Origin: a virus
Direction: 5' to 3' (one strand)
DNA: 46,223 nucleotides
Virus record (IMG/VR): IMGVR_UViG_3300008266_000098
Coordinates: 1-46,223 of that record
Positions 1-46,223 of the stretch are shown here, in pieces. The position numbers were made by a program, and so were the translations under genes. Below the pieces are notes generated by a model. The model saw nothing but the letters and a program-made list of their open reading frames with translations, did no database searches and was not told where the DNA came from. Position 1 is the first letter of the stretch. Each line of letters opens with the position of its first letter.

Positions 1-114
1 ACGATCAACCGGAAGCGCGTCGCCGGGGACCACACCGCAGAGGTGGAGCGTCGCCGGGTGGCCAAGGAGGCGAACACTCGGGACGCCATCCGCTTCATGC
101 TGGAGAACCCCGGC
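1..114. repeat. Terminal overlap of a circular assembly, left copy
   Basis: These 114 bases are identical to 46110-46223. The overlap lies inside an open reading frame that stays in phase when the ends are joined, so it looks like the redundancy of a circular assembly rather than the biological terminal repeat of the virion DNA. Removing one copy gives 46,109 bp. Confidence 0.95.
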
Positions 115-2208
115 AAGCCCATCCCCGAGGACCTCCTTGCGCGTGGCGAGAAGGAGGACGGCTCGTTCCGCAAGGACGTGCTGACTTGGGGCGAGAGCAT
201 CCGGTCCGCCAAGAAGGGCCAGAACGAGGGCGCCGTGGCGGAGGTCCAGCGGGACATCATCAACGGCGGCGGCATGCGGGCCTTCAAGGCTGCGCTGGAC
301 CACGGCGTGTTCTCCTCCCCGGATGAGATGCGCTCGGCGTTCCGCTTGGCGGAGGACATCGAGAAGAACCGGGAGACCTACGGCGAGGCCCTCAAGTCCG
401 ACGCCGTGAAGAAGACGATGGACCTCATTAAGGAGCGGACTGCCAGCAGCAAGGACCTCGGCAAGCCGTTCGCGGACAAGGGGCTCAGTGACATCGGGCG
501 AGAGGCGCAGTACGACTTCCGCCGCCTCGTCCTCGACTGGGTCATTCGCAACCCGCAGGACGCCAAGGACGCCAACAAGCTGGACATCGCCATCGAGGCC
601 ATCTCCAAGCGCATCACCGACCGCATCTCTCGGGCTGGCGGTGGCGTTGGCGCCGAGCAGTACGATAGGCGAGGTCTGGAGAAGCTGGAGAGCCCCTTCC
701 GTCCGGCGCCGAGGGATGGGTCCGCCCCGAAGCCCGACGCCCCTGCTGGCCCCTCTCAGGCCGCCCCTGTGGCCCCTGCCGCTCCCGCCGCTCCGGGTCA
801 ACCGCCAGCCGCTCCGGGTCAACCTCCTGCCGCACCTGCCGCCCCCACCGCTCCGGCAACTCCGGGTCCCAAGGGCGAGCCGGTTCCGGGCCTCAAGCTC
901 GGCGTCACCCGCAGGCCGGACGGCACGTCCTACGCCATCACGGAGGACGGCAAGGGCGGGTACGTCTACCAGTACGATCCGGGCGGCGCACGGTGGTCCA
1001 AGCCTGTGCCGTACGCTATGACCCCTGCCACCCCCGGAGCCCAGCCCAATGTGCCTCCCGTTCCCACCGCTACGCCCCAACCCGGAGCAGCAGCAGCAGG
1101 CGCTCCTAGCGTGGCTCCTGTTCCTCCAGCAGCAGTCGCAGCGCCTACGGGAGGGGAGGGCCTTAATGCAACTCAGGGCCTCGCAGCAGCAGCCGCCGAC
1201 GCAGTCGCCCCCATTGGGGAAGCTGTACGGACTTCGCCCGCAGCACGGGCTCTGGGATGGCTTCGAGACTTCGCACGGCGAGACCGCACCGGAGAGCCCA
1301 CCAACGCCCTCCGAGACGCCGTAGCCCCGACGCTGGACGCCATCCGACAGGGGGCACAGCCGGCGCTCGACAACATGAAGATGCAGCCCCGCATGAAGCA
1401 GCCCGAGGGGGAGACCCTTGGGGCGAGAGCACTGCGCGGCATCACCTCCATGCTCGGGATGGACGGACCCAAGGCACCGGCCCCCGATGGCGGCGAAGGG
1501 GCACGGGTCCTCGACCGGATCAAGGCGCAGAACCCGCAGTACGATGAGGATGCGGCGCCCAGCCCGGAACACACCAAGGCCGTCTCGGACGCCATCCGCG
1601 CGGCTATCACCTCCACCCGCTACCGACCGAAAGGCACCTTCGCTTTGAGCACACTGAAAGACAACCCCGTCGCCTCCAAGCTGCTGGACTTCGTGGCAGG
1701 CCCCGAGAGCAACGGGAACTACAACGCCGTCTGGGGCAAGGCGAACAACTCCGAGGACCTCTCCCAGTACACGGTGCAGGAAATCCTCGACCGCCAGACC
1801 CGTACGGTACAGCGCGGTGGCCAGTCCGCCACGGGTCGCTACCAGTTCATCAAGCGGACCCTGCTGGGCCTCGTGAATGAACTCGACATCCCGCGCTCCG
1901 CCAAGTTCACCCCCGAGTTGCAGGACCAGTTGGGCCTCGCCCTGCTGGAGCGTCGTGGCCTCTCCAAGTTCCAGCGTGGCGAGATCACGGCGGAGCAGTT
2001 CGGCAACAACCTCGCGCTGGAGTGGGCGTCCCTGCCCAACCTCCGCACCCAGAAGGCGGGCGACCGGGTCAACCCTCGTGGCGTCTCGGCGTACGCGGGT
2101 GACGGCCTCAACAAGTCGCACGTGAAGCCGGAGGAAGTCGAGGCGCTCCTCGGAGACCTCGCCGGCAAGACCACGAAGACCCCGCGCAAGCCCCGCAGCA
2201 ACGCCTAG
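1..2208 (+). CDS. Internal virion protein with lysozyme-like domain, C-terminal part (gene split by the window cut)
   Basis: This is the 3' part of the gene that starts at 45219. The frame is open from base 1 and the joined product is about 1032 residues. By position (after the gp14-like gene, before the gp16-like gene) it corresponds to T7 gp15, a core protein ejected into the host envelope. Joined residues about 536-680 are a Pro/Ala-rich low-complexity linker. Residues about 858-970 look like a muramidase or transglycosylase: VAGPESNGNYNAV with candidate catalytic Glu near 866, then GRYQFIK, typical of phage lysozyme-fold domains that clear peptidoglycan during ejection. In T7 the transglycosylase is at the N-terminus of gp16 instead. 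The GTG at 43 is only an internal codon, not the start. Confidence 0.85.
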   Translation, partial: TINRKRVAGDHTAEVERRRVAKEANTRDAIRFMLENPGKPIPEDLLARGEKEDGSFRKDVLTWGESIRSAKKGQNEGAVAEVQRDIINGGGMRAFKAALDHGVFSSPDEMRSAFRLAEDIEKNRETYGEALKSDAVKKTMDLIKERTASSKDLGKPFADKGLSDIGREAQYDFRRLVLDWVIRNPQDAKDANKLDIAIEAISKRITDRISRAGGGVGAEQYDRRGLEKLESPFRPAPRDGSAPKPDAPAGPSQAAPVAPAAPAAPGQPPAAPGQPPAAPAAPTAPATPGPKGEPVPGLKLGVTRRPDGTSYAITEDGKGGYVYQYDPGGARWSKPVPYAMTPATPGAQPNVPPVPTATPQPGAAAAGAPSVAPVPPAAVAAPTGGEGLNATQGLAAAAADAVAPIGEAVRTSPAARALGWLRDFARRDRTGEPTNALRDAVAPTLDAIRQGAQPALDNMKMQPRMKQPEGETLGARALRGITSMLGMDGPKAPAPDGGEGARVLDRIKAQNPQYDEDAAPSPEHTKAVSDAIRAAITSTRYRPKGTFALSTLKDNPVASKLLDFVAGPESNGNYNAVWGKANNSEDLSQYTVQEILDRQTRTVQRGGQSATGRYQFIKRTLLGLVNELDIPRSAKFTPELQDQLGLALLERRGLSKFQRGEITAEQFGNNLALEWASLPNLRTQKAGDRVNPRGVSAYAGDGLNKSHVKPEEVEALLGDLAGKTTKTPRKPRSNA

Positions 2209-2223
2209 TAGGAGACCAGCCAC

Positions 2224-5200
2224 ATGGCCGGAGAGAACCCCGAAGCCGACGTTACCGTCCCGTCCACGGGCATCATGCCCTACGCCGAGGATGCCCCGGA
2301 GATCGGTGCCGCTCCGGCCATGCCCGCTGCTCCCACCGCTGCGCCTGCGCGGACGTGGGGTGACACCTTTGGCGACCTCGGGCAAGCCGCACTGGGCGGT
2401 GCCGCCGAAGCCGTCTTCGAGACCAAGGACTTCGTGCTGGGCGAGGTGCCGCGTGAACAGCGGTCCACCATGCGTGCCCAGATCGAGGACAACACGGCCC
2501 GCCTCAAGAAGGAGGGGATGGCCAACGCCTTCGTCGCCGGGGTCTCGCAGTTCGCTGTGGGCCTCATCGGCGTCGGCAAAATCCTCAAGCCCATCCAAGC
2601 GGTCCAGAAGCTCTCCAAGGCGGGGGCCGTGGGCAAGGCGGCGGTGGAGATCGGCAAGGGTGCGGCGGTTGGCGCCATCGCGTTCGACCCCCACGAGGAG
2701 CGTCTCAGCAACATCGTGGAGGCGTTCCCCACCCTGTCCAACCCCATGACCCGGTACCTCGCGGCGGACCCCACGGACACCGCTGCGGAGGGCCGCCTCA
2801 AGAACGCCATCGAGGGCATTGGTCTGGACTTCGCCATGATCGGCCTCATCGCTGGTGGCGCCAAGGTCCTCAAGTCGCTCAAGTCGGGCGATGAGGCGGG
2901 CGTCGCGGCGGGCGTCAAGGAGATCGAGGCGGGTCAGGCCACCCTCGCGGCCAAGGAGGCGGAGGCGGCAGGGGAAGTCGTCACCCTCGTGCCCAACCAG
3001 ACGGCAGCACTCAAGGCAGACGGCCTCACCCCCCAGTCGGCACCCAAGGTCCCGGACCTCGTGGAGGTGAACGACATCGACATGCCCCGGCTGCTCACCG
3101 CCTCGCGGGACGACGCCATGGCCATCTCCACGTTCGGGTCCTACGAGGACGCCCTCAAGGCGGGCCACGTGTTCTCGAAGGAGAAGATGCCGTGGCAGAA
3201 GCTCGTGGAGGGTGAGCCCAACGCCGCCGACATGCTGCTGGGCCGCCTCGCGGAGAGCCGCAAGTTGGAACTGGACGCCATCAAGGGCGGAGACGTTCTG
3301 TCTGACGCCACGGTGGACCGCTCCGTCCGCGCCATGACCCGCGCCTTCAACGTGGACCCTGCGGCTGTCACCGGGGAGATCATCCGGGCAGGCGAGGCGG
3401 CGAGCACCATGGTCGCCAACATGGAGGCCGCCTTCGGGGTCGCCTCCCGCGCGTCCTCGGACCTGTGGACCATGGCCGCCCGTATCGACGCTGGGGACTT
3501 CACGGCGTGGGGCGGGTCGAAGGACGCGGCGGAGCAGGCGCTCAAGGACATGGCCTCCGTGACCGCCACCTATCTGGGGAACGCCAAGTCCATCCTGTCC
3601 AACTCGGCGCGGGCCATGCGGCGTGCCCGGAGCGACTTCGTCCTCAAGCCGGAGGACCTCGCGCGGTACAACGAGATCGACCCCGCGCAGTTGGCCAAGC
3701 TGATCGTTGCGTCCGGTGGCGACCCTGCCGCTATGTCCAAGGCCCTCGGCCCCGGCATGGTGGCCCGCATCCGGGACGGCGCCCAGTTCCTCTACGTGAA
3801 CAACCTGCTCTGGGGCTGGCGGACCCACTTCGTCAACATGACCACCAACCTGTACATGGTCGGGGGTCGGCCCATGGAGCGGATCATCGGGTCCTTCGCC
3901 ACCGGGGCGGAGGCCGGGCAGCGCATCCGGGCGGAGAACTTCAAGCAGTACCACTACATGGGCGCCTCCCTGCACGATGCGTGGACGGCGGCGGTCCAGA
4001 CGTACAAGTCCGGCGACAGCGTGATGTCCCCCCACAACGCCAACGAGGCGGTGAACATGGGCGGCAGCACGGGCAAGGCCATCGCGGAGATGCCGTGGAA
4101 GGAGATGGACAGCGTGGGGAACATCCTCCACAACGCCCTCGCCTTCGGGGCCAAGGCCATCGGTCAGCCCACCCGGCTCCTCGGCACGGTGGACGAGTTG
4201 GTCAAGCAGACGGTCTACCGCTCCAAGGTCCAGAGCATGGCGTTCGTTGACGGCGCCGAGCAGGGCCTCAAGGGGCAGGACCTCACGGACTACGTCAAGA
4301 AGGCCCTGATGGACAGCTTCGATGACGAGGGCCGCGCTCTCGACACTCGGGCACTCCAAGAGGCGATGGTCTCCACGTTCCAGCAGGAGCTTCTGCCGGG
4401 GACCATCGGGCGGTCGGTCGCCAACTTCACCGCAGCCCAGCCGTGGTCACGTTTCATCCTGCCGTTCGTCCGCACCCCCACCAATGTCTTGCGTATGGGG
4501 ATCAAGATGACGCCGGGCCTCAACGTGCTCCAGACGGAGTACCGGGCGATGATTAGCGGGTCGATGGGTCCCGAGATGCAGGCGCAGGCCGTGGGGCAGA
4601 TGTCCATGGGTGCCCTGTTCATGGGGACCGCAGCCCACCTCGCCCACTCCGGGATGATGACGGGCGGCGGACCTACGGACCGGGCCGAGCGGGACCTGCT
4701 GCTCTCGACTGGGTGGCAGCCCTACTCGTTCGTCCGCACCGGCCCCAACGGCGAGAAGACGTACGTGCCCTACGGCAGGTATGACCCTATCGCCATGCCC
4801 TTCGGCATCATCGCTGACATCGTCGCGGCCCTCCACGCGGTGGACCCCGATGACGAGACGGTGGCCGACCGGGCTCAGACTGTCATGACCGGCGCTCTCG
4901 TGAGCCTCGCCAAGCAGTTCGGCAACAAGACGTACCTCATGTCCATCAACCAAGCGATGGACGCGATCATGGACCCGGACCGGAACATGGGGAAGACGGC
5001 GGGCACGATGGCCAGCAACTTCATCCCCTTCGCGTCCAACCTGCGGCAGTTCAACCAAGACCCCTACATGCGGGACGCGAGGGACTTCACCGACAAGTTC
5101 ATCGCTACCATCCCCGGCCTCTCGGAGACGATCCCTCCGAAGCGGGACGTGTGGGGCGACCCCCGGTCCACCTACAAGGGGCTGTGGGTCTCGACGCCTG

Positions 5201-5697
5201 CCGATGAGGTGGACGCCGAGGTGCGACGCATGGTCGAGGACAGCGGCATGGTCATCGGGCCGGTACCTCCGGTCCGCAACGGTGCCGACCTCCGGGACAT
5301 CGTCATGGAGGATGGACGCAACGCCTACGACCGGATGGTGGAGCTTTCCGCCCAGCCGGGAGAGGGGGCGCCCCGCCTCAAGCAGGTGGTGGGGGAGATC
5401 ATGGCGACCGAGGCTTACAAGGTGGCACCCGATGGGGCCGCCGAGGTCAAGGGCACCAAGCAGGCTATGATCGCCGGGACCATCTCCAACTACCGGGACG
5501 CAGCCTTCCAACAGTTGCGGGCCGACAAGAACGTGCGTGAGGCCCTCCTCGCCCGTGAACAGGCCGTCGCGGACGCCTACGCCACCCAGCGTGGTAAGGA
5601 GACCGGGGCGGTGAAGCCAGCCGAGCGTCGGCAGGTGGAGGAACTGGGGGCATCGCTCGGGGTAGACCTCGGCGGCATCCTCGGCAATCGACAGTAA
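2224..5697 (+). CDS. Large internal virion / DNA ejection protein (gp16-like), 1157 aa
   Basis: The start is ATG preceded by GGAGA, 15 bp after the previous gene. Position and length match T7 gp16 (1318 aa), the inner-core protein that forms part of the trans-envelope ejection channel. The N-terminus is Ala/Pro-rich. The middle (about residues 520-560) carries FLYVNNLLWGWRTHFVNMT, and the C-terminal half has PWSRFILPFVRTPTNVLRMG followed by a Gly/Ala/Met-rich hydrophobic stretch and GWQPYSFV...VPYGRYDP, an arrangement common in large podophage core proteins. No transglycosylase motif is visible here; that activity appears to sit in the preceding protein. The family call rests on synteny and these motifs. 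Confidence 0.8.
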   Translation: MAGENPEADVTVPSTGIMPYAEDAPEIGAAPAMPAAPTAAPARTWGDTFGDLGQAALGGAAEAVFETKDFVLGEVPREQRSTMRAQIEDNTARLKKEGMANAFVAGVSQFAVGLIGVGKILKPIQAVQKLSKAGAVGKAAVEIGKGAAVGAIAFDPHEERLSNIVEAFPTLSNPMTRYLAADPTDTAAEGRLKNAIEGIGLDFAMIGLIAGGAKVLKSLKSGDEAGVAAGVKEIEAGQATLAAKEAEAAGEVVTLVPNQTAALKADGLTPQSAPKVPDLVEVNDIDMPRLLTASRDDAMAISTFGSYEDALKAGHVFSKEKMPWQKLVEGEPNAADMLLGRLAESRKLELDAIKGGDVLSDATVDRSVRAMTRAFNVDPAAVTGEIIRAGEAASTMVANMEAAFGVASRASSDLWTMAARIDAGDFTAWGGSKDAAEQALKDMASVTATYLGNAKSILSNSARAMRRARSDFVLKPEDLARYNEIDPAQLAKLIVASGGDPAAMSKALGPGMVARIRDGAQFLYVNNLLWGWRTHFVNMTTNLYMVGGRPMERIIGSFATGAEAGQRIRAENFKQYHYMGASLHDAWTAAVQTYKSGDSVMSPHNANEAVNMGGSTGKAIAEMPWKEMDSVGNILHNALAFGAKAIGQPTRLLGTVDELVKQTVYRSKVQSMAFVDGAEQGLKGQDLTDYVKKALMDSFDDEGRALDTRALQEAMVSTFQQELLPGTIGRSVANFTAAQPWSRFILPFVRTPTNVLRMGIKMTPGLNVLQTEYRAMISGSMGPEMQAQAVGQMSMGALFMGTAAHLAHSGMMTGGGPTDRAERDLLLSTGWQPYSFVRTGPNGEKTYVPYGRYDPIAMPFGIIADIVAALHAVDPDDETVADRAQTVMTGALVSLAKQFGNKTYLMSINQAMDAIMDPDRNMGKTAGTMASNFIPFASNLRQFNQDPYMRDARDFTDKFIATIPGLSETIPPKRDVWGDPRSTYKGLWVSTPADEVDAEVRRMVEDSGMVIGPVPPVRNGADLRDIVMEDGRNAYDRMVELSAQPGEGAPRLKQVVGEIMATEAYKVAPDGAAEVKGTKQAMIAGTISNYRDAAFQQLRADKNVREALLAREQAVADAYATQRGKETGAVKPAERRQVEELGASLGVDLGGILGNRQ

Positions 5698-5703
5698 CAG
5701 CAG

Positions 5704-5720
5704 AAGGAAGCACGCAACTG
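5704..5720 (+). promoter_or_regulatory. Ribosome binding site supporting a CTG start for the tail fibre
   Basis: AAGGAAG at 5704-5710 is a good Shine-Dalgarno sequence and sits 7 bases before CTG at 5718. The first conventional start in frame, TTG at 5736, has no such site and would remove the conserved YQL segment of the T7 tail-fibre N-terminus. The CTG is therefore the best-supported start. Confidence 0.6.
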
Positions 5721-7457
5721 CCCTACAGCTACCAGTTGGGCTCGACGGACGGGGTGAGCGCTCAGGTGCTCGTCCCGTTCCCGTTCCTGTCCCGACAGCA
5801 CGTCGCCGTCATGATTGGCGGTGTCACCATCCCGAGCAGCGACTACACGTGGCTCAATGACGGGGAGATCGTGCTCGACGCGGTACCCGCCACCGGTCTC
5901 AGCAAGGAGGTGCGGCGCACCACCCCGAGGTCGGCCCCCGCAGTCGTCTTCTCGACCGGGAACATCACCTCCCAGAACCTCAACACGGAGGTCCTCCAGC
6001 TTCTCTACATCACGCAGGAGCAGTTGGACACGGTGCTGGACACCCGGTCACTCCGGGTCCCCCTTGGCGAAAGCGTCGGGGACCTCCCGCCCTACGCCGA
6101 GCTGGTCTCCAAGCTCCTGTACTTCGATGAGTTGCGGCGACCCGTGGGCTTCGCACCCAATCAGGTGGACATCGCCCAGACCGGCCCCGATACGGTCGGC
6201 TCGCTGGAACTCAAGGTCAACAGCATCGAGGAGGAGAACTACAAGGCCGGCTCGGTGTCCTTCCGGGCGATGGCCACGGGTCTGGTCCGCATGCCGGCCA
6301 CGGCGGATGTCGAGGTGTTCGTGGCGGCGGCTGGCAGCAACCTCAACCCCGGCACAACGGTGGCACCCTACGCCACCATCGAGTACGCCTACGAGCGGAT
6401 CAAGTCGCTGCTGGACATGCGGGGCTTCTCGCTGACCATCAAGGTGCGCGGCACGCTCAACGTTCCGGGGTGGCTCAAGGGCGAGATCGACAACTGCCCG
6501 TGGGTCTACGTCGAGGGTGACACCTACTCGTCCGGGGACCAGAGCACGTGGGGCGTCGCCTCGTTCAACCCCGCGACCGACAGCATGAACCTCTCGGTGG
6601 CCTACGGGGCGAGGGTCCACGTGCGGGGCATCCGGGTGGGTCACAACGTCGGCAACGGCCTCGTGTCCATCTACAACGGCATCCTGCGGTACTCCAACAT
6701 CAAGTTCTACGGGGTGGAGGCCGTCAACGGCACCCACGTGTGGGCGACGCAGGGCGGACAGGCGGACGCCTTCCTGACCAACCTTATCTACGGCGGCGCG
6801 GGGTCCCACATCCAGACCTCGCACTTGGGGCGGTTCCGCATCACGAACGACGCGGCGAACGGGGTGGTGTCCATCACGTTCCTCCAAGCCAACGTCACGT
6901 TCAACATCGCGGCGATCTACGTGCTCAACGGCGAGGTGATCCTCACGGCGGTACGTCCGGTCGGTGGGGCGTTCAACCCTGCGGGCTTCACGGCCACGGG
7001 GCGCCAGTTCTTCATCGACGGCGTGCTGGCAACGATCCAGTGCTACGGCACCCAGTGGCCCCTGTCCGGGGACATCTTCGGGACCATCAACGGCAAGGCT
7101 GCTCGCACCGAGATCAGGGGCGGCGTCCTGTACAGCTACATGATGGCCCCGGCGCTGACCACCGGCACCATTAACGACTACCACCCGGTGACGGCGGACT
7201 TCGTCCTGTCCGATGTGTCCACGGTGTGCGTCTCCGCCTCCGGTGCCATCACCATCACGGGCCTCTTCTCGGGGACCATGGTGGACGGTCAGGCGATCAC
7301 CCTCATCAATGTCGGCGGGACCACGTGGACCCTCAAGAACAACGATGCGGGCTCCATCGCTGCGGACCGGATGATCCTCGGGGCGGACTTCACTCTGGCC
7401 TCCGCCGGCTGCATCACCTTGCAGTGGATCGGCGGGTTCTGGTTCCGCCGTGGCTGA
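5718..7457 (+). CDS. Tail fibre / tailspike with T7 gp17-like N-terminus
   Basis: Receptor-binding tail appendage. The N-terminal ~110 residues match the T7 gp17 virion-anchoring domain: PYSYQLGSTDG, then VPFPFLSRQHVAV, then a TTPRS...NLNTEVLQLLYITQEQLD segment before a coiled-coil-like stretch. From about residue 200, EVFVAAAGSNLNPGTTVAPY followed by an ATIEYAYERI helix is the usual opening of a pectin-lyase-like beta-helix, as in tailspikes that bind or cut surface polysaccharide. The last ~90 residues are Gly/Thr-rich beta structure ending GGFWFRRG. I start it at CTG 5718 (579 codons) because of the ribosome site and the conserved N-terminus; a TTG 5736 start would give 573 aa. Enzymatic activity cannot be read from the sequence. 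Confidence 0.85.
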   Translation: MPYSYQLGSTDGVSAQVLVPFPFLSRQHVAVMIGGVTIPSSDYTWLNDGEIVLDAVPATGLSKEVRRTTPRSAPAVVFSTGNITSQNLNTEVLQLLYITQEQLDTVLDTRSLRVPLGESVGDLPPYAELVSKLLYFDELRRPVGFAPNQVDIAQTGPDTVGSLELKVNSIEEENYKAGSVSFRAMATGLVRMPATADVEVFVAAAGSNLNPGTTVAPYATIEYAYERIKSLLDMRGFSLTIKVRGTLNVPGWLKGEIDNCPWVYVEGDTYSSGDQSTWGVASFNPATDSMNLSVAYGARVHVRGIRVGHNVGNGLVSIYNGILRYSNIKFYGVEAVNGTHVWATQGGQADAFLTNLIYGGAGSHIQTSHLGRFRITNDAANGVVSITFLQANVTFNIAAIYVLNGEVILTAVRPVGGAFNPAGFTATGRQFFIDGVLATIQCYGTQWPLSGDIFGTINGKAARTEIRGGVLYSYMMAPALTTGTINDYHPVTADFVLSDVSTVCVSASGAITITGLFSGTMVDGQAITLINVGGTTWTLKNNDAGSIAADRMILGADFTLASAGCITLQWIGGFWFRRG

Positions 7458-7746
7458 CCCTGAGGAGCTTGGGTCCAAGCGGAACATCATCCTCGGCTAT
7501 GAGAAGGTCGCGGAGATCGACAACAAGCTGGGCGTCATCGGCACCAAGGTTGACGCCCTCGTAGACGCACGGGAAGACGACAGGCGGTCCCACATGGACC
7601 ACGAGGTCCGCCTCCGCTCCCTTGAACTCACCCTCGCTGGGGTCATCGCATCGGGCAGTTCCTCCAAGAACGTCTGGGTGTGGGTCTTCGGCGCCGTCGT
7701 CTCGGCAGTCACCATTGGGGTCGGACTGCTGAACTACTTCAAGTGA
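7450..7746 (+). CDS. XhlA/holin-like membrane protein, 98 aa
   Basis: The GTG start overlaps the end of the tail-fibre gene. Residues 1-70 are polar and helical (EKVAEIDNKLGVIGTKVDAL, then EVRLRSLELTL), and residues about 74-96 form one membrane segment (NVWVWVFGAVVSAVTIGVGL). A helical N-terminal part plus a C-terminal membrane anchor is the plan of XhlA-type lysis accessory proteins. The slot after the tail fibre is where T7 carries its holin (gp17.5). Function is inferred from topology and position. A second holin candidate is at 24033. Confidence 0.55.
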   Translation: MADPEELGSKRNIILGYEKVAEIDNKLGVIGTKVDALVDAREDDRRSHMDHEVRLRSLELTLAGVIASGSSSKNVWVWVFGAVVSAVTIGVGLLNYFK

Positions 7747-7772
7747 CCCCATTCACAAGGAACACATCACAC

Positions 7773-8156
7773 ATGGCAATCTCCATCGGCCAGAAGCGCA
7801 TCATCGACTGGATCATCCCGGCCACCGAGCTTGCGGCGGGTACCGCCATCGAGTTCATCGCCGCCGAGAACGGCAGCATCGAGGGTCTCGCCACCATCGT
7901 CCAGACGGCCATCGTCACGGGCGGCGTCGTCACGGTGAACATCAACGGCGTCGCGGTTGTCGGCCTGTCCAACACCGTGGCGGACGCTGCGGCCAAGGGC
8001 GATGTCGTCGCGGAGGACACCCCGACCAAGCCGAGCGTCACCAACATCTTCGTCAAGGGCGACCGCATCTCCATCGTCCCCTCGGCGGCCTTCAACGGCG
8101 GTGGCGCTCTGGCGGGCTACCTGCGCTACAACACCGCCGCCGTCATCGACGCCTAA
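7773..8156 (+). CDS. Small beta-rich protein, probable virion component, 127 aa
   Basis: ATG start with AAGG upstream, between the holin-like gene and the small terminase. The sequence is rich in Ala, Val, Thr and Gly with alternating hydrophobic strands (IVTGGVVTVNINGVAVVGL) and resembles phage head- or tail-decoration proteins in composition. I do not recognise the family. Synteny inside the late operon makes a structural role likely, and it may work with the tail fibre. Confidence 0.55.
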   Translation: MAISIGQKRIIDWIIPATELAAGTAIEFIAAENGSIEGLATIVQTAIVTGGVVTVNINGVAVVGLSNTVADAAAKGDVVAEDTPTKPSVTNIFVKGDRISIVPSAAFNGGGALAGYLRYNTAAVIDA

Positions 8157-8161
8157 GACAC

Positions 8162-8452
8162 GTGGCGGACGAGGAGGACGGCGGCGGGGAGGACCACAAG
8201 GAGGAACTCCGGCGCATGGACAACATGCGGGTGGAGGATGTCATCCGGGCGGGGCATGCGGCCCTGCTCAAGGTCCTCACCGCCAAGATCGTGGCCGGCA
8301 CCGCGACCCATCAGGAGATGGCCATCCTGCGGAACCTGCTGCGCGACAACGGCATGACGCTGGGCGTACCGCCCGAGGGACAGTCCCCCGGCGTCGATGT
8401 CCCGCGCGACTTCCCGACCTACCCGGACGTGGAAGACTACGAGCACAAGTGA
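8162..8452 (+). CDS. terS: Terminase small subunit (gp18-like)
   Basis: 96 residues from GTG. T7 gp18 is 89 aa. The sequence is acidic at both ends with a central helical part (HAALLKVLTAKIVAGTATHQ, EMAILRNLLRDNGMTLGV) that resembles the pattern of gp18 and other short podophage small terminases. It lies two genes before the large terminase, as expected for the DNA-recognition subunit of the packaging motor. No strong ribosome site is visible; the start follows the stop of the previous gene by 5 bases. Confidence 0.7.
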   Translation: MADEEDGGGEDHKEELRRMDNMRVEDVIRAGHAALLKVLTAKIVAGTATHQEMAILRNLLRDNGMTLGVPPEGQSPGVDVPRDFPTYPDVEDYEHK

Positions 8453-8459
8453 CACCTCT

Positions 8460-8490
8460 GGTCCTCGGCGGGATAGTCCTGCCGGGGGCC
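8460..8490 (+). terminator. Hairpin after the small terminase gene
   Basis: 8460-8472 can pair with 8478-8490 over 13 positions (three G-T pairs) around the loop ATAGT. There is no clear T-run after it, so it may be a processing or attenuation hairpin rather than a full terminator. Confidence 0.45.
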
Positions 8491-8512
8491 GCTTAACGTT
8501 TCGGGAGAGAGC

Positions 8513-8716
8513 ATGCTTTACGTCATCCAGCGCAAGAAGGACGGCGCGTTCCTCAAGGGCCGGACCCGGTGGCGGGTTGAGTGGGTCACCGACCTCCAGT
8601 TGGCCCGCACGTACACTCGGCGGGGCGACGTGTCGAACTCCATCAACAACGGCCTGTGTCCGGTCGGGGACGAGGTCGAGGTGATCCGCGTCAAGTTGGC
8701 GGTGGCCGCCGACTGA
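8513..8716 (+). CDS. Hypothetical protein, 67 aa
   Basis: ATG start preceded by GGGAGAG. A small basic protein (KKDGAFLKGRTRWRVEWV). It overlaps the terminase start by one base (TGATG), so translation is probably coupled. No family recognised. In T7 the gene between gp18 and gp19 is the Rz homologue, but this product has no membrane segment or lipobox and is not a spanin. Confidence 0.65.
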   Translation: MLYVIQRKKDGAFLKGRTRWRVEWVTDLQLARTYTRRGDVSNSINNGLCPVGDEVEVIRVKLAVAAD

Positions 8717-10629
8717 TGGTCACCGTCAAGGAGCCTGTGGGCCGCAACCCGCAGCAGATCATCGACAGGGCCGCCGTACAGGCCCGCAGGGACCCCGCAG
8801 CTACCGATGTAGCGGACATCAAGGCCGAGGCCGCCCAGCGGGCTCCTGTGGCCGTCCAGAGCAGTGCCCCGCACGTGCTGGTACGGGACCCCCTCAAGGC
8901 GGACTTCCGCAACTTCCTCACGCTCATCTGGCGGTTCCTGCTCAAGGTCGATCCGAGCCCCATCCAACTGGACATGGCCTACTGGCTCCAGTACGGGCCG
9001 AGCCGATCGGTCATCATGGCCTTCCGGGGGTTCTCCAAGTCGTGGATCACCGGGGCCTACGCGCTGTGGCGGCTGTACTGTGACCCGGAGGAGAAGGTCC
9101 TCGTGGTGTCCGGGTCGCTGATCCGAGCGCAGGCTACCACGAACTGGTGCCTCAATCTCATCATGCAGATGCCCGAGTTGGCGCCCATGCGGCCCAAGCG
9201 GTCGGACCGGGCGTCGTCCCGCGCGTTCGACGTGGGTAACTGCCGGCCTGCCCAGTCGCCCTCCTTCCACGCCCTCGGCATCGGGGGTCAGATCGTCGGC
9301 TTCCGTGGCACGTGCATCATCCCGGACGACGTGGAGACCCAGCAGAACTCCCGCACCGTCACCGGTCGAGAAGCCATCCGCGAGGCCGTCAAGGAGTTCG
9401 ACAGCGTGCTCGTGCCGGGGGGTGTCATCAAGTACCTCGGCACGCCGCACGATGAGGACAGCCTCTACTCGGTGTTGGTCGAGAAGCGGGGGTACACGGC
9501 CCGCATCTGGCCCGCCCACTTCCCCAACAAGGTGCAGGTCAAGGGGTACGGCAACAAGCTGGCTCCCTACATCCTCAACCTCGTCAAGCGGGACCCAGCG
9601 CTGGTCGGCAAGTCCACCATGCCGAACCGCTTCACGGAGAAGGACCTCGCGGAGCGTCGCCTCTCGCTGGGTGCCTCCGAGTACGCCCTCCAGTTCATGC
9701 TGGACACGACCCTCTCGGACCGGGACAAGTTCCCCCTCAAGCTCCGGGACCTCATGACCATGTCCCTCGACCCACGCAAGGGTCCGACACAGGTGGTGTG
9801 GACGAACGACAGCGAGTACCGCCTCACGGACCTACCCTCGGTGGGCCATGACGGCGACTTCTGGCACAAGCCAATCATCCCCGAGGGTGCCTCCTACGCG
9901 CCGTACAACTCCATCATCGGGTGGGTGGACAACTCGGGGCGGGGGTCCGATGAGACTGCCCTCACCATCCTTGCCGAACTCCACGGCACCCTCTTCCTGC
10001 TCTACCGCTGGTCCTCCCTCGACGGGTACGGGCCGGCCACGCTTGACGCCATCTGCGCGGCCTGCGTGAGGTACCGGGTCATGGAGTTGTGGGTCGAAGA
10101 GAACTTCGGGGATGGCATGTTCTCCTCCCTCCTGCGCCCCGTCCTGTCCCGTCACTGGGCCAAGGCGAACAAGGGCAAGCGGGGGGATGACATCGGTGGC
10201 ACGACCATCACCGAGACCAAGGCGTCCAACCAGATGAACAAGGAGAAGCGCATCCTTGGGACCATGGAGCCTGTCACCCAGCAGCACCGCCTCGTGGTGG
10301 ACCGCGCCGTGGTGGAGGAGGACATCAAGTCCGTCGAGAAGATAGACGGCGAGGATGGCCGGCACCGGTACATGCTGTTCCACCAGTACACCCGCCTGAC
10401 CCGCGACAAGGACAGCCTCTACAAGGACGACCGGCTGGACAGCCTTGCGGGTGCGTGCGGTACCTTCGCGGACCTACTTGGGGTGGACCCCGAGATGGTG
10501 GCGAGGGCGGTGGAGGAGGATGCCGCAGAGGCCGAGCTTAGGCGGATACTGGGAGCGGACTGGGACGATGAGGGTCCTCCTCCGAGTAACCGTCCGACCT
10601 CCATGCGGCCTACCCCTCGCCGTGTCTAA
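8716..10629 (+). CDS. terL: Terminase large subunit (gp19-like)
   Basis: ATP-driven packaging motor with nuclease, 637 residues (T7 gp19 is 586). The ATPase part carries an atypical Walker A, FRGFSKSWIT, as in T7-type large terminases, followed by EKVLVVSGS and a Walker B-like CIIPDDVE. The C-terminal RNase H-fold nuclease begins at GWVDNSGRGSDETAL with its first catalytic Asp, followed by LWVEENFGDGMF. The start is the ATG overlapping the previous stop; a GTG-rich upstream extension of the frame is not conserved-looking and was left out. Confidence 0.95.
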   Translation: MVTVKEPVGRNPQQIIDRAAVQARRDPAATDVADIKAEAAQRAPVAVQSSAPHVLVRDPLKADFRNFLTLIWRFLLKVDPSPIQLDMAYWLQYGPSRSVIMAFRGFSKSWITGAYALWRLYCDPEEKVLVVSGSLIRAQATTNWCLNLIMQMPELAPMRPKRSDRASSRAFDVGNCRPAQSPSFHALGIGGQIVGFRGTCIIPDDVETQQNSRTVTGREAIREAVKEFDSVLVPGGVIKYLGTPHDEDSLYSVLVEKRGYTARIWPAHFPNKVQVKGYGNKLAPYILNLVKRDPALVGKSTMPNRFTEKDLAERRLSLGASEYALQFMLDTTLSDRDKFPLKLRDLMTMSLDPRKGPTQVVWTNDSEYRLTDLPSVGHDGDFWHKPIIPEGASYAPYNSIIGWVDNSGRGSDETALTILAELHGTLFLLYRWSSLDGYGPATLDAICAACVRYRVMELWVEENFGDGMFSSLLRPVLSRHWAKANKGKRGDDIGGTTITETKASNQMNKEKRILGTMEPVTQQHRLVVDRAVVEEDIKSVEKIDGEDGRHRYMLFHQYTRLTRDKDSLYKDDRLDSLAGACGTFADLLGVDPEMVARAVEEDAAEAELRRILGADWDDEGPPPSNRPTSMRPTPRRV

Positions 10630-10945
10630 CCCGAAGGCGGACACCTACGTGGTGGCCTTGGTGCGGCGCAAGCCCGTCATGGCCATCCCGCACTTCCTCT
10701 TGGCCTCCTACCACTACTACGTGGAGGACGACCCCATCCTCTCGGACTGGGTGTTTGACGATGTGCTGGTGAAGACCCTGCTCTCTCTCCGCACGAACTC
10801 CCCCTCCCCCGAGCACCTCGGGTCCCTTCACGTCCACTCCCACCTGATCCCGTGGGACGGGCTGGAGGCGGGCTCGGGGTTCATGGTGAAGTACCCGGAG
10901 AGGGTGGTTCAGGCGGCTCAGGCCATGCGGAGGCGCTTTAAGTGA
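10622..10945 (+). CDS. Hypothetical protein after the large terminase, 107 aa
   Basis: Begins at GTG 10622, overlapping the terminase end by 8 bases; an in-frame ATG at 10568 is possible. Contains VVALVRRKPVMAIPHFLLAS and a cluster of aromatic and acidic residues (YHYYVEDDPILSDW). Not recognised. It occupies the position of T7 gene 19.5, the last gene before the genome end. Confidence 0.55.
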   Translation: MSNPKADTYVVALVRRKPVMAIPHFLLASYHYYVEDDPILSDWVFDDVLVKTLLSLRTNSPSPEHLGSLHVHSHLIPWDGLEAGSGFMVKYPERVVQAAQAMRRRFK

Positions 10946-10986
10946 CTGGAAGGATTGGCTTTTCGTGAAATCGTTGAGCTATTTCT

Positions 10987-11006
10987 TCTAATAGGCTTAC
11001 CATATG
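10987..11006 (+). promoter_or_regulatory. Phage RNA polymerase promoter, copy 1
   Basis: TCTAATAGGCTTACCATATG differs at one base from 20150-20169 and strongly resembles the T7 class of promoter (TAATACGACTCACTATAG with about one base deleted). It lies just after the terminase region, the place of T7 phi-OR, which serves late replication and packaging. Initiation is expected at or just after the final G. Confidence 0.75.
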
Positions 11007-11053
11007 GATAGAGACCCCCAGTCGCTACTAATAGCCGACCACCACTGTGCGCG

Positions 11054-11067
11054 AAGTGACCGACTTG
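11054..11067 (+). repeat. 14-bp dyad element, left copy
   Basis: AAGTGACCGACTTG is the exact reverse complement of 11367-11380, 300 bp away. Each copy is itself a small dyad (AAGT, 5 bases, ACTT), which suits a dimeric DNA-binding protein. Confidence 0.6.
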
Positions 11068-11366
11068 GCCGTCCCCGATGAGTAGGGAGGGAGGAGGTCC
11101 CCGACTAAGCAGGGTACACCATGCGTCCCCCACCCCACGTACCACCGGATCAGCGTTTCCCCCCGTGCCACCCCGCGTTTCCCGGTACGTTCGCGCCTCG
11201 TTCACCCTGCGTACCACCTCGCGTCCCACCTAGCGACCCACCCCAGCCGCTAACCCCTTGGCGTTGCTCGCACCTCATGTCCTTACCGGAGGACATGACA
11301 CGAGGCGGACATGGGGTGGGGGCTGGGATGGTGCACCCTCACCTGTCTGATACCATCAGTGGTCCG

Positions 11367-11380
11367 CAAGTCGGTCACTT
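11367..11380 (-). repeat. 14-bp dyad element, right copy (inverted)
   Basis: CAAGTCGGTCACTT is the exact inverted copy of 11054-11067, flanked by CG and TGCG that extend its own symmetry. The two copies bracket the short-repeat tract and lie upstream of the early promoter. Confidence 0.6.
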
Positions 11381-11518
11381 TGCGTACTAGCAGAGGTGGG
11401 AGGGGGTCACAGTCCGCCGCGAGGCGGGACGCGAGGTGGTTCGTGGGGTGATGCTCAATGAGGATGCACGCTACCTGGTGAACGGTTGTGCACTCGACCT
11501 GGTGTTTCGGCTGGGGGC

Positions 11519-11548
11519 TTGACAGGAGGATGAACACGGGAGGATAAG
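11519..11548 (+). promoter_or_regulatory. Host-type (sigma-70-like) early promoter
   Basis: A perfect -35 box TTGACA (11519-11524) and GATAAG (11543-11548) as -10, spacing 18. The surrounding GGGGCTTGACAGG recurs exactly at the promoter before the RNA polymerase region (16849) and nearly at 14837. It would drive the early operon beginning at 11586. Confidence 0.65.
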
Positions 11549-11585
11549 GGGTCACCGGCCACGGGGGCCGCGAGGAGACCACGCC

Positions 11586-11870
11586 ATGACATTCATCAGC
11601 ATCAACGCGAAGTCCGCCGACATCCCCACGGATGCACTCTATCTCGACATGCACGAGGGTGACGTGGAGACCGGGCGCATTGTGGCGCACGCGGCGCGGG
11701 TCACCCGGTTCAACAAGGTGGCGTATCCCAGCCCCCGCCACATGGTGGGTCAGTGGGTGGTCACCATCTACGACGCGGAGATGAACGGGACCACGCTGGA
11801 GCACTCCTCTGGGCACCCGATGGCCCGTGCCCGCACCCGCCTTCGCATGGCGTCCTACGCCACGGCGTGA
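11586..11870 (+). CDS. Early hypothetical protein, 94 aa
   Basis: First gene after the early promoter, from ATG with GAGGAG upstream. Its leader keeps the words GTCACCGG and GGCC seen in the repeated RNA elements downstream but not their full structure. The protein has no recognised domain. In T7 the first early gene encodes an anti-restriction protein (Ocr), but this product is not obviously acidic DNA mimicry (it contains many Arg, His and Lys), so no function is assigned. Confidence 0.65.
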   Translation: MTFISINAKSADIPTDALYLDMHEGDVETGRIVAHAARVTRFNKVAYPSPRHMVGQWVVTIYDAEMNGTTLEHSSGHPMARARTRLRMASYATA

Positions 11871-11873
11871 CCC

Positions 11874-11950
11874 CACCTCGTGGCCCTGTCGCAAGGCAGG
11901 GTCACCGGGAGGGGCCATCCCTCGCACCACACGTTGGGAGACGTGACACC
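11874..11950 (+). ncRNA. Three-hairpin intergenic RNA element, copy 1
   Basis: Hairpin A pairs 11880-11888 with 11897-11905 (9 bp, one G-T). Hairpin B is GAGGG (11909-11913) with CCCTC (11919-11923). Hairpin C is CACGT, loop TGGGAG, ACGTG (11930-11945), which places the Shine-Dalgarno sequence in the loop, 10 bases before the ATG at 11951. Four more copies follow with compensatory changes in A and C. Confidence 0.8.
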
Positions 11951-12190
11951 ATGCTGACCACTTGGAAAATGCTGACCCTCACTGCCCAGTGCACTTGCAC
12001 CGGCCACCTCTCGCCGCGCGATGTCCTCCGCATGCTCGCCTATGGCATCCTCGCGGTACAGGCTGGGAGGGCGCGGGACGGGAACGTTCACACGTACAGG
12101 ATGCACGTGGGGGCCATGCGGGGTACGTGGCGCAGGGCTCGTGTCCGGGCCATCGGGTGCCGCGCCGTCGCCAACGCTCTGGGGGTCTGA
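11951..12190 (+). CDS. Early hypothetical protein, 79 aa
   Basis: Starts directly after RNA element copy 1. Basic, with a Cys pair near the N-terminus (QCTCTGHLS) and Arg-rich C-terminal half (RGTWRRARVRAIG). It ends GGGGGTCTGA and is followed 4 bases later by the next ATG, so the two are probably translated together. No family recognised. Confidence 0.6.
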   Translation: MLTTWKMLTLTAQCTCTGHLSPRDVLRMLAYGILAVQAGRARDGNVHTYRMHVGAMRGTWRRARVRAIGCRAVANALGV

Positions 12191-12194
12191 CACC

Positions 12195-12524
12195 ATGGCA
12201 AAGCAGGTTGTGCTCTACACGGTGCTCCACTCCGGTTCCGGTCACCCCACGTGTGCAAAGGGTCCGGTCCGCGCCGTCCCTCACATGGGAGCCGGGAGGG
12301 CGTGCCACTGGTTCACGGATCACGGGATGGTCGAACCGGACTATGCCGCAGTCCGCGAGTGTCTGCCCCACTACTGGCGTAAGGCGTGGGACCGTAGGGG
12401 AGCCGTTTGGTTCACGGACGAGCCCGGAGCGGACCCCACGAAGCCGGCCACGTGCACCCTCTACAGCACGCGGGGCAAGTACCTCACGACCCTGTATCTA
12501 CAGCCCTACAAGTTCCCTGCTTGA
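12195..12524 (+). CDS. Early hypothetical protein, 109 aa
   Basis: ATG start in the context TCTGACACCATG, 4 bases after the previous stop. Rich in His, Trp and Tyr (ACHWFTDHGM, PHYWRKAWDRRGAVWF), suggesting a small folded domain. It has three Cys but no clear metal-site spacing. No family recognised. RNA element copy 2 follows. Confidence 0.6.
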   Translation: MAKQVVLYTVLHSGSGHPTCAKGPVRAVPHMGAGRACHWFTDHGMVEPDYAAVRECLPHYWRKAWDRRGAVWFTDEPGADPTKPATCTLYSTRGKYLTTLYLQPYKFPA

Positions 12525-12527
12525 CGC

Positions 12528-12605
12528 TACCTCATGCCGGGCACATAGTCCGGCATCTGGGAGGGCCAACCGGCACTTCGCAACCACGTTGGGAGACGTG
12601 ACACC
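12528..12605 (+). ncRNA. Three-hairpin intergenic RNA element, copy 2
   Basis: Hairpin A is a perfect 7-bp stem, ATGCCGG (12534-12540) with CCGGCAT (12550-12556), fully different in sequence from copy 1. Hairpin B is degenerate here (GGGAGGGCCAACCGG). Hairpin C, CACGT-TGGGAG-ACGTG (12585-12600), is intact and 5 bases before the ATG at 12606. Confidence 0.75.
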
Positions 12606-12701
12606 ATGCAACCGCTCACCATCACCATCACCACGGCCACCGGGAAGCACATCACCCTGTCGGCTGACGCCACCCGCAACCGCCTCGCACTGGGGGTCTG
12701 A
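12606..12701 (+). CDS. Very small early ORF, 31 aa
   Basis: ATG directly after RNA element copy 2; product begins MQPLTITITTATGKHITLSA. It ends in the same GGGGGTCTGA as the gene at 11951 and is followed by CATCATG of the next gene. It could be a real mini-protein, a coupling peptide for the gene at 12706, or the remnant of a deleted gene whose C-terminus (ALGV) matches that of 11951-12190. Confidence 0.5.
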   Translation: MQPLTITITTATGKHITLSADATRNRLALGV

Positions 12702-12705
12702 CATC

Positions 12706-12963
12706 ATGAGCACCCGCAACCCGGACATCGGCTGGACAGCACTAGACCCCGCAAAGGCTGACTACGGTGCAGTAGAGGGCGCGTATGTCAACGGCATCAC
12801 CCTGCTCGCAATGAACAGCGGCAAGACCGTTTGCGTGGTGGGGCACTGCTCGTGCACCACAAAGGCGGATGCTGAGAGAATTGCCCGCAAGAGCAGCAGC
12901 CACGAGGCTGACCGCTTTGTATCACGCAAGCGCCTTATGTCATGGTTCGTGCAGCCTGCTTGA
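12706..12963 (+). CDS. Early hypothetical protein, 85 aa
   Basis: ATG 4 bases after the previous stop, so likely translationally coupled to the 31-codon ORF. Contains TVCVVGHCSCTTKADAERIA, with two nearby Cys, then a basic helix (SRKRLMSWF). No family recognised. RNA element copy 3 follows the stop. Confidence 0.6.
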   Translation: MSTRNPDIGWTALDPAKADYGAVEGAYVNGITLLAMNSGKTVCVVGHCSCTTKADAERIARKSSSHEADRFVSRKRLMSWFVQPA

Positions 12964-12966
12964 CGC

Positions 12967-13037
12967 CACCTCATGTCCCGGCCTAGTGTCGGGGCATCGG
13001 GAGGGGCCAACCCTCGCATCGTGTTGGGAGACACATC
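12967..13037 (+). ncRNA. Three-hairpin intergenic RNA element, copy 3
   Basis: Hairpin A: 12973-12980 pairs with 12990-12997 (8 bp including one T-G). Hairpin B: GAGGG (13001-13005) with CCCTC (13011-13015). Hairpin C: GTGT, loop TGGGAG, ACAC (13021-13034). The C stem differs from the CACGT/ACGTG form on both sides, so pairing is kept while sequence is not. ATG follows at 13038. Confidence 0.8.
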
Positions 13038-13535
13038 ATGACCAAATCCAAGCGCATCACTGCCGTGCAATTCCCGGATGGTGAGACCCACACGAATGAC
13101 CGGGGGCTGTGGGATGACAGCATCGCCAAGGGGCGTTGCGTGGCACTCTATGGGAAAGACGGGGTGGCCGCACTGCGGGCCTATCGTGGCGACAAGCTGC
13201 GGGAGTTCATCAAGCCTAAGACCACCATCAAGGCCGTTGATTGCCACAGGTCCGCAAGCGGCGGGGTGGTGCACTTCCGGCTCTTTGTCGCGGCACTCAG
13301 TGAGACGGGCCAGCCCTACGTCCGGGACATCACACGGCAGGTGGCGGAGTTCGTCGGCTTTAAGGTGAGCCCCAAGACGGACGGCATCGTCATGAGCGGC
13401 TACGGCTACAGCAAGTCGTTCCAAATCGGCTACAGCCTCGGCCTCGCCCTGTGGCCTAACGGCACGCCCGAACCTCACGGCACACGCAATGGCGAGCCTG
13501 ATAGCTGCGGTGGGTATGCCATCAGCATCGGCTAG
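13038..13535 (+). CDS. Early hypothetical protein, 165 aa
   Basis: The largest gene of the early block, ATG after RNA element copy 3. Mixed alpha/beta composition, with VDCHRSASGGVVHFRLFVAA and a Gly/Ser/Tyr-rich part near the C-terminus (SGYGYSKSFQIGYSLGLALW). No recognised domain. Position suggests a host-takeover or defence-evasion role, which is inference only. Confidence 0.65.
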   Translation: MTKSKRITAVQFPDGETHTNDRGLWDDSIAKGRCVALYGKDGVAALRAYRGDKLREFIKPKTTIKAVDCHRSASGGVVHFRLFVAALSETGQPYVRDITRQVAEFVGFKVSPKTDGIVMSGYGYSKSFQIGYSLGLALWPNGTPEPHGTRNGEPDSCGGYAISIG

Positions 13536-13546
13536 GGGACGCGGCG

Positions 13547-13624
13547 TCACCTCATGGCCCCGGCTCACGCTGGGGTCTATGGGGAGGGGCCAATCCCTCG
13601 CACCATGTTGGGAGACATGAAGCC
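13547..13624 (+). ncRNA. Three-hairpin intergenic RNA element, copy 4
   Basis: Hairpin A: 13556-13564 with 13569-13577 (9 bp, two G-T pairs, loop TCAC). Hairpin B: GAGGG (13584-13588) with CCCTC (13595-13599). Hairpin C: CATGT, loop TGGGAG, ACATG (13604-13619), a coupled change relative to CACGT/ACGTG. ATG at 13625. Confidence 0.8.
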
Positions 13625-13942
13625 ATGACCACACGTCGCACACTGGGAAGCCTGCTCCACCCTGCGGACCGCGCGGAGGTGCTCCAAGCCTACACCCACC
13701 GGTTCACCATGGAGCACGTCCCGTTCTGGGCCACGGTCCAGAGGGCGGACGGGACCTACTACGCGCCACACTACCGCACGGATGCGGACTGGCTGTCATG
13801 CACCACGTTCGCCGTCCGGCAGGATGGCCGGTTGCATCAGGGCCGGACCGGGGCAGAGGACTTCGCGTGTCGGCCCCTTCACGTCGATTACTTCCCACTG
13901 GGCAAGTCACTGCCGGCACCGTACCGCAAGGGGCAGGGCTGA
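13625..13942 (+). CDS. Early hypothetical protein, 105 aa
   Basis: ATG after RNA element copy 4. The sequence is rich in aromatic residues and His (TMEHVPFWATVQRADGTYYA, LHVDYFPLGKSL) and has a beta-hairpin-like middle. No family recognised. RNA element copy 5 begins 3 bases after its stop. Confidence 0.6.
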   Translation: MTTRRTLGSLLHPADRAEVLQAYTHRFTMEHVPFWATVQRADGTYYAPHYRTDADWLSCTTFAVRQDGRLHQGRTGAEDFACRPLHVDYFPLGKSLPAPYRKGQG

Positions 13943-13944
13943 CC

Positions 13945-14025
13945 TCACCTCGTGTCCCGGTCGCATTGCGGCTGGGCCACCGGGAGGGGCCATCCCTCGC
14001 TTCACACGTTGGGAGACGTGACACC
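13945..14025 (+). ncRNA. Three-hairpin intergenic RNA element, copy 5
   Basis: Hairpin A is the longest: 13952-13964 with 13968-13980, 13 positions with one mismatch and two G-T pairs, loop ATT. Hairpin B: GAGGG (13984-13988) with CCCTC (13994-13998). Hairpin C: CACGT-TGGGAG-ACGTG (14005-14020). ATG at 14026. Confidence 0.8.
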
Positions 14026-14232
14026 ATGACCATCAAGCTAGGCATCACAGACAACGCCGTGGCCCCGCCCAAGGCCCGGTTCATCGACCTCACACCCACG
14101 TGGGTGGGGCTCGTCCCGCTCCTCGTGACCCTCATCGAGAATGGCGACGCGCAGGGCCGCAAGACGGCAATTGAGGAGTTGACCCGCATGGCCGCTGCGG
14201 CGGATCGGCTCGTGGAAAGCACCCGGTCATGA
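14026..14232 (+). CDS. Early hypothetical protein, 68 aa
   Basis: ATG after RNA element copy 5. N-terminal half moderately hydrophobic (TWVGLVPLLVTLIENG), C-terminal half an amphipathic helix (KTAIEELTRMAAAADRLVES). It overlaps the next gene by 4 bases (ATGA). No family recognised. Confidence 0.6.
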   Translation: MTIKLGITDNAVAPPKARFIDLTPTWVGLVPLLVTLIENGDAQGRKTAIEELTRMAAAADRLVESTRS

Positions 14233-14426
14233 GCCGAAACGTTCGCCACATCGGCGTCCTCGTGAACGGGTCGCACAAGCGGTACCTGACCCAATCGGGC
14301 ACCCTCTCGCCGGACAAGGCGGAGGGCCACCGGTTCACCTCGCAACGGCTCTGCTGGCTGGCCATTCAACGGGTCAAGACATCGGGCCAACGGTTCCACA
14401 TTTTGAAGGAGGAGACAGGGCGATGA
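14229..14426 (+). CDS. Early hypothetical protein, 65 aa, basic
   Basis: Starts at the ATGA overlap with the previous gene. Strongly basic (SRNVRHIGVLVNGSHKRYLT, KTSGQRFHILKEETGR), so nucleic-acid binding is conceivable. No family recognised. Its end overlaps the membrane-protein gene by 4 bases. Confidence 0.6.
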   Translation: MSRNVRHIGVLVNGSHKRYLTQSGTLSPDKAEGHRFTSQRLCWLAIQRVKTSGQRFHILKEETGR

Positions 14427-14695
14427 ACACGCAAACAGGTCTGACCCGCCGAGACAAGACGCTGCTCTTTGTGGCCGGCTCGGTGTGGCTGGGGTGCGCT
14501 GGGCTGGTCGGCTGGGGGTCCTATGAGGCGGCCCGGTTTGTCGGCGGCGTGACGGTCGCTGGGCTGGGGCCGGAGGTGACGGCGGGGGTCGCACTGGGCA
14601 CCGCCATGACCCTGTTCGCCGGGCTGGTCACCCACCACCTCATCGCGGTGCGGGACTATGAGCGACGCCGCGAGGACGAGGAGCGTTACTGGTAG
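14423..14695 (+). CDS. Small membrane protein, two TM segments, 90 aa
   Basis: ATGA overlap with the previous gene; AGGAGGAGA upstream is a strong ribosome site. Two membrane segments at about residues 13-33 (LLFVAGSVWLGCAGLVGWGS) and 45-70 (VTAGVALGTAMTLFAGLV), ending in a charged tail (YERRREDEERYW). It is the last gene before a cluster of terminators. An early membrane protein could act on the host envelope or exclude other phages. This is inference. Confidence 0.6.
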   Translation: MNTQTGLTRRDKTLLFVAGSVWLGCAGLVGWGSYEAARFVGGVTVAGLGPEVTAGVALGTAMTLFAGLVTHHLIAVRDYERRREDEERYW

Positions 14696-14696
14696 C

Positions 14697-14745
14697 CCCA
14701 AAGACCTAGACGCTGGGCTCAACGGCTCGGCGTCTATCCTTTGGG
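14697..14745 (+). terminator. Terminator hairpin 1 after the early operon
   Basis: CCCAAAG (14697-14703) pairs with CTTTGGG (14739-14745), and inside it TAGACGC (14707-14713) pairs with GCGTCTA (14730-14736). A 14-bp interrupted stem right after the last early gene; only short T-runs follow. Confidence 0.6.
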
Positions 14746-14767
14746 ACTTTCACACCCATTTGACTTT

Positions 14768-14791
14768 CGGCCCCGCTTACTGTAGGGGCCG
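14768..14791 (+). terminator. Terminator hairpin 2
   Basis: CGGCCCC (14768-14774) with GGGGCCG (14785-14791), perfect 7-bp GC stem, loop of 10 bases. Second of three stacked hairpins. Confidence 0.5.
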
Positions 14792-14798
14792 TCCTGTT

Positions 14799-14813
14799 CC
14801 CGAGTTTCTCGGG
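14799..14813 (+). terminator. Terminator hairpin 3
   Basis: CCCGAG, loop TTT, CTCGGG (14799-14813). Third stacked hairpin; no long T-run follows, so termination strength is uncertain. Confidence 0.4.
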
Positions 14814-14836
14814 TCCCTACTCGCGACGGCAAGGGC

Positions 14837-14865
14837 TTGGCGGCCCGGCTTTCCGTCACTATGCG
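14837..14865 (+). promoter_or_regulatory. Possible host-type promoter for the exported-protein gene
   Basis: TTGGCG (14837-14842), 17-base spacer, TATGCG (14860-14865). The -35 context GGGCTTGGCGG resembles the GGGGCTTGACAGG of the two stronger promoters at 11519 and 16849. It lies between the terminators and the gene at 14908. Confidence 0.4.
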
Positions 14866-14907
14866 AGCACCCATGGTACCGGCCCGCCTAGCACAAAGGA
14901 TACACCC

Positions 14908-15483
14908 ATGACCCTGCGTAAAAGCTACCTGCTCGCCGCCGTCGCCCTCGCGTCTGCCTCGGGCCTCGCCCACGCCATGCCCCAGACCTCCGCGTTCCAC
15001 GGCAACGGCTCCACCACGATGGTCCACAAGCGCGACGCGGAGGGCGTTCTCCTGATCGACAGCCTCACGGGCCGCATCACCCAGCCGAACGACGAACGCC
15101 CCGAGTGGGCCGAGGGTCTGGTGCAGGCCGAACTGGCGGAGCGTCACCAGTTCTACTCCTCGCGCCTCGGCTCCGCGTACACCCCGGCGCAGGCTGGCGC
15201 GGAGGCCATCGCCTTCGAGGACCTCGCGTGGATGACCGTGGACGAACTGGGCGAGATCGTGGAGGGCGGCCAGACGGCGGACATGGAGTTCCGCATGGAG
15301 ATCGTCGCGGCGGCGGTCGGCATCACCCGCCCGGACCAGATCGGCACCGAGGACATGCAGGTGTCGGGCCGCGTGCTGGCCGAGTACGAGATCAACCTCG
15401 ATGTCCAGCGCACGGCGGAGGAGATCACGGCCTATCAGGACGCCCAGCGCGAGGAGTTCGAACGGACCCACGCCACCGGCTGA
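14908..15483 (+). CDS. Secreted/periplasmic protein with signal peptide, 191 aa (moron-like)
   Basis: Residues 1-23 are a classical Sec signal peptide: MTLRK, a hydrophobic core (SYLLAAVALASASGL), then AHA with probable cleavage before Met24. There is no lipobox. The mature part is acidic and mostly helical (EGLVQAELAERHQFYSSRL, FEDLAWMTVDELGEIVEG, TRPDQIGTEDMQVSG). No family recognised. The gene sits alone between a terminator cluster with a candidate promoter and a strong terminator. That is the layout of a moron, a gene transcribed independently of the phage programme, often from a prophage. A phage with an integrase could use it to alter the lysogen. Function unknown. Confidence 0.75.
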   Translation: MTLRKSYLLAAVALASASGLAHAMPQTSAFHGNGSTTMVHKRDAEGVLLIDSLTGRITQPNDERPEWAEGLVQAELAERHQFYSSRLGSAYTPAQAGAEAIAFEDLAWMTVDELGEIVEGGQTADMEFRMEIVAAAVGITRPDQIGTEDMQVSGRVLAEYEINLDVQRTAEEITAYQDAQREEFERTHATG

Positions 15484-15511
15484 TCGGCCTCCACACGGCC
15501 ACACTACGGGA

Positions 15512-15545
15512 CCCCTCGGCAGCGATGCCGGGGGGTTTTTGCTTT
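15512..15545 (+). terminator. Rho-independent terminator after the exported-protein gene
   Basis: CCCCTCGGCA (15512-15521) pairs with TGCCGGGGGG (15526-15535) over a GCGA tetraloop, followed by TTTTTGCTTT. Almost identical, including the upstream CACACTACG, to the terminator after the major capsid gene at 40945. Confidence 0.9.
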
Positions 15546-15550
15546 AGGTA

Positions 15551-15580
15551 GGGACACCCCGTCCCCTGTCTGGGAGACAC
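15551..15580 (+). promoter_or_regulatory. Structured leader resembling the early RNA elements
   Basis: GGGAC-ACCCC-GTCCC (15551-15565), followed by a stem TGTCT/AGACA enclosing GGG (15567-15579) just before the ATG at 15583. It repeats the words TGGGAGACAC of RNA element copy 3, but with a different pairing and without hairpin A. Possibly a diverged relative. Confidence 0.4.
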
Positions 15581-15582
15581 CT

Positions 15583-15831
15583 ATGGCAACCATCTGTAGC
15601 TACGTGGCAGAGGTCGAGTACGATGACCGCAAGCCGTTCCGCCTGTTCACGCCCACCATGATGGTCGAGAAGCTGGACACCGAGCAGGCCACCGAGCAGG
15701 CGGCGACCCTCCAAGCGTCCGTCATGGTTCGGGAGTTCATCGCGACCCACTTCCCGGAGGGCACCCCGGTACCCAAGGTGGTCCGCGTCCGTCTGGGCTC
15801 CATGGTCTTCGTTCCGGGAGGCACTCTGTGA
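15583..15831 (+). CDS. Hypothetical protein preceding the integrase, 82 aa
   Basis: ATG preceded by GGGAG. Mixed composition (FRLFTPTMMVEKLDTEQATE, VPKVVRVRLGSMVFVPGG). It overlaps the integrase start by 4 bases (GTGA), so they are co-translated. It could be an excisionase-like or control protein by position, but no winged-helix or helix-turn-helix motif is obvious. Confidence 0.6.
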   Translation: MATICSYVAEVEYDDRKPFRLFTPTMMVEKLDTEQATEQAATLQASVMVREFIATHFPEGTPVPKVVRVRLGSMVFVPGGTL

Positions 15832-16712
15832 CCCAGCGCACACTCACAGAAGAACTCCGGCACGTCTGGGACACCGACTGGTCCAAGCGGGCCTCGGGCA
15901 AGTGCCTCCTGTCACAGGCGGAGCAGGCCATCTCGTACCTCCACATCACGCGGGGGTGGACGCTCGGCGCCGAACTCCGGGCCGATCAGGTCACGCCGGA
16001 CCGCATCCGGGAGGTCACCACCCTGTGGTACGCCGAGGGCCTATCCCCAGCGACCATCACCAAGCGCCTCAACTGCCTGTCACGGCTGGGGGTCAACGTC
16101 ACCGGGTGCCGCCCGAAGAAGTCCAAGCTCGGGGGCTTGAAGTGGTGGCTGAACCCCACCTCCCAGAGCACCCTCACGCTCGGCCTCTCGGGGGGCAAGG
16201 TGCTCCCCACGCAGGGCGAGAACCGGATGATGCTGGGGTACGTGCTCTGGGCCGTGCACACCGGGCTGCGGGTCGAGGAGAGCTTGCGGCTGACGTGGGG
16301 GCACATCATCGCCCCGGTGGGAGGCTCGTGGTCGCTCACGGTGCCCGGCACCAAGACGGACGCGGCGCAGGCCACCCTCCCGCTGTCCTCGGAGGCGTGT
16401 GCGGCCCTGCGGGTCATCCCTCGCGGCCCCGGCTCCGTGTTCTACGACCCGAGGACCTGCAAGCCGCTGGCCTACGATCAACTGGAGGCGTGGTGGTCGC
16501 ACTGCCGGGCCTACATCGGGGCCACGGACATCCCCACGGCCACGCTCAAGGCCCTGCGCCGCAACGCCGCCCGGCACCTGCACATTGACCTCGGCATGCC
16601 CATCGACATGGTGCGGGACTACCTGCGGCACGAGAACGTCGAGACGACCATGGGCTACCTCAAGCTGGTCGGCGGGTATCAGGCAGAGGAGATGCGTCGA
16701 TGGGTCAAGTGA
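15828..16712 (+). CDS. int: Tyrosine recombinase / integrase
   Basis: 294 residues from GTG. N-terminal core-binding part (about 1-100, AEGLSPATITKRLNCLSRLG) and catalytic part with Arg148 (HTGLRVEESLRLTW), the beta-hairpin Lys near 176 (GTKTDAA), Lys241-x-x-Arg244 (usual His replaced by Lys), His268 and nucleophile Tyr277 (LRHENVETTMGYLK). It should catalyse site-specific integration between attP and a host attB. Integrases upstream of the RNA polymerase gene occur in some temperate or temperate-derived T7-like phages. No attP could be identified without a host sequence. No repressor was recognised. Confidence 0.9.
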   Translation: MTQRTLTEELRHVWDTDWSKRASGKCLLSQAEQAISYLHITRGWTLGAELRADQVTPDRIREVTTLWYAEGLSPATITKRLNCLSRLGVNVTGCRPKKSKLGGLKWWLNPTSQSTLTLGLSGGKVLPTQGENRMMLGYVLWAVHTGLRVEESLRLTWGHIIAPVGGSWSLTVPGTKTDAAQATLPLSSEACAALRVIPRGPGSVFYDPRTCKPLAYDQLEAWWSHCRAYIGATDIPTATLKALRRNAARHLHIDLGMPIDMVRDYLRHENVETTMGYLKLVGGYQAEEMRRWVK

Positions 16713-16843
16713 CTAGGACGCAGTCCGAGGTGACGCTCCGCACGTGGGTCATCTGGCGGGAGGGCAAGGTGGTCCTCGTCCGCGTCACCCGGTGCGACCT
16801 CACGGGGCTGACCAAGAGGTACGAGAGGACCTTCGACGGGTAG
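16700..16843 (+). CDS. Small ORF overlapping the integrase end, 47 aa
   Basis: ATG at 16700, overlapping the integrase by 13 bases. The product is basic and Val-rich with an RTWVIWREGKVVLVRVTRCD core that looks like a small beta sheet. It ends 5 bases before the promoter at 16849. Too short for family assignment; kept because it fits tightly between the integrase and the promoter. Confidence 0.45.
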   Translation: MGQVTRTQSEVTLRTWVIWREGKVVLVRVTRCDLTGLTKRYERTFDG

Positions 16844-16848
16844 GGGGC

Positions 16849-16877
16849 TTGACAGGCACAGGGAGATGTGCTCTAAG
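16849..16877 (+). promoter_or_regulatory. Host-type (sigma-70-like) promoter before the RNA polymerase region
   Basis: TTGACA (16849-16854), exact 17-base spacer, TCTAAG (16872-16877). The context GGGGCTTGACAGG is identical to the early promoter at 11519, and both -10 boxes end in TAAG. It would let host polymerase transcribe the 145-aa gene and, by read-through, the phage RNA polymerase. Confidence 0.65.
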
Positions 16878-16943
16878 CCACACCCAGCGGGGAGAACCCG
16901 CCCCGGACCACCCCTCGACCATCACCCAGCAGGAGATGCCACC

Positions 16944-17381
16944 ATGGCCACCAAGACCGCCGCCGAGACCACCGCCCCCGTCGCCGCCGCCCCCAAGCAG
17001 TTCACCGTGGGCAAGTTCAACTTCGCCATCCGCACGGGCGTCGCCATCCCCACGGACATCCCGAAGGCCCCGAACCCCAACGCCCTCCCCTTCAAGGACC
17101 ACTTCTCGGACATGGCCGACCGCGCCGAGATGTTCGTCCCCACGGCGTTCTGGACCGGCGCCAAGGCGGATGGGGGCCGCGAGGTCGCCGCCGACAAGGT
17201 GACCATCGCCTACGTCAAGACCAAGCTCCGCGACCAGTTCAACGACTGGCAGAAGAAGGACGCCGAGGGTCGCAAGGGCTTCACCATCATCATGGTCCCG
17301 CGCCTCGGCACCGAGGAGGGCTACACGGAGGCCGGCATGTCGCTCTTCCTCATGCACCCCGAGGCTCCGAAGGCGGCCTGA
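16944..17381 (+). CDS. Hypothetical protein, 145 aa
   Basis: ATG preceded by CAGGAGATG. N-terminus Ala/Thr-rich (ATKTAAETTAPVAAAPKQFT), then a soluble alpha/beta domain (FTVGKFNFAIRTGVAIP, KDHFSDMADRAEMFVPTAFW, KGFTIIMVPRLGTEEG). It stands between a host-type promoter and a strong terminator, so it is probably made early and in quantity. No family recognised. Confidence 0.65.
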   Translation: MATKTAAETTAPVAAAPKQFTVGKFNFAIRTGVAIPTDIPKAPNPNALPFKDHFSDMADRAEMFVPTAFWTGAKADGGREVAADKVTIAYVKTKLRDQFNDWQKKDAEGRKGFTIIMVPRLGTEEGYTEAGMSLFLMHPEAPKAA

Positions 17382-17408
17382 CCCAGCGGCGCCAGCCCCA
17401 CGACCCCG

Positions 17409-17442
17409 CCCCTCGGCCCAGTGCCGGGGGGTTTTCCGTTTT
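17409..17442 (+). terminator. Rho-independent terminator upstream of the RNA polymerase gene
   Basis: CCCCTCGGC (17409-17417), loop CCAGT, GCCGGGGGG (17423-17431), then TTTTCCGTTTT. The stem matches those at 15512 and 40945. Because it precedes the RNA polymerase gene, it may limit polymerase expression from the promoter at 16849. Confidence 0.85.
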
Positions 17443-17472
17443 GTAGGCCCCTGCGACCGGGAGATCGCCAAG

Positions 17473-20109
17473 ATGCTGCACGACCCCAACCTGCCGTTCG
17501 ACGCGGAGACCGCCCTTCCGCTGATCGCCAACCTCGGCCTCGTGAGCCCGGAAGACCACCCTCTGTGGCCGCTGCAAGTCCGGCTGGAGGGTCTCATGCG
17601 GGAGCAGGGGGTCAAGCGCATGGCGGACATCGAGACCGAGGCCAGAGGCAAGCGGTCGATGACCCGCCTCGCCCCGGTGCGGCACCTCGTGACCGACTGG
17701 ATCACCCCGGTCGCTGACACGTTCAAGGACTGGCGCTCCGCGTGCCGCAGGCAGACCGGCCCCATGCCAGTCGCCTACGCCCACCTCAAGGAGATCGACG
17801 CCGACCTCGCCGCCTTCATCGCGGTGCGGGAGGTCCTCGACAGCGTGACCATCGAGAGGACCAGCGCGGGGTCCATGGCCTGCTCCATCGGGCGCAAGGT
17901 CGAGTACGAGTTGAAGCTCCGCGCCATGGAGAAGGCGAACCCCAAGCTCATGCGGGCCATCGCGCGGGATCAGGAGCGGGAGAAGTCCACCGCCGAGCAC
18001 CGGCTCCGGGCCAACATCAACCGCTCGCACTACCTCCTCGCCACCGGGCAGGTGGACATGGAGTGGGCCGCGTGGTCCGATGAGGTGCACTTCCGGGTGG
18101 GCGTGGCCCTGCTCGACGCCATCATCCGGGCGACCGCGTGGTTCACACTGGGCGACAACCCCAGCCACGTGTACCGCAAGGGCAAGGCATCGACCCCGGC
18201 CCTCACGCTCCTCCCCAAGCGGGGCCTCATCGACTTCATCGCCAAGGGCATCGACCGGCAGGGCCTCCTGTCCCCAGTCTTCATGCCCACCGTCCTCCCG
18301 CCCCAGCGCTGGGTGGGGACGCGGCGTGGCGGCTACTGGACCCACCAAGTGAACACGCCCCGGCTCATCCGGTTCAAGGCGTCGCAGGCGGACCAGAAGG
18401 AGGCTGCGGCGGACGAGTACGAGGCCCTCTCGATGCCCCTCGTCTACGAGGCGCTCCACGTGGTGCAGGAGGTGCCGTGGAAGGTGAACGCGGAGGTGCT
18501 CGCCGTGGCCGAGGCCCTGTGGCTGGCGGACACCGGGACTGCCGGCCTGCCTTACCAAGGGGAAATCCCGATGCCTGTGGGGTCGGAGGACCTCGAAGGG
18601 AAGGCGTTGAAGCAGCACAAGAAGGCGATGGCGCGGGTCTACAAGAAGCGGGTCAAGCAGGTGTCCCTCGTGGCCGCCGTGGACCGGACCCTCTCCACCG
18701 CCATCGAGTACGCGGAGCACGGCCACCCGTTCTACTTCCCCCACATGCTCGACTTCCGGGGCCGCATGTACCCCATCCCGACCGGCCTCCAGCCGCAGGG
18801 TGACGACCTCGCGCGGGGCCTCCTGACCTTCGCGGAGCCGTTCCCGGTGACCACGGAGAACCAAGGGGACCTGTGGCTGGCGATCCACCTCGCGTCCGTC
18901 TGGGGGAACGACAAGTGGGACTTCACCCGCCGCATCCAATGGGTGTGGGACAACGAGGCGATGTTCCGGGAGATCGCCGCCGACCCGACCGGGGACCTCC
19001 GCTGGCAGCAGTCGGACAAGCCGTTCCAAGCGCTGGCGGCCTGCCTTGAGTGGGTCCGGTGGCTGGACGAGGGGGAGGGCATGCTGTCCTGCCTGCCGGT
19101 GAGCGTTGACGGTACGTGCAACGGCATCCAGCACCTCTCCGCCATGACCCGCGACAAGGTGGCTGGGCAGTACGTCAACCTCGTGCCCGGCGCCGAGCCG
19201 CAGGACATCTACCAGTTCGTGGCGACCCACCTGCAATCGGTCCTTGAGCGGATCGAGGCGGGTGGCGGGGAGGAGGGCGAGAAGGCGACGTACTGGCTGG
19301 ACCTCTGCCAGCGCAAGCTCCCCCGGTCCCTCACCAAGCGACAGGTCATGGTGCTCCCCTACGGCGGCACGATGGACAGCTTCCTCACCTACGTGCGGGA
19401 GTGGCTGGAGGAGTACCACCCCGAGGAACTGGAGGAGGAGGACGACGCGGACGAGGAGGGGTACCTCGTGCGGGGCAGGCGCATCGGCTTCCTCGCGAAG
19501 CACATGTGGAGCCTCGTGGGGGAAAAGGTCCCCGGCGCGGTGAAGGTCATGAAGTGGCTCCGGGACTGCGCCGCGTGTGCCGCCCGAGGCGACCAGCCCA
19601 TCTACTGGGTGACCCCCACCGGCTTCGTGGTCCGGCACTTCTACGGCAAGGAGGCAGGGAAGCAACTCAAGACCAAGCTCGACGGTCGGACCGTGCAGAT
19701 CAAGGTCTCCTCGACCACCAAGGACCTCGACCGGTACGCCCAGTTGAAGGGCATCGCGCCCAACTTTGTGCACTCCCTCGACGCCGACGCCCTCCGCAAG
19801 TGCATCCTCCTGTGCCGCGACCGTGGGGTCACCGCGTTCACCGCCATCCACGACGCCTACGGGACCCACGCGGGGAACATGGGCACCCTCTCGCTGGCCT
19901 TGCGTGAGGCGTTCGTGGAACTCCACAAGACGGACGTGCTGGGCGACTTCCGACAAGCCTGTGCCAGCGTCATGATCGGCCTGCTGGTGGCGGAGGGGAT
20001 GGACCCCGGCGACGCGATGCAGAAGGCGGACGAGGAGTTGCCCCAGCCCCTCGACATGGGGGACCTCGACATCGAGGGCGTGCTCTCCTCGGACTACTTC
20101 TTCGCGTAG
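17473..20109 (+). CDS. Single-subunit DNA-dependent RNA polymerase (T7 gp1-like)
   Basis: 878 residues (T7: 883). Transcribes the middle and late phage genes from its own promoters. Visible catalytic motifs: DFRGRMYP at 427-434, then PQGDDLARGLL; Asp546 in SVDGTCNGIQHLSAM (T7 Asp537); Arg618, Lys622, Arg623 and Tyr630 in PRSLTKRQVMVLPYGG (T7 Arg627, Lys631, Arg632, Tyr639); His793-Asp794 in FTAIHDAYGTH (T7 Asp812); and the C-terminal foot SDYFFA (T7 SDFAFA). The two TCTAATA...CCATATG sites in the window are its likely promoters. ATG 17473 is preceded by GGGAG about 10 bases upstream. Confidence 0.97.
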   Translation: MLHDPNLPFDAETALPLIANLGLVSPEDHPLWPLQVRLEGLMREQGVKRMADIETEARGKRSMTRLAPVRHLVTDWITPVADTFKDWRSACRRQTGPMPVAYAHLKEIDADLAAFIAVREVLDSVTIERTSAGSMACSIGRKVEYELKLRAMEKANPKLMRAIARDQEREKSTAEHRLRANINRSHYLLATGQVDMEWAAWSDEVHFRVGVALLDAIIRATAWFTLGDNPSHVYRKGKASTPALTLLPKRGLIDFIAKGIDRQGLLSPVFMPTVLPPQRWVGTRRGGYWTHQVNTPRLIRFKASQADQKEAAADEYEALSMPLVYEALHVVQEVPWKVNAEVLAVAEALWLADTGTAGLPYQGEIPMPVGSEDLEGKALKQHKKAMARVYKKRVKQVSLVAAVDRTLSTAIEYAEHGHPFYFPHMLDFRGRMYPIPTGLQPQGDDLARGLLTFAEPFPVTTENQGDLWLAIHLASVWGNDKWDFTRRIQWVWDNEAMFREIAADPTGDLRWQQSDKPFQALAACLEWVRWLDEGEGMLSCLPVSVDGTCNGIQHLSAMTRDKVAGQYVNLVPGAEPQDIYQFVATHLQSVLERIEAGGGEEGEKATYWLDLCQRKLPRSLTKRQVMVLPYGGTMDSFLTYVREWLEEYHPEELEEEDDADEEGYLVRGRRIGFLAKHMWSLVGEKVPGAVKVMKWLRDCAACAARGDQPIYWVTPTGFVVRHFYGKEAGKQLKTKLDGRTVQIKVSSTTKDLDRYAQLKGIAPNFVHSLDADALRKCILLCRDRGVTAFTAIHDAYGTHAGNMGTLSLALREAFVELHKTDVLGDFRQACASVMIGLLVAEGMDPGDAMQKADEELPQPLDMGDLDIEGVLSSDYFFA

Positions 20110-20113
20110 GGGA

Positions 20114-20130
20114 CCCGGCATCTCGCCGGG
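20114..20130 (+). terminator. Hairpin after the RNA polymerase gene
   Basis: CCCGGC, loop ATCTC, GCCGGG (20114-20130) followed by CGGTTCTC. No T-run; weak terminator or processing site between early and middle genes. Confidence 0.45.
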
Positions 20131-20149
20131 CGGTTCTCTGGGTGGTTCG

Positions 20150-20169
20150 TCTAATACGCTTACCATATG
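20150..20169 (+). promoter_or_regulatory. Phage RNA polymerase promoter, copy 2
   Basis: TCTAATACGCTTACCATATG, 19 of 20 bases shared with 10987-11006 and containing TAATACG exactly as in the T7 promoter. It lies immediately after the RNA polymerase gene, where T7 has its first class II promoters and its primary replication origin. It should drive the genes from 20331 onward. Confidence 0.8.
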
Positions 20170-20210
20170 AGATGGGACGCATTGTCGCCTCATCCTCCAA
20201 CGGCAGATGG

Positions 20211-20299
20211 TAAGCCCTGACCGCCCGCGCTCCAGCGGGTCACACGAAAGGTCCGGTGGCTTAAAGGGGTCGGCTCCGTTAACTCGGGGTCGGCCCCTT
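20211..20299 (+). ncRNA. Structured leader downstream of the phage promoter
   Basis: First structure: TAAGCC (20211-20216) with GGCTTA (20258-20263), enclosing GACC/GGTC (20219-20222 with 20250-20253) and CCCGC/GCGGG (20224-20228 with 20235-20239). Second: 11 positions, 20264-20274 with 20289-20299 (two G-T pairs). Nothing here is coding. It may be an mRNA-stabilising or processing leader, or part of the replication start. Confidence 0.5.
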
Positions 20300-20330
20300 G
20301 CCTAGTTCTCAACGGGAGATACCAAGCACC

Positions 20331-20552
20331 ATGCCAAGCAAGAAGAGACCCGCACGGACGGTCATCCGCCTCGGGGCAGCACACAGCGAGGTGTCCATCC
20401 TCGGCGGCCCGGAGATCGACTTCAAGCCCCGACCCAAGGGCACCCGCGCCTCGCCGGACGAGAGGTTCGACCACAAGGTTCTCGTGGCGGACATCTGCGA
20501 GGCCCACAACATCCACGCCGCCCAGCCTGCGCTGGGTCCCACGAAGGAGTAG
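20331..20552 (+). CDS. Hypothetical protein, 73 aa
   Basis: First gene behind the phage promoter at 20150, ATG with GGGAGA upstream. Basic N-terminus (PSKKRPARTVIRLG), then EVSILGGPEIDFKPRPKG. Short and soluble. No family recognised. Confidence 0.65.
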   Translation: MPSKKRPARTVIRLGAAHSEVSILGGPEIDFKPRPKGTRASPDERFDHKVLVADICEAHNIHAAQPALGPTKE

Positions 20553-20558
20553 CACCCG

Positions 20559-20903
20559 ATGGCAACGTTCGACCCGCAGGCTCGCATCGAGACCAAGGCG
20601 GCACAGCGACCCTTCTCCAGCGACCGGCTCGCCATGGTCAACCGCATGGCCGCCGTGGACGCCGCGAACCTCGCGCTCTCCGCAGTGCAGGACCTCCCGC
20701 CCGAGGAGATGGTCGCCGGCATTGCCATCCTCTACGCCGCCACCATGCAGCGGACCCAGCAGGACCCCTTCGCGTGCCACGTCATGGCCCGCCGCCTGAT
20801 GCGGGACGTGGAGCAGTTCCACCGGACCAACTCGGCGGTCCAGTCCTTGCTGGACTTCGTGGGTCTGCGGGTGGTGGGCGACCCCAACGTGAGCATCTCG
20901 TGA
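20559..20903 (+). CDS. Hypothetical protein, 114 aa, helical
   Basis: ATG preceded by GAAGGAG. Almost entirely helical and Ala/Met-rich (RLAMVNRMAAVDAANLALSA, PEEMVAGIAILYAATMQRTQ), ending with a hydrophobic LLDFVGLRVVG. Ends in a one-base overlap (TGATG) with the next gene. No family recognised. Confidence 0.65.
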   Translation: MATFDPQARIETKAAQRPFSSDRLAMVNRMAAVDAANLALSAVQDLPPEEMVAGIAILYAATMQRTQQDPFACHVMARRLMRDVEQFHRTNSAVQSLLDFVGLRVVGDPNVSIS

Positions 20904-21115
20904 TGCAGTGGCACCTCGTCTCCGACAAGACGGACGCAGCGATCACCCGGTGGATGGCCCAGCCGGCGACGGACCTCAAGTCCCACACCCACGCCCCCTC
21001 CCCGCGCAACTGGCTGACCCGCCCCATCAGGTGCGACGCTGGGTGGTACGGGGTGACCCTCACCGTGGCCTGCCTCATCGCCCTCTACGGGTCGATCTAC
21101 TTCGGGGCTCTGTGA
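20903..21115 (+). CDS. Small protein with C-terminal membrane anchor, 70 aa
   Basis: Starts in a TGATG overlap. Polar N-terminus (QWHLVSDKTDAAITRWMAQP) and one C-terminal membrane segment (YGVTLTVACLIALYGSIYFG). It ends in another TGATG overlap; its first three codons, MQW, are repeated by the next gene. Function unknown. Confidence 0.6.
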   Translation: MQWHLVSDKTDAAITRWMAQPATDLKSHTHAPSPRNWLTRPIRCDAGWYGVTLTVACLIALYGSIYFGAL

Positions 21116-21291
21116 TGCAGTGGTTCTACCTCGTCCTCGTCCTCAACTACCACGCCAGCGCACCCCAGTACCCCGTCGCCGTGACGGTCATGCCGCGTAC
21201 CTACAGTTCGGACATGTGCCACTCCGCTGGCAAGGACTTCGTGGGGGCTGACCCACTCAAGCGGCAGTACCACTGCGTCCGCTCTAACTGA
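21115..21291 (+). CDS. Small protein, 58 aa, hydrophobic N-terminus
   Basis: ATG in the TGATG overlap. MQWFYLVLVLNYHASAPQYP looks like a short signal sequence or anchor, followed by a tail with two Cys (SSDMCHSAGKDF, YHCVRSN) that could form a disulphide outside the cytoplasm. No family recognised. Confidence 0.55.
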   Translation: MQWFYLVLVLNYHASAPQYPVAVTVMPRTYSSDMCHSAGKDFVGADPLKRQYHCVRSN

Positions 21292-21294
21292 GTT

Positions 21295-21350
21295 CCTCCC
21301 CGCCCTCGCCCCCGGTTCTCCCAACGTGGAGGCTTGAGGGCAGCGGGAGG
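21295..21350 (+). terminator. Large interrupted hairpin in the gap before the SSB gene
   Basis: CCTCCC (21295-21300) with GGGAGG (21345-21350), and CCCTC (21303-21307) with GAGGG (21336-21340): an 11-bp stem with a small internal loop, starting 4 bases after a stop codon. No T-run. Confidence 0.45.
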
Positions 21351-21352
21351 AC

Positions 21353-21426
21353 GTGCCGCCCCGCCTACGTTCGACGCCCTATGCCCTCCGGGGAATGTTA
21401 GGCGCAAGAGCACGGCGGGGCGGCAC
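21353..21426 (+). ncRNA. Perfect 13-bp inverted repeat before the SSB gene
   Basis: GTGCCGCCCCGCC (21353-21365) and GGCGGGGCGGCAC (21414-21426) are exact reverse complements around a 48-base interior. The interior contains short complementary words (GCCT, AGGC). No ORF is evident. It could be an RNA structure controlling the abundant ssDNA-binding protein, or a small RNA. Confidence 0.5.
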
Positions 21427-21473
21427 TACCATTCCACGCCTACCACCTCCCACGCACACAGACAGGAGCCGAG

Positions 21474-22100
21474 ATGGCCCGTAAATATTTCACCTCCCCT
21501 CCCGGCCCGTTCGTCCATCCGTGGATCAACAAGCCGGACACGAAGTTCGCCCCTGCCGGTTCGGCGGGCGTCTACAAGGTCGGCCTCAAGCTCTCCGGGG
21601 CACCCGCCGAGGCGCTCAAGGAGAAGGTCGATGCCGAGTGTCAGGCCGCCTTCGACGCCTACGCGGAGGAGAAGGGTCTCACCCCCGGCGAGAAGAAGAA
21701 GTGGTCCGTCTACTACCCCTACGAGGTGCTGGAGGACGACGACGGGACCCCGACCGGCGAGATCGTGTTCGACTTCAAGCAGAACGCGGAGTTGACCCTC
21801 AAGACCGGCGAGAAGGTCCGGGTCGAGATCGCCCGCAAGGACAGCAAGGACAAGGACATGGACCCCAAGACCCCCATCTTCGGGGGCACGACGGGTCGCA
21901 TCCGGTACTCCATGCGTCCCATCCCCATGGTCTCCACCAAGCAGGTCGGCGTCCGCCTCGACTTCGCCGCTGTGCAGGTCATCAAGATGGCCGAGCGTTC
22001 GGCTGGCGGTGGCTCCTTCGGCGCGGTCGAGGACGATGACGCCTACGTGGCGGGCGGTGCCAGCGACGCGCAGTCCTTCTCCGGCGACGGGGACTACTGA
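21474..22100 (+). CDS. Single-stranded DNA-binding protein (gp2.5-like)
   Basis: 208 residues (T7 gp2.5: 232). Binds ssDNA at the replication fork and contacts the DNA polymerase and primase-helicase. The N-terminus ARKYFTSPPGPFVHPWINKP is typical of podophage SSBs. The OB-fold body includes EIVFDFKQNAELTLKTG. The C-terminus is acidic and ends in an aromatic residue (GDGDY), the tail that docks on partner proteins. The primase-helicase ends in a similar DSDY. ATG with AGGAG upstream. Confidence 0.85.
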   Translation: MARKYFTSPPGPFVHPWINKPDTKFAPAGSAGVYKVGLKLSGAPAEALKEKVDAECQAAFDAYAEEKGLTPGEKKKWSVYYPYEVLEDDDGTPTGEIVFDFKQNAELTLKTGEKVRVEIARKDSKDKDMDPKTPIFGGTTGRIRYSMRPIPMVSTKQVGVRLDFAAVQVIKMAERSAGGGSFGAVEDDDAYVAGGASDAQSFSGDGDY

Positions 22101-22102
22101 CC

Positions 22103-22270
22103 ATGGGCATCTCGACAGCCGACAAGCTGATCGCGGGTGTCTGCATCCTGTTCCTCGCCCTCGTGTTCCTCTCGGGATGCGGGGGCACGAGGTCAGGTGA
22201 CATGGGCGACGCCTACGGTCTCGCCATCTCGCAGCACCTCAAGGAGAAGCAGGCCGATGAGCGCCACTGA
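22103..22270 (+). CDS. Small lipoprotein, 55 aa
   Basis: ATG 2 bases after the SSB stop. A hydrophobic signal (KLIAGVCILFLALVFLSGC) ends in a lipobox LSGC with lipidated Cys at 26, followed by a short polar tail (GGTRSGDMGDAYGLAISQHL). Expected to be lipid-anchored in the envelope. Small phage lipoproteins made before lysis are often superinfection-exclusion factors, but this is inference. It overlaps the next start by 14 bases. Confidence 0.65.
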   Translation: MGISTADKLIAGVCILFLALVFLSGCGGTRSGDMGDAYGLAISQHLKEKQADERH

Positions 22271-22505
22271 GATCGAACAGGCCCTCGCGGAGACACGCGC
22301 GGCGGGCCGCAAGGGGAACCTCTCCAACCTCGCCCACGCCCTGCTCCGGGTGGAGGAGTGGGAGAAGGACCTCAAGAAGATGGCCCTCGAAGCGGAGGAC
22401 CTCCGGGTCCGACTGCTGGCCTGCGACCCGGACGACCACGAGGAGGTCAAGCTCCTGTACGATGAGGCTCTCGGCCACCGTGCCCCCCGCCCGCGTACCC
22501 GGTAA
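22257..22505 (+). CDS. Hypothetical protein, 82 aa, helical
   Basis: ATG inside the end of the lipoprotein gene. Mostly charged helix (ATEIEQALAETRAAGRKGN, RVEEWEKDLKKMALEAEDL), probably a coiled coil or small helical bundle. Overlaps the endonuclease I gene by 44 bases. No family recognised. Confidence 0.6.
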   Translation: MSATEIEQALAETRAAGRKGNLSNLAHALLRVEEWEKDLKKMALEAEDLRVRLLACDPDDHEEVKLLYDEALGHRAPRPRTR

Positions 22506-23004
22506 GCCCGGCCCGTGGTGGGAGAAGGTCAACAAGGGGAACCGCGAGGCCGGGCTTAGGTACGGCTTCCGGTCCGGCCTAGAGGAGAAGAACGCGGCGC
22601 TCATCGAGAAGCATGGGCTCCCCGTCTTCTACGAGCAGTTCAAGGTGCGGTACACCGTGCCCCTCTCCTTCCACACCTACACCCCGGACTTCCGCCTCCC
22701 GAACAACATCATCGTGGAGACCAAGGGGGTCTGGGATGCGAAGGACCGGGCGAAGATGCTCCTCGTCCGCGAGCAGTACCCCGACCTCGACATCCGCATG
22801 GTGTTCTCCCGCCTCAAGTCCCCCATTGCGCCCGGCTCCAAGACCACCGTGGAGCAGTTCTGCGCGAAGCACGGCATCCCCTGTGCCGAGAAGCTGATCC
22901 CCGAGGCGTGGTTCAAGGAGGCGGGTCCCCGGTTCGCCCCCGAGGAAGCCCTCCAGCGCGGACCCGGCGCCGCCCTCATGAAGGCCAAGCCGAGGACCCG
23001 GTGA
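22462..23004 (+). CDS. Endonuclease I, Holliday-junction resolvase (T7 gp3-like)
   Basis: 180 residues (T7: 149). Cuts branched DNA during recombination, packaging and host DNA breakdown. Candidate catalytic residues Glu41 (GLEEKNA), Asp76 (YTPDF), Glu86 and Lys88 (VETKG) have exactly the T7 spacing (Glu20, Asp55, Glu65, Lys67), with a 21-residue N-terminal extension. The KGVWDAKDRAKMLLVREQYP and DIRMVF segments also fit. Translation overlaps both neighbours. Confidence 0.92.
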   Translation: MRLSATVPPARVPGKPGPWWEKVNKGNREAGLRYGFRSGLEEKNAALIEKHGLPVFYEQFKVRYTVPLSFHTYTPDFRLPNNIIVETKGVWDAKDRAKMLLVREQYPDLDIRMVFSRLKSPIAPGSKTTVEQFCAKHGIPCAEKLIPEAWFKEAGPRFAPEEALQRGPGAALMKAKPRTR

Positions 23005-23216
23005 CCGAGGACTGGACAGGACCCCCGGCGCACGCCCTCGACGTGTACCCCGAGGAGCCCAAGTGGACCGGGCTTTACGACGCCGAGGGTCAGCCCCTCT
23101 ACCCCAAGCCCCGGCCTGCGGGCTTCCTCACCGAGGAGATCGAACGTGTCCGCCGTCTGCACCAAGCTCATCCCCAAGTACGTCGCCCGGTACGCAGGGG
23201 GAAAGCCGCCCGGTAA
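23001..23216 (+). CDS. Hypothetical protein, 71 aa
   Basis: GTGA overlap with the endonuclease stop. Pro- and Tyr-rich N-terminus (YPEEPKWTGLYDAEGQPLYP) and a basic C-terminus (VRRPVRRGKAAR). Its last 71 bases are also coding in another frame for the next gene, so its true end or existence is less certain. Confidence 0.5.
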   Translation: MTEDWTGPPAHALDVYPEEPKWTGLYDAEGQPLYPKPRPAGFLTEEIERVRRLHQAHPQVRRPVRRGKAAR

Positions 23217-23475
23217 CACCGTCTCGGCAGCGATCGCCCTCTCGCGGTACATCATCGATCACGACATGGCCAACCGCGTGTTCGTCATCCTGACCCCCGA
23301 GATGTGGGCGGGCTTCCACAAGAACGCCTCGCTGGACCCCATGTATGAGGACCCCGACATGCTCATCTTCGACGGCTTCGACCCGGAGCTTGGTGAGGGG
23401 GAACTCCCGGCGCAGGAGGTCCTCGTGGCCCTGATGATCGAACCGACCCACTCCCCCCATTCAACCCTACAGTAG
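23146..23475 (+). CDS. Hypothetical protein, 109 aa
   Basis: GTG start inside the previous gene. Contains SAAIALSRYIIDHDMANRVF then VILTPEMWAGFHK and a repeated Asp/Phe part (DPDMLIFDGFDPELG). Soluble, acidic C-terminal half. No family recognised. It ends just before a strong AGGAGGA ribosome site for the next gene. Confidence 0.55.
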   Translation: MSAVCTKLIPKYVARYAGGKPPGNTVSAAIALSRYIIDHDMANRVFVILTPEMWAGFHKNASLDPMYEDPDMLIFDGFDPELGEGELPAQEVLVALMIEPTHSPHSTLQ

Positions 23476-23488
23476 GAGGACCAGCCCA

Positions 23489-23752
23489 GTGCAGGGACCC
23501 AATCGCCGCTTTTCCGCCACCGAGACCCTCGCCGTGGGCACTCCCATGAAGCAGCCCGCTCGGGGCCTCGTGATCCTGTGCACCACGGCGGGCGACGTCG
23601 TCGTCCAGATCGGCACCAGCAGCAAGGCTGGCGACTTCACGCTGATGCCCATCCGGTGCGAGGTAGGCACGACCATCCTCGAAGACTACGCCGTGATCGG
23701 GGTCGCCACTTCGGGTACCACCGCGACCGCCACCTATCAGGCGCTCTCCTGA
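23489..23752 (+). CDS. Small beta-rich protein, virion-like composition, 87 aa
   Basis: GTG with AGGAGGA upstream. Sequence of alternating hydrophobic strands (GLVILCTTAGDVVVQIGTSS, IGVATSGTTATATYQALS) like small head or tail decoration proteins. It overlaps the next gene by one base. The location, before the lysis cassette, is unusual for a structural protein. Family unknown. Confidence 0.6.
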   Translation: MQGPNRRFSATETLAVGTPMKQPARGLVILCTTAGDVVVQIGTSSKAGDFTLMPIRCEVGTTILEDYAVIGVATSGTTATATYQALS

Positions 23753-24036
23753 TGCCCGCCCGTTTCGCAGCACCCGCCGCCCCGACCCGCACCTCACTGG
23801 CGGCCCAGCCCGTGTCCATCACCACCGCCGCAGCGGGACAGATCGTCACGATCACCTCGGGCCTCAACGTCGCGGCCACCCTCCCCGCCAGCGGCACGTG
23901 GGAGTGGGACCTCATCTCCGTCAATGCGTCCGGCGAGATTGCCCAGCGCCTTGGCGGCCTCAGCGCAGGCGGGACCGTGGTGAACGCGGCCAACGCTGCG
24001 CTCAACCACCTCCTCAGGTGTAAGCGCATCACGTGA
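23752..24036 (+). CDS. Small beta-rich protein, virion-like composition, 94 aa
   Basis: Starts in a TGATG overlap. Ala/Thr-rich strands (VSITTAAAGQIVTITSGLNV, GTWEWDLISVNASGEI) that suggest a beta-sandwich or fibre domain and a partner of the preceding protein. Overlaps the membrane-protein gene by 4 bases (GTGA). Family unknown. Confidence 0.6.
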   Translation: MPARFAAPAAPTRTSLAAQPVSITTAAAGQIVTITSGLNVAATLPASGTWEWDLISVNASGEIAQRLGGLSAGGTVVNAANAALNHLLRCKRIT

Positions 24037-24308
24037 CCCTCGCCCAGACCCACGCCCGGTGGAAGTACCGGCGAGGCATCGTGTTCTTCACGCTCCTCGT
24101 CTGCTTCTCGGGCATCGGGTACCTCACCCTCTGGGGCACCGACACCCGCCTCAACGAAACGCTGGCCATGGGGTACTTCGCCTTGGCCGGCGCCACCATC
24201 GGGTCCTACTGCTTCGCGGCAACGTGGGACGACACCGTGCTGGCCGGGAGACCGAGCCGCAGGCCACGCCGCGCGGAGGAGACCCCCGACGATGGCACCG
24301 AACCCTAA
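24033..24308 (+). CDS. Holin candidate, two TM segments, 91 aa
   Basis: GTGA start. Membrane segments at about residues 15-35 (IVFFTLLVCFSGIGYLTL) and 44-64 (TLAMGYFALAGATIGSYCFA), then a charged C-terminal tail (RPSRRPRRAEETPDDGTEP), the usual build of class II holins. It is followed by the spanin pair and the amidase, so a role in timing lysis is likely. The membrane protein at 7450 is the alternative. Confidence 0.55.
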   Translation: MTLAQTHARWKYRRGIVFFTLLVCFSGIGYLTLWGTDTRLNETLAMGYFALAGATIGSYCFAATWDDTVLAGRPSRRPRRAEETPDDGTEP

Positions 24309-24636
24309 CTTCCCCCGCTACCCCGAGTACCACGCCGTGGTTGGCCCGAGGCGCAGCGGCAAGACGACCATCGCCCGTGCCGTGGCCCAGAAGCTCGCCC
24401 GCATCCACGCGCCCAACGCGGTGCTGTACGTGGGGGACAACGGCAAGGACTGGCTCGTACAGTTCACGCCCTCGGTGGACGTGTTCCGCAGGGAGACCGA
24501 CACCTACTCGTGGCTCCCATTCACCCGACCCGCTAACCATCGGGAAGATGCCTACCGAGCGGTGGTCTACGACGGGTTCGTCCCCAAGTTCGCTCCGCAG
24601 GTACGCATCGTCTCGTGCTCGGAGTTGAACGTCTGA
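24292..24636 (+). CDS. Small P-loop NTPase-like protein, 114 aa
   Basis: ATG overlapping the holin candidate by 17 bases. A clear Walker A near residues 18-25 (GPRRSGKTT), then a strand-like AVLYVGDNGKDWLV and a possible Walker B (YRAVVYDGF). Only about half the size of typical kinases or AAA proteins, so it may be a minimal ATP-binding domain. Its place inside a lysis cassette is unexplained. Confidence 0.6.
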   Translation: MAPNPNFPRYPEYHAVVGPRRSGKTTIARAVAQKLARIHAPNAVLYVGDNGKDWLVQFTPSVDVFRRETDTYSWLPFTRPANHREDAYRAVVYDGFVPKFAPQVRIVSCSELNV

Positions 24637-25055
24637 TGCTCCCGAAAGCCCTCGACCCCTACAAGTGGCTGGCCCTCGCCGCCCTCCTCGCCGTCCTCGC
24701 CCTCGCTGTCTGGGGCTACGGCCAGTACCAGTACCAGCAGGGCAAGAGCACCGCCGAGACAGCCGCGAGTGTGGCCCGTGAGGCGGAGGTGGCGCGGCAA
24801 CTCGAAGTCAACCGCGAGGCCCAGCGCTCCGCCGCCCTCACCATCTCCGCCCTCCGCACCACCACCCAGTCCCTCGAAGACCAACTCAAGGAGAACGCCC
24901 GTGTCGCCGCTCTCGACCCTCTCGCTGATAGCTGCGGCCTCTCTCCTGATGGGGTGCGCCGCATCGGCACCATCGGCAGGACGCCCAGTCCTCCTCGCCG
25001 TCCCTTCGGAGTTGGCGGCGGAGTGCCCGGACCCGGTGACCCTCCCTCCCCGTAG
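24636..25055 (+). CDS. Rz: Inner-membrane spanin (Rz-like), 139 aa
   Basis: Starts in a TGATG overlap. One N-terminal membrane segment (LALAALLAVLALAVWGYGQY, about residues 12-31) followed by a long periplasmic helix (AASVAREAEVARQLEVNREA, then TTTQSLEDQLKENARVAAL), as in i-spanins. Together with the o-spanin encoded within and beyond it, it should fuse inner and outer membranes in the last step of lysis. The Pro/Gly-rich tail is where the second frame overlaps. Confidence 0.8.
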   Translation: MLPKALDPYKWLALAALLAVLALAVWGYGQYQYQQGKSTAETAASVAREAEVARQLEVNREAQRSAALTISALRTTTQSLEDQLKENARVAALDPLADSCGLSPDGVRRIGTIGRTPSPPRRPFGVGGGVPGPGDPPSP

Positions 25056-25176
25056 GCTCTCCCAGCAGGAGGTCGAGGAGAGGTGGAGCCGTGACCGCGC
25101 GTCCCTCGTGGCGTGCAAGGACAGCAAGGCCGGCGTGGTGTCCTACTACGAGCGGCGGGACGGAGCGCTGCAATGA
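24901..25176 (+). CDS. Rz1: Outer-membrane spanin lipoprotein (Rz1-like), nested in Rz
   Basis: GTG start in the +1 frame inside the i-spanin gene, running 121 bases past its end. The signal SPLSTLSLIAAASLLMGC has its lipobox Cys at 19. The mature part is 73 residues with Pro-rich stretches (PDPVTLPPRRLSQQEVEE). An embedded lipoprotein frame of this type is diagnostic for Rz1. It overlaps the next gene by 4 bases. Confidence 0.8.
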   Translation: MSPLSTLSLIAAASLLMGCAASAPSAGRPVLLAVPSELAAECPDPVTLPPRRLSQQEVEERWSRDRASLVACKDSKAGVVSYYERRDGALQ

Positions 25177-25640
25177 CCCAGCTACTCCTCGCCCAGCCCG
25201 AGACCTCCATCTACCCGGCACTCTGCCACGCCATCAACCGGTGGCTCTGGCGGTGGTCCCCGTGGCACCTGCGGCATGACCTTCGTGTCCTCAACCGCGA
25301 GCTATCGGACCGTACGCGGACCCTGATGGACACGAGGCGCAGGGTCTTCGACCTCCAGCAGCAGGTCCTCGACATGGAGAAGTGGGTCAAAGAGGTCCAG
25401 CCCCCACCGCTCGTACCTCTGCCGAAGATGAAGTTGACCAGCGACGAGGACCTCGCGTTCAAGGCCAAGCGGTTCACCATCTCGGCCAAGGAATACCGCT
25501 TCGTGGTGCGGGAAGACGACCTTGTGCATCAAGCCGTGAGGCTCGACCACATCCGCCGCATGATGGTGGACAAGTACCTCGCGGAACTCCGGCCCATGCT
25601 GGAGCGAGACCTCGTGAAGATTGGCCTCCCCGGTGCTTGA
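25173..25640 (+). CDS. Hypothetical coiled-coil protein, 155 aa
   Basis: ATGA overlap with Rz1. Trp-rich start (INRWLWRWSPWHLRHD), then a long coiled coil (LNRELSDRTRTLMDTRRRVF, LQQQVLDMEKWVKEV), a proline linker and a C-terminal helical part. It has no signal peptide. Placed between spanins and amidase, but no lysis domain is recognised. Confidence 0.55.
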   Translation: MTQLLLAQPETSIYPALCHAINRWLWRWSPWHLRHDLRVLNRELSDRTRTLMDTRRRVFDLQQQVLDMEKWVKEVQPPPLVPLPKMKLTSDEDLAFKAKRFTISAKEYRFVVREDDLVHQAVRLDHIRRMMVDKYLAELRPMLERDLVKIGLPGA

Positions 25641-26298
25641 GTGGCGACCCCGCGACCGGACCCACCGCGTCATCCTCCACGATGCCCACGCGCTGGTGCC
25701 CGACGCCTACGACTACCTGCTCGCCAAGGGCCGCTCCAAGGGGCTGCTCTCGGTGGGCTACCACTTCGTCATCGAGACGAACGGTGCGGTGAAGACGGGC
25801 CGGCCCCTTGAGGCAGTCGGCTCGCACACCCCCGGCCACAACGAGGACAGCATCGGGGTCTGCCTTGCGCTCCCCTTCTCGGAGGCCCAGCGCCTCGCCC
25901 TCGCCGGCCTCGTGCACCGCCTCGAAGTCCTCTACGCCATCCCCCTGTCCATCGTTGGGCACAAGGAAGTACACCGTACCCGGAGCCCTGACTGCCCGCC
26001 CTTGGACATGAAGGACCTCCGCCAGTTCATCCGCAAGGAGATCGCCACCACCATGACCGACACCACCCCCGACCTCTCCACCCAGCAGTCGCTCATCGTG
26101 AGCTACCTCCAGAAGGGTCACACCCTCACCACCCAGATCGCCATGGTCTCGCTGGGCATCCAGTCCCTCTCCAGCCGGGTCGCGGAACTCCGCAAGCTGG
26201 GCTACGTGATCGAGGCCGACCCCGCCAAGGACTACCACGGCAGGTCCTACCTCAAGTACCGCTTGGTGCCGTCCAGTGCTCCTACGCGAGCAGAGTGA
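25633..26298 (+). CDS. N-acetylmuramoyl-L-alanine amidase with C-terminal winged-helix-like extension
   Basis: Amidase of the T7 lysozyme (gp3.5) family, cutting the amide bond between muramic acid and peptide. Zinc ligands by alignment: His16 (VILHDAH), His110 (VGHKEV) and Cys121 (PDCPPLDM). VGYHFVI, AVGSHTPGHNEDSIGVCLAL also match T7. T7 lysozyme also binds and inhibits the phage RNA polymerase. The 221-residue product is about 70 longer than T7 lysozyme: residues about 148-210 (TQQSLIVSYLQKGHTLTTQI, then a LSSRVAELRKLGYVIEAD helix and a Tyr-rich wing) resemble a winged-helix DNA-binding domain. Start GTG 25633 overlaps the previous gene by 8 bases; TTG 25621 is possible. Confidence 0.88.
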   Translation: MLEWRPRDRTHRVILHDAHALVPDAYDYLLAKGRSKGLLSVGYHFVIETNGAVKTGRPLEAVGSHTPGHNEDSIGVCLALPFSEAQRLALAGLVHRLEVLYAIPLSIVGHKEVHRTRSPDCPPLDMKDLRQFIRKEIATTMTDTTPDLSTQQSLIVSYLQKGHTLTTQIAMVSLGIQSLSSRVAELRKLGYVIEADPAKDYHGRSYLKYRLVPSSAPTRAE

Positions 26299-26485
26299 CG
26301 GAGCGGCGGTCCTCCCGAGGTCCCTCCTCGTGCTGATCCCGCCCGACCATCTGCACACCAACGCCGAGATCGCCGCATGGTATCTGGCACGGGGCAGACG
26401 TGTGGTCATGCCGAGGAAGCACGGGGAGGGGTGTGACGAGATCACCCTCGATTATGACTGGGAGGCATCACGGGATGCTTCATGA
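26276..26485 (+). CDS. Hypothetical protein, 69 aa
   Basis: GTG overlapping the amidase end by 23 bases. Contains LLVLIPPDHLHTNAEIAAWY, then LARGRRVVMPRKHGEG and an acidic tail, resembling a fragment of a nucleotide-binding fold. No family recognised. It is overlapped by the HNH gene, which may have inserted downstream of it. Confidence 0.5.
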   Translation: MLLREQSDGAAVLPRSLLVLIPPDHLHTNAEIAAWYLARGRRVVMPRKHGEGCDEITLDYDWEASRDAS

Positions 26486-26930
26486 TGAGCTAGCACTCAT
26501 CGCCCGGCACTTCCGGCTCTCCGGGGAGGACATCATTCGGGTGTCTACCGGGGAGCCCATCCGCTTCAAGCAGGACAGAAAGTCCTACGCGCAGGTCCGC
26601 CTAGTGGTGGACGGTAAGACGGTCACCCTACGAGCACACCGGGTCAAGTTCGCCTTGGCCCACGGCTGGCTCCCCAAGCTGGTGGACCACAAGAACCGCA
26701 ACAAGCTGGACGATGCGCTGGAGAACCTCCGGCCCGCCACGCGGTCACAGAACGCAGTCAACGCCGAGGCCGGTCCGTGCGTCAAGCAGCGCAAGTCAGG
26801 CCGGTGGTCCGCGTGGGTCAACCGCGATGGGCGACAGGTGGGCCTCGGCACCCACGATACCCGAGAGCAGGCCGTAGCGGTGGCTGGAGCAGCACGCGCG
26901 GAACTGCATGGAGAGTTCCATGTCGCTTGA
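26475..26930 (+). CDS. HNH homing endonuclease with AP2-like C-terminal domain
   Basis: 151 residues. HNH core: His55 (LRAHRVKFALAHGWLP), Asp71-His72 (LVDHKNRNKLDDALENLRP) and the following SQN. The C-terminal ~45 residues (KSGRWSAWVNRDGRQVGLGT, then HDTREQAVAVA) look like an AP2-type DNA-binding repeat, a common pairing in free-standing phage homing endonucleases. It overlaps genes on both sides. Such elements spread by cutting related phage genomes during co-infection. Confidence 0.85.
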   Translation: MLHDELALIARHFRLSGEDIIRVSTGEPIRFKQDRKSYAQVRLVVDGKTVTLRAHRVKFALAHGWLPKLVDHKNRNKLDDALENLRPATRSQNAVNAEAGPCVKQRKSGRWSAWVNRDGRQVGLGTHDTREQAVAVAGAARAELHGEFHVA

Positions 26931-28701
26931 CGACCGAGAGATTGAAGGGGCATCGCGTGTGATGTCTCGGGGCGAGTGCCCAAAGTGCCACCGGGAGAAA
27001 ACCCTTGTCACGTACGAGGACACCCACAGCCATTGCTTCGGCGCGGGCTGCGACTACCACACAGGCCCAACGGATGGCAGCGGCACAGGCCCTCGCGGAG
27101 GAGATGCTGACCCGCGACAGAAGACGAGCTTTGGCGTGGCTGATGCGGGACCACCTGCCGCAGAACTCATCGACCCCGCGTCCCATCCTCAAGCGTGGGC
27201 TCCACTCCGCAAGCGGGGCATCACGACGGACACTCTGCGTCGCTATGGGTACTTCACGGGACGCTTCCGGGGAGGGCTAGTCGGCGTCGCACCGTACTAC
27301 TCGCAGGACGGCGAGCTAGCCTGCCAGAAGCTCCGGCTCGAAGGCAAGGAGTTCCCCGTCCTCAGGGTCCCGGACCAGCCGTCCCTCGGGCGGTGCAAGC
27401 TCTTCGGCCAGACCTACTACGGCGACCGCTACGACCGGCGCGTGGTGGTGACCGAGGGCGAACTGGACGCCATGTCGGTGGCACAGGCGGTGGACTTCAA
27501 GTTCGCCTGCGTGTCCATCCCGACCGGGGTGCAGGGCGCCGTGGCCGCACTCAAGGCCAACTACCTCTGGCTCGACCGCTTCGATGAGATCGTGCTGTGG
27601 TTCGATGATGATGACAGCGGCAGGGCGGCCATGGAGGAGTGCGCCAAGCTCTTCAAGGTCGGCAAGGTCAAGCTCGCCAAGGCGGGCAACGGGCACAAGG
27701 ACGCCTCGGACCTACTCCAAGCCAGCCTGCCGGGGGACATCCAGACTGCCGTGTTCGCTGCCGTGGCGTGGCGGCCCCGAGGCATCGTCAACGCGAAGAC
27801 GAACTCGGAGGATGTCACCGCGCCGAAGGAGGACGCCGTCGCTGGGTGGTCCTTCGAGTGGCCGTGGAAGGAGTGGAACGACAAGCTCGGACCCATCCGG
27901 GCGGGTCAGGTCTGCTACCATGTGGCCGGCACCGGGGTGGGCAAGACGACAGCCATCTCCGAGATCGAGTACCACCTCCTCAAGCAGAACGCCCGCATCT
28001 TCCACATGGGCTTCGAGGACACCCGGCGTGACGTGAAGCTCCGGCTCCTGTCCGTCCACGTGTCCGACCGGCTGGACATCAAGCCCCGGCCCGATGCGGA
28101 GATGGTGGCCCTGCACGATGACCTGTTCGGCGCAGGGCAGGTGGAGATGTTCGACCCCGAGACCGCCGAGTGGACCGTGGACGCGATCCTCGGGTACGTG
28201 CGGTACTGCGCCAAGGCCCTCGACTGTCAGGTAGGGTTCATCGACCCGCTGACCTTCATCGCGGCGGGACTTGCCGTGGGCGACGATGAGCGGCGGGCAC
28301 TGGACAAGGTGTCTCGGGACCTCGCCGCCATGAGCAAGGAGCTTGGCGTCCACCTCCAAGTCGCCCACCACCTCACCCGACCGGAAGGCGCGGGACACGA
28401 GGAGGGCGCCCAGACCAGCCTCAACCAAGTCCGAGGGTCTGGCGGCATCGCGAACTTCGCCTCCTTCGTCATCGGCCACGAACGCAATGGCCAAGCGGAG
28501 GGGGAACTGTGGACGGTCACCCAGTACCGTGCACTCAAGAACCGGCCCCGGTCCCGCACCGGTGTCCTCAACGCCCTCGCGTTCAGCGAGACGAAGGGTA
28601 GGCTCCTTCCCACATCCCTCGCCTTCCCCGGCCCCCAGCGTAAGGGCGGACGTGGCGGAGGGACCCACCCTTCAACCTCATTCGGGGACAGTGACTACTA
28701 G
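26920..28701 (+). CDS. DNA primase-helicase (T7 gp4-like)
   Basis: 593 residues from ATG 26920, chosen for GGAGAG 5 bases upstream; ATG 26908 is the alternative. Unwinds DNA and primes lagging-strand synthesis. N-terminal zinc finger with Cys20, Cys23, Cys39 and Cys44 (CPKCHREK, HCFGAGC). TOPRIM primase domain with VVVTEGELDAMS and LWFDDDDSGRAAM. RecA-like helicase with Walker A GTGVGKTT (337-344), CQVGFIDPLTF as Walker B, HLQVAHHL and NQVRGSGGIANFASFVIGHE as later motifs. It ends in acidic-aromatic DSDY, the tail used in T7 to bind the polymerase. Confidence 0.95.
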   Translation: MSLDDREIEGASRVMSRGECPKCHREKTLVTYEDTHSHCFGAGCDYHTGPTDGSGTGPRGGDADPRQKTSFGVADAGPPAAELIDPASHPQAWAPLRKRGITTDTLRRYGYFTGRFRGGLVGVAPYYSQDGELACQKLRLEGKEFPVLRVPDQPSLGRCKLFGQTYYGDRYDRRVVVTEGELDAMSVAQAVDFKFACVSIPTGVQGAVAALKANYLWLDRFDEIVLWFDDDDSGRAAMEECAKLFKVGKVKLAKAGNGHKDASDLLQASLPGDIQTAVFAAVAWRPRGIVNAKTNSEDVTAPKEDAVAGWSFEWPWKEWNDKLGPIRAGQVCYHVAGTGVGKTTAISEIEYHLLKQNARIFHMGFEDTRRDVKLRLLSVHVSDRLDIKPRPDAEMVALHDDLFGAGQVEMFDPETAEWTVDAILGYVRYCAKALDCQVGFIDPLTFIAAGLAVGDDERRALDKVSRDLAAMSKELGVHLQVAHHLTRPEGAGHEEGAQTSLNQVRGSGGIANFASFVIGHERNGQAEGELWTVTQYRALKNRPRSRTGVLNALAFSETKGRLLPTSLAFPGPQRKGGRGGGTHPSTSFGDSDY

Positions 28702-29000
28702 TGCTCCACCAGTTTTTCCAAGACGACCCCGCCAAGCCGGCACCCCCGGAGGCGGTCATCAGGGCACGACTGACGATGGCCAAGGCCATGTGCCAGATGA
28801 AGCACCGCGCCTATGACGCCCTGCTTTCCTACGGCGTCAACTACAAGGATGGGTCCGCCTACAAGGACACCACCCTGCTCGACCAAGCGGAGAAGGCCCC
28901 CCTCGGACGGTCCGTCGAACTCATCATCGAGTGGATGGGCCGGGTCGAGCGGGACATCGCCGCCATGATCCAACGCAAACTGTTCAAGAAGGTGACCTGA
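28701..29000 (+). CDS. Hypothetical protein, 99 aa
   Basis: GTG overlapping the primase stop by one base. Helical (VIRARLTMAKAMCQMKHRAY, then SVELIIEWMGRVERDIAAMI). No family recognised. It lies between the primase-helicase and the methyltransferase-like gene, where T7 has short non-essential genes. Confidence 0.6.
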   Translation: MLHQFFQDDPAKPAPPEAVIRARLTMAKAMCQMKHRAYDALLSYGVNYKDGSAYKDTTLLDQAEKAPLGRSVELIIEWMGRVERDIAAMIQRKLFKKVT

Positions 29001-29002
29001 CC

Positions 29003-29824
29003 ATGCAGCCCCGGACCCTCCTCGAAGACAAGCTGTTCTTCACCCACCTGCCGTTCTGGCCGGAGGTGCAGCACCTAGTGGACGTGGGGTCCGGGCCTCT
29101 GGCGGAGGTGTCCACGGCAGCGCAGGCCGCCCGCACTGCTGCACTCCACGTCACCTGCGTGGACAGCGCCCTCGGCATGGGCTGGGGGCACTACCTCGCC
29201 AACGTTGCCGGGAAGTACGAGATCGATGGCCTCCCCACCGCTCTCCTGTTCTCCTCCGTGATCCACGAACTGTTCTCGGACGCGAAGCACTACGGCGGGG
29301 CCGACCCCCGTTCCTTCTGGGCGGATGTCGCCGGGGTCGGCCCCCAGTATGTCATCGTGCGGGACATGGCGTTCGCCTGCCAGAACTACCGCCCGACCAC
29401 GGCGACCCTCTACCGGGGCGTGACTGTTCTGCGAAACATGCGGGACATGATCGCCCGCTCGGGCTTCATCGAGGCGGCGGAATTGATCCACCACCGGATG
29501 GATGCGGCCCTCAACGCCTTGGAGGCGGACGCGGACGTGTCGAAGTACGCCGCGAACATCCTGCGGGAGTGCGTCGAGTTGATGCTCAAGAAGCCCTACA
29601 TCGGGCCGGAGAGCACGTGTACCTACGCGGAGAAGAGGCGAGAGGCGGAGGAGCACTACTTCTCGCTGGACCCCAAGCCCTTCGTGGAGTGCGCCAACCT
29701 GCACGACTACGAGGTGATCCACGAGCGGCGGTTCTTACCGGACTACATCCGCGACAACGTGTTCGGCACCACACCCGTGCAGAGCTTCACCACCCACATC
29801 GAGTACGTCTTCGCCCGCAAGTAG
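29003..29824 (+). CDS. SAM-dependent methyltransferase-like protein, 273 aa
   Basis: ATG 2 bases after the previous stop, with AAGGTG upstream. N-terminal part has a class I methyltransferase pattern: LVDVGSGPLAEVS (glycine-rich motif I), HVTCVDSALGMG (motif II Asp), TALLFSSVIHELFSD and QYVIVRDMAF. C-terminal half has an YIGPESTCTYAEKRREAEEH segment and many aromatic residues. Substrate cannot be read; DNA or nucleotide modification is likely given the replication context. Confidence 0.55.
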   Translation: MQPRTLLEDKLFFTHLPFWPEVQHLVDVGSGPLAEVSTAAQAARTAALHVTCVDSALGMGWGHYLANVAGKYEIDGLPTALLFSSVIHELFSDAKHYGGADPRSFWADVAGVGPQYVIVRDMAFACQNYRPTTATLYRGVTVLRNMRDMIARSGFIEAAELIHHRMDAALNALEADADVSKYAANILRECVELMLKKPYIGPESTCTYAEKRREAEEHYFSLDPKPFVECANLHDYEVIHERRFLPDYIRDNVFGTTPVQSFTTHIEYVFARK

Positions 29825-29850
29825 CGGGTCCCCAAGAGGAGCCTAGACCC

Positions 29851-31971
29851 ATCGAACTACCCGGAAGGCCCACGACCCCCGCCACGGGCAGGACCCTGAT
29901 CCTCGACATCGAGGCAGACGGGCTCCTGTTCCGGCAGGGCAACAAGAGGGAGGCGACCCAGTTCTGGTGCTTCGCCGTCCACGACACGGAGACCAAGGAG
30001 GAGTTCTACTGGGGTCCCGATGAGATCGAGGAGGGGCTGCGCTGGATGCAAGACGCCGCGTGCCTCATCGCGCACAACGGCAACGGGTTCGACTTCCCGG
30101 TCATCCCCAAGCTTTTCCCGTGGTTCGACCTCAAGCCCATCCGCCTGATCGACACCCTCGTGATGTGCAAGCTGCTCTGGCCCGCCGAGACGCTGGTGGG
30201 TCCCGACCTCGTCCGCATCCGCTCAGGTCGCATGCCCGGCCAGTACCTCAAGCGCCACTCGCTGGCGGCGTGGGGCTACCGCACCGGGACCTACAAGGGC
30301 GAGTACAACGGCGGGTTCGACGCTTGGTCCTTGGACATGGCGGAGTACCTCATGGGGGACATCGCCGCGTCGGTCGCTCTGTGGGACCTGATCCAGAAGA
30401 AGCTCACCAACCCCCTCGTCTGGCCCCAGCGGGTCATCGATGAGGAGAACGCCATGTCCCGCATCTGCCTTGAGCAGGAGTGGGGTGGGGTGAACTTCGA
30501 CGTGGACAAGGCCCGGAAGCTGGCGAGCACCTTGGCCAACCTCAAGGCCCGCCTCGAAGGCAGGCTCAAGGAAATCTTCGGGGCGTGGTGGCAGGCGTCC
30601 GATGAGATCGACCCCGCAGTGGACCGCGACGTGAAGCTCGTGGGCTACGAGGACGTGACGGTCCCCCGCTTCGGCAAGAACGGCAAGCCCCTCGCCCCGT
30701 ACGTCGGCCCCCCGAAGTGCGAGTACCGCAAGGGCCAGCCCTACGTCAACATCGAGTGGGTCGAGTACAACCCCTCCTCGCGGGACCACCTCGGGCAGCG
30801 GCTCGTGGAGGTCTACGGGTGGAAGCCCAAGAAGTTCGGCAAGGATGGCAAGCCCTCCGTGGACGAGAGCGTGCTGGAGGAGATACCCGACGCGGTCATG
30901 CCGCCAGACGTTCGGCAGGACATCCTCGACTACTTCCTCGTGACCAAGACGCTGGCGATGCTGGCGGTCGGGAACCAAGCGTGGCTCCGGCAGGTCAACG
31001 AGGATACCGGGTACATCCACGGCAGGATCGACCCGCAGGCCGCCATCACCCGCCGAGGCATCCACTCCAAGCCCAACCTCTCGCAGACGCCCGGCGTCAA
31101 CAAGGAGAAGGTGGACGGGGTCGAAGTGGTGCTTCGCGGACTGCCCGGCAGGTTCGGCTGGGAGTGCCGCGAGCTTTACGTGGCGGACCCCGGCTGGGAG
31201 CTTACCGGCGTCGATGCGTCCGCGCTGGAGTTGATCCTCCTCGGCCACTACCTTGCGCCCCTCGACGGCGGGGCCTTCCGTGACCGAGTGTGCGACCCCA
31301 AGCGGGACCCGCACAAGGAGCACGGCGAGATCGCAGGGATGCTCCGGGCCGACGCCAAGACGGCGATCTACCTCAAGATTTACGGAGGCACGGCCTACAA
31401 GCTCTCCCTCGACATCGGCATCGAGGACCACGAGATCGTCCCCAACCTCGGGTACCGGGGCCTCAACATGATCCTGCAAGCGCTGGCCAAGCGTTTCGAT
31501 CAGGAGTTCGTGGACAAGCTGGACGACCGGCAGAGGGCCAAGATTGCCAAGGCCCGGCAGATCATCCTCAAGCTGGAGGCGGGCATCCCCGGCCTCAAGA
31601 AGCTCACCGATGACGTGTGCAAGGAGGCCGAGAAGGGCTGGCTCAAGGGGATCGACGGGTCCCGCATCCCGGTCCGCAAGGCGTACGCCGCGCTCAACGC
31701 CCTGCTCCAGTCCGCAGGCGCCATCGCGTGCAAGCGGTGGATCGTCCTGTTCCACGCAGCCATGGAGCGTGAGGGCCTCGTCAAGGGCCGTGACTGGCGG
31801 CAGGTACTCTGGGTCCACGACGAAATCCAAGTGACCCACCGGCCCGGCCTAGGCCCGCAGATCGCCCGTATAGCGGAGGAGTGTCTCGTTGAGGCAGGCA
31901 TCTCGCTGGGCCTGCGCGGCCGCTTCCGGTCGGACGCCAAGACCGGCAAGAACTGGGCGGAATGTCACTGA
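29851..31971 (+). CDS. DNA polymerase, family A (T7 gp5-like)
   Basis: About 706 residues from ATC 29851 (T7: 704). Proofreading domain: Asp19 and Glu21 in LILDIEADGLL, then IAHNGNGFDFPVIPK. Polymerase domain: Asp455 in TGVDASALELILLGHYL, the O-helix region LRADAKTAIYLKIYGGTAYK, and Asp657-Glu658 in VLWVHDEIQVTHR. No ATG, GTG or TTG exists in frame between 29569 and the exonuclease motif. ATC 29851 is proposed because AAGAGGAG ends 9 bases upstream. CTG 29896 would begin MILDIEADGLL like T7 but has no proper ribosome site. The gene itself is certain; its start is not. Confidence 0.93.
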   Translation: MELPGRPTTPATGRTLILDIEADGLLFRQGNKREATQFWCFAVHDTETKEEFYWGPDEIEEGLRWMQDAACLIAHNGNGFDFPVIPKLFPWFDLKPIRLIDTLVMCKLLWPAETLVGPDLVRIRSGRMPGQYLKRHSLAAWGYRTGTYKGEYNGGFDAWSLDMAEYLMGDIAASVALWDLIQKKLTNPLVWPQRVIDEENAMSRICLEQEWGGVNFDVDKARKLASTLANLKARLEGRLKEIFGAWWQASDEIDPAVDRDVKLVGYEDVTVPRFGKNGKPLAPYVGPPKCEYRKGQPYVNIEWVEYNPSSRDHLGQRLVEVYGWKPKKFGKDGKPSVDESVLEEIPDAVMPPDVRQDILDYFLVTKTLAMLAVGNQAWLRQVNEDTGYIHGRIDPQAAITRRGIHSKPNLSQTPGVNKEKVDGVEVVLRGLPGRFGWECRELYVADPGWELTGVDASALELILLGHYLAPLDGGAFRDRVCDPKRDPHKEHGEIAGMLRADAKTAIYLKIYGGTAYKLSLDIGIEDHEIVPNLGYRGLNMILQALAKRFDQEFVDKLDDRQRAKIAKARQIILKLEAGIPGLKKLTDDVCKEAEKGWLKGIDGSRIPVRKAYAALNALLQSAGAIACKRWIVLFHAAMEREGLVKGRDWRQVLWVHDEIQVTHRPGLGPQIARIAEECLVEAGISLGLRGRFRSDAKTGKNWAECH

Positions 31972-32555
31972 CCCATGTGGAGCCTATCGCCGTTCTCTTT
32001 GGGCGGCGGGACAGCATCTACAAGGACCTCGGCGCGGAGACGTGGGACTACGACAGGGACGCCAAGAACTGGCCACGCGGCTCGCCCCTGATCGCCCACC
32101 CTCCGTGCCGGGCGTGGGGCCGCCTCAAGAACCTCGCCCAGCCTCGACCGGGTGAGAAGGAACTGGCGCTGTGGGCCGTCTCCGTGATCCGCAATGACGG
32201 CGGCGTACTGGAGCACCCCCACGGCTCGACCCTCTGGCGGGACGCGGGGCTACCCAGCGTCGGCGGCAGGGACATCTTCGGAGGGTTCACGCTGGAGGTG
32301 ATGCAGTGGTGGTGGGGTCACAAGGCCCTCAAGCCCACGTGGCTGTACGTCTGCGGCATCGACCCCGAGAACGTCCCGCCGTACCCACCCATCCCGTACG
32401 GGCGACCCACCTACGTGGTGCAGCAAGCCCACCGCAAGGGCCACCCAGAGTGGCTCCCCGAGCTATCGAAGACGGACCGCGAGAGAACTCCGGCAGGCTT
32501 CGCGCTCTGGCTTTTGGAGTTGGCCTCACGATGCCGCCCACCCCGAGTTCCGTAG
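31962..32555 (+). CDS. Hypothetical protein with PPC motif, possible cytosine-methyltransferase relative, 197 aa
   Basis: ATG overlapping the polymerase end by 10 bases. PLIAHPPCRAWGRLKNLA contains a Pro-Pro-Cys like the catalytic motif of C5-cytosine methyltransferases, followed by WAVSVIRNDGGVLEHPHGST, which resembles the later Glu-Asn-Pro motif. It is too short for a full methyltransferase and the target-recognition part is missing. It could be a minimal or degenerate enzyme, or a different fold with the same motif. Confidence 0.5.
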   Translation: MSLTHVEPIAVLFGRRDSIYKDLGAETWDYDRDAKNWPRGSPLIAHPPCRAWGRLKNLAQPRPGEKELALWAVSVIRNDGGVLEHPHGSTLWRDAGLPSVGGRDIFGGFTLEVMQWWWGHKALKPTWLYVCGIDPENVPPYPPIPYGRPTYVVQQAHRKGHPEWLPELSKTDRERTPAGFALWLLELASRCRPPRVP

Positions 32556-32806
32556 GTCGATCCCGCCAGCGCATCGGCGTGGGGTACACCGGCAAGGTCC
32601 CCCTCGACGTATGGCTCATCGTCCTCAAGGCGGCGACGGGCGGCGTGTACCTCAAGTCCGACCTCGCCCGCTCCCACTCAGTGGGGGTCGCCACCGCCGC
32701 CTCCCTCGGGTGGATCACCAACATAGACCTCGATGGCCGCCACCTCCTGACCTACTGGGTGGCGACGGTGGAGGGCCTGTTCGCCTACCGCAACCGCGAC
32801 CACTAG
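32531..32806 (+). CDS. Possible winged-helix DNA-binding protein, 91 aa
   Basis: ATG overlapping the previous gene by 25 bases. A helix-rich middle (LDVWLIVLKAATGGVYLKSD, then LARSHSVGVATAASLGWITN) followed by a strand pair (GRHLLTYWVATVEGLFAY) looks like helix-turn-helix plus wing. A regulatory role is possible but the match is by eye only. Confidence 0.5.
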   Translation: MPPTPSSVGRSRQRIGVGYTGKVPLDVWLIVLKAATGGVYLKSDLARSHSVGVATAASLGWITNIDLDGRHLLTYWVATVEGLFAYRNRDH

Positions 32807-32821
32807 GAGATACCTGACACC

Positions 32822-33088
32822 ATGTTCCTCGCCATCCTCATCGCCCTCGGCGTCTGGACCGTCCTGTCCTTCGTCGGGTTCATCGGCCTCATGATGGCCC
32901 ACGAGAAGTACGCCATCGACACCGACTGGCTGTTCGACCGCTACGAGCGCACCATGATGTGGCTGCTCCTGCCCGTCGTCCTCGTGTTCCTCTTCGCGTC
33001 CTACTACGAGGGCGGCCCGGAGAAGGGGGACATGACCCTGACCTCCCTCGTCACCTTCCTGTTCGGCGGGGAGAAGGAGTTCCTGTGA
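32822..33088 (+). CDS. Small membrane protein, two TM segments, 88 aa
   Basis: ATG with AGGAGATA upstream. Segments at residues 3-25 (LAILIALGVWTVLSFVGFIG) and about 46-62 (MMWLLLPVVLVFLFASYY), with a charged loop between and an acidic tail. It overlaps the next ORF by 4 bases. Function unknown. Confidence 0.6.
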   Translation: MFLAILIALGVWTVLSFVGFIGLMMAHEKYAIDTDWLFDRYERTMMWLLLPVVLVFLFASYYEGGPEKGDMTLTSLVTFLFGGEKEFL

Positions 33089-33195
33089 GCCCCATCTGGG
33101 TACTCATCCTCGGGTACCTCGGGTACCTCTTCTCGATGGCGGCCATCTTCTGGTGGCTCGTGTCGATCCTCGCCAAGGCCCACAAGGAGCCGTGA
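33085..33195 (+). CDS. Single-span membrane mini-protein, 36 aa
   Basis: GTGA start overlapping the previous stop. The product is one membrane helix (WVLILGYLGYLFSMAAIFWW) with a short basic tail (AKAHKEP). The tight overlaps on both sides support translation. Function unknown. Confidence 0.55.
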   Translation: MSPIWVLILGYLGYLFSMAAIFWWLVSILAKAHKEP

Positions 33196-33197
33196 CC

Positions 33198-34058
33198 GTG
33201 AAGACCCACCTCCTGATCGACGGCGACGTGATCGCCTTCATGGCCGCCGCTGCGGTGAACCACACGGTCGAGGACAGCTTCGGCTACGTCCAGCCCTTCG
33301 CCTGTATCGCGGAGGGTATCGGCGCGGTGGAGAACATCCTGTACGGCTTGAAGGCGGGTCTCTCCGCCGACAGCTTCGAGGTGATCCTCTCCGCCCCGGA
33401 CAACTGGCGACATCAGGTGGACCCCGGCTACAAGGGGAACCGCAAGGAAGTCGCCCTGCCCCTCCTGCTGGGCCGCCTCAAGGACCACCTCCGGGAACGG
33501 CACGCTGCCTACCACTGGGATGGGCTGGAGGCGGACGACGTGCTCGGCATCAAGATGACCACGCCGGGCCACACCGAGGACCGCTTCATCTGTGTGGGCC
33601 GGGACAAGGACTTCCGCTCCATCCCCGGACTGCACCACCAACTCAAGCAGGACGTGGGGCGGAACCGGGAGATGCTCGTCCGCGAGGTCACCCAGTGGGA
33701 GGCCGACCGGTTCCACCTGATCCAGACCCTCGCGGGGGACCGGGTCGATGGGTACGCGGGGTGCCCCGGCCTCGGGATGGAACGTGCGGCCACCATCATC
33801 GACAACCCCGTGCGGCTCCTCCCCAAGGAGGGCGTCAAGACACGCGGGGTCAACAAGGGCGAGAGCGTGACCCGGTGGATGGCGGAACCGACCCGCGACT
33901 ACTGGGCGTGCATCGTCTCGCACTACCGCAAGGCAGGGCTGTCCGAGGCGGAGGCTCTGGTGACTGCAAGGCTGGCCCGCATCCTGCGGCACGGCGAGTA
34001 CGACCCGGCTACCAAGGAGGTGACCCTCTGGACGCCGGACCTGATCCCCAACCACTGA
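33198..34058 (+). CDS. 5'-3' exonuclease (T7 gp6-like)
   Basis: 286 residues from GTG 33198, selected over GTG 33192 because AAGGAG lies 8 bases upstream. Degrades host DNA and removes primers. Active-site acidic residues are visible in HLLIDGDVIAF, DGLEADDVLGI, VGRDKDFRSI and LAGDRVDGYAGCPGLG, following the T7 gp6 order. The VDPGYKGNRKEVALPLL segment and C-terminal ARILRHGEY also align. Confidence 0.92.
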   Translation: MKTHLLIDGDVIAFMAAAAVNHTVEDSFGYVQPFACIAEGIGAVENILYGLKAGLSADSFEVILSAPDNWRHQVDPGYKGNRKEVALPLLLGRLKDHLRERHAAYHWDGLEADDVLGIKMTTPGHTEDRFICVGRDKDFRSIPGLHHQLKQDVGRNREMLVREVTQWEADRFHLIQTLAGDRVDGYAGCPGLGMERAATIIDNPVRLLPKEGVKTRGVNKGESVTRWMAEPTRDYWACIVSHYRKAGLSEAEALVTARLARILRHGEYDPATKEVTLWTPDLIPNH

Positions 34059-34074
34059 CACGGAGCTTCTCCCA

Positions 34075-34935
34075 GTGAAACCGACCATCATCCTGTCCGC
34101 CATTGCCGGCATCCTCATCTCGGCGCTGGCCCTCATGTTCTCCTACACCATCGACCAGCAGGAGCGCGGCGTCCTCCTGCGGAACGGCGCCGTCGTGGGC
34201 ATCGCGGAGCCGGGTCGCGGCTACAAGGTCCCCTTCATCGACACCGTGGTGGAAATCCCGGTGAGCACCCGCACCCTCACGTGGAGCGGCAAGTCGGCCC
34301 TCGAAGCCTACTCGCGTGACCTCCAGCCGGCCCACATCGCGGTGTCCTTCTCCTACGCCATCGACCCCTCGCAGGTCGGCAAGGTCTACGCGGAGTACGG
34401 CGGCGCGGAGGGCGTGGAGGCGCGGCTGATCCAGCGTGTCGTGGCGCAGGAACTCAAGGCGACCTTCGGCCACTACACGGCGACCTCCGCCATTGCCGAG
34501 CGTGCCGCGATGAACCTCGCCATCTCCACGTCGATCCGCAACGCCCTGCCCAAGGACGTGCCCTTCACCGTCGAGAACATCACGGTGGAGGACATCAAGT
34601 TCTCCGACACCTTCGAGAAGTCCATCGACCAGCGGATGCAGGCGGAGGTGGAGGTCCAGAAGTTCCGGCAGAACGCGGAACGTGAGGTCATCTCCGCCCA
34701 GATCGCCGTGACGCAGGCCAAGGGTCGGGCGGACAGCGCACTCGCGGAGGCCGAGGCTCAGGCCAAGGGCATCAAGCTCCGGGGCGAGGCGGAGGCGTAC
34801 GCCATCGAGGCACGCGCCAAGGCACTCAAGGAGAGCCCCAACCTCGTGGCCCTCACGCAGGCCGAGAAGTGGAACGGCGTGCTCCCGACCACCATGGTCC
34901 CCGGTGGCGCCGTCCCGATGGTGTCGATCCGATGA
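34075..34935 (+). CDS. SPFH/Band 7 (prohibitin/HflC-like) membrane protein, 286 aa
   Basis: GTG with GGAG upstream. An N-terminal membrane anchor (TIILSAIAGILISALALMFS) is followed by QQERGVLLRNGAVVGIAEPG and GYKVPFIDTVVEIPVSTRT, the usual start of an SPFH domain, then a long Ala/Glu/Lys helix (VEVQKFRQNAEREVISAQIA). SPFH proteins form membrane rings; the bacterial HflK/HflC complex restrains the FtsH protease. A phage copy could interfere with host HflKC/FtsH or scaffold phage proteins at the membrane. That role is inference; the family call is strong. Confidence 0.85.
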   Translation: MKPTIILSAIAGILISALALMFSYTIDQQERGVLLRNGAVVGIAEPGRGYKVPFIDTVVEIPVSTRTLTWSGKSALEAYSRDLQPAHIAVSFSYAIDPSQVGKVYAEYGGAEGVEARLIQRVVAQELKATFGHYTATSAIAERAAMNLAISTSIRNALPKDVPFTVENITVEDIKFSDTFEKSIDQRMQAEVEVQKFRQNAEREVISAQIAVTQAKGRADSALAEAEAQAKGIKLRGEAEAYAIEARAKALKESPNLVALTQAEKWNGVLPTTMVPGGAVPMVSIR

Positions 34936-35054
34936 TCCTGTTCAACCTGCTGGGGCTCTCGGTGGTCATCGGCCTGATTGGCTTGGGCCTCGACGCGCTC
35001 TACGACTGGGCCACCTCCAAGAAGATGGGTGACGCCAATGACGACGACACCTGA
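34932..35054 (+). CDS. Membrane mini-protein, 40 aa
   Basis: ATGA overlap with the SPFH gene. One membrane helix (ILFNLLGLSVVIGLIGLGLD) and an acidic tail (GDANDDDT). Translational coupling suggests a partner or regulator of the SPFH protein. Unknown family. Confidence 0.55.
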   Translation: MILFNLLGLSVVIGLIGLGLDALYDWATSKKMGDANDDDT

Positions 35055-35313
35055 CGAGGTCCTCAAGCTCGGCTCCTCCGAACTCCAAGAGTGGGCCGAG
35101 GGGGAGGAGGGCTGGACCGAGGTGCACCACGATGAGTGGGGCGGCAAGCACGACGTGACGAACCACGCCGACGTCTACAAACACGAGGCCACGGGTCGGT
35201 ACGTGCAGGTCCAGTTCGCCCAGAGCTACAACTACGGGGCCGACGACTTCACCGCCTCGGAGGTCTACCCCCACGTCATCACCACGACCGTGTACAAGGG
35301 GACCCCGGCGTGA
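35038..35313 (+). CDS. Hypothetical protein, 91 aa, acidic
   Basis: ATG overlapping the previous ORF by 17 bases. Acidic and aromatic (SSELQEWAEGEEGWTEVHHD, YVQVQFAQSYNYGADDFTAS), with a likely beta-sheet second half. No family recognised. Confidence 0.55.
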   Translation: MTTTPDEVLKLGSSELQEWAEGEEGWTEVHHDEWGGKHDVTNHADVYKHEATGRYVQVQFAQSYNYGADDFTASEVYPHVITTTVYKGTPA

Positions 35314-35384
35314 ACCCGAACACCTACATCGCCATGATCCTCGGGGTCATCTGCATCCTCGTGGGCGTGGGGCTGGCATGGTGA
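35310..35384 (+). CDS. Membrane mini-protein, 24 aa
   Basis: GTGA start, ends overlapping the next ATG. The whole product is a single membrane helix (NTYIAMILGVICILVGVGLA). It is the fourth small membrane product between 32822 and 35384. Very short, so confidence is limited. Confidence 0.4.
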   Translation: MNPNTYIAMILGVICILVGVGLAW

Positions 35385-35953
35385 ACGAAGACCCCTCGAC
35401 CCTCAAGGTCATCAACATGTGGGCTGCTCCCGGCGTCGGGAAGTCCACCACCACGGCGGGGCTCTTCAACCTGATGAAGGTGCAGGGCCACTCCGTCGAG
35501 ATGGTCACCGAGTACGCCAAGGACCTGACCTACGCCAAGAACTACGGGGATCTCCGCCACCAGTTGGCGATCCTCGGGGAGCAGGACAGGCGGCTGCGGC
35601 GTCTCGTGGGCCAGACGGAGTGGGTCATCACCGACAGCCCCCTCCCCCTCGGCAACGCCTACATGACGCCCGAGTATCTGATGTGGCTCCCGCAGGCCAC
35701 CCGCGCCGCCTTCGACCGGTACGACAACTACGACTTCTACCTCCGCCGCGTGAAGCCCTACTCGACACAGGGCCGCAACCAGACGGAGGAGGAGGCCCGC
35801 AGTCTCGACACCACGATCCACATGCTGTTCCTCTCGCACAGGACGTACGAGAAGTCAGCCGAACTCGACGGAGACCAGCTTGCTCCTCACGTCATCGCCC
35901 GACACCTCGGCCTCATCGGGAGCGTACCGTATGCCTCACGACCGCGAACCTAA
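35378..35953 (+). CDS. P-loop kinase/ATPase-like protein, 191 aa
   Basis: ATG overlapping the previous ORF. Walker A APGVGKSTTTAGL near residues 17-25, then VEMVTEYAKDLTYAKN, EWVITDSPLPLGNAYM (Walker B/DxP-like) and YDFYLRRVKPYSTQGRNQTE (lid-like). This pattern is found in phage nucleotide-kinase-like and NadR-like ATPases. It may phosphorylate nucleotides or nucleosides for DNA synthesis. The substrate is unknown. Confidence 0.65.
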   Translation: MVNEDPSTLKVINMWAAPGVGKSTTTAGLFNLMKVQGHSVEMVTEYAKDLTYAKNYGDLRHQLAILGEQDRRLRRLVGQTEWVITDSPLPLGNAYMTPEYLMWLPQATRAAFDRYDNYDFYLRRVKPYSTQGRNQTEEEARSLDTTIHMLFLSHRTYEKSAELDGDQLAPHVIARHLGLIGSVPYASRPRT

Positions 35954-36137
35954 GTTCAAGGCGGGGGACGAGGTCCGCTGTGTCCGCCCGGCGCTCGGCT
36001 TGAAGCTGGACGCCCGGTACACCATCGAGAGTTGCTGGGGTCCCAACCCCCAGTCCTTCAACTACTACCTCGTGGGGGAACACGGGGTCATCCCCTACAA
36101 GGAGGAGAGGTTCATCCGATGCGACCCGAAGACCTAG
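35931..36137 (+). CDS. Hypothetical protein, 68 aa
   Basis: ATG overlapping the kinase-like gene by 23 bases. KFKAGDEVRCVRPALGLKLD followed by YTIESCWG and YYLVGEHGVIPYKEERF resembles a small SH3-like or KOW-like beta barrel. Overlaps the DUF3310-like gene by 19 bases. Function unknown. Confidence 0.55.
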   Translation: MPHDREPKFKAGDEVRCVRPALGLKLDARYTIESCWGPNPQSFNYYLVGEHGVIPYKEERFIRCDPKT

Positions 36138-36616
36138 ACGCCTGCATGCCGGGCCTTCCCCCGGTGCAGCGCGAGGCGGCCACTGTGACGATGGGCAAGG
36201 GCGTCCCCCTCGGCGCTCCCTGCACGGACTGCAAGCCGGCCCACCACCTCCCGGCTGGCACTGGGTGGTTCTGTGACTGCGGGGCGTTCGACCCCTTCGC
36301 GGTGCAGGACGGGAGGATCGACCTCTCGCCGGTCGAGCAGAACGCCATCGAGAACGCTCTGGCCTACGAGCAGTTCGTGGCACCCATCCCCCCGGACAAC
36401 GTCAACCTCCCCAAGCACTACGCCCGGTTCAAGATTGAGCCCATCCGGTTCATCTGCGAGAACAAGCTCGACTTCTTCCAAGGGAACATCGTGAAGTACA
36501 CGCTGCGCCACGACGCGAAGAACGGGCAGGAGGACCTCGACAAGGTCATCCGCTACGCCACCATGTACAAGGCGTACCTCGCTGGGGACCCCGACTGGTG
36601 GAAGGTGAGGAAGTGA
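36119..36616 (+). CDS. DUF3310-like protein (T7 gp1.7 family)
   Basis: 165 residues, ATG with AAGGAGGAGAGG upstream. The C-terminal part NLPKHYARFKIEPIRFICEN, then FFQGNIVKYTLRHDAKNGQE and DLDKVIRYATMYKAYL is the DUF3310 signature found in T7 gp1.7, a nucleotide kinase. An N-terminal part with Cys residues (APCTDCKPAHH, GWFCDCGAF) may bind metal. It overlaps the next gene by 4 bases. Confidence 0.8.
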   Translation: MRPEDLDACMPGLPPVQREAATVTMGKGVPLGAPCTDCKPAHHLPAGTGWFCDCGAFDPFAVQDGRIDLSPVEQNAIENALAYEQFVAPIPPDNVNLPKHYARFKIEPIRFICENKLDFFQGNIVKYTLRHDAKNGQEDLDKVIRYATMYKAYLAGDPDWWKVRK

Positions 36617-36900
36617 CCCGACCCAAGCGCAAGCCGCACCCGGTGCCCGTCGAGAGGCGGGTCATGCCGGCCATCCCCAAGGACCTCCTTGAGTACCTTG
36701 AGGACTACTACCCCCCGAAGTGCTTCGAGGGGAAGGGGCTGGAGGAGCACCTCATGTACGCCGGAGTGGTCCGGCACGTGGCGTACCTCCGGTCCGTCTA
36801 CGAGCAGCAGCAGCAGGAGGAGGCGGTGGACGCGATGATCGCGGATGGCCTCGACCCCTACTCCGGGGAGCCTGCGGTAACCATGGAGATCAAGACGTAA
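36613..36900 (+). CDS. Hypothetical protein, 95 aa
   Basis: GTGA overlap. Basic N-terminus (TRPKRKPHPVPVERRVMPAI) and helical remainder with a glutamine run (YEQQQQEEAVDAMIADGL). Located between nucleotide-metabolism and virion genes, like T7 6.x/7 genes. No family recognised. Confidence 0.55.
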   Translation: MTRPKRKPHPVPVERRVMPAIPKDLLEYLEDYYPPKCFEGKGLEEHLMYAGVVRHVAYLRSVYEQQQQEEAVDAMIADGLDPYSGEPAVTMEIKT

Positions 36901-36903
36901 GCC

Positions 36904-37095
36904 ATGTGCTTCGGCAGCAATGACGGGGGCGACCCCAACTACAAGCCAGCGGACTACAGCCTCGATCAGGCGAGTACCCGCGTGGAGAAGAAGACGAACG
37001 GCGTGGCCATGAAGCCCGTCGAGACGCCCGAGCCCAAGCCGCTCGGCGCGATGGTGCAGCAGGCCGGTCCCGGTCTCAGTGTGGGGAATATGTGA
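36904..37095 (+). CDS. Small MCFG protein 1, 63 aa
   Basis: ATG with no clear ribosome site, 3 bases after the previous stop. Begins MCFGSNDGGDPNYKP and ends GPGLSVGNM; disordered, Pro/Lys-rich middle. The shared MCFG start with the next gene suggests a duplication or a common N-terminal motif. The C-terminal LSV-type ending recalls T7 gp7.3, a small tail protein. Probably a virion or assembly factor. Confidence 0.55.
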   Translation: MCFGSNDGGDPNYKPADYSLDQASTRVEKKTNGVAMKPVETPEPKPLGAMVQQAGPGLSVGNM

Positions 37096-37097
37096 CC

Positions 37098-37298
37098 ATG
37101 TGTTTCGGCGGCAGTCCCAACAAGTCACAGGCCACCCCGGCCCCCGCACCCGCACCCCCGGAGCCCATCGCTCAGGAGGGGGAGATCGGCGCTCCCCGCG
37201 TCGAGGAGGACATGAAGCTCTTCGGCAGCAGCACCCCGTCCACCCGCGTTGACCGGTCTCTCAGCCCCGGCGCTGGCGGGACCGGCATCAAGATGTGA
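37098..37298 (+). CDS. Small MCFG protein 2, gp7.3-like, 66 aa
   Basis: Begins MCFGGSPNKSQATPAPAPAP and ends TRVDRSLSPGAGGTGIKM. The C-terminus resembles that of T7 gp7.3 (SLSVARSSGGGINI), which is needed for tail assembly and adsorption and also lies directly upstream of the portal gene. The rest is disordered Pro/Ala/Glu. GTG 37092 is an alternative start. Confidence 0.6.
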   Translation: MCFGGSPNKSQATPAPAPAPPEPIAQEGEIGAPRVEEDMKLFGSSTPSTRVDRSLSPGAGGTGIKM

Positions 37299-37306
37299 GG
37301 AACGGG

Positions 37307-38950
37307 ATGACGGAGCAGGACGCACAGTTCGACAACGGGAGCAACGGCCAGTTCACCCTCGGCATCGCAGCCTCCAGCCTCTACCTCAAGGAGAAGGCGA
37401 AGCGCACCTCGGTGGAGGACCAAGCGGAGAAGATGGCCCAACTCACCATCCACTCCGTCTTCCCGGACGAGCACTACCAGACGGGTGACCCGCAGGACGG
37501 GAACAATCAGTCCGCAGGGTCGCAGGCGGTGAACAACCTCGCCTCCAAGATCATGTTCATCGCGTTCCCCCCCGGCCAGCCCATCTTGCGGTACGAGCCG
37601 GTGGAGTACAAAATCCAGAAGGAGGTGGACGCGGACCCGCAACTGTTCGCCAACATGCAGCTTGCCTTGAGCCGGCTGGAGGTGGTGCACAGGAAGCGCT
37701 TCGAGACCACCCCCCTCCGCACGGCCTACACTGGGTTCATCAAGCAGCTTCTCGTGGCGGGCAACTGCCTGTTCAAGCACGTGACCCTCGATGAGCCCAC
37801 GTTCCACACCATGCGGGAGTACATCGTGATCCGTAACCGGGCGGGCAATCCGCTCATCACGGTGCACGAGGAGGTCTGCCGGGTGATGACCCTCGATGAC
37901 GACGTGAGGGACATGATCTACGAGGAGACGCCCGGACTGCGAGACACCCCGGAGTGGGACCAAGAGGTCAAAATCTACTCCGTGTGCAAGCTCAAGGTCG
38001 GGCACAACTCGGGGGACAAGTCGTGGCTCTACTGGCAGGAGTACGAGGGTCGCATGATCCCCGGCTCGGAGGTGGAGACGGACTACGAGGACTGCCCCAT
38101 GTGGCCCGGCTGGCTCATCCCGGTCTACGGCCAGAACTGGGGACGGTCCTACTGCGAGGAGTACCAAGGCGACCTCTTCGCGCTGGAGAGCTTGGCGTCG
38201 GCACTCAACGATGGCGCCACCCTCGCGGCGTGGGCTCTCACCTTCGTCAAGCCGGGCGGCAGGACCAGCATCAAGGCGGTACGCGAGGCCAAGAACCTCG
38301 ACATGCTCCCCGGTGTGGCGGAGGATGTCACGGTCCTCAAGTCCGACAAGACGGCAGACCTCAACTTCGTCCTCAACTGGTTCACCCAAGTGGTGCGCCG
38401 GGTGGGCGCCGCGTTCCTCTTGCAGTCCTCGGTACGCCGGGATGGTGAGCGGGTCACGGCGGAGGAGATCAGGCGCCTCGCTGGGGAACTCGATCAGGCC
38501 ATGGGTGGTCTCTACACGGAGATCAGCCAAGGGTCGCAGCGGGTCATCCTCAAGCGGGCCGTGCGTCTCCACGAGGAGGAGAACTCGGACCTTCCCGAGG
38601 TGCCGGACGACATCGTGTCGCTCCAAGTCGTCACCGGTGTGGACGCACTGGGTCGCTCGACCGAGAGCAGCAGCCTCATCAACTTCGCCAAGGTCATCTC
38701 GGAGTTGTTCCCGCAGAAGGCCGACACCATCCTCAACGCCCTCAACTTCGCGTCTCGCTTGGCGGCGTCGGAAGGCATCAAGCCGGACGGCCTCGTGAAG
38801 ACCGAGGATCAGGTGGCTGGGGAGGCGCAGAAGGCAGAGCAGCAGGCGATGCAGCAGCAGTTGCTCGCACAGGCGGGACCCCTAGCCAAGGTCGCGTCGG
38901 ATACCATGGCCCAACAGCAAGCACCGCAGGAGGTACCAGCCGATGGCTGA
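37307..38950 (+). CDS. Portal / head-tail connector protein (gp8-like)
   Basis: 547 residues (T7: 536) from ATG 37307, with GAGGAA upstream; GTG 37295 is also in frame. Forms the dodecameric DNA gate. Recognisable segments: SVFPDEHYQTGDPQDGNNQS and NNLASKIMFIAFPPGQPILR near the N-terminus, GQNWGRSYCEEYQGDLFALE in the middle and AAFLLQSSVRRDGERVTAEE before the C-terminal helical barrel. Ends in a Gln-rich helix. Its stop overlaps the scaffold start by 8 bases. Confidence 0.95.
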   Translation: MTEQDAQFDNGSNGQFTLGIAASSLYLKEKAKRTSVEDQAEKMAQLTIHSVFPDEHYQTGDPQDGNNQSAGSQAVNNLASKIMFIAFPPGQPILRYEPVEYKIQKEVDADPQLFANMQLALSRLEVVHRKRFETTPLRTAYTGFIKQLLVAGNCLFKHVTLDEPTFHTMREYIVIRNRAGNPLITVHEEVCRVMTLDDDVRDMIYEETPGLRDTPEWDQEVKIYSVCKLKVGHNSGDKSWLYWQEYEGRMIPGSEVETDYEDCPMWPGWLIPVYGQNWGRSYCEEYQGDLFALESLASALNDGATLAAWALTFVKPGGRTSIKAVREAKNLDMLPGVAEDVTVLKSDKTADLNFVLNWFTQVVRRVGAAFLLQSSVRRDGERVTAEEIRRLAGELDQAMGGLYTEISQGSQRVILKRAVRLHEEENSDLPEVPDDIVSLQVVTGVDALGRSTESSSLINFAKVISELFPQKADTILNALNFASRLAASEGIKPDGLVKTEDQVAGEAQKAEQQAMQQQLLAQAGPLAKVASDTMAQQQAPQEVPADG

Positions 38951-39875
38951 TGACAAGAACACCGCAGCCCCGAAGCCGACCATGGAGGTCGAAACCGTCG
39001 TCGCAGCCAAGGGCGCCACCTCCTTCGAGGCCGGCTCCGAGAAGGCTGTCACCGGGGCCGGCACTGGGCTGACCTTCGAGGCCGGTCAGGACAAGCTCGT
39101 CCGTGGCCTGCCGGAGGGTGACGAGGAGCAGGAGACCCCGAGCGATGACGCCGAGACGCCGGAAGGCGAGGCTGCTGGCGAAGAAGATGCGCCGGAAACG
39201 GAAGGCGACGACACCGCCCCCGAACCCCTCCCCGACTTCGACCTCGACAACGAGGACGTGGTCGCCAAGTACGACGCCAAGTACATCACCACCGAAGGCA
39301 AGCTCGACGTAACCGGGAGCCTGTCCGAGGAGTTCTGGGCGAACTACGACCCCGCCAACCCCTCCAAGCCCGGCCTCGGGGAGAACACGTACAAGTACCT
39401 CGAAGAGCGCTTCGGCCTCGACCGGGCGGCTGTCATCGAGGTCGAGCAGGGTCAGGTCGCCCGGCAGCAGAAGCAGCAGCAGGAGTTCTACCAGCGCGTC
39501 GGCGGCAAGGCCCGCTATGAGGCGGCGGTGAACTGGGGCCGTACGACCTACACCCCGGAGCAGCAGAAGGCGTTCAACGAGGCTCGGCAGAAGGGCGGCA
39601 CCGCGTTCGATGACGCCGTGGATGCCCTCCTCCATCGCTACGGCAAGGTCGCGCCGCAGCAGCAGCAGGGTCGCCGGGGTCCGCCCCGTAGGCCGTCCAC
39701 CCCGTCCCGCGATGCCACCGGCAAGTCTGGCGTCGGGGGTGCCTCGGGTCAGTCGCGGGATGTCTTCGCGTCTGCCGCCGAGTACAACGCAGCCATCGCG
39801 GAGGCCCGGAAGTCGGGCGATGCGAAGAGGGTCGAAGCCGTGCGGGCCAAGGGCAAGCGCAGCCGCCTCGTCTGA
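38943..39875 (+). CDS. Scaffolding / capsid assembly protein (gp9-like)
   Basis: 310 residues, ATG preceded by GCAGGAGGT. Very acidic N-terminal half (GDEEQETPSDDAETPEGEAA) and helical, Gln/Arg-rich C-terminal half (VEVEQGQVARQQKQQQEFYQ) ending in a basic KGKRSRLV capsid-binding tail, as in T7 gp9. It lies between portal and major capsid genes. Guides shell assembly and leaves before DNA filling. Confidence 0.9.
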   Translation: MADDKNTAAPKPTMEVETVVAAKGATSFEAGSEKAVTGAGTGLTFEAGQDKLVRGLPEGDEEQETPSDDAETPEGEAAGEEDAPETEGDDTAPEPLPDFDLDNEDVVAKYDAKYITTEGKLDVTGSLSEEFWANYDPANPSKPGLGENTYKYLEERFGLDRAAVIEVEQGQVARQQKQQQEFYQRVGGKARYEAAVNWGRTTYTPEQQKAFNEARQKGGTAFDDAVDALLHRYGKVAPQQQQGRRGPPRRPSTPSRDATGKSGVGGASGQSRDVFASAAEYNAAIAEARKSGDAKRVEAVRAKGKRSRLV

Positions 39876-39939
39876 CTTTCCGACCACCACCAAGGCCCGG
39901 CATCCCGCTAGGCCACTCTGACACAAGGACGTACCACGC

Positions 39940-40923
39940 ATGAACGAATACACCGACGCCGCCTCCCGCCCCGGTCGCAAGGTTGGCGGTACCGACGACC
40001 GCGAACTCTTCCTCGTGGAGTTCGGCGGGCTCGTGCTCGAAGCCTACCGGCAAGCGCTCGACTACATGGAGATGCGCTGGATCAAGCAGATCACGCAGGG
40101 CAAGTCGGACACCTTCCCGATCATCGGTCGCAAGGACGACGCCACCGAGCACGTTCCGGGCGACCGCATCCTCGGCGGCACCATCGACCACGGGCAGGTG
40201 GAGATCACGCTGGACAACATGCTGGTGGACAGCGCGTTCGTCCCGGAGATCGATGAACTGATCGCCCACTACGCCCTGATGGGTCCCTACGCCACGCAGA
40301 TCGGCCAGTCGCTCGGCATCACCACGTCCAAGCGCATCGCCATCATGCACATCCTCGCCAGCCGGAACTTCGTGACGAACGACCGTCCCGGCCAGCCGGT
40401 CCCGGCGTACTACTTCCACGCCAACCTCAAGACCGACGCCTCGAAGCTCGAAGACGCGGCGTTCCTCGCCAAGGGCTATCTGCTCAAGAACGACGTGGAG
40501 AACGCCCACTCCTTCATGCTCCCGTGGCAGCAGGTCCTCCTCATGGCCCGCTACACCGGCATCGAAGGCGGCCCGGTCACCACCGGCTCGGGCAACCGTG
40601 CGGCGGGCACCATCGGTCAGGTCGCCGGGTTCGTGCCCAAGGGTACCAACCACATCCCGAACACCAACATCACCACCGGTCTGGCCAAGTACCGTGGCGA
40701 CTTCACGCCGACCGTGGGCCACATCGGCTCCAAGATGGCCGTGGGTTCGCTGGAGCGTCGCGGTCTCAAGGTGGTCATGAAGGAGCAGGAGGACCGCCTC
40801 GGCACCATCCTGATCGGCTCGCAGTTCTCCGGCCACGGCGCCCTCCGCAACGAGTGCTCGGTGGAACTCCGCACGACCGCCATCGGCGGTCGTGACGACC
40901 TCGCGACCCTCGCCGCCGCCTGA
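39940..40923 (+). CDS. Major capsid protein (gp10-like)
   Basis: 327 residues (T7 gp10A: 345), HK97 fold expected. ATG with AAGGAC upstream, 64 bases after the scaffold gene. Segments such as LFLVEFGGLVLEAYRQALDY, FPIIGRKDDATEHVPGDRIL and EITLDNMLVDSAFVPEIDEL match podophage capsid proteins. A strong terminator follows directly. There is no sign of a frameshifted longer form as in T7 10B, since no slippery run followed by an extension is visible. Confidence 0.95.
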   Translation: MNEYTDAASRPGRKVGGTDDRELFLVEFGGLVLEAYRQALDYMEMRWIKQITQGKSDTFPIIGRKDDATEHVPGDRILGGTIDHGQVEITLDNMLVDSAFVPEIDELIAHYALMGPYATQIGQSLGITTSKRIAIMHILASRNFVTNDRPGQPVPAYYFHANLKTDASKLEDAAFLAKGYLLKNDVENAHSFMLPWQQVLLMARYTGIEGGPVTTGSGNRAAGTIGQVAGFVPKGTNHIPNTNITTGLAKYRGDFTPTVGHIGSKMAVGSLERRGLKVVMKEQEDRLGTILIGSQFSGHGALRNECSVELRTTAIGGRDDLATLAAA

Positions 40924-40944
40924 TCCTGCGGCACCACACTACGA

Positions 40945-40972
40945 TCCCTCGGCAGCAATGCCGGGGGGTTTT
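40945..40972 (+). terminator. Rho-independent terminator after the major capsid gene
   Basis: TCCCTCGGCA (40945-40954), GCAA tetraloop, TGCCGGGGGG (40959-40968), then TTTT. Equivalent to the T-phi terminator behind T7 gene 10. The rest of the 162-bp gap to 41086 shows nothing else clear. Confidence 0.9.
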
Positions 40973-41085
40973 CGCATGGGGCTCCTCGACGTATGCACCG
41001 AGGACCACCGGACCAGTCCACCCGGCGACAACGACCCTCCCGCCCGATGTGAGCCCCAGCCGAAAACCCCGGAGACACCAACGAC

Positions 41086-41700
41086 ATGTCCACCCTCCTC
41101 ACGCCCGTAGTCCCGATGACCCTGCTCGACGCTGTGAACCAGATGCTCGAAGCGGTGTCCCTCGCCTCGGTCAACTCCCTGCTCCCCGAGCACTTGGACG
41201 AGAAGGCCCTCGAAGCCATCCGGCACGTGGGCTGGCAGTCCCGGCAGGTCCAACTCAACAAGGGGGTCGGGTGGCACTTCAACACCCTCGACAACTACAC
41301 CCTCACGCCGGACATCGAGGGGCACATCGACCTCCCGCCCCACTTCACCCTCGTGCTCCCCGACATTCGGCGGACCCCGGAGGATGTGACGTTCACCAAG
41401 CGCGGCAACCGCCTGTTCGACCTCAAGAACAACACCGACGTGTGGACCCGCGAGGTCATCGTGAAGGTGGTGCAGACCCTTGAGTTCGACCAGTTGCCGG
41501 AGCCCTTCCGCTGGTACATCACGGCGGCTGCGGGCCGGGCGTTCGGTCTCCCCCGCCAGCCGGACAGCGTGACCTTCCGCTTCTCGGCGGAGACGGTGCA
41601 GGAGGCCCTTGAGACGGCGGAGACGTTCGACGCGATGGAGGGTGGGGCCTACCTCGGCGGCACTTCCCAGCACGTGGCAAACATGAGGCGCAAGCGATGA
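41086..41700 (+). CDS. Tail tubular protein A (gp11-like)
   Basis: 204 residues (T7: 196). Forms the ring between portal and nozzle. TLLDAVNQMLEAVSLASVNS at the N-terminus and the LNKGVGWHFNTLDNYTLTPD segment are typical of T7 gp11. Ends with FDAMEGGAYLGGTS. Overlaps tail tubular B by 4 bases. Confidence 0.93.
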   Translation: MSTLLTPVVPMTLLDAVNQMLEAVSLASVNSLLPEHLDEKALEAIRHVGWQSRQVQLNKGVGWHFNTLDNYTLTPDIEGHIDLPPHFTLVLPDIRRTPEDVTFTKRGNRLFDLKNNTDVWTREVIVKVVQTLEFDQLPEPFRWYITAAAGRAFGLPRQPDSVTFRFSAETVQEALETAETFDAMEGGAYLGGTSQHVANMRRKR

Positions 41701-44192
41701 GCAACCGTACCCGTTCCGTAGACAACCTCGTCCAAGGGGTCAGCCAGCAGGACGCCTCGCAGATGCGGGACGCCCAGTGCTTGGAGCAGTTCGACTGCTT
41801 CAACTCCCCGAAGGATGGGGCGGTCTCCCGGAACGGCTTCGAGATCATCGCGTGGCATGACGACCAGCTTGTCACCAACGGGTTCTTCTACGAGATTTTC
41901 CGGGGGTCGGACGAGCACTACCTCGCGCTCATCGTGGGCGGGGACTGGGCGGTCTACAACCTCGGGTCCGGCGTGCTGTGCAGCCAGTCGGATGTCGGGG
42001 GGACGGCGTACCGCACGGTCGCTCCGGGCAATCTGGACCGGGACGTGTGGGCGGCGCTGACCCTGAACGACACAACCTTCGTCGCCAACCGCACCATCGG
42101 CCCCCTCATGGACCCGGCCATCGTGACCCCCTCGCGGCCCAAGGAGGCGATGTTCTTCTTCAAGGCGGGGGCGTACCTCACCCGGTTCACCATCGCACTG
42201 GACCACGACGGGAACCACTACGAGTGGTCCTACGTGACCCCGGACAACTCCACCCCGTCCAACTCGGCGTACATCGACACCGGGCAGCTTGCCTCGACGT
42301 TCTACCGTGCGATGACCGGGCTGGTCGGCAACCTCCCCACTCTGACAGGTGTGGGCGGGCAGGAGACGGGCGATCCGGGTGGCTTCGGGTTCGGCACCCC
42401 GTCCGTGCTCACCGCTCCCAGCACGCTCCCCGCTGGCTTCAACATGGAGATCAACGGGAACCTGCTCCGGCTGTGGCACGACACGGACGACTTCTCCGTG
42501 GACATGACGGACGGCGCGGGGAACACCCTGACCGAGGCGTTCAAGGAGGTGTGCCGCTCGTACAGCGACCTCCCCAAGTCAGGCTTCTCTGGGTTCACCC
42601 TCAAGGTGCAGGGCCTCAAGTCCGACGCTGCGGACGACTTCTACGTGGCCTTCTCCAGCACGGGCATCGCGGACGGGGTCTGGGAGGAGACGGTGGCCCC
42701 CCTCGTGGAGACGACCCTCAAGCCGGAGACCATGCCCCACGGCATCGTCATCACCGCGCTCAACACCTTCGAGTGGCGGCAGTACAACTGGAGCACCCGC
42801 ATCGCAGGGGACGCCCAGTCCGCCCCGGTGCCGCGTTTCGTGGGCAAGTCGATCCAAGACCTCTTCTACAACAAGAAGCGGCTGGGCATCCTGACCGAGG
42901 GTGCCATCGAGTGGTCCAAGAGCCAGAACCCGTTCACCCACTTCCCGGACACGGTGCAGACCAAGCTCGCCACGGACCGCATCTCGTTCGACGTGGCGGC
43001 AGGCGGTACGATTGCCCTGTGCCGGCGTACGGTGGAGGTGGACGAGAGCCTGTACGTCTGGGCTCCCGCGATCCAGTTCCGCATCACCAACGCCAACACG
43101 GAGAGCTTCCGGGCGGAGACTGCGGAGGCCCCGGTCTCCACGTTCTTCGACTTCGCGGAGAAGTGCTCCTTCGGTCGGATCGGCACCGCGCTCTACTTCG
43201 CGACCGAGCCGGGCGAGTGGGTCACCATGCGCTCCGTCCGGTACCAGCAGGGCCGGGCCGTCGATGAACTGGACATCACCGCGCACATCCCGGAGTACAT
43301 CCCGGCAGGTGCCCGGCGTATCAGCACGTCCGACACCCAGCGTTGCCTCACCGTCCAGACCGATGGTGCCCCCTCCAAGCTCTACTTCTACAACTACCTC
43401 AACTCGGAGAAGGGGTCCCTCCAGTCGGCGTGGAACACGTGGCGCCTCCCCGCAGGTACCGTGGTGTGGTCCGGCCTCTACAAGTCGGAACTCTACGCCG
43501 CGATCCAGCGGGAGGACGGGCTGGCCCTCGTCAAGTCGAACCTCAAGTCCTCCCACAAGGACCCCGGTGGCACGTACCACACCCGGATGGACATGCGGAT
43601 CGATGAGAGCAGGGTCTCCGTGACGTACGACAGCGACACGGAGCAATCGACCCTGACCATCCCGTTCAACCTCTCGGAGGACCCCTCGCTCATCCGGGTG
43701 GTTCTCCGCACGACCAACGGCGGCAGGGTCCGGGGTGAGCACTTCCCGGTCCTCTCCAAGCTGACCCCGCGTCAACTCGTGGTGGCCGGCAACCTCGTGG
43801 GCGCCCAGTTCTACGTGGGGCTCGCCGTCTCCTCGGAGCGGCACGAGGCGGAGTTCTACCTCCGGTCCGACAAGGGGCCGGTCGATACGGACGAGCTTAC
43901 GGTGGCCAAGTTCCGTGCCCGCCTCGCCTCCACCGCCTACACCCGCTTGGAGGCGGACATCGGGGCAGGCCGGGTGTTCTCTCAGGTGTGGGAGAAGAAG
44001 CCGGTCGATACGTACCTCACGGTGGGCGACGCTCCGCCTGTCCCGAGGTCCGGCCACCTCGACATCTCGGTCAACGCGCCGAGCCGCAACGCACGCATCA
44101 AGCTCATCAACGATAGCGTGTTCCCCTCCCGCTGGACCTCGGCAGTCTACACCTTCAAGGCCAAGGTCAGCGCATCTCCCGCAAGCGAGTGA
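41697..44192 (+). CDS. Tail tubular protein B / nozzle (gp12-like)
   Basis: 831 residues (T7: 794), ATGA start. The N-terminus RTRSVDNLVQGVSQQDASQM is characteristic of the podophage nozzle protein, followed by FNSPKDGAVSRNGFEII. Later segments IQDLFYNKKRLGILTEGAIE and FDVAAGGTIALCRRTVEVDE also fit. Beta-propeller and barrel structure forming the tail tip. Confidence 0.95.
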   Translation: MSNRTRSVDNLVQGVSQQDASQMRDAQCLEQFDCFNSPKDGAVSRNGFEIIAWHDDQLVTNGFFYEIFRGSDEHYLALIVGGDWAVYNLGSGVLCSQSDVGGTAYRTVAPGNLDRDVWAALTLNDTTFVANRTIGPLMDPAIVTPSRPKEAMFFFKAGAYLTRFTIALDHDGNHYEWSYVTPDNSTPSNSAYIDTGQLASTFYRAMTGLVGNLPTLTGVGGQETGDPGGFGFGTPSVLTAPSTLPAGFNMEINGNLLRLWHDTDDFSVDMTDGAGNTLTEAFKEVCRSYSDLPKSGFSGFTLKVQGLKSDAADDFYVAFSSTGIADGVWEETVAPLVETTLKPETMPHGIVITALNTFEWRQYNWSTRIAGDAQSAPVPRFVGKSIQDLFYNKKRLGILTEGAIEWSKSQNPFTHFPDTVQTKLATDRISFDVAAGGTIALCRRTVEVDESLYVWAPAIQFRITNANTESFRAETAEAPVSTFFDFAEKCSFGRIGTALYFATEPGEWVTMRSVRYQQGRAVDELDITAHIPEYIPAGARRISTSDTQRCLTVQTDGAPSKLYFYNYLNSEKGSLQSAWNTWRLPAGTVVWSGLYKSELYAAIQREDGLALVKSNLKSSHKDPGGTYHTRMDMRIDESRVSVTYDSDTEQSTLTIPFNLSEDPSLIRVVLRTTNGGRVRGEHFPVLSKLTPRQLVVAGNLVGAQFYVGLAVSSERHEAEFYLRSDKGPVDTDELTVAKFRARLASTAYTRLEADIGAGRVFSQVWEKKPVDTYLTVGDAPPVPRSGHLDISVNAPSRNARIKLINDSVFPSRWTSAVYTFKAKVSASPASE

Positions 44193-44196
44193 TACC

Positions 44197-44682
44197 ATGA
44201 GCAGCAAGCCGCGCGTCTACCTCCAGCCCGCCAAGCTGGGCGATGAGAAAGTGCTAGGGGTGGACGTGCGGCCTGCTGATCGGCGGGAGTGGGAGGACGG
44301 CATCCCCGGCACCACCTTGGAGACCTCCCTGAGGCGCTGCATCGTGACGCCGGGGGGCATCGCCACCACCGCCTACGCCGCGCTGGACGGACAGATGCTC
44401 GCGATGTGGGGGGTCAACCCCTACGCCGGGCACCCCACGTTCGGCGTTGTGTGGTTCGCCGCCCGGCAGTGCGCCAAGAACTACCTCCACGGCATCCACC
44501 ACCACTGGCGCTTCGAGATCGACCGGATGGAGGCTGCGTTCCCCCACGGGCTCCACGCCTTCCCCGACAGCCGGCAGCTAGTCCACCACAAGTGGATGGA
44601 GCGGATGGGCTTCAAGCGGGTGGGAGCCATCGCCTATGACCCCGGACCCTTCGTGGCCCTGCACTATGTGAGGAGGCCCTAG
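44197..44682 (+). CDS. GNAT-like internal/assembly protein (gp13-like)
   Basis: 161 residues, 4 bases after the nozzle gene, where T7 has gp13 (138 aa), needed for virion morphogenesis. Matches the gp13 layout: VDVRPADRREWEDG at the start, AALDGQMLAMWGVNPYAG, VVWFAARQCAKNYL, and VHHKWMERMGFKRVGAIAYD at the end, an acetyltransferase-like fold. Acetyl-CoA binding is not evident. Confidence 0.8.
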   Translation: MSSKPRVYLQPAKLGDEKVLGVDVRPADRREWEDGIPGTTLETSLRRCIVTPGGIATTAYAALDGQMLAMWGVNPYAGHPTFGVVWFAARQCAKNYLHGIHHHWRFEIDRMEAAFPHGLHAFPDSRQLVHHKWMERMGFKRVGAIAYDPGPFVALHYVRRP

Positions 44683-44687
44683 AGCCC

Positions 44688-45209
44688 ATGTGCCCACCCG
44701 TACTTCTCGTCGCCTCCATGGCCATCTCCGGTCTCTCTGCCGTTGCGGAGTACGGGGCCAAGCAGGCGCAGTTCAAGGCGGAGACGAACCGCTACAACCA
44801 GAACATCAGCAACAGCCTCGCCGCCCAGCGTGATGAGACCCGAGCCCTGACCCTGCGCCAGATGCAGGAGCAGGAGGCCACCGGGCAGAAGGACCATCTG
44901 GTCAACATCGAGGCGGCCCAGAAGCAGGCGGAGGTCGAGGTCAGCGCGGCAGGCGGGAACGTCGCCGGCATCTCGGTGGACAGCCTCATCGCGGACGTGG
45001 GGCGGCGGGCCGGCACCCAGCGGCTCTCCCTCCAGCGGAACTACGAGATGACCGCCACCCAGCTTCAATCGGAGCAGGACGCCACGGTCAACAAGGCCCA
45101 GTCCCGCATCAACCAAGTCGCGGCTCCCACCGCTCCCTCCCCAGCAGGTGCCATCATCGGGTTCGCCGGCAAGGCACTCGACGCATACACCTCCTACAGC
45201 AAGATGTGA
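44688..45209 (+). CDS. Internal virion protein B (gp14-like)
   Basis: 173 residues (T7 gp14: 196). Begins MCPPVLLVASMAISGLSAVA, close in pattern to the T7 gp14 start MCWMAAIPIAISGAQAIS. Then a long amphipathic helical region (LRQMQEQEATGQKDHLVNIE, AGGNVAGISVDSLIADVG). gp14 is ejected first and forms the outer-membrane part of the DNA channel. ATG 5 bases after the previous stop. Confidence 0.85.
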   Translation: MCPPVLLVASMAISGLSAVAEYGAKQAQFKAETNRYNQNISNSLAAQRDETRALTLRQMQEQEATGQKDHLVNIEAAQKQAEVEVSAAGGNVAGISVDSLIADVGRRAGTQRLSLQRNYEMTATQLQSEQDATVNKAQSRINQVAAPTAPSPAGAIIGFAGKALDAYTSYSKM

Positions 45210-45218
45210 GGCCCCTAG

Positions 45219-46223
45219 ATGGCGCGTATCCAAGTTGCCGACATGGCCCCGGACCAGCTTCTCCGCCCGGTGGCCGCCCCCACGGACAGTTTCGTCAAGC
45301 CTCCCGCACTGGAGGACCTCGGGCAGAGCAACCTCATGGACCTCGCCAAGGGGCTCAAGCAGTTCGACGGGTCGCTCAACCGGTTCCTTGAGGACCGCCA
45401 GAAGACGGCGGACGAGGAGGCGGCTGTCCTCGCGCAGGCGGACTTCCACAAGAACAACGGCAAGGGCTTCTCTGCCGCCGTGGCCGAGGGTCTCATCCCC
45501 GCCCAGATGTCGCAGGCGTACGTCAACACGTACAAGCGCATGGAGGGTGACGTTGGCGGCGGCATCGTGGAGCAGAAGTTCTACGACGCCTACCAGAAGT
45601 GGCCCGGCAAGAACGACGACGACCCGGCTGCGTTCCAAGGGTTCCTCCAGACCTTCCTCCGGGACAACATCGGGACGCAGGACCCCAAGGTGCTGGCGGG
45701 CCTCCTGCCCCGTCTCCAAGCCCTCGGGCGTGAGGCGGTCAACCGGCACATCGCGGACCGGGACAAGGCGACCCGCGCTGCGTCCGAGGCGGCGTTCGGG
45801 GCCAAGCAGAACCAGACCCTCGAAGGTGCCCGGAAGAAGGCCATCGCGGAGGGCAAGTCGTTCGACGTGGAGGGGGCCGCTACAGCACTCGAAGCGATCC
45901 GCGCCGAGCGTATGGCCGCAGGTGAGAACCAAGCGGTGGCCGACAAGTCCCTAATCGACGGGGTCTCCGCGATGGCCATTGAGCACGCCGGCACGGTCGG
46001 CCCCGCGATCCTCGGCATGCTGGACCGAAAGGTGCCCGGCAAGGACTACACCTTCGCGGACACGCCCTACGGCAAGGACGTGAAGATGAAGACCATCGAC
46101 GCCCTCGACACGATCAACCGGAAGCGCGTCGCCGGGGACCACACCGCAGAGGTGGAGCGTCGCCGGGTGGCCAAGGAGGCGAACACTCGGGACGCCATCC
46201 GCTTCATGCTGGAGAACCCCGGC
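45219..46223 (+). CDS. Internal virion protein (gp15-like), N-terminal part; continues at base 1
   Basis: ATG 45219 with only weak GAGG upstream. The frame is open to the window end and continues in phase at base 1 to the stop at 2206-2208. The N-terminal ~50 residues (RIQVADMAPDQLLRPVAAPT, then DSFVKPPALEDLG) lead into charged helices (NRFLEDRQKTADEEAAVLAQ), as in podophage core proteins. The lysozyme-like domain is in the downstream part, described at 1-2208. Confidence 0.85.
   Translation, partial: MARIQVADMAPDQLLRPVAAPTDSFVKPPALEDLGQSNLMDLAKGLKQFDGSLNRFLEDRQKTADEEAAVLAQADFHKNNGKGFSAAVAEGLIPAQMSQAYVNTYKRMEGDVGGGIVEQKFYDAYQKWPGKNDDDPAAFQGFLQTFLRDNIGTQDPKVLAGLLPRLQALGREAVNRHIADRDKATRAASEAAFGAKQNQTLEGARKKAIAEGKSFDVEGAATALEAIRAERMAAGENQAVADKSLIDGVSAMAIEHAGTVGPAILGMLDRKVPGKDYTFADTPYGKDVKMKTIDALDTINRKRVAGDHTAEVERRRVAKEANTRDAIRFMLENPG
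46110..46223. repeat. Terminal overlap of a circular assembly, right copy
   Basis: Identical to bases 1-114. The codon phase at 46110 equals that at base 1, which confirms that the two ends join within one gene. Confidence 0.95.

Follow-up and report, generated by a model that had tools for sequence, protein, structure and literature searches.

The early region of a T7-like phage contains five intercistronic copies of an RNA module, located at positions 11868–14028 of the window, that is, the whole virus record of 46,223 bases analyzed here. A sequence-only reading had reported five such copies; our analysis confirms them, with starts within 2–3 bases of those given before. The stems change in pairs from copy to copy, the structure belongs to the + strand, and the layout recurs with different letters in related phages. 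We propose, with a probability of roughly 55%, that the module combines an R-site-like processing hairpin (extended hairpin A) with a hairpin that displays the Shine–Dalgarno sequence (SD; hairpin C), and that it acts in cis at early-gene junctions.

The ends of the window are identical over 114 bases (1–114 and 46110–46223). The contig is probably a complete genome of ~46.1 kb, either circularly assembled or terminally redundant. The T7-type RNA polymerase gene at 17473–20109 indicates that the contig is T7-like and that the elements belong to its early region. The window also encodes DNA polymerase, primase-helicase, head-tail adaptor, tail, and terminase genes, and a tyrosine integrase gene at 15828–16712. 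All five elements are positioned upstream of the polymerase gene, between small genes. The earlier reading described the genes that they separate as having no known family; these genes have no Pfam match above the cut-off and match at most two PHROGs, of unknown function. The closest relatives of the polymerase are 49–51% identical to it. The host is likely alphaproteobacterial, since kin prophages are mostly found in Hyphomicrobiales genomes. In addition, a start context (CTGGGGGTCTGACAYCATG) is repeated at 12178–12198 and 12690–12710, where a small gene ends just before the next one starts, and GGGGGCTTGACAGG is repeated at 11515–11555 and 16844–16880, where both copies are probably −35 regions of host-type promoters; the spacer of the 16844–16880 copy holds the inverted repeat GCACA/TGTGC around GGGAGA. 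The features of the window are as follows.

11868–11953, + strand: copy 1; stop TGA 11868–11870, CCTC at 11876, ATG at 11951; hairpin A, core 11880–11905, extended A 11868 to about 11917; hairpin B, GAGGG 11909–11913 / CCCTC 11919–11923; hairpin C, CACGT 11930–11934, loop TGGGAG 11935–11940, ACGTG 11941–11945.
12522–12608, + strand: copy 2; stop TGA 12522–12524, CCTC at 12530, ATG at 12606; A core 12534–12556; B refolded with a bulge, 12561–12579; C stem 12585–12589/12596–12600 around a TGGGAG loop.
12961–13040, + strand: copy 3; stop TGA 12961–12963, CCTC at 12969, ATG at 13038; A core 12973–12997; B 13001–13005/13011–13015; C, GTGT 13021–13024, loop 13025–13030, ACAC 13031–13034.
13533–13627, + strand: copy 4; stop TAG 13533–13535, 14 nt before CCTC at 13550, ATG at 13625; A core 13554–13580; B 13584–13588/13595–13599; C, CATGT 13604–13608, loop 13609–13614, ACATG 13615–13619.
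13940–14028, + strand: copy 5; stop TGA 13940–13942, CCTC at 13948, ATG at 14026; A core 13952–13980; B 13984–13988/13994–13998; C, CACGT 14005–14009, loop 14010–14015, ACGTG 14016–14020.
11271–11312, + strand: an A-like hairpin (ACCTCATGTCC..GGACAT..CGAGG) standing alone in the long leader of the first early gene (z −3.2, p 0.005), with neither B nor C beside it.
15566–15585, + strand: a possible sixth C-like hairpin, TGTC[TGGGA]GACA, with ATG at 15583; it follows an intrinsic-terminator-like hairpin and is not part of the lowest-energy fold.
17473–20109, + strand: phage RNA polymerase gene (phrog_414, E 1e-211), 3.4 kb downstream of the elements.

The span from CCTC to ATG is 72–81 bases over the five copies. 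A covariance model built from them recovers all five with E 1.7e-11 or better, as it must by construction, and its search of the window returns nothing else strong.

We measured covariation with a pair counter, using shuffles and slides of the partner column, on an alignment of the five copies (A3) that was set by hand with the structure in view and so leans towards it. Over hairpins A (11 pairs) and C (5 pairs), 96.2% of the cells hold standard pairs, with two-sided changes in six pairs. None of 500 shuffles reaches the covariation score of 0.487; their mean is 0.232. When the partner is shifted by 1–3 columns, pairing falls to 27–47%. The natural 3′ arms of A rank first among all 120 arm permutations. 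In folding, hairpin A beats dinucleotide shuffles in all five copies (p 0.001–0.012; Fisher 8.5e-9). Hairpin C is weak thermodynamically (Fisher 0.02; helix probability 0.03–0.79 in the window copies, in 110-nt context), yet it covaries: its stems are CACGT/ACGTG in three copies, GTGT/ACAC, where the fifth pair is a C–A mismatch, and CATGT/ACATG. The cells of hairpin A include 9 G·U and 0 A·C, indicating an RNA of the + strand, as a DNA palindrome would not give that asymmetry. Selection on RNA structure, which had been argued from the paired changes, is supported by the changes in A and C, the arm permutations, and the G·U signature. Hairpin B as first drawn stands in part: its stem is invariant in four copies, but in copy 2 it breaks and refolds with a bulge. 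Since the stem is almost invariant, covariation within the window gives B no support.

Hairpin A is paired in every copy, as described before, but is longer than described and reaches or nears the upstream stop codon. In copies 1, 2, 3, and 5 this stop is a TGA positioned exactly five bases before CCTC (TGA-N5-CCTC, four of five copies). When folded from the stop codon (copy 4, from 13541), each of the five copies gives one irregular hairpin of 16–21 pairs. The 3′ strand of this extended A includes the 5′ arm of B, so that extended A and B compete for one strand. The similarity of copies 2 and 3 reaches back into the upstream gene, over its last two codons (CCTGCTTGACGC), suggesting that the module was copied together with a stop codon.

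The early leaders of T7 offer a close comparison. In the T7 gap before gene 0.5, the TGA of gene 0.4 marks the start of a hairpin, after which come TTACTT[ATGAGG]GAGTAA and then ATG. The gap before gene 1 also opens with TGATAG, and the fold leaves those first bases unpaired. These two gaps contain the RNase III sites R0.5 and R1. The window elements resemble R0.5, R1, R1.1, and R1.3 in their early intercistronic place and irregular hairpin: they lie between cistrons of an early operon, upstream of the next SD, and each folds into an irregular hairpin of 16–21 pairs, comparable to the ~20 bp with internal loops of the T7-type sites. They resemble the gene 0.5 leader in that a hairpin begins at the upstream stop (TGATAG) and the SD lies in the loop of a six-pair hairpin. 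The window modules differ in having the extra hairpin B and in repeating the module and its SD loop as a unit. The five aligned copies lack the core sequence seen in the T7 leaders (AAGGTCNYT...AGTGGCC), although RNase III does not necessarily depend on it. Overall, the window modules look like a T7-type kind of junction with added parts and repetition, but, lacking that core, we do not assign them to the T7 sites. T7 itself has ten RNase III sites, six of them in an intergenic region that also has a promoter (PMC9135205). Because the T7 early leaders have similar geometry, RNase III-type processing appears the best supported of the roles listed by the sequence-only reading.

In the proposed mechanism, extended A, an irregular hairpin of 16–21 bp whose 5′ strand runs from or near the upstream stop, would serve as an RNase III-type processing site or as an end stabilizer. 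As the counterpart of a T7 R site, it would split the early transcript into gene-length messages; we infer cleavage by RNase III from the likeness to T7. Hairpin C holds the SD in its loop shortly before the ATG, and may stop the SD from pairing with other parts of a GC-rich message while presenting it to the 30S subunit, an effect on translation that the layout suggests. Hairpin B is small; its 5′ arm also belongs to extended A, whose base B is able to replace. Perhaps the stems differ between copies to avoid cross-pairing and recombination.

A polymerase-alignment search added the relatives L221–L227. Two of them, L224 and L227, have RNA polymerases about 50% identical to that of the window and show the same order of parts in different letters, with the SD loop kept and its stem changed.

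L227, before the genes at 627, 1010, 1271, and 2981: modules with A and B hairpins.
L227, hairpin A variants: ACCTTAG-GGCTGG..CCAGCC-ACTAGG; ACCTCATGGCCC..GGGGCCATG; ACCTTAG-GGCCCC..GGGGCC-ACTAGG.
L227, hairpin B variants: CCAGC..GCTGG or CTAGC..GCTAG.
L227, before the genes at 627, 1010, 1271, and 2243: hairpin C, a stem of 5–7 pairs around AGCTAGAGGA.
L224, hairpin C stems around [..]CTAGAGGA: TGGC/GCCA, GGC/GCC, CGTTTAG/CTAAACG, and GTCC.GAC/GTT.GGAC.

Further stems of L227 and L224 closing the loop [..]CTAGAGGA are TTGTGC/GCACAA, TGTGC/GCACA, and GTTTGG/TCAAAC; the L227 gene at 2981 lacks the SD-in-loop C upstream. When these relatives are added to the window (11 distinct rows, the relatives' modules having been chosen by eye from folded gaps before pair counting), all six pairs of C change on both sides, and none of 500 shuffles reaches the score. 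As a control, 119 sites from other phage contigs that combine a CTAGAGGA loop with a nearby start codon have stem lengths at chance: two have at least four stem pairs, compared with about 2.5 expected.

Extended hairpins of 15–24 pairs are found in copies from the window, L227, L224, L222, and L221, and most of them start at, adjoin, or contain the upstream stop codon. In L227, three of the four copies have an extended A that begins at the stop codon. Three of its pairs change on both sides, a number matched by 16 of 500 shuffles, so its covariation is suggestive only. In L221 and L222, A-type hairpins lie on or close to the stop codon without the same C, and at most of their junctions no SD in a C-type loop is seen. 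A covariance model had been proposed for finding the element in other phages; our model (R1) gives no convincing hit among 80 further T7-like loci and six prophage loci of bacterial genomes, and no R1-like element is seen in the kin prophages of Hyphomicrobiales genomes, while the layout itself turns up in the relatives. The sequence of the element is private to the window phage; its layout is not. Early and late gaps differ only weakly (p 0.09, in an automatic comparison with a crude gene caller). These last two results speak against the proposed module, as do the short and moderately predicted C helices, the absent T7 core, and the missing SD loops of L221, L222, and the L227 gene at 2981.

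Several observations were made alongside these searches. Scanning viral contigs for exact matches to the conserved core gives chance hits, except in L027 and L052: this unrelated phage or prophage contig has three stem[TGGGAG]stem hairpins directly before ATG (L027 9700–11075), with stems CCGT/ACGG, CACGT/ACGTG, and CGT/ACG. In L005, whose polymerase is 51% identical to that of the window, a terminator-like hairpin with an SD (CCCCTGCCGCAAGGCGGGGGCTTTCTGCATTCTAGGAGG) is repeated between early genes (1073–1128, 2106–2161, and 3966–3994), the third copy being the hairpin only. The RNA polymerase frame of L221 (4602–7253) holds one in-frame stop codon.

The competition between extended A and B could also be read as a two-state sensor of translation termination. 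A ribosome at the stop codon would block extended A, B and C would form, and the next gene would be translated; without a terminating ribosome, the freed 3′ arm of B would pair with the SD. The stop codon indeed belongs to the module, and the lowest-energy fold of copies 1 and 5 consists of extended A plus UCCC:GGGA over the SD. One position of L227 (C to U) changes with both its upstream and its downstream partner, but this covariation rests on four rows. In partition-function calculations, blocking the 5′ strand makes the SD more accessible in copies 1 and 5, whereas in copies 2, 3, and 4 and in L227 its accessibility decreases or hardly changes. Copy 2 lacks the 3′ arm of B. We consider this sensor unlikely. 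Blocking the stop-codon strand in the calculation gave no consistent change and did not support a termination switch as a shared property. It is quite unlikely that the junctions form a termination-coupled relay built on mutually exclusive extended A and B, in which a ribosome that completes an early gene would expose the SD of the following gene, and that the clade has conserved this switch with almost every letter exchanged.

The constancy of the loop raises the question of whether a protein reads it. CsrA and RsmE sites have GGA in a six-base loop. The loop of C likewise places GGA within six bases and is conserved although its stems change, as would be expected if an RNA-binding protein or endonuclease (CsrA- or RegB-like, or a phage-specific factor) recognized it. 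However, the loop differs among phages (TGGGAG, AGCTAGAGGA), and the SD alone accounts for its conservation. No CsrA is encoded by the phage or by any of six genomes with kin prophages, which may not include the host's, making the regulator of the host that had been suggested an unlikely reader in the case of CsrA; RegB is not encoded by the phage. We therefore hold a loop reader to be quite improbable.

The suggestion of the sequence-only reading that no described element has this layout is too strong, as the T7 early leaders, the SAS/ESAS elements, and clustered hammerheads are near matches in location and, partly, in layout. The SAS/ESAS of cluster K mycobacteriophages recur immediately ahead of start codons, carry an SD, and have inverted repeats upstream (PMC3203893). 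Together with those of Microbacterium cluster EF phages (PMC3203893, PMC7302621), they resemble the window elements as repeated SD elements a few bases before the starts of non-structural genes, with inverted repeats upstream in the gap in cluster K. The window, too, repeats at its early genes a start element that bears an SD and has an inverted repeat upstream, and SAS could close as GGG[ATAGGAG]CCC. The outer letters of SAS are fixed, whereas the window stems covary and the module includes a stop codon. The SAS 13-mer GGGATAGGAGCCC (or GGGAAAGGACCCC) is not found before start codons in the window, which has GTTGGGAGAC with varying stems instead.

The authors of the SAS/ESAS study found little support for RNA hairpins in ESAS and took the inverted repeats as DNA sites (PMC3203893). 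By analogy, the window elements might act as DNA, whether as promoters, as operators, or as linkers for recombination duplicated along with each gene, in line with the similarity of copies 2 and 3 into the last codons of the upstream gene. Against such a DNA-level role stand the 9 G·U versus 0 A·C cells, the free variation of the stems with pairing kept, and the orientation strictly towards the start codon, and we give it little probability. The phage-promoter reading was dropped, as pairing stays while the stems change. Module copying may nevertheless be how the elements spread.

Clustered hammerheads of prophages are active in vitro, one array also in vivo, and their proposed role is to divide long phage transcripts into messages of gene length (PMC3088659). 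They occupy similar junctions (near ardA, marR, and integrase) and share with our proposal the processing to gene-length messages; unlike them, the window elements have no hammerhead core. An Rfam search of the elements returns nothing credible, including no hammerhead match, and the CUGANGA...GAAA core with three stems is absent from the window. Caulobacter phage S2B (L219, MN857473.1), which is T7-like and also has the window's 14026 gene, carries hammerheads at early-gene starts (L219 643–700, 2548–2618, and 3137–3195). One is a type III hammerhead that ends at the start of gp065, whose ATG forms part of its 3′ stem strand (46.6 bits, E 2.7e-8, just under the curated cut-off of 48.5), one is a weak type I-like core before gp061 (19 bits), and one, found by eye, is a type I core with three complete stems upstream of gp059. 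Phages of this sort thus seem to put different RNA devices at similar junctions. S2B also has two 88% identical tandem-hairpin leaders (L219 1107–1212 and 1959–2065), in which the inner hairpin covaries and the SD UUGGAG lies within or beside the closing stem. In the first leader of L222, of the window's clade, positions 436–497 weakly resemble a type III hammerhead (29.4 bits, E 0.0016), with a poor stem III. That the modules are self-cleaving ribozymes of an undescribed type, at junctions that hammerheads occupy in phages of this sort such as S2B (prophage hammerhead arrays being active; PMC3088659), is very improbable, because no credible Rfam ribozyme match lies on the elements and their conserved unpaired positions are largely accounted for by the SD and B.

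The combination of a processing hairpin with an SD-display hairpin also recalls the RiboJ-type synthetic insulator, in which a cleavage element precedes a hairpin with a presumed role in exposing the ribosome-binding site (PMC6206723). That insulator is engineered and its hairpin lies upstream of the ribosome-binding site, whereas hairpin C lies around it. If the SD-display hairpins work as proposed, they would be natural insulated start sites. The shape of the module appears to be what matters, probably in the cutting and translation of the early transcript. This suggests that T7-like early junctions share a stop-anchored hairpin followed by an SD in a loop, with the shape kept rather than the sequence; the T7 gene 0.5 leader would be a possible classical case of this layout, and the layout would provide a computable signature for processing sites in uncultured phages.
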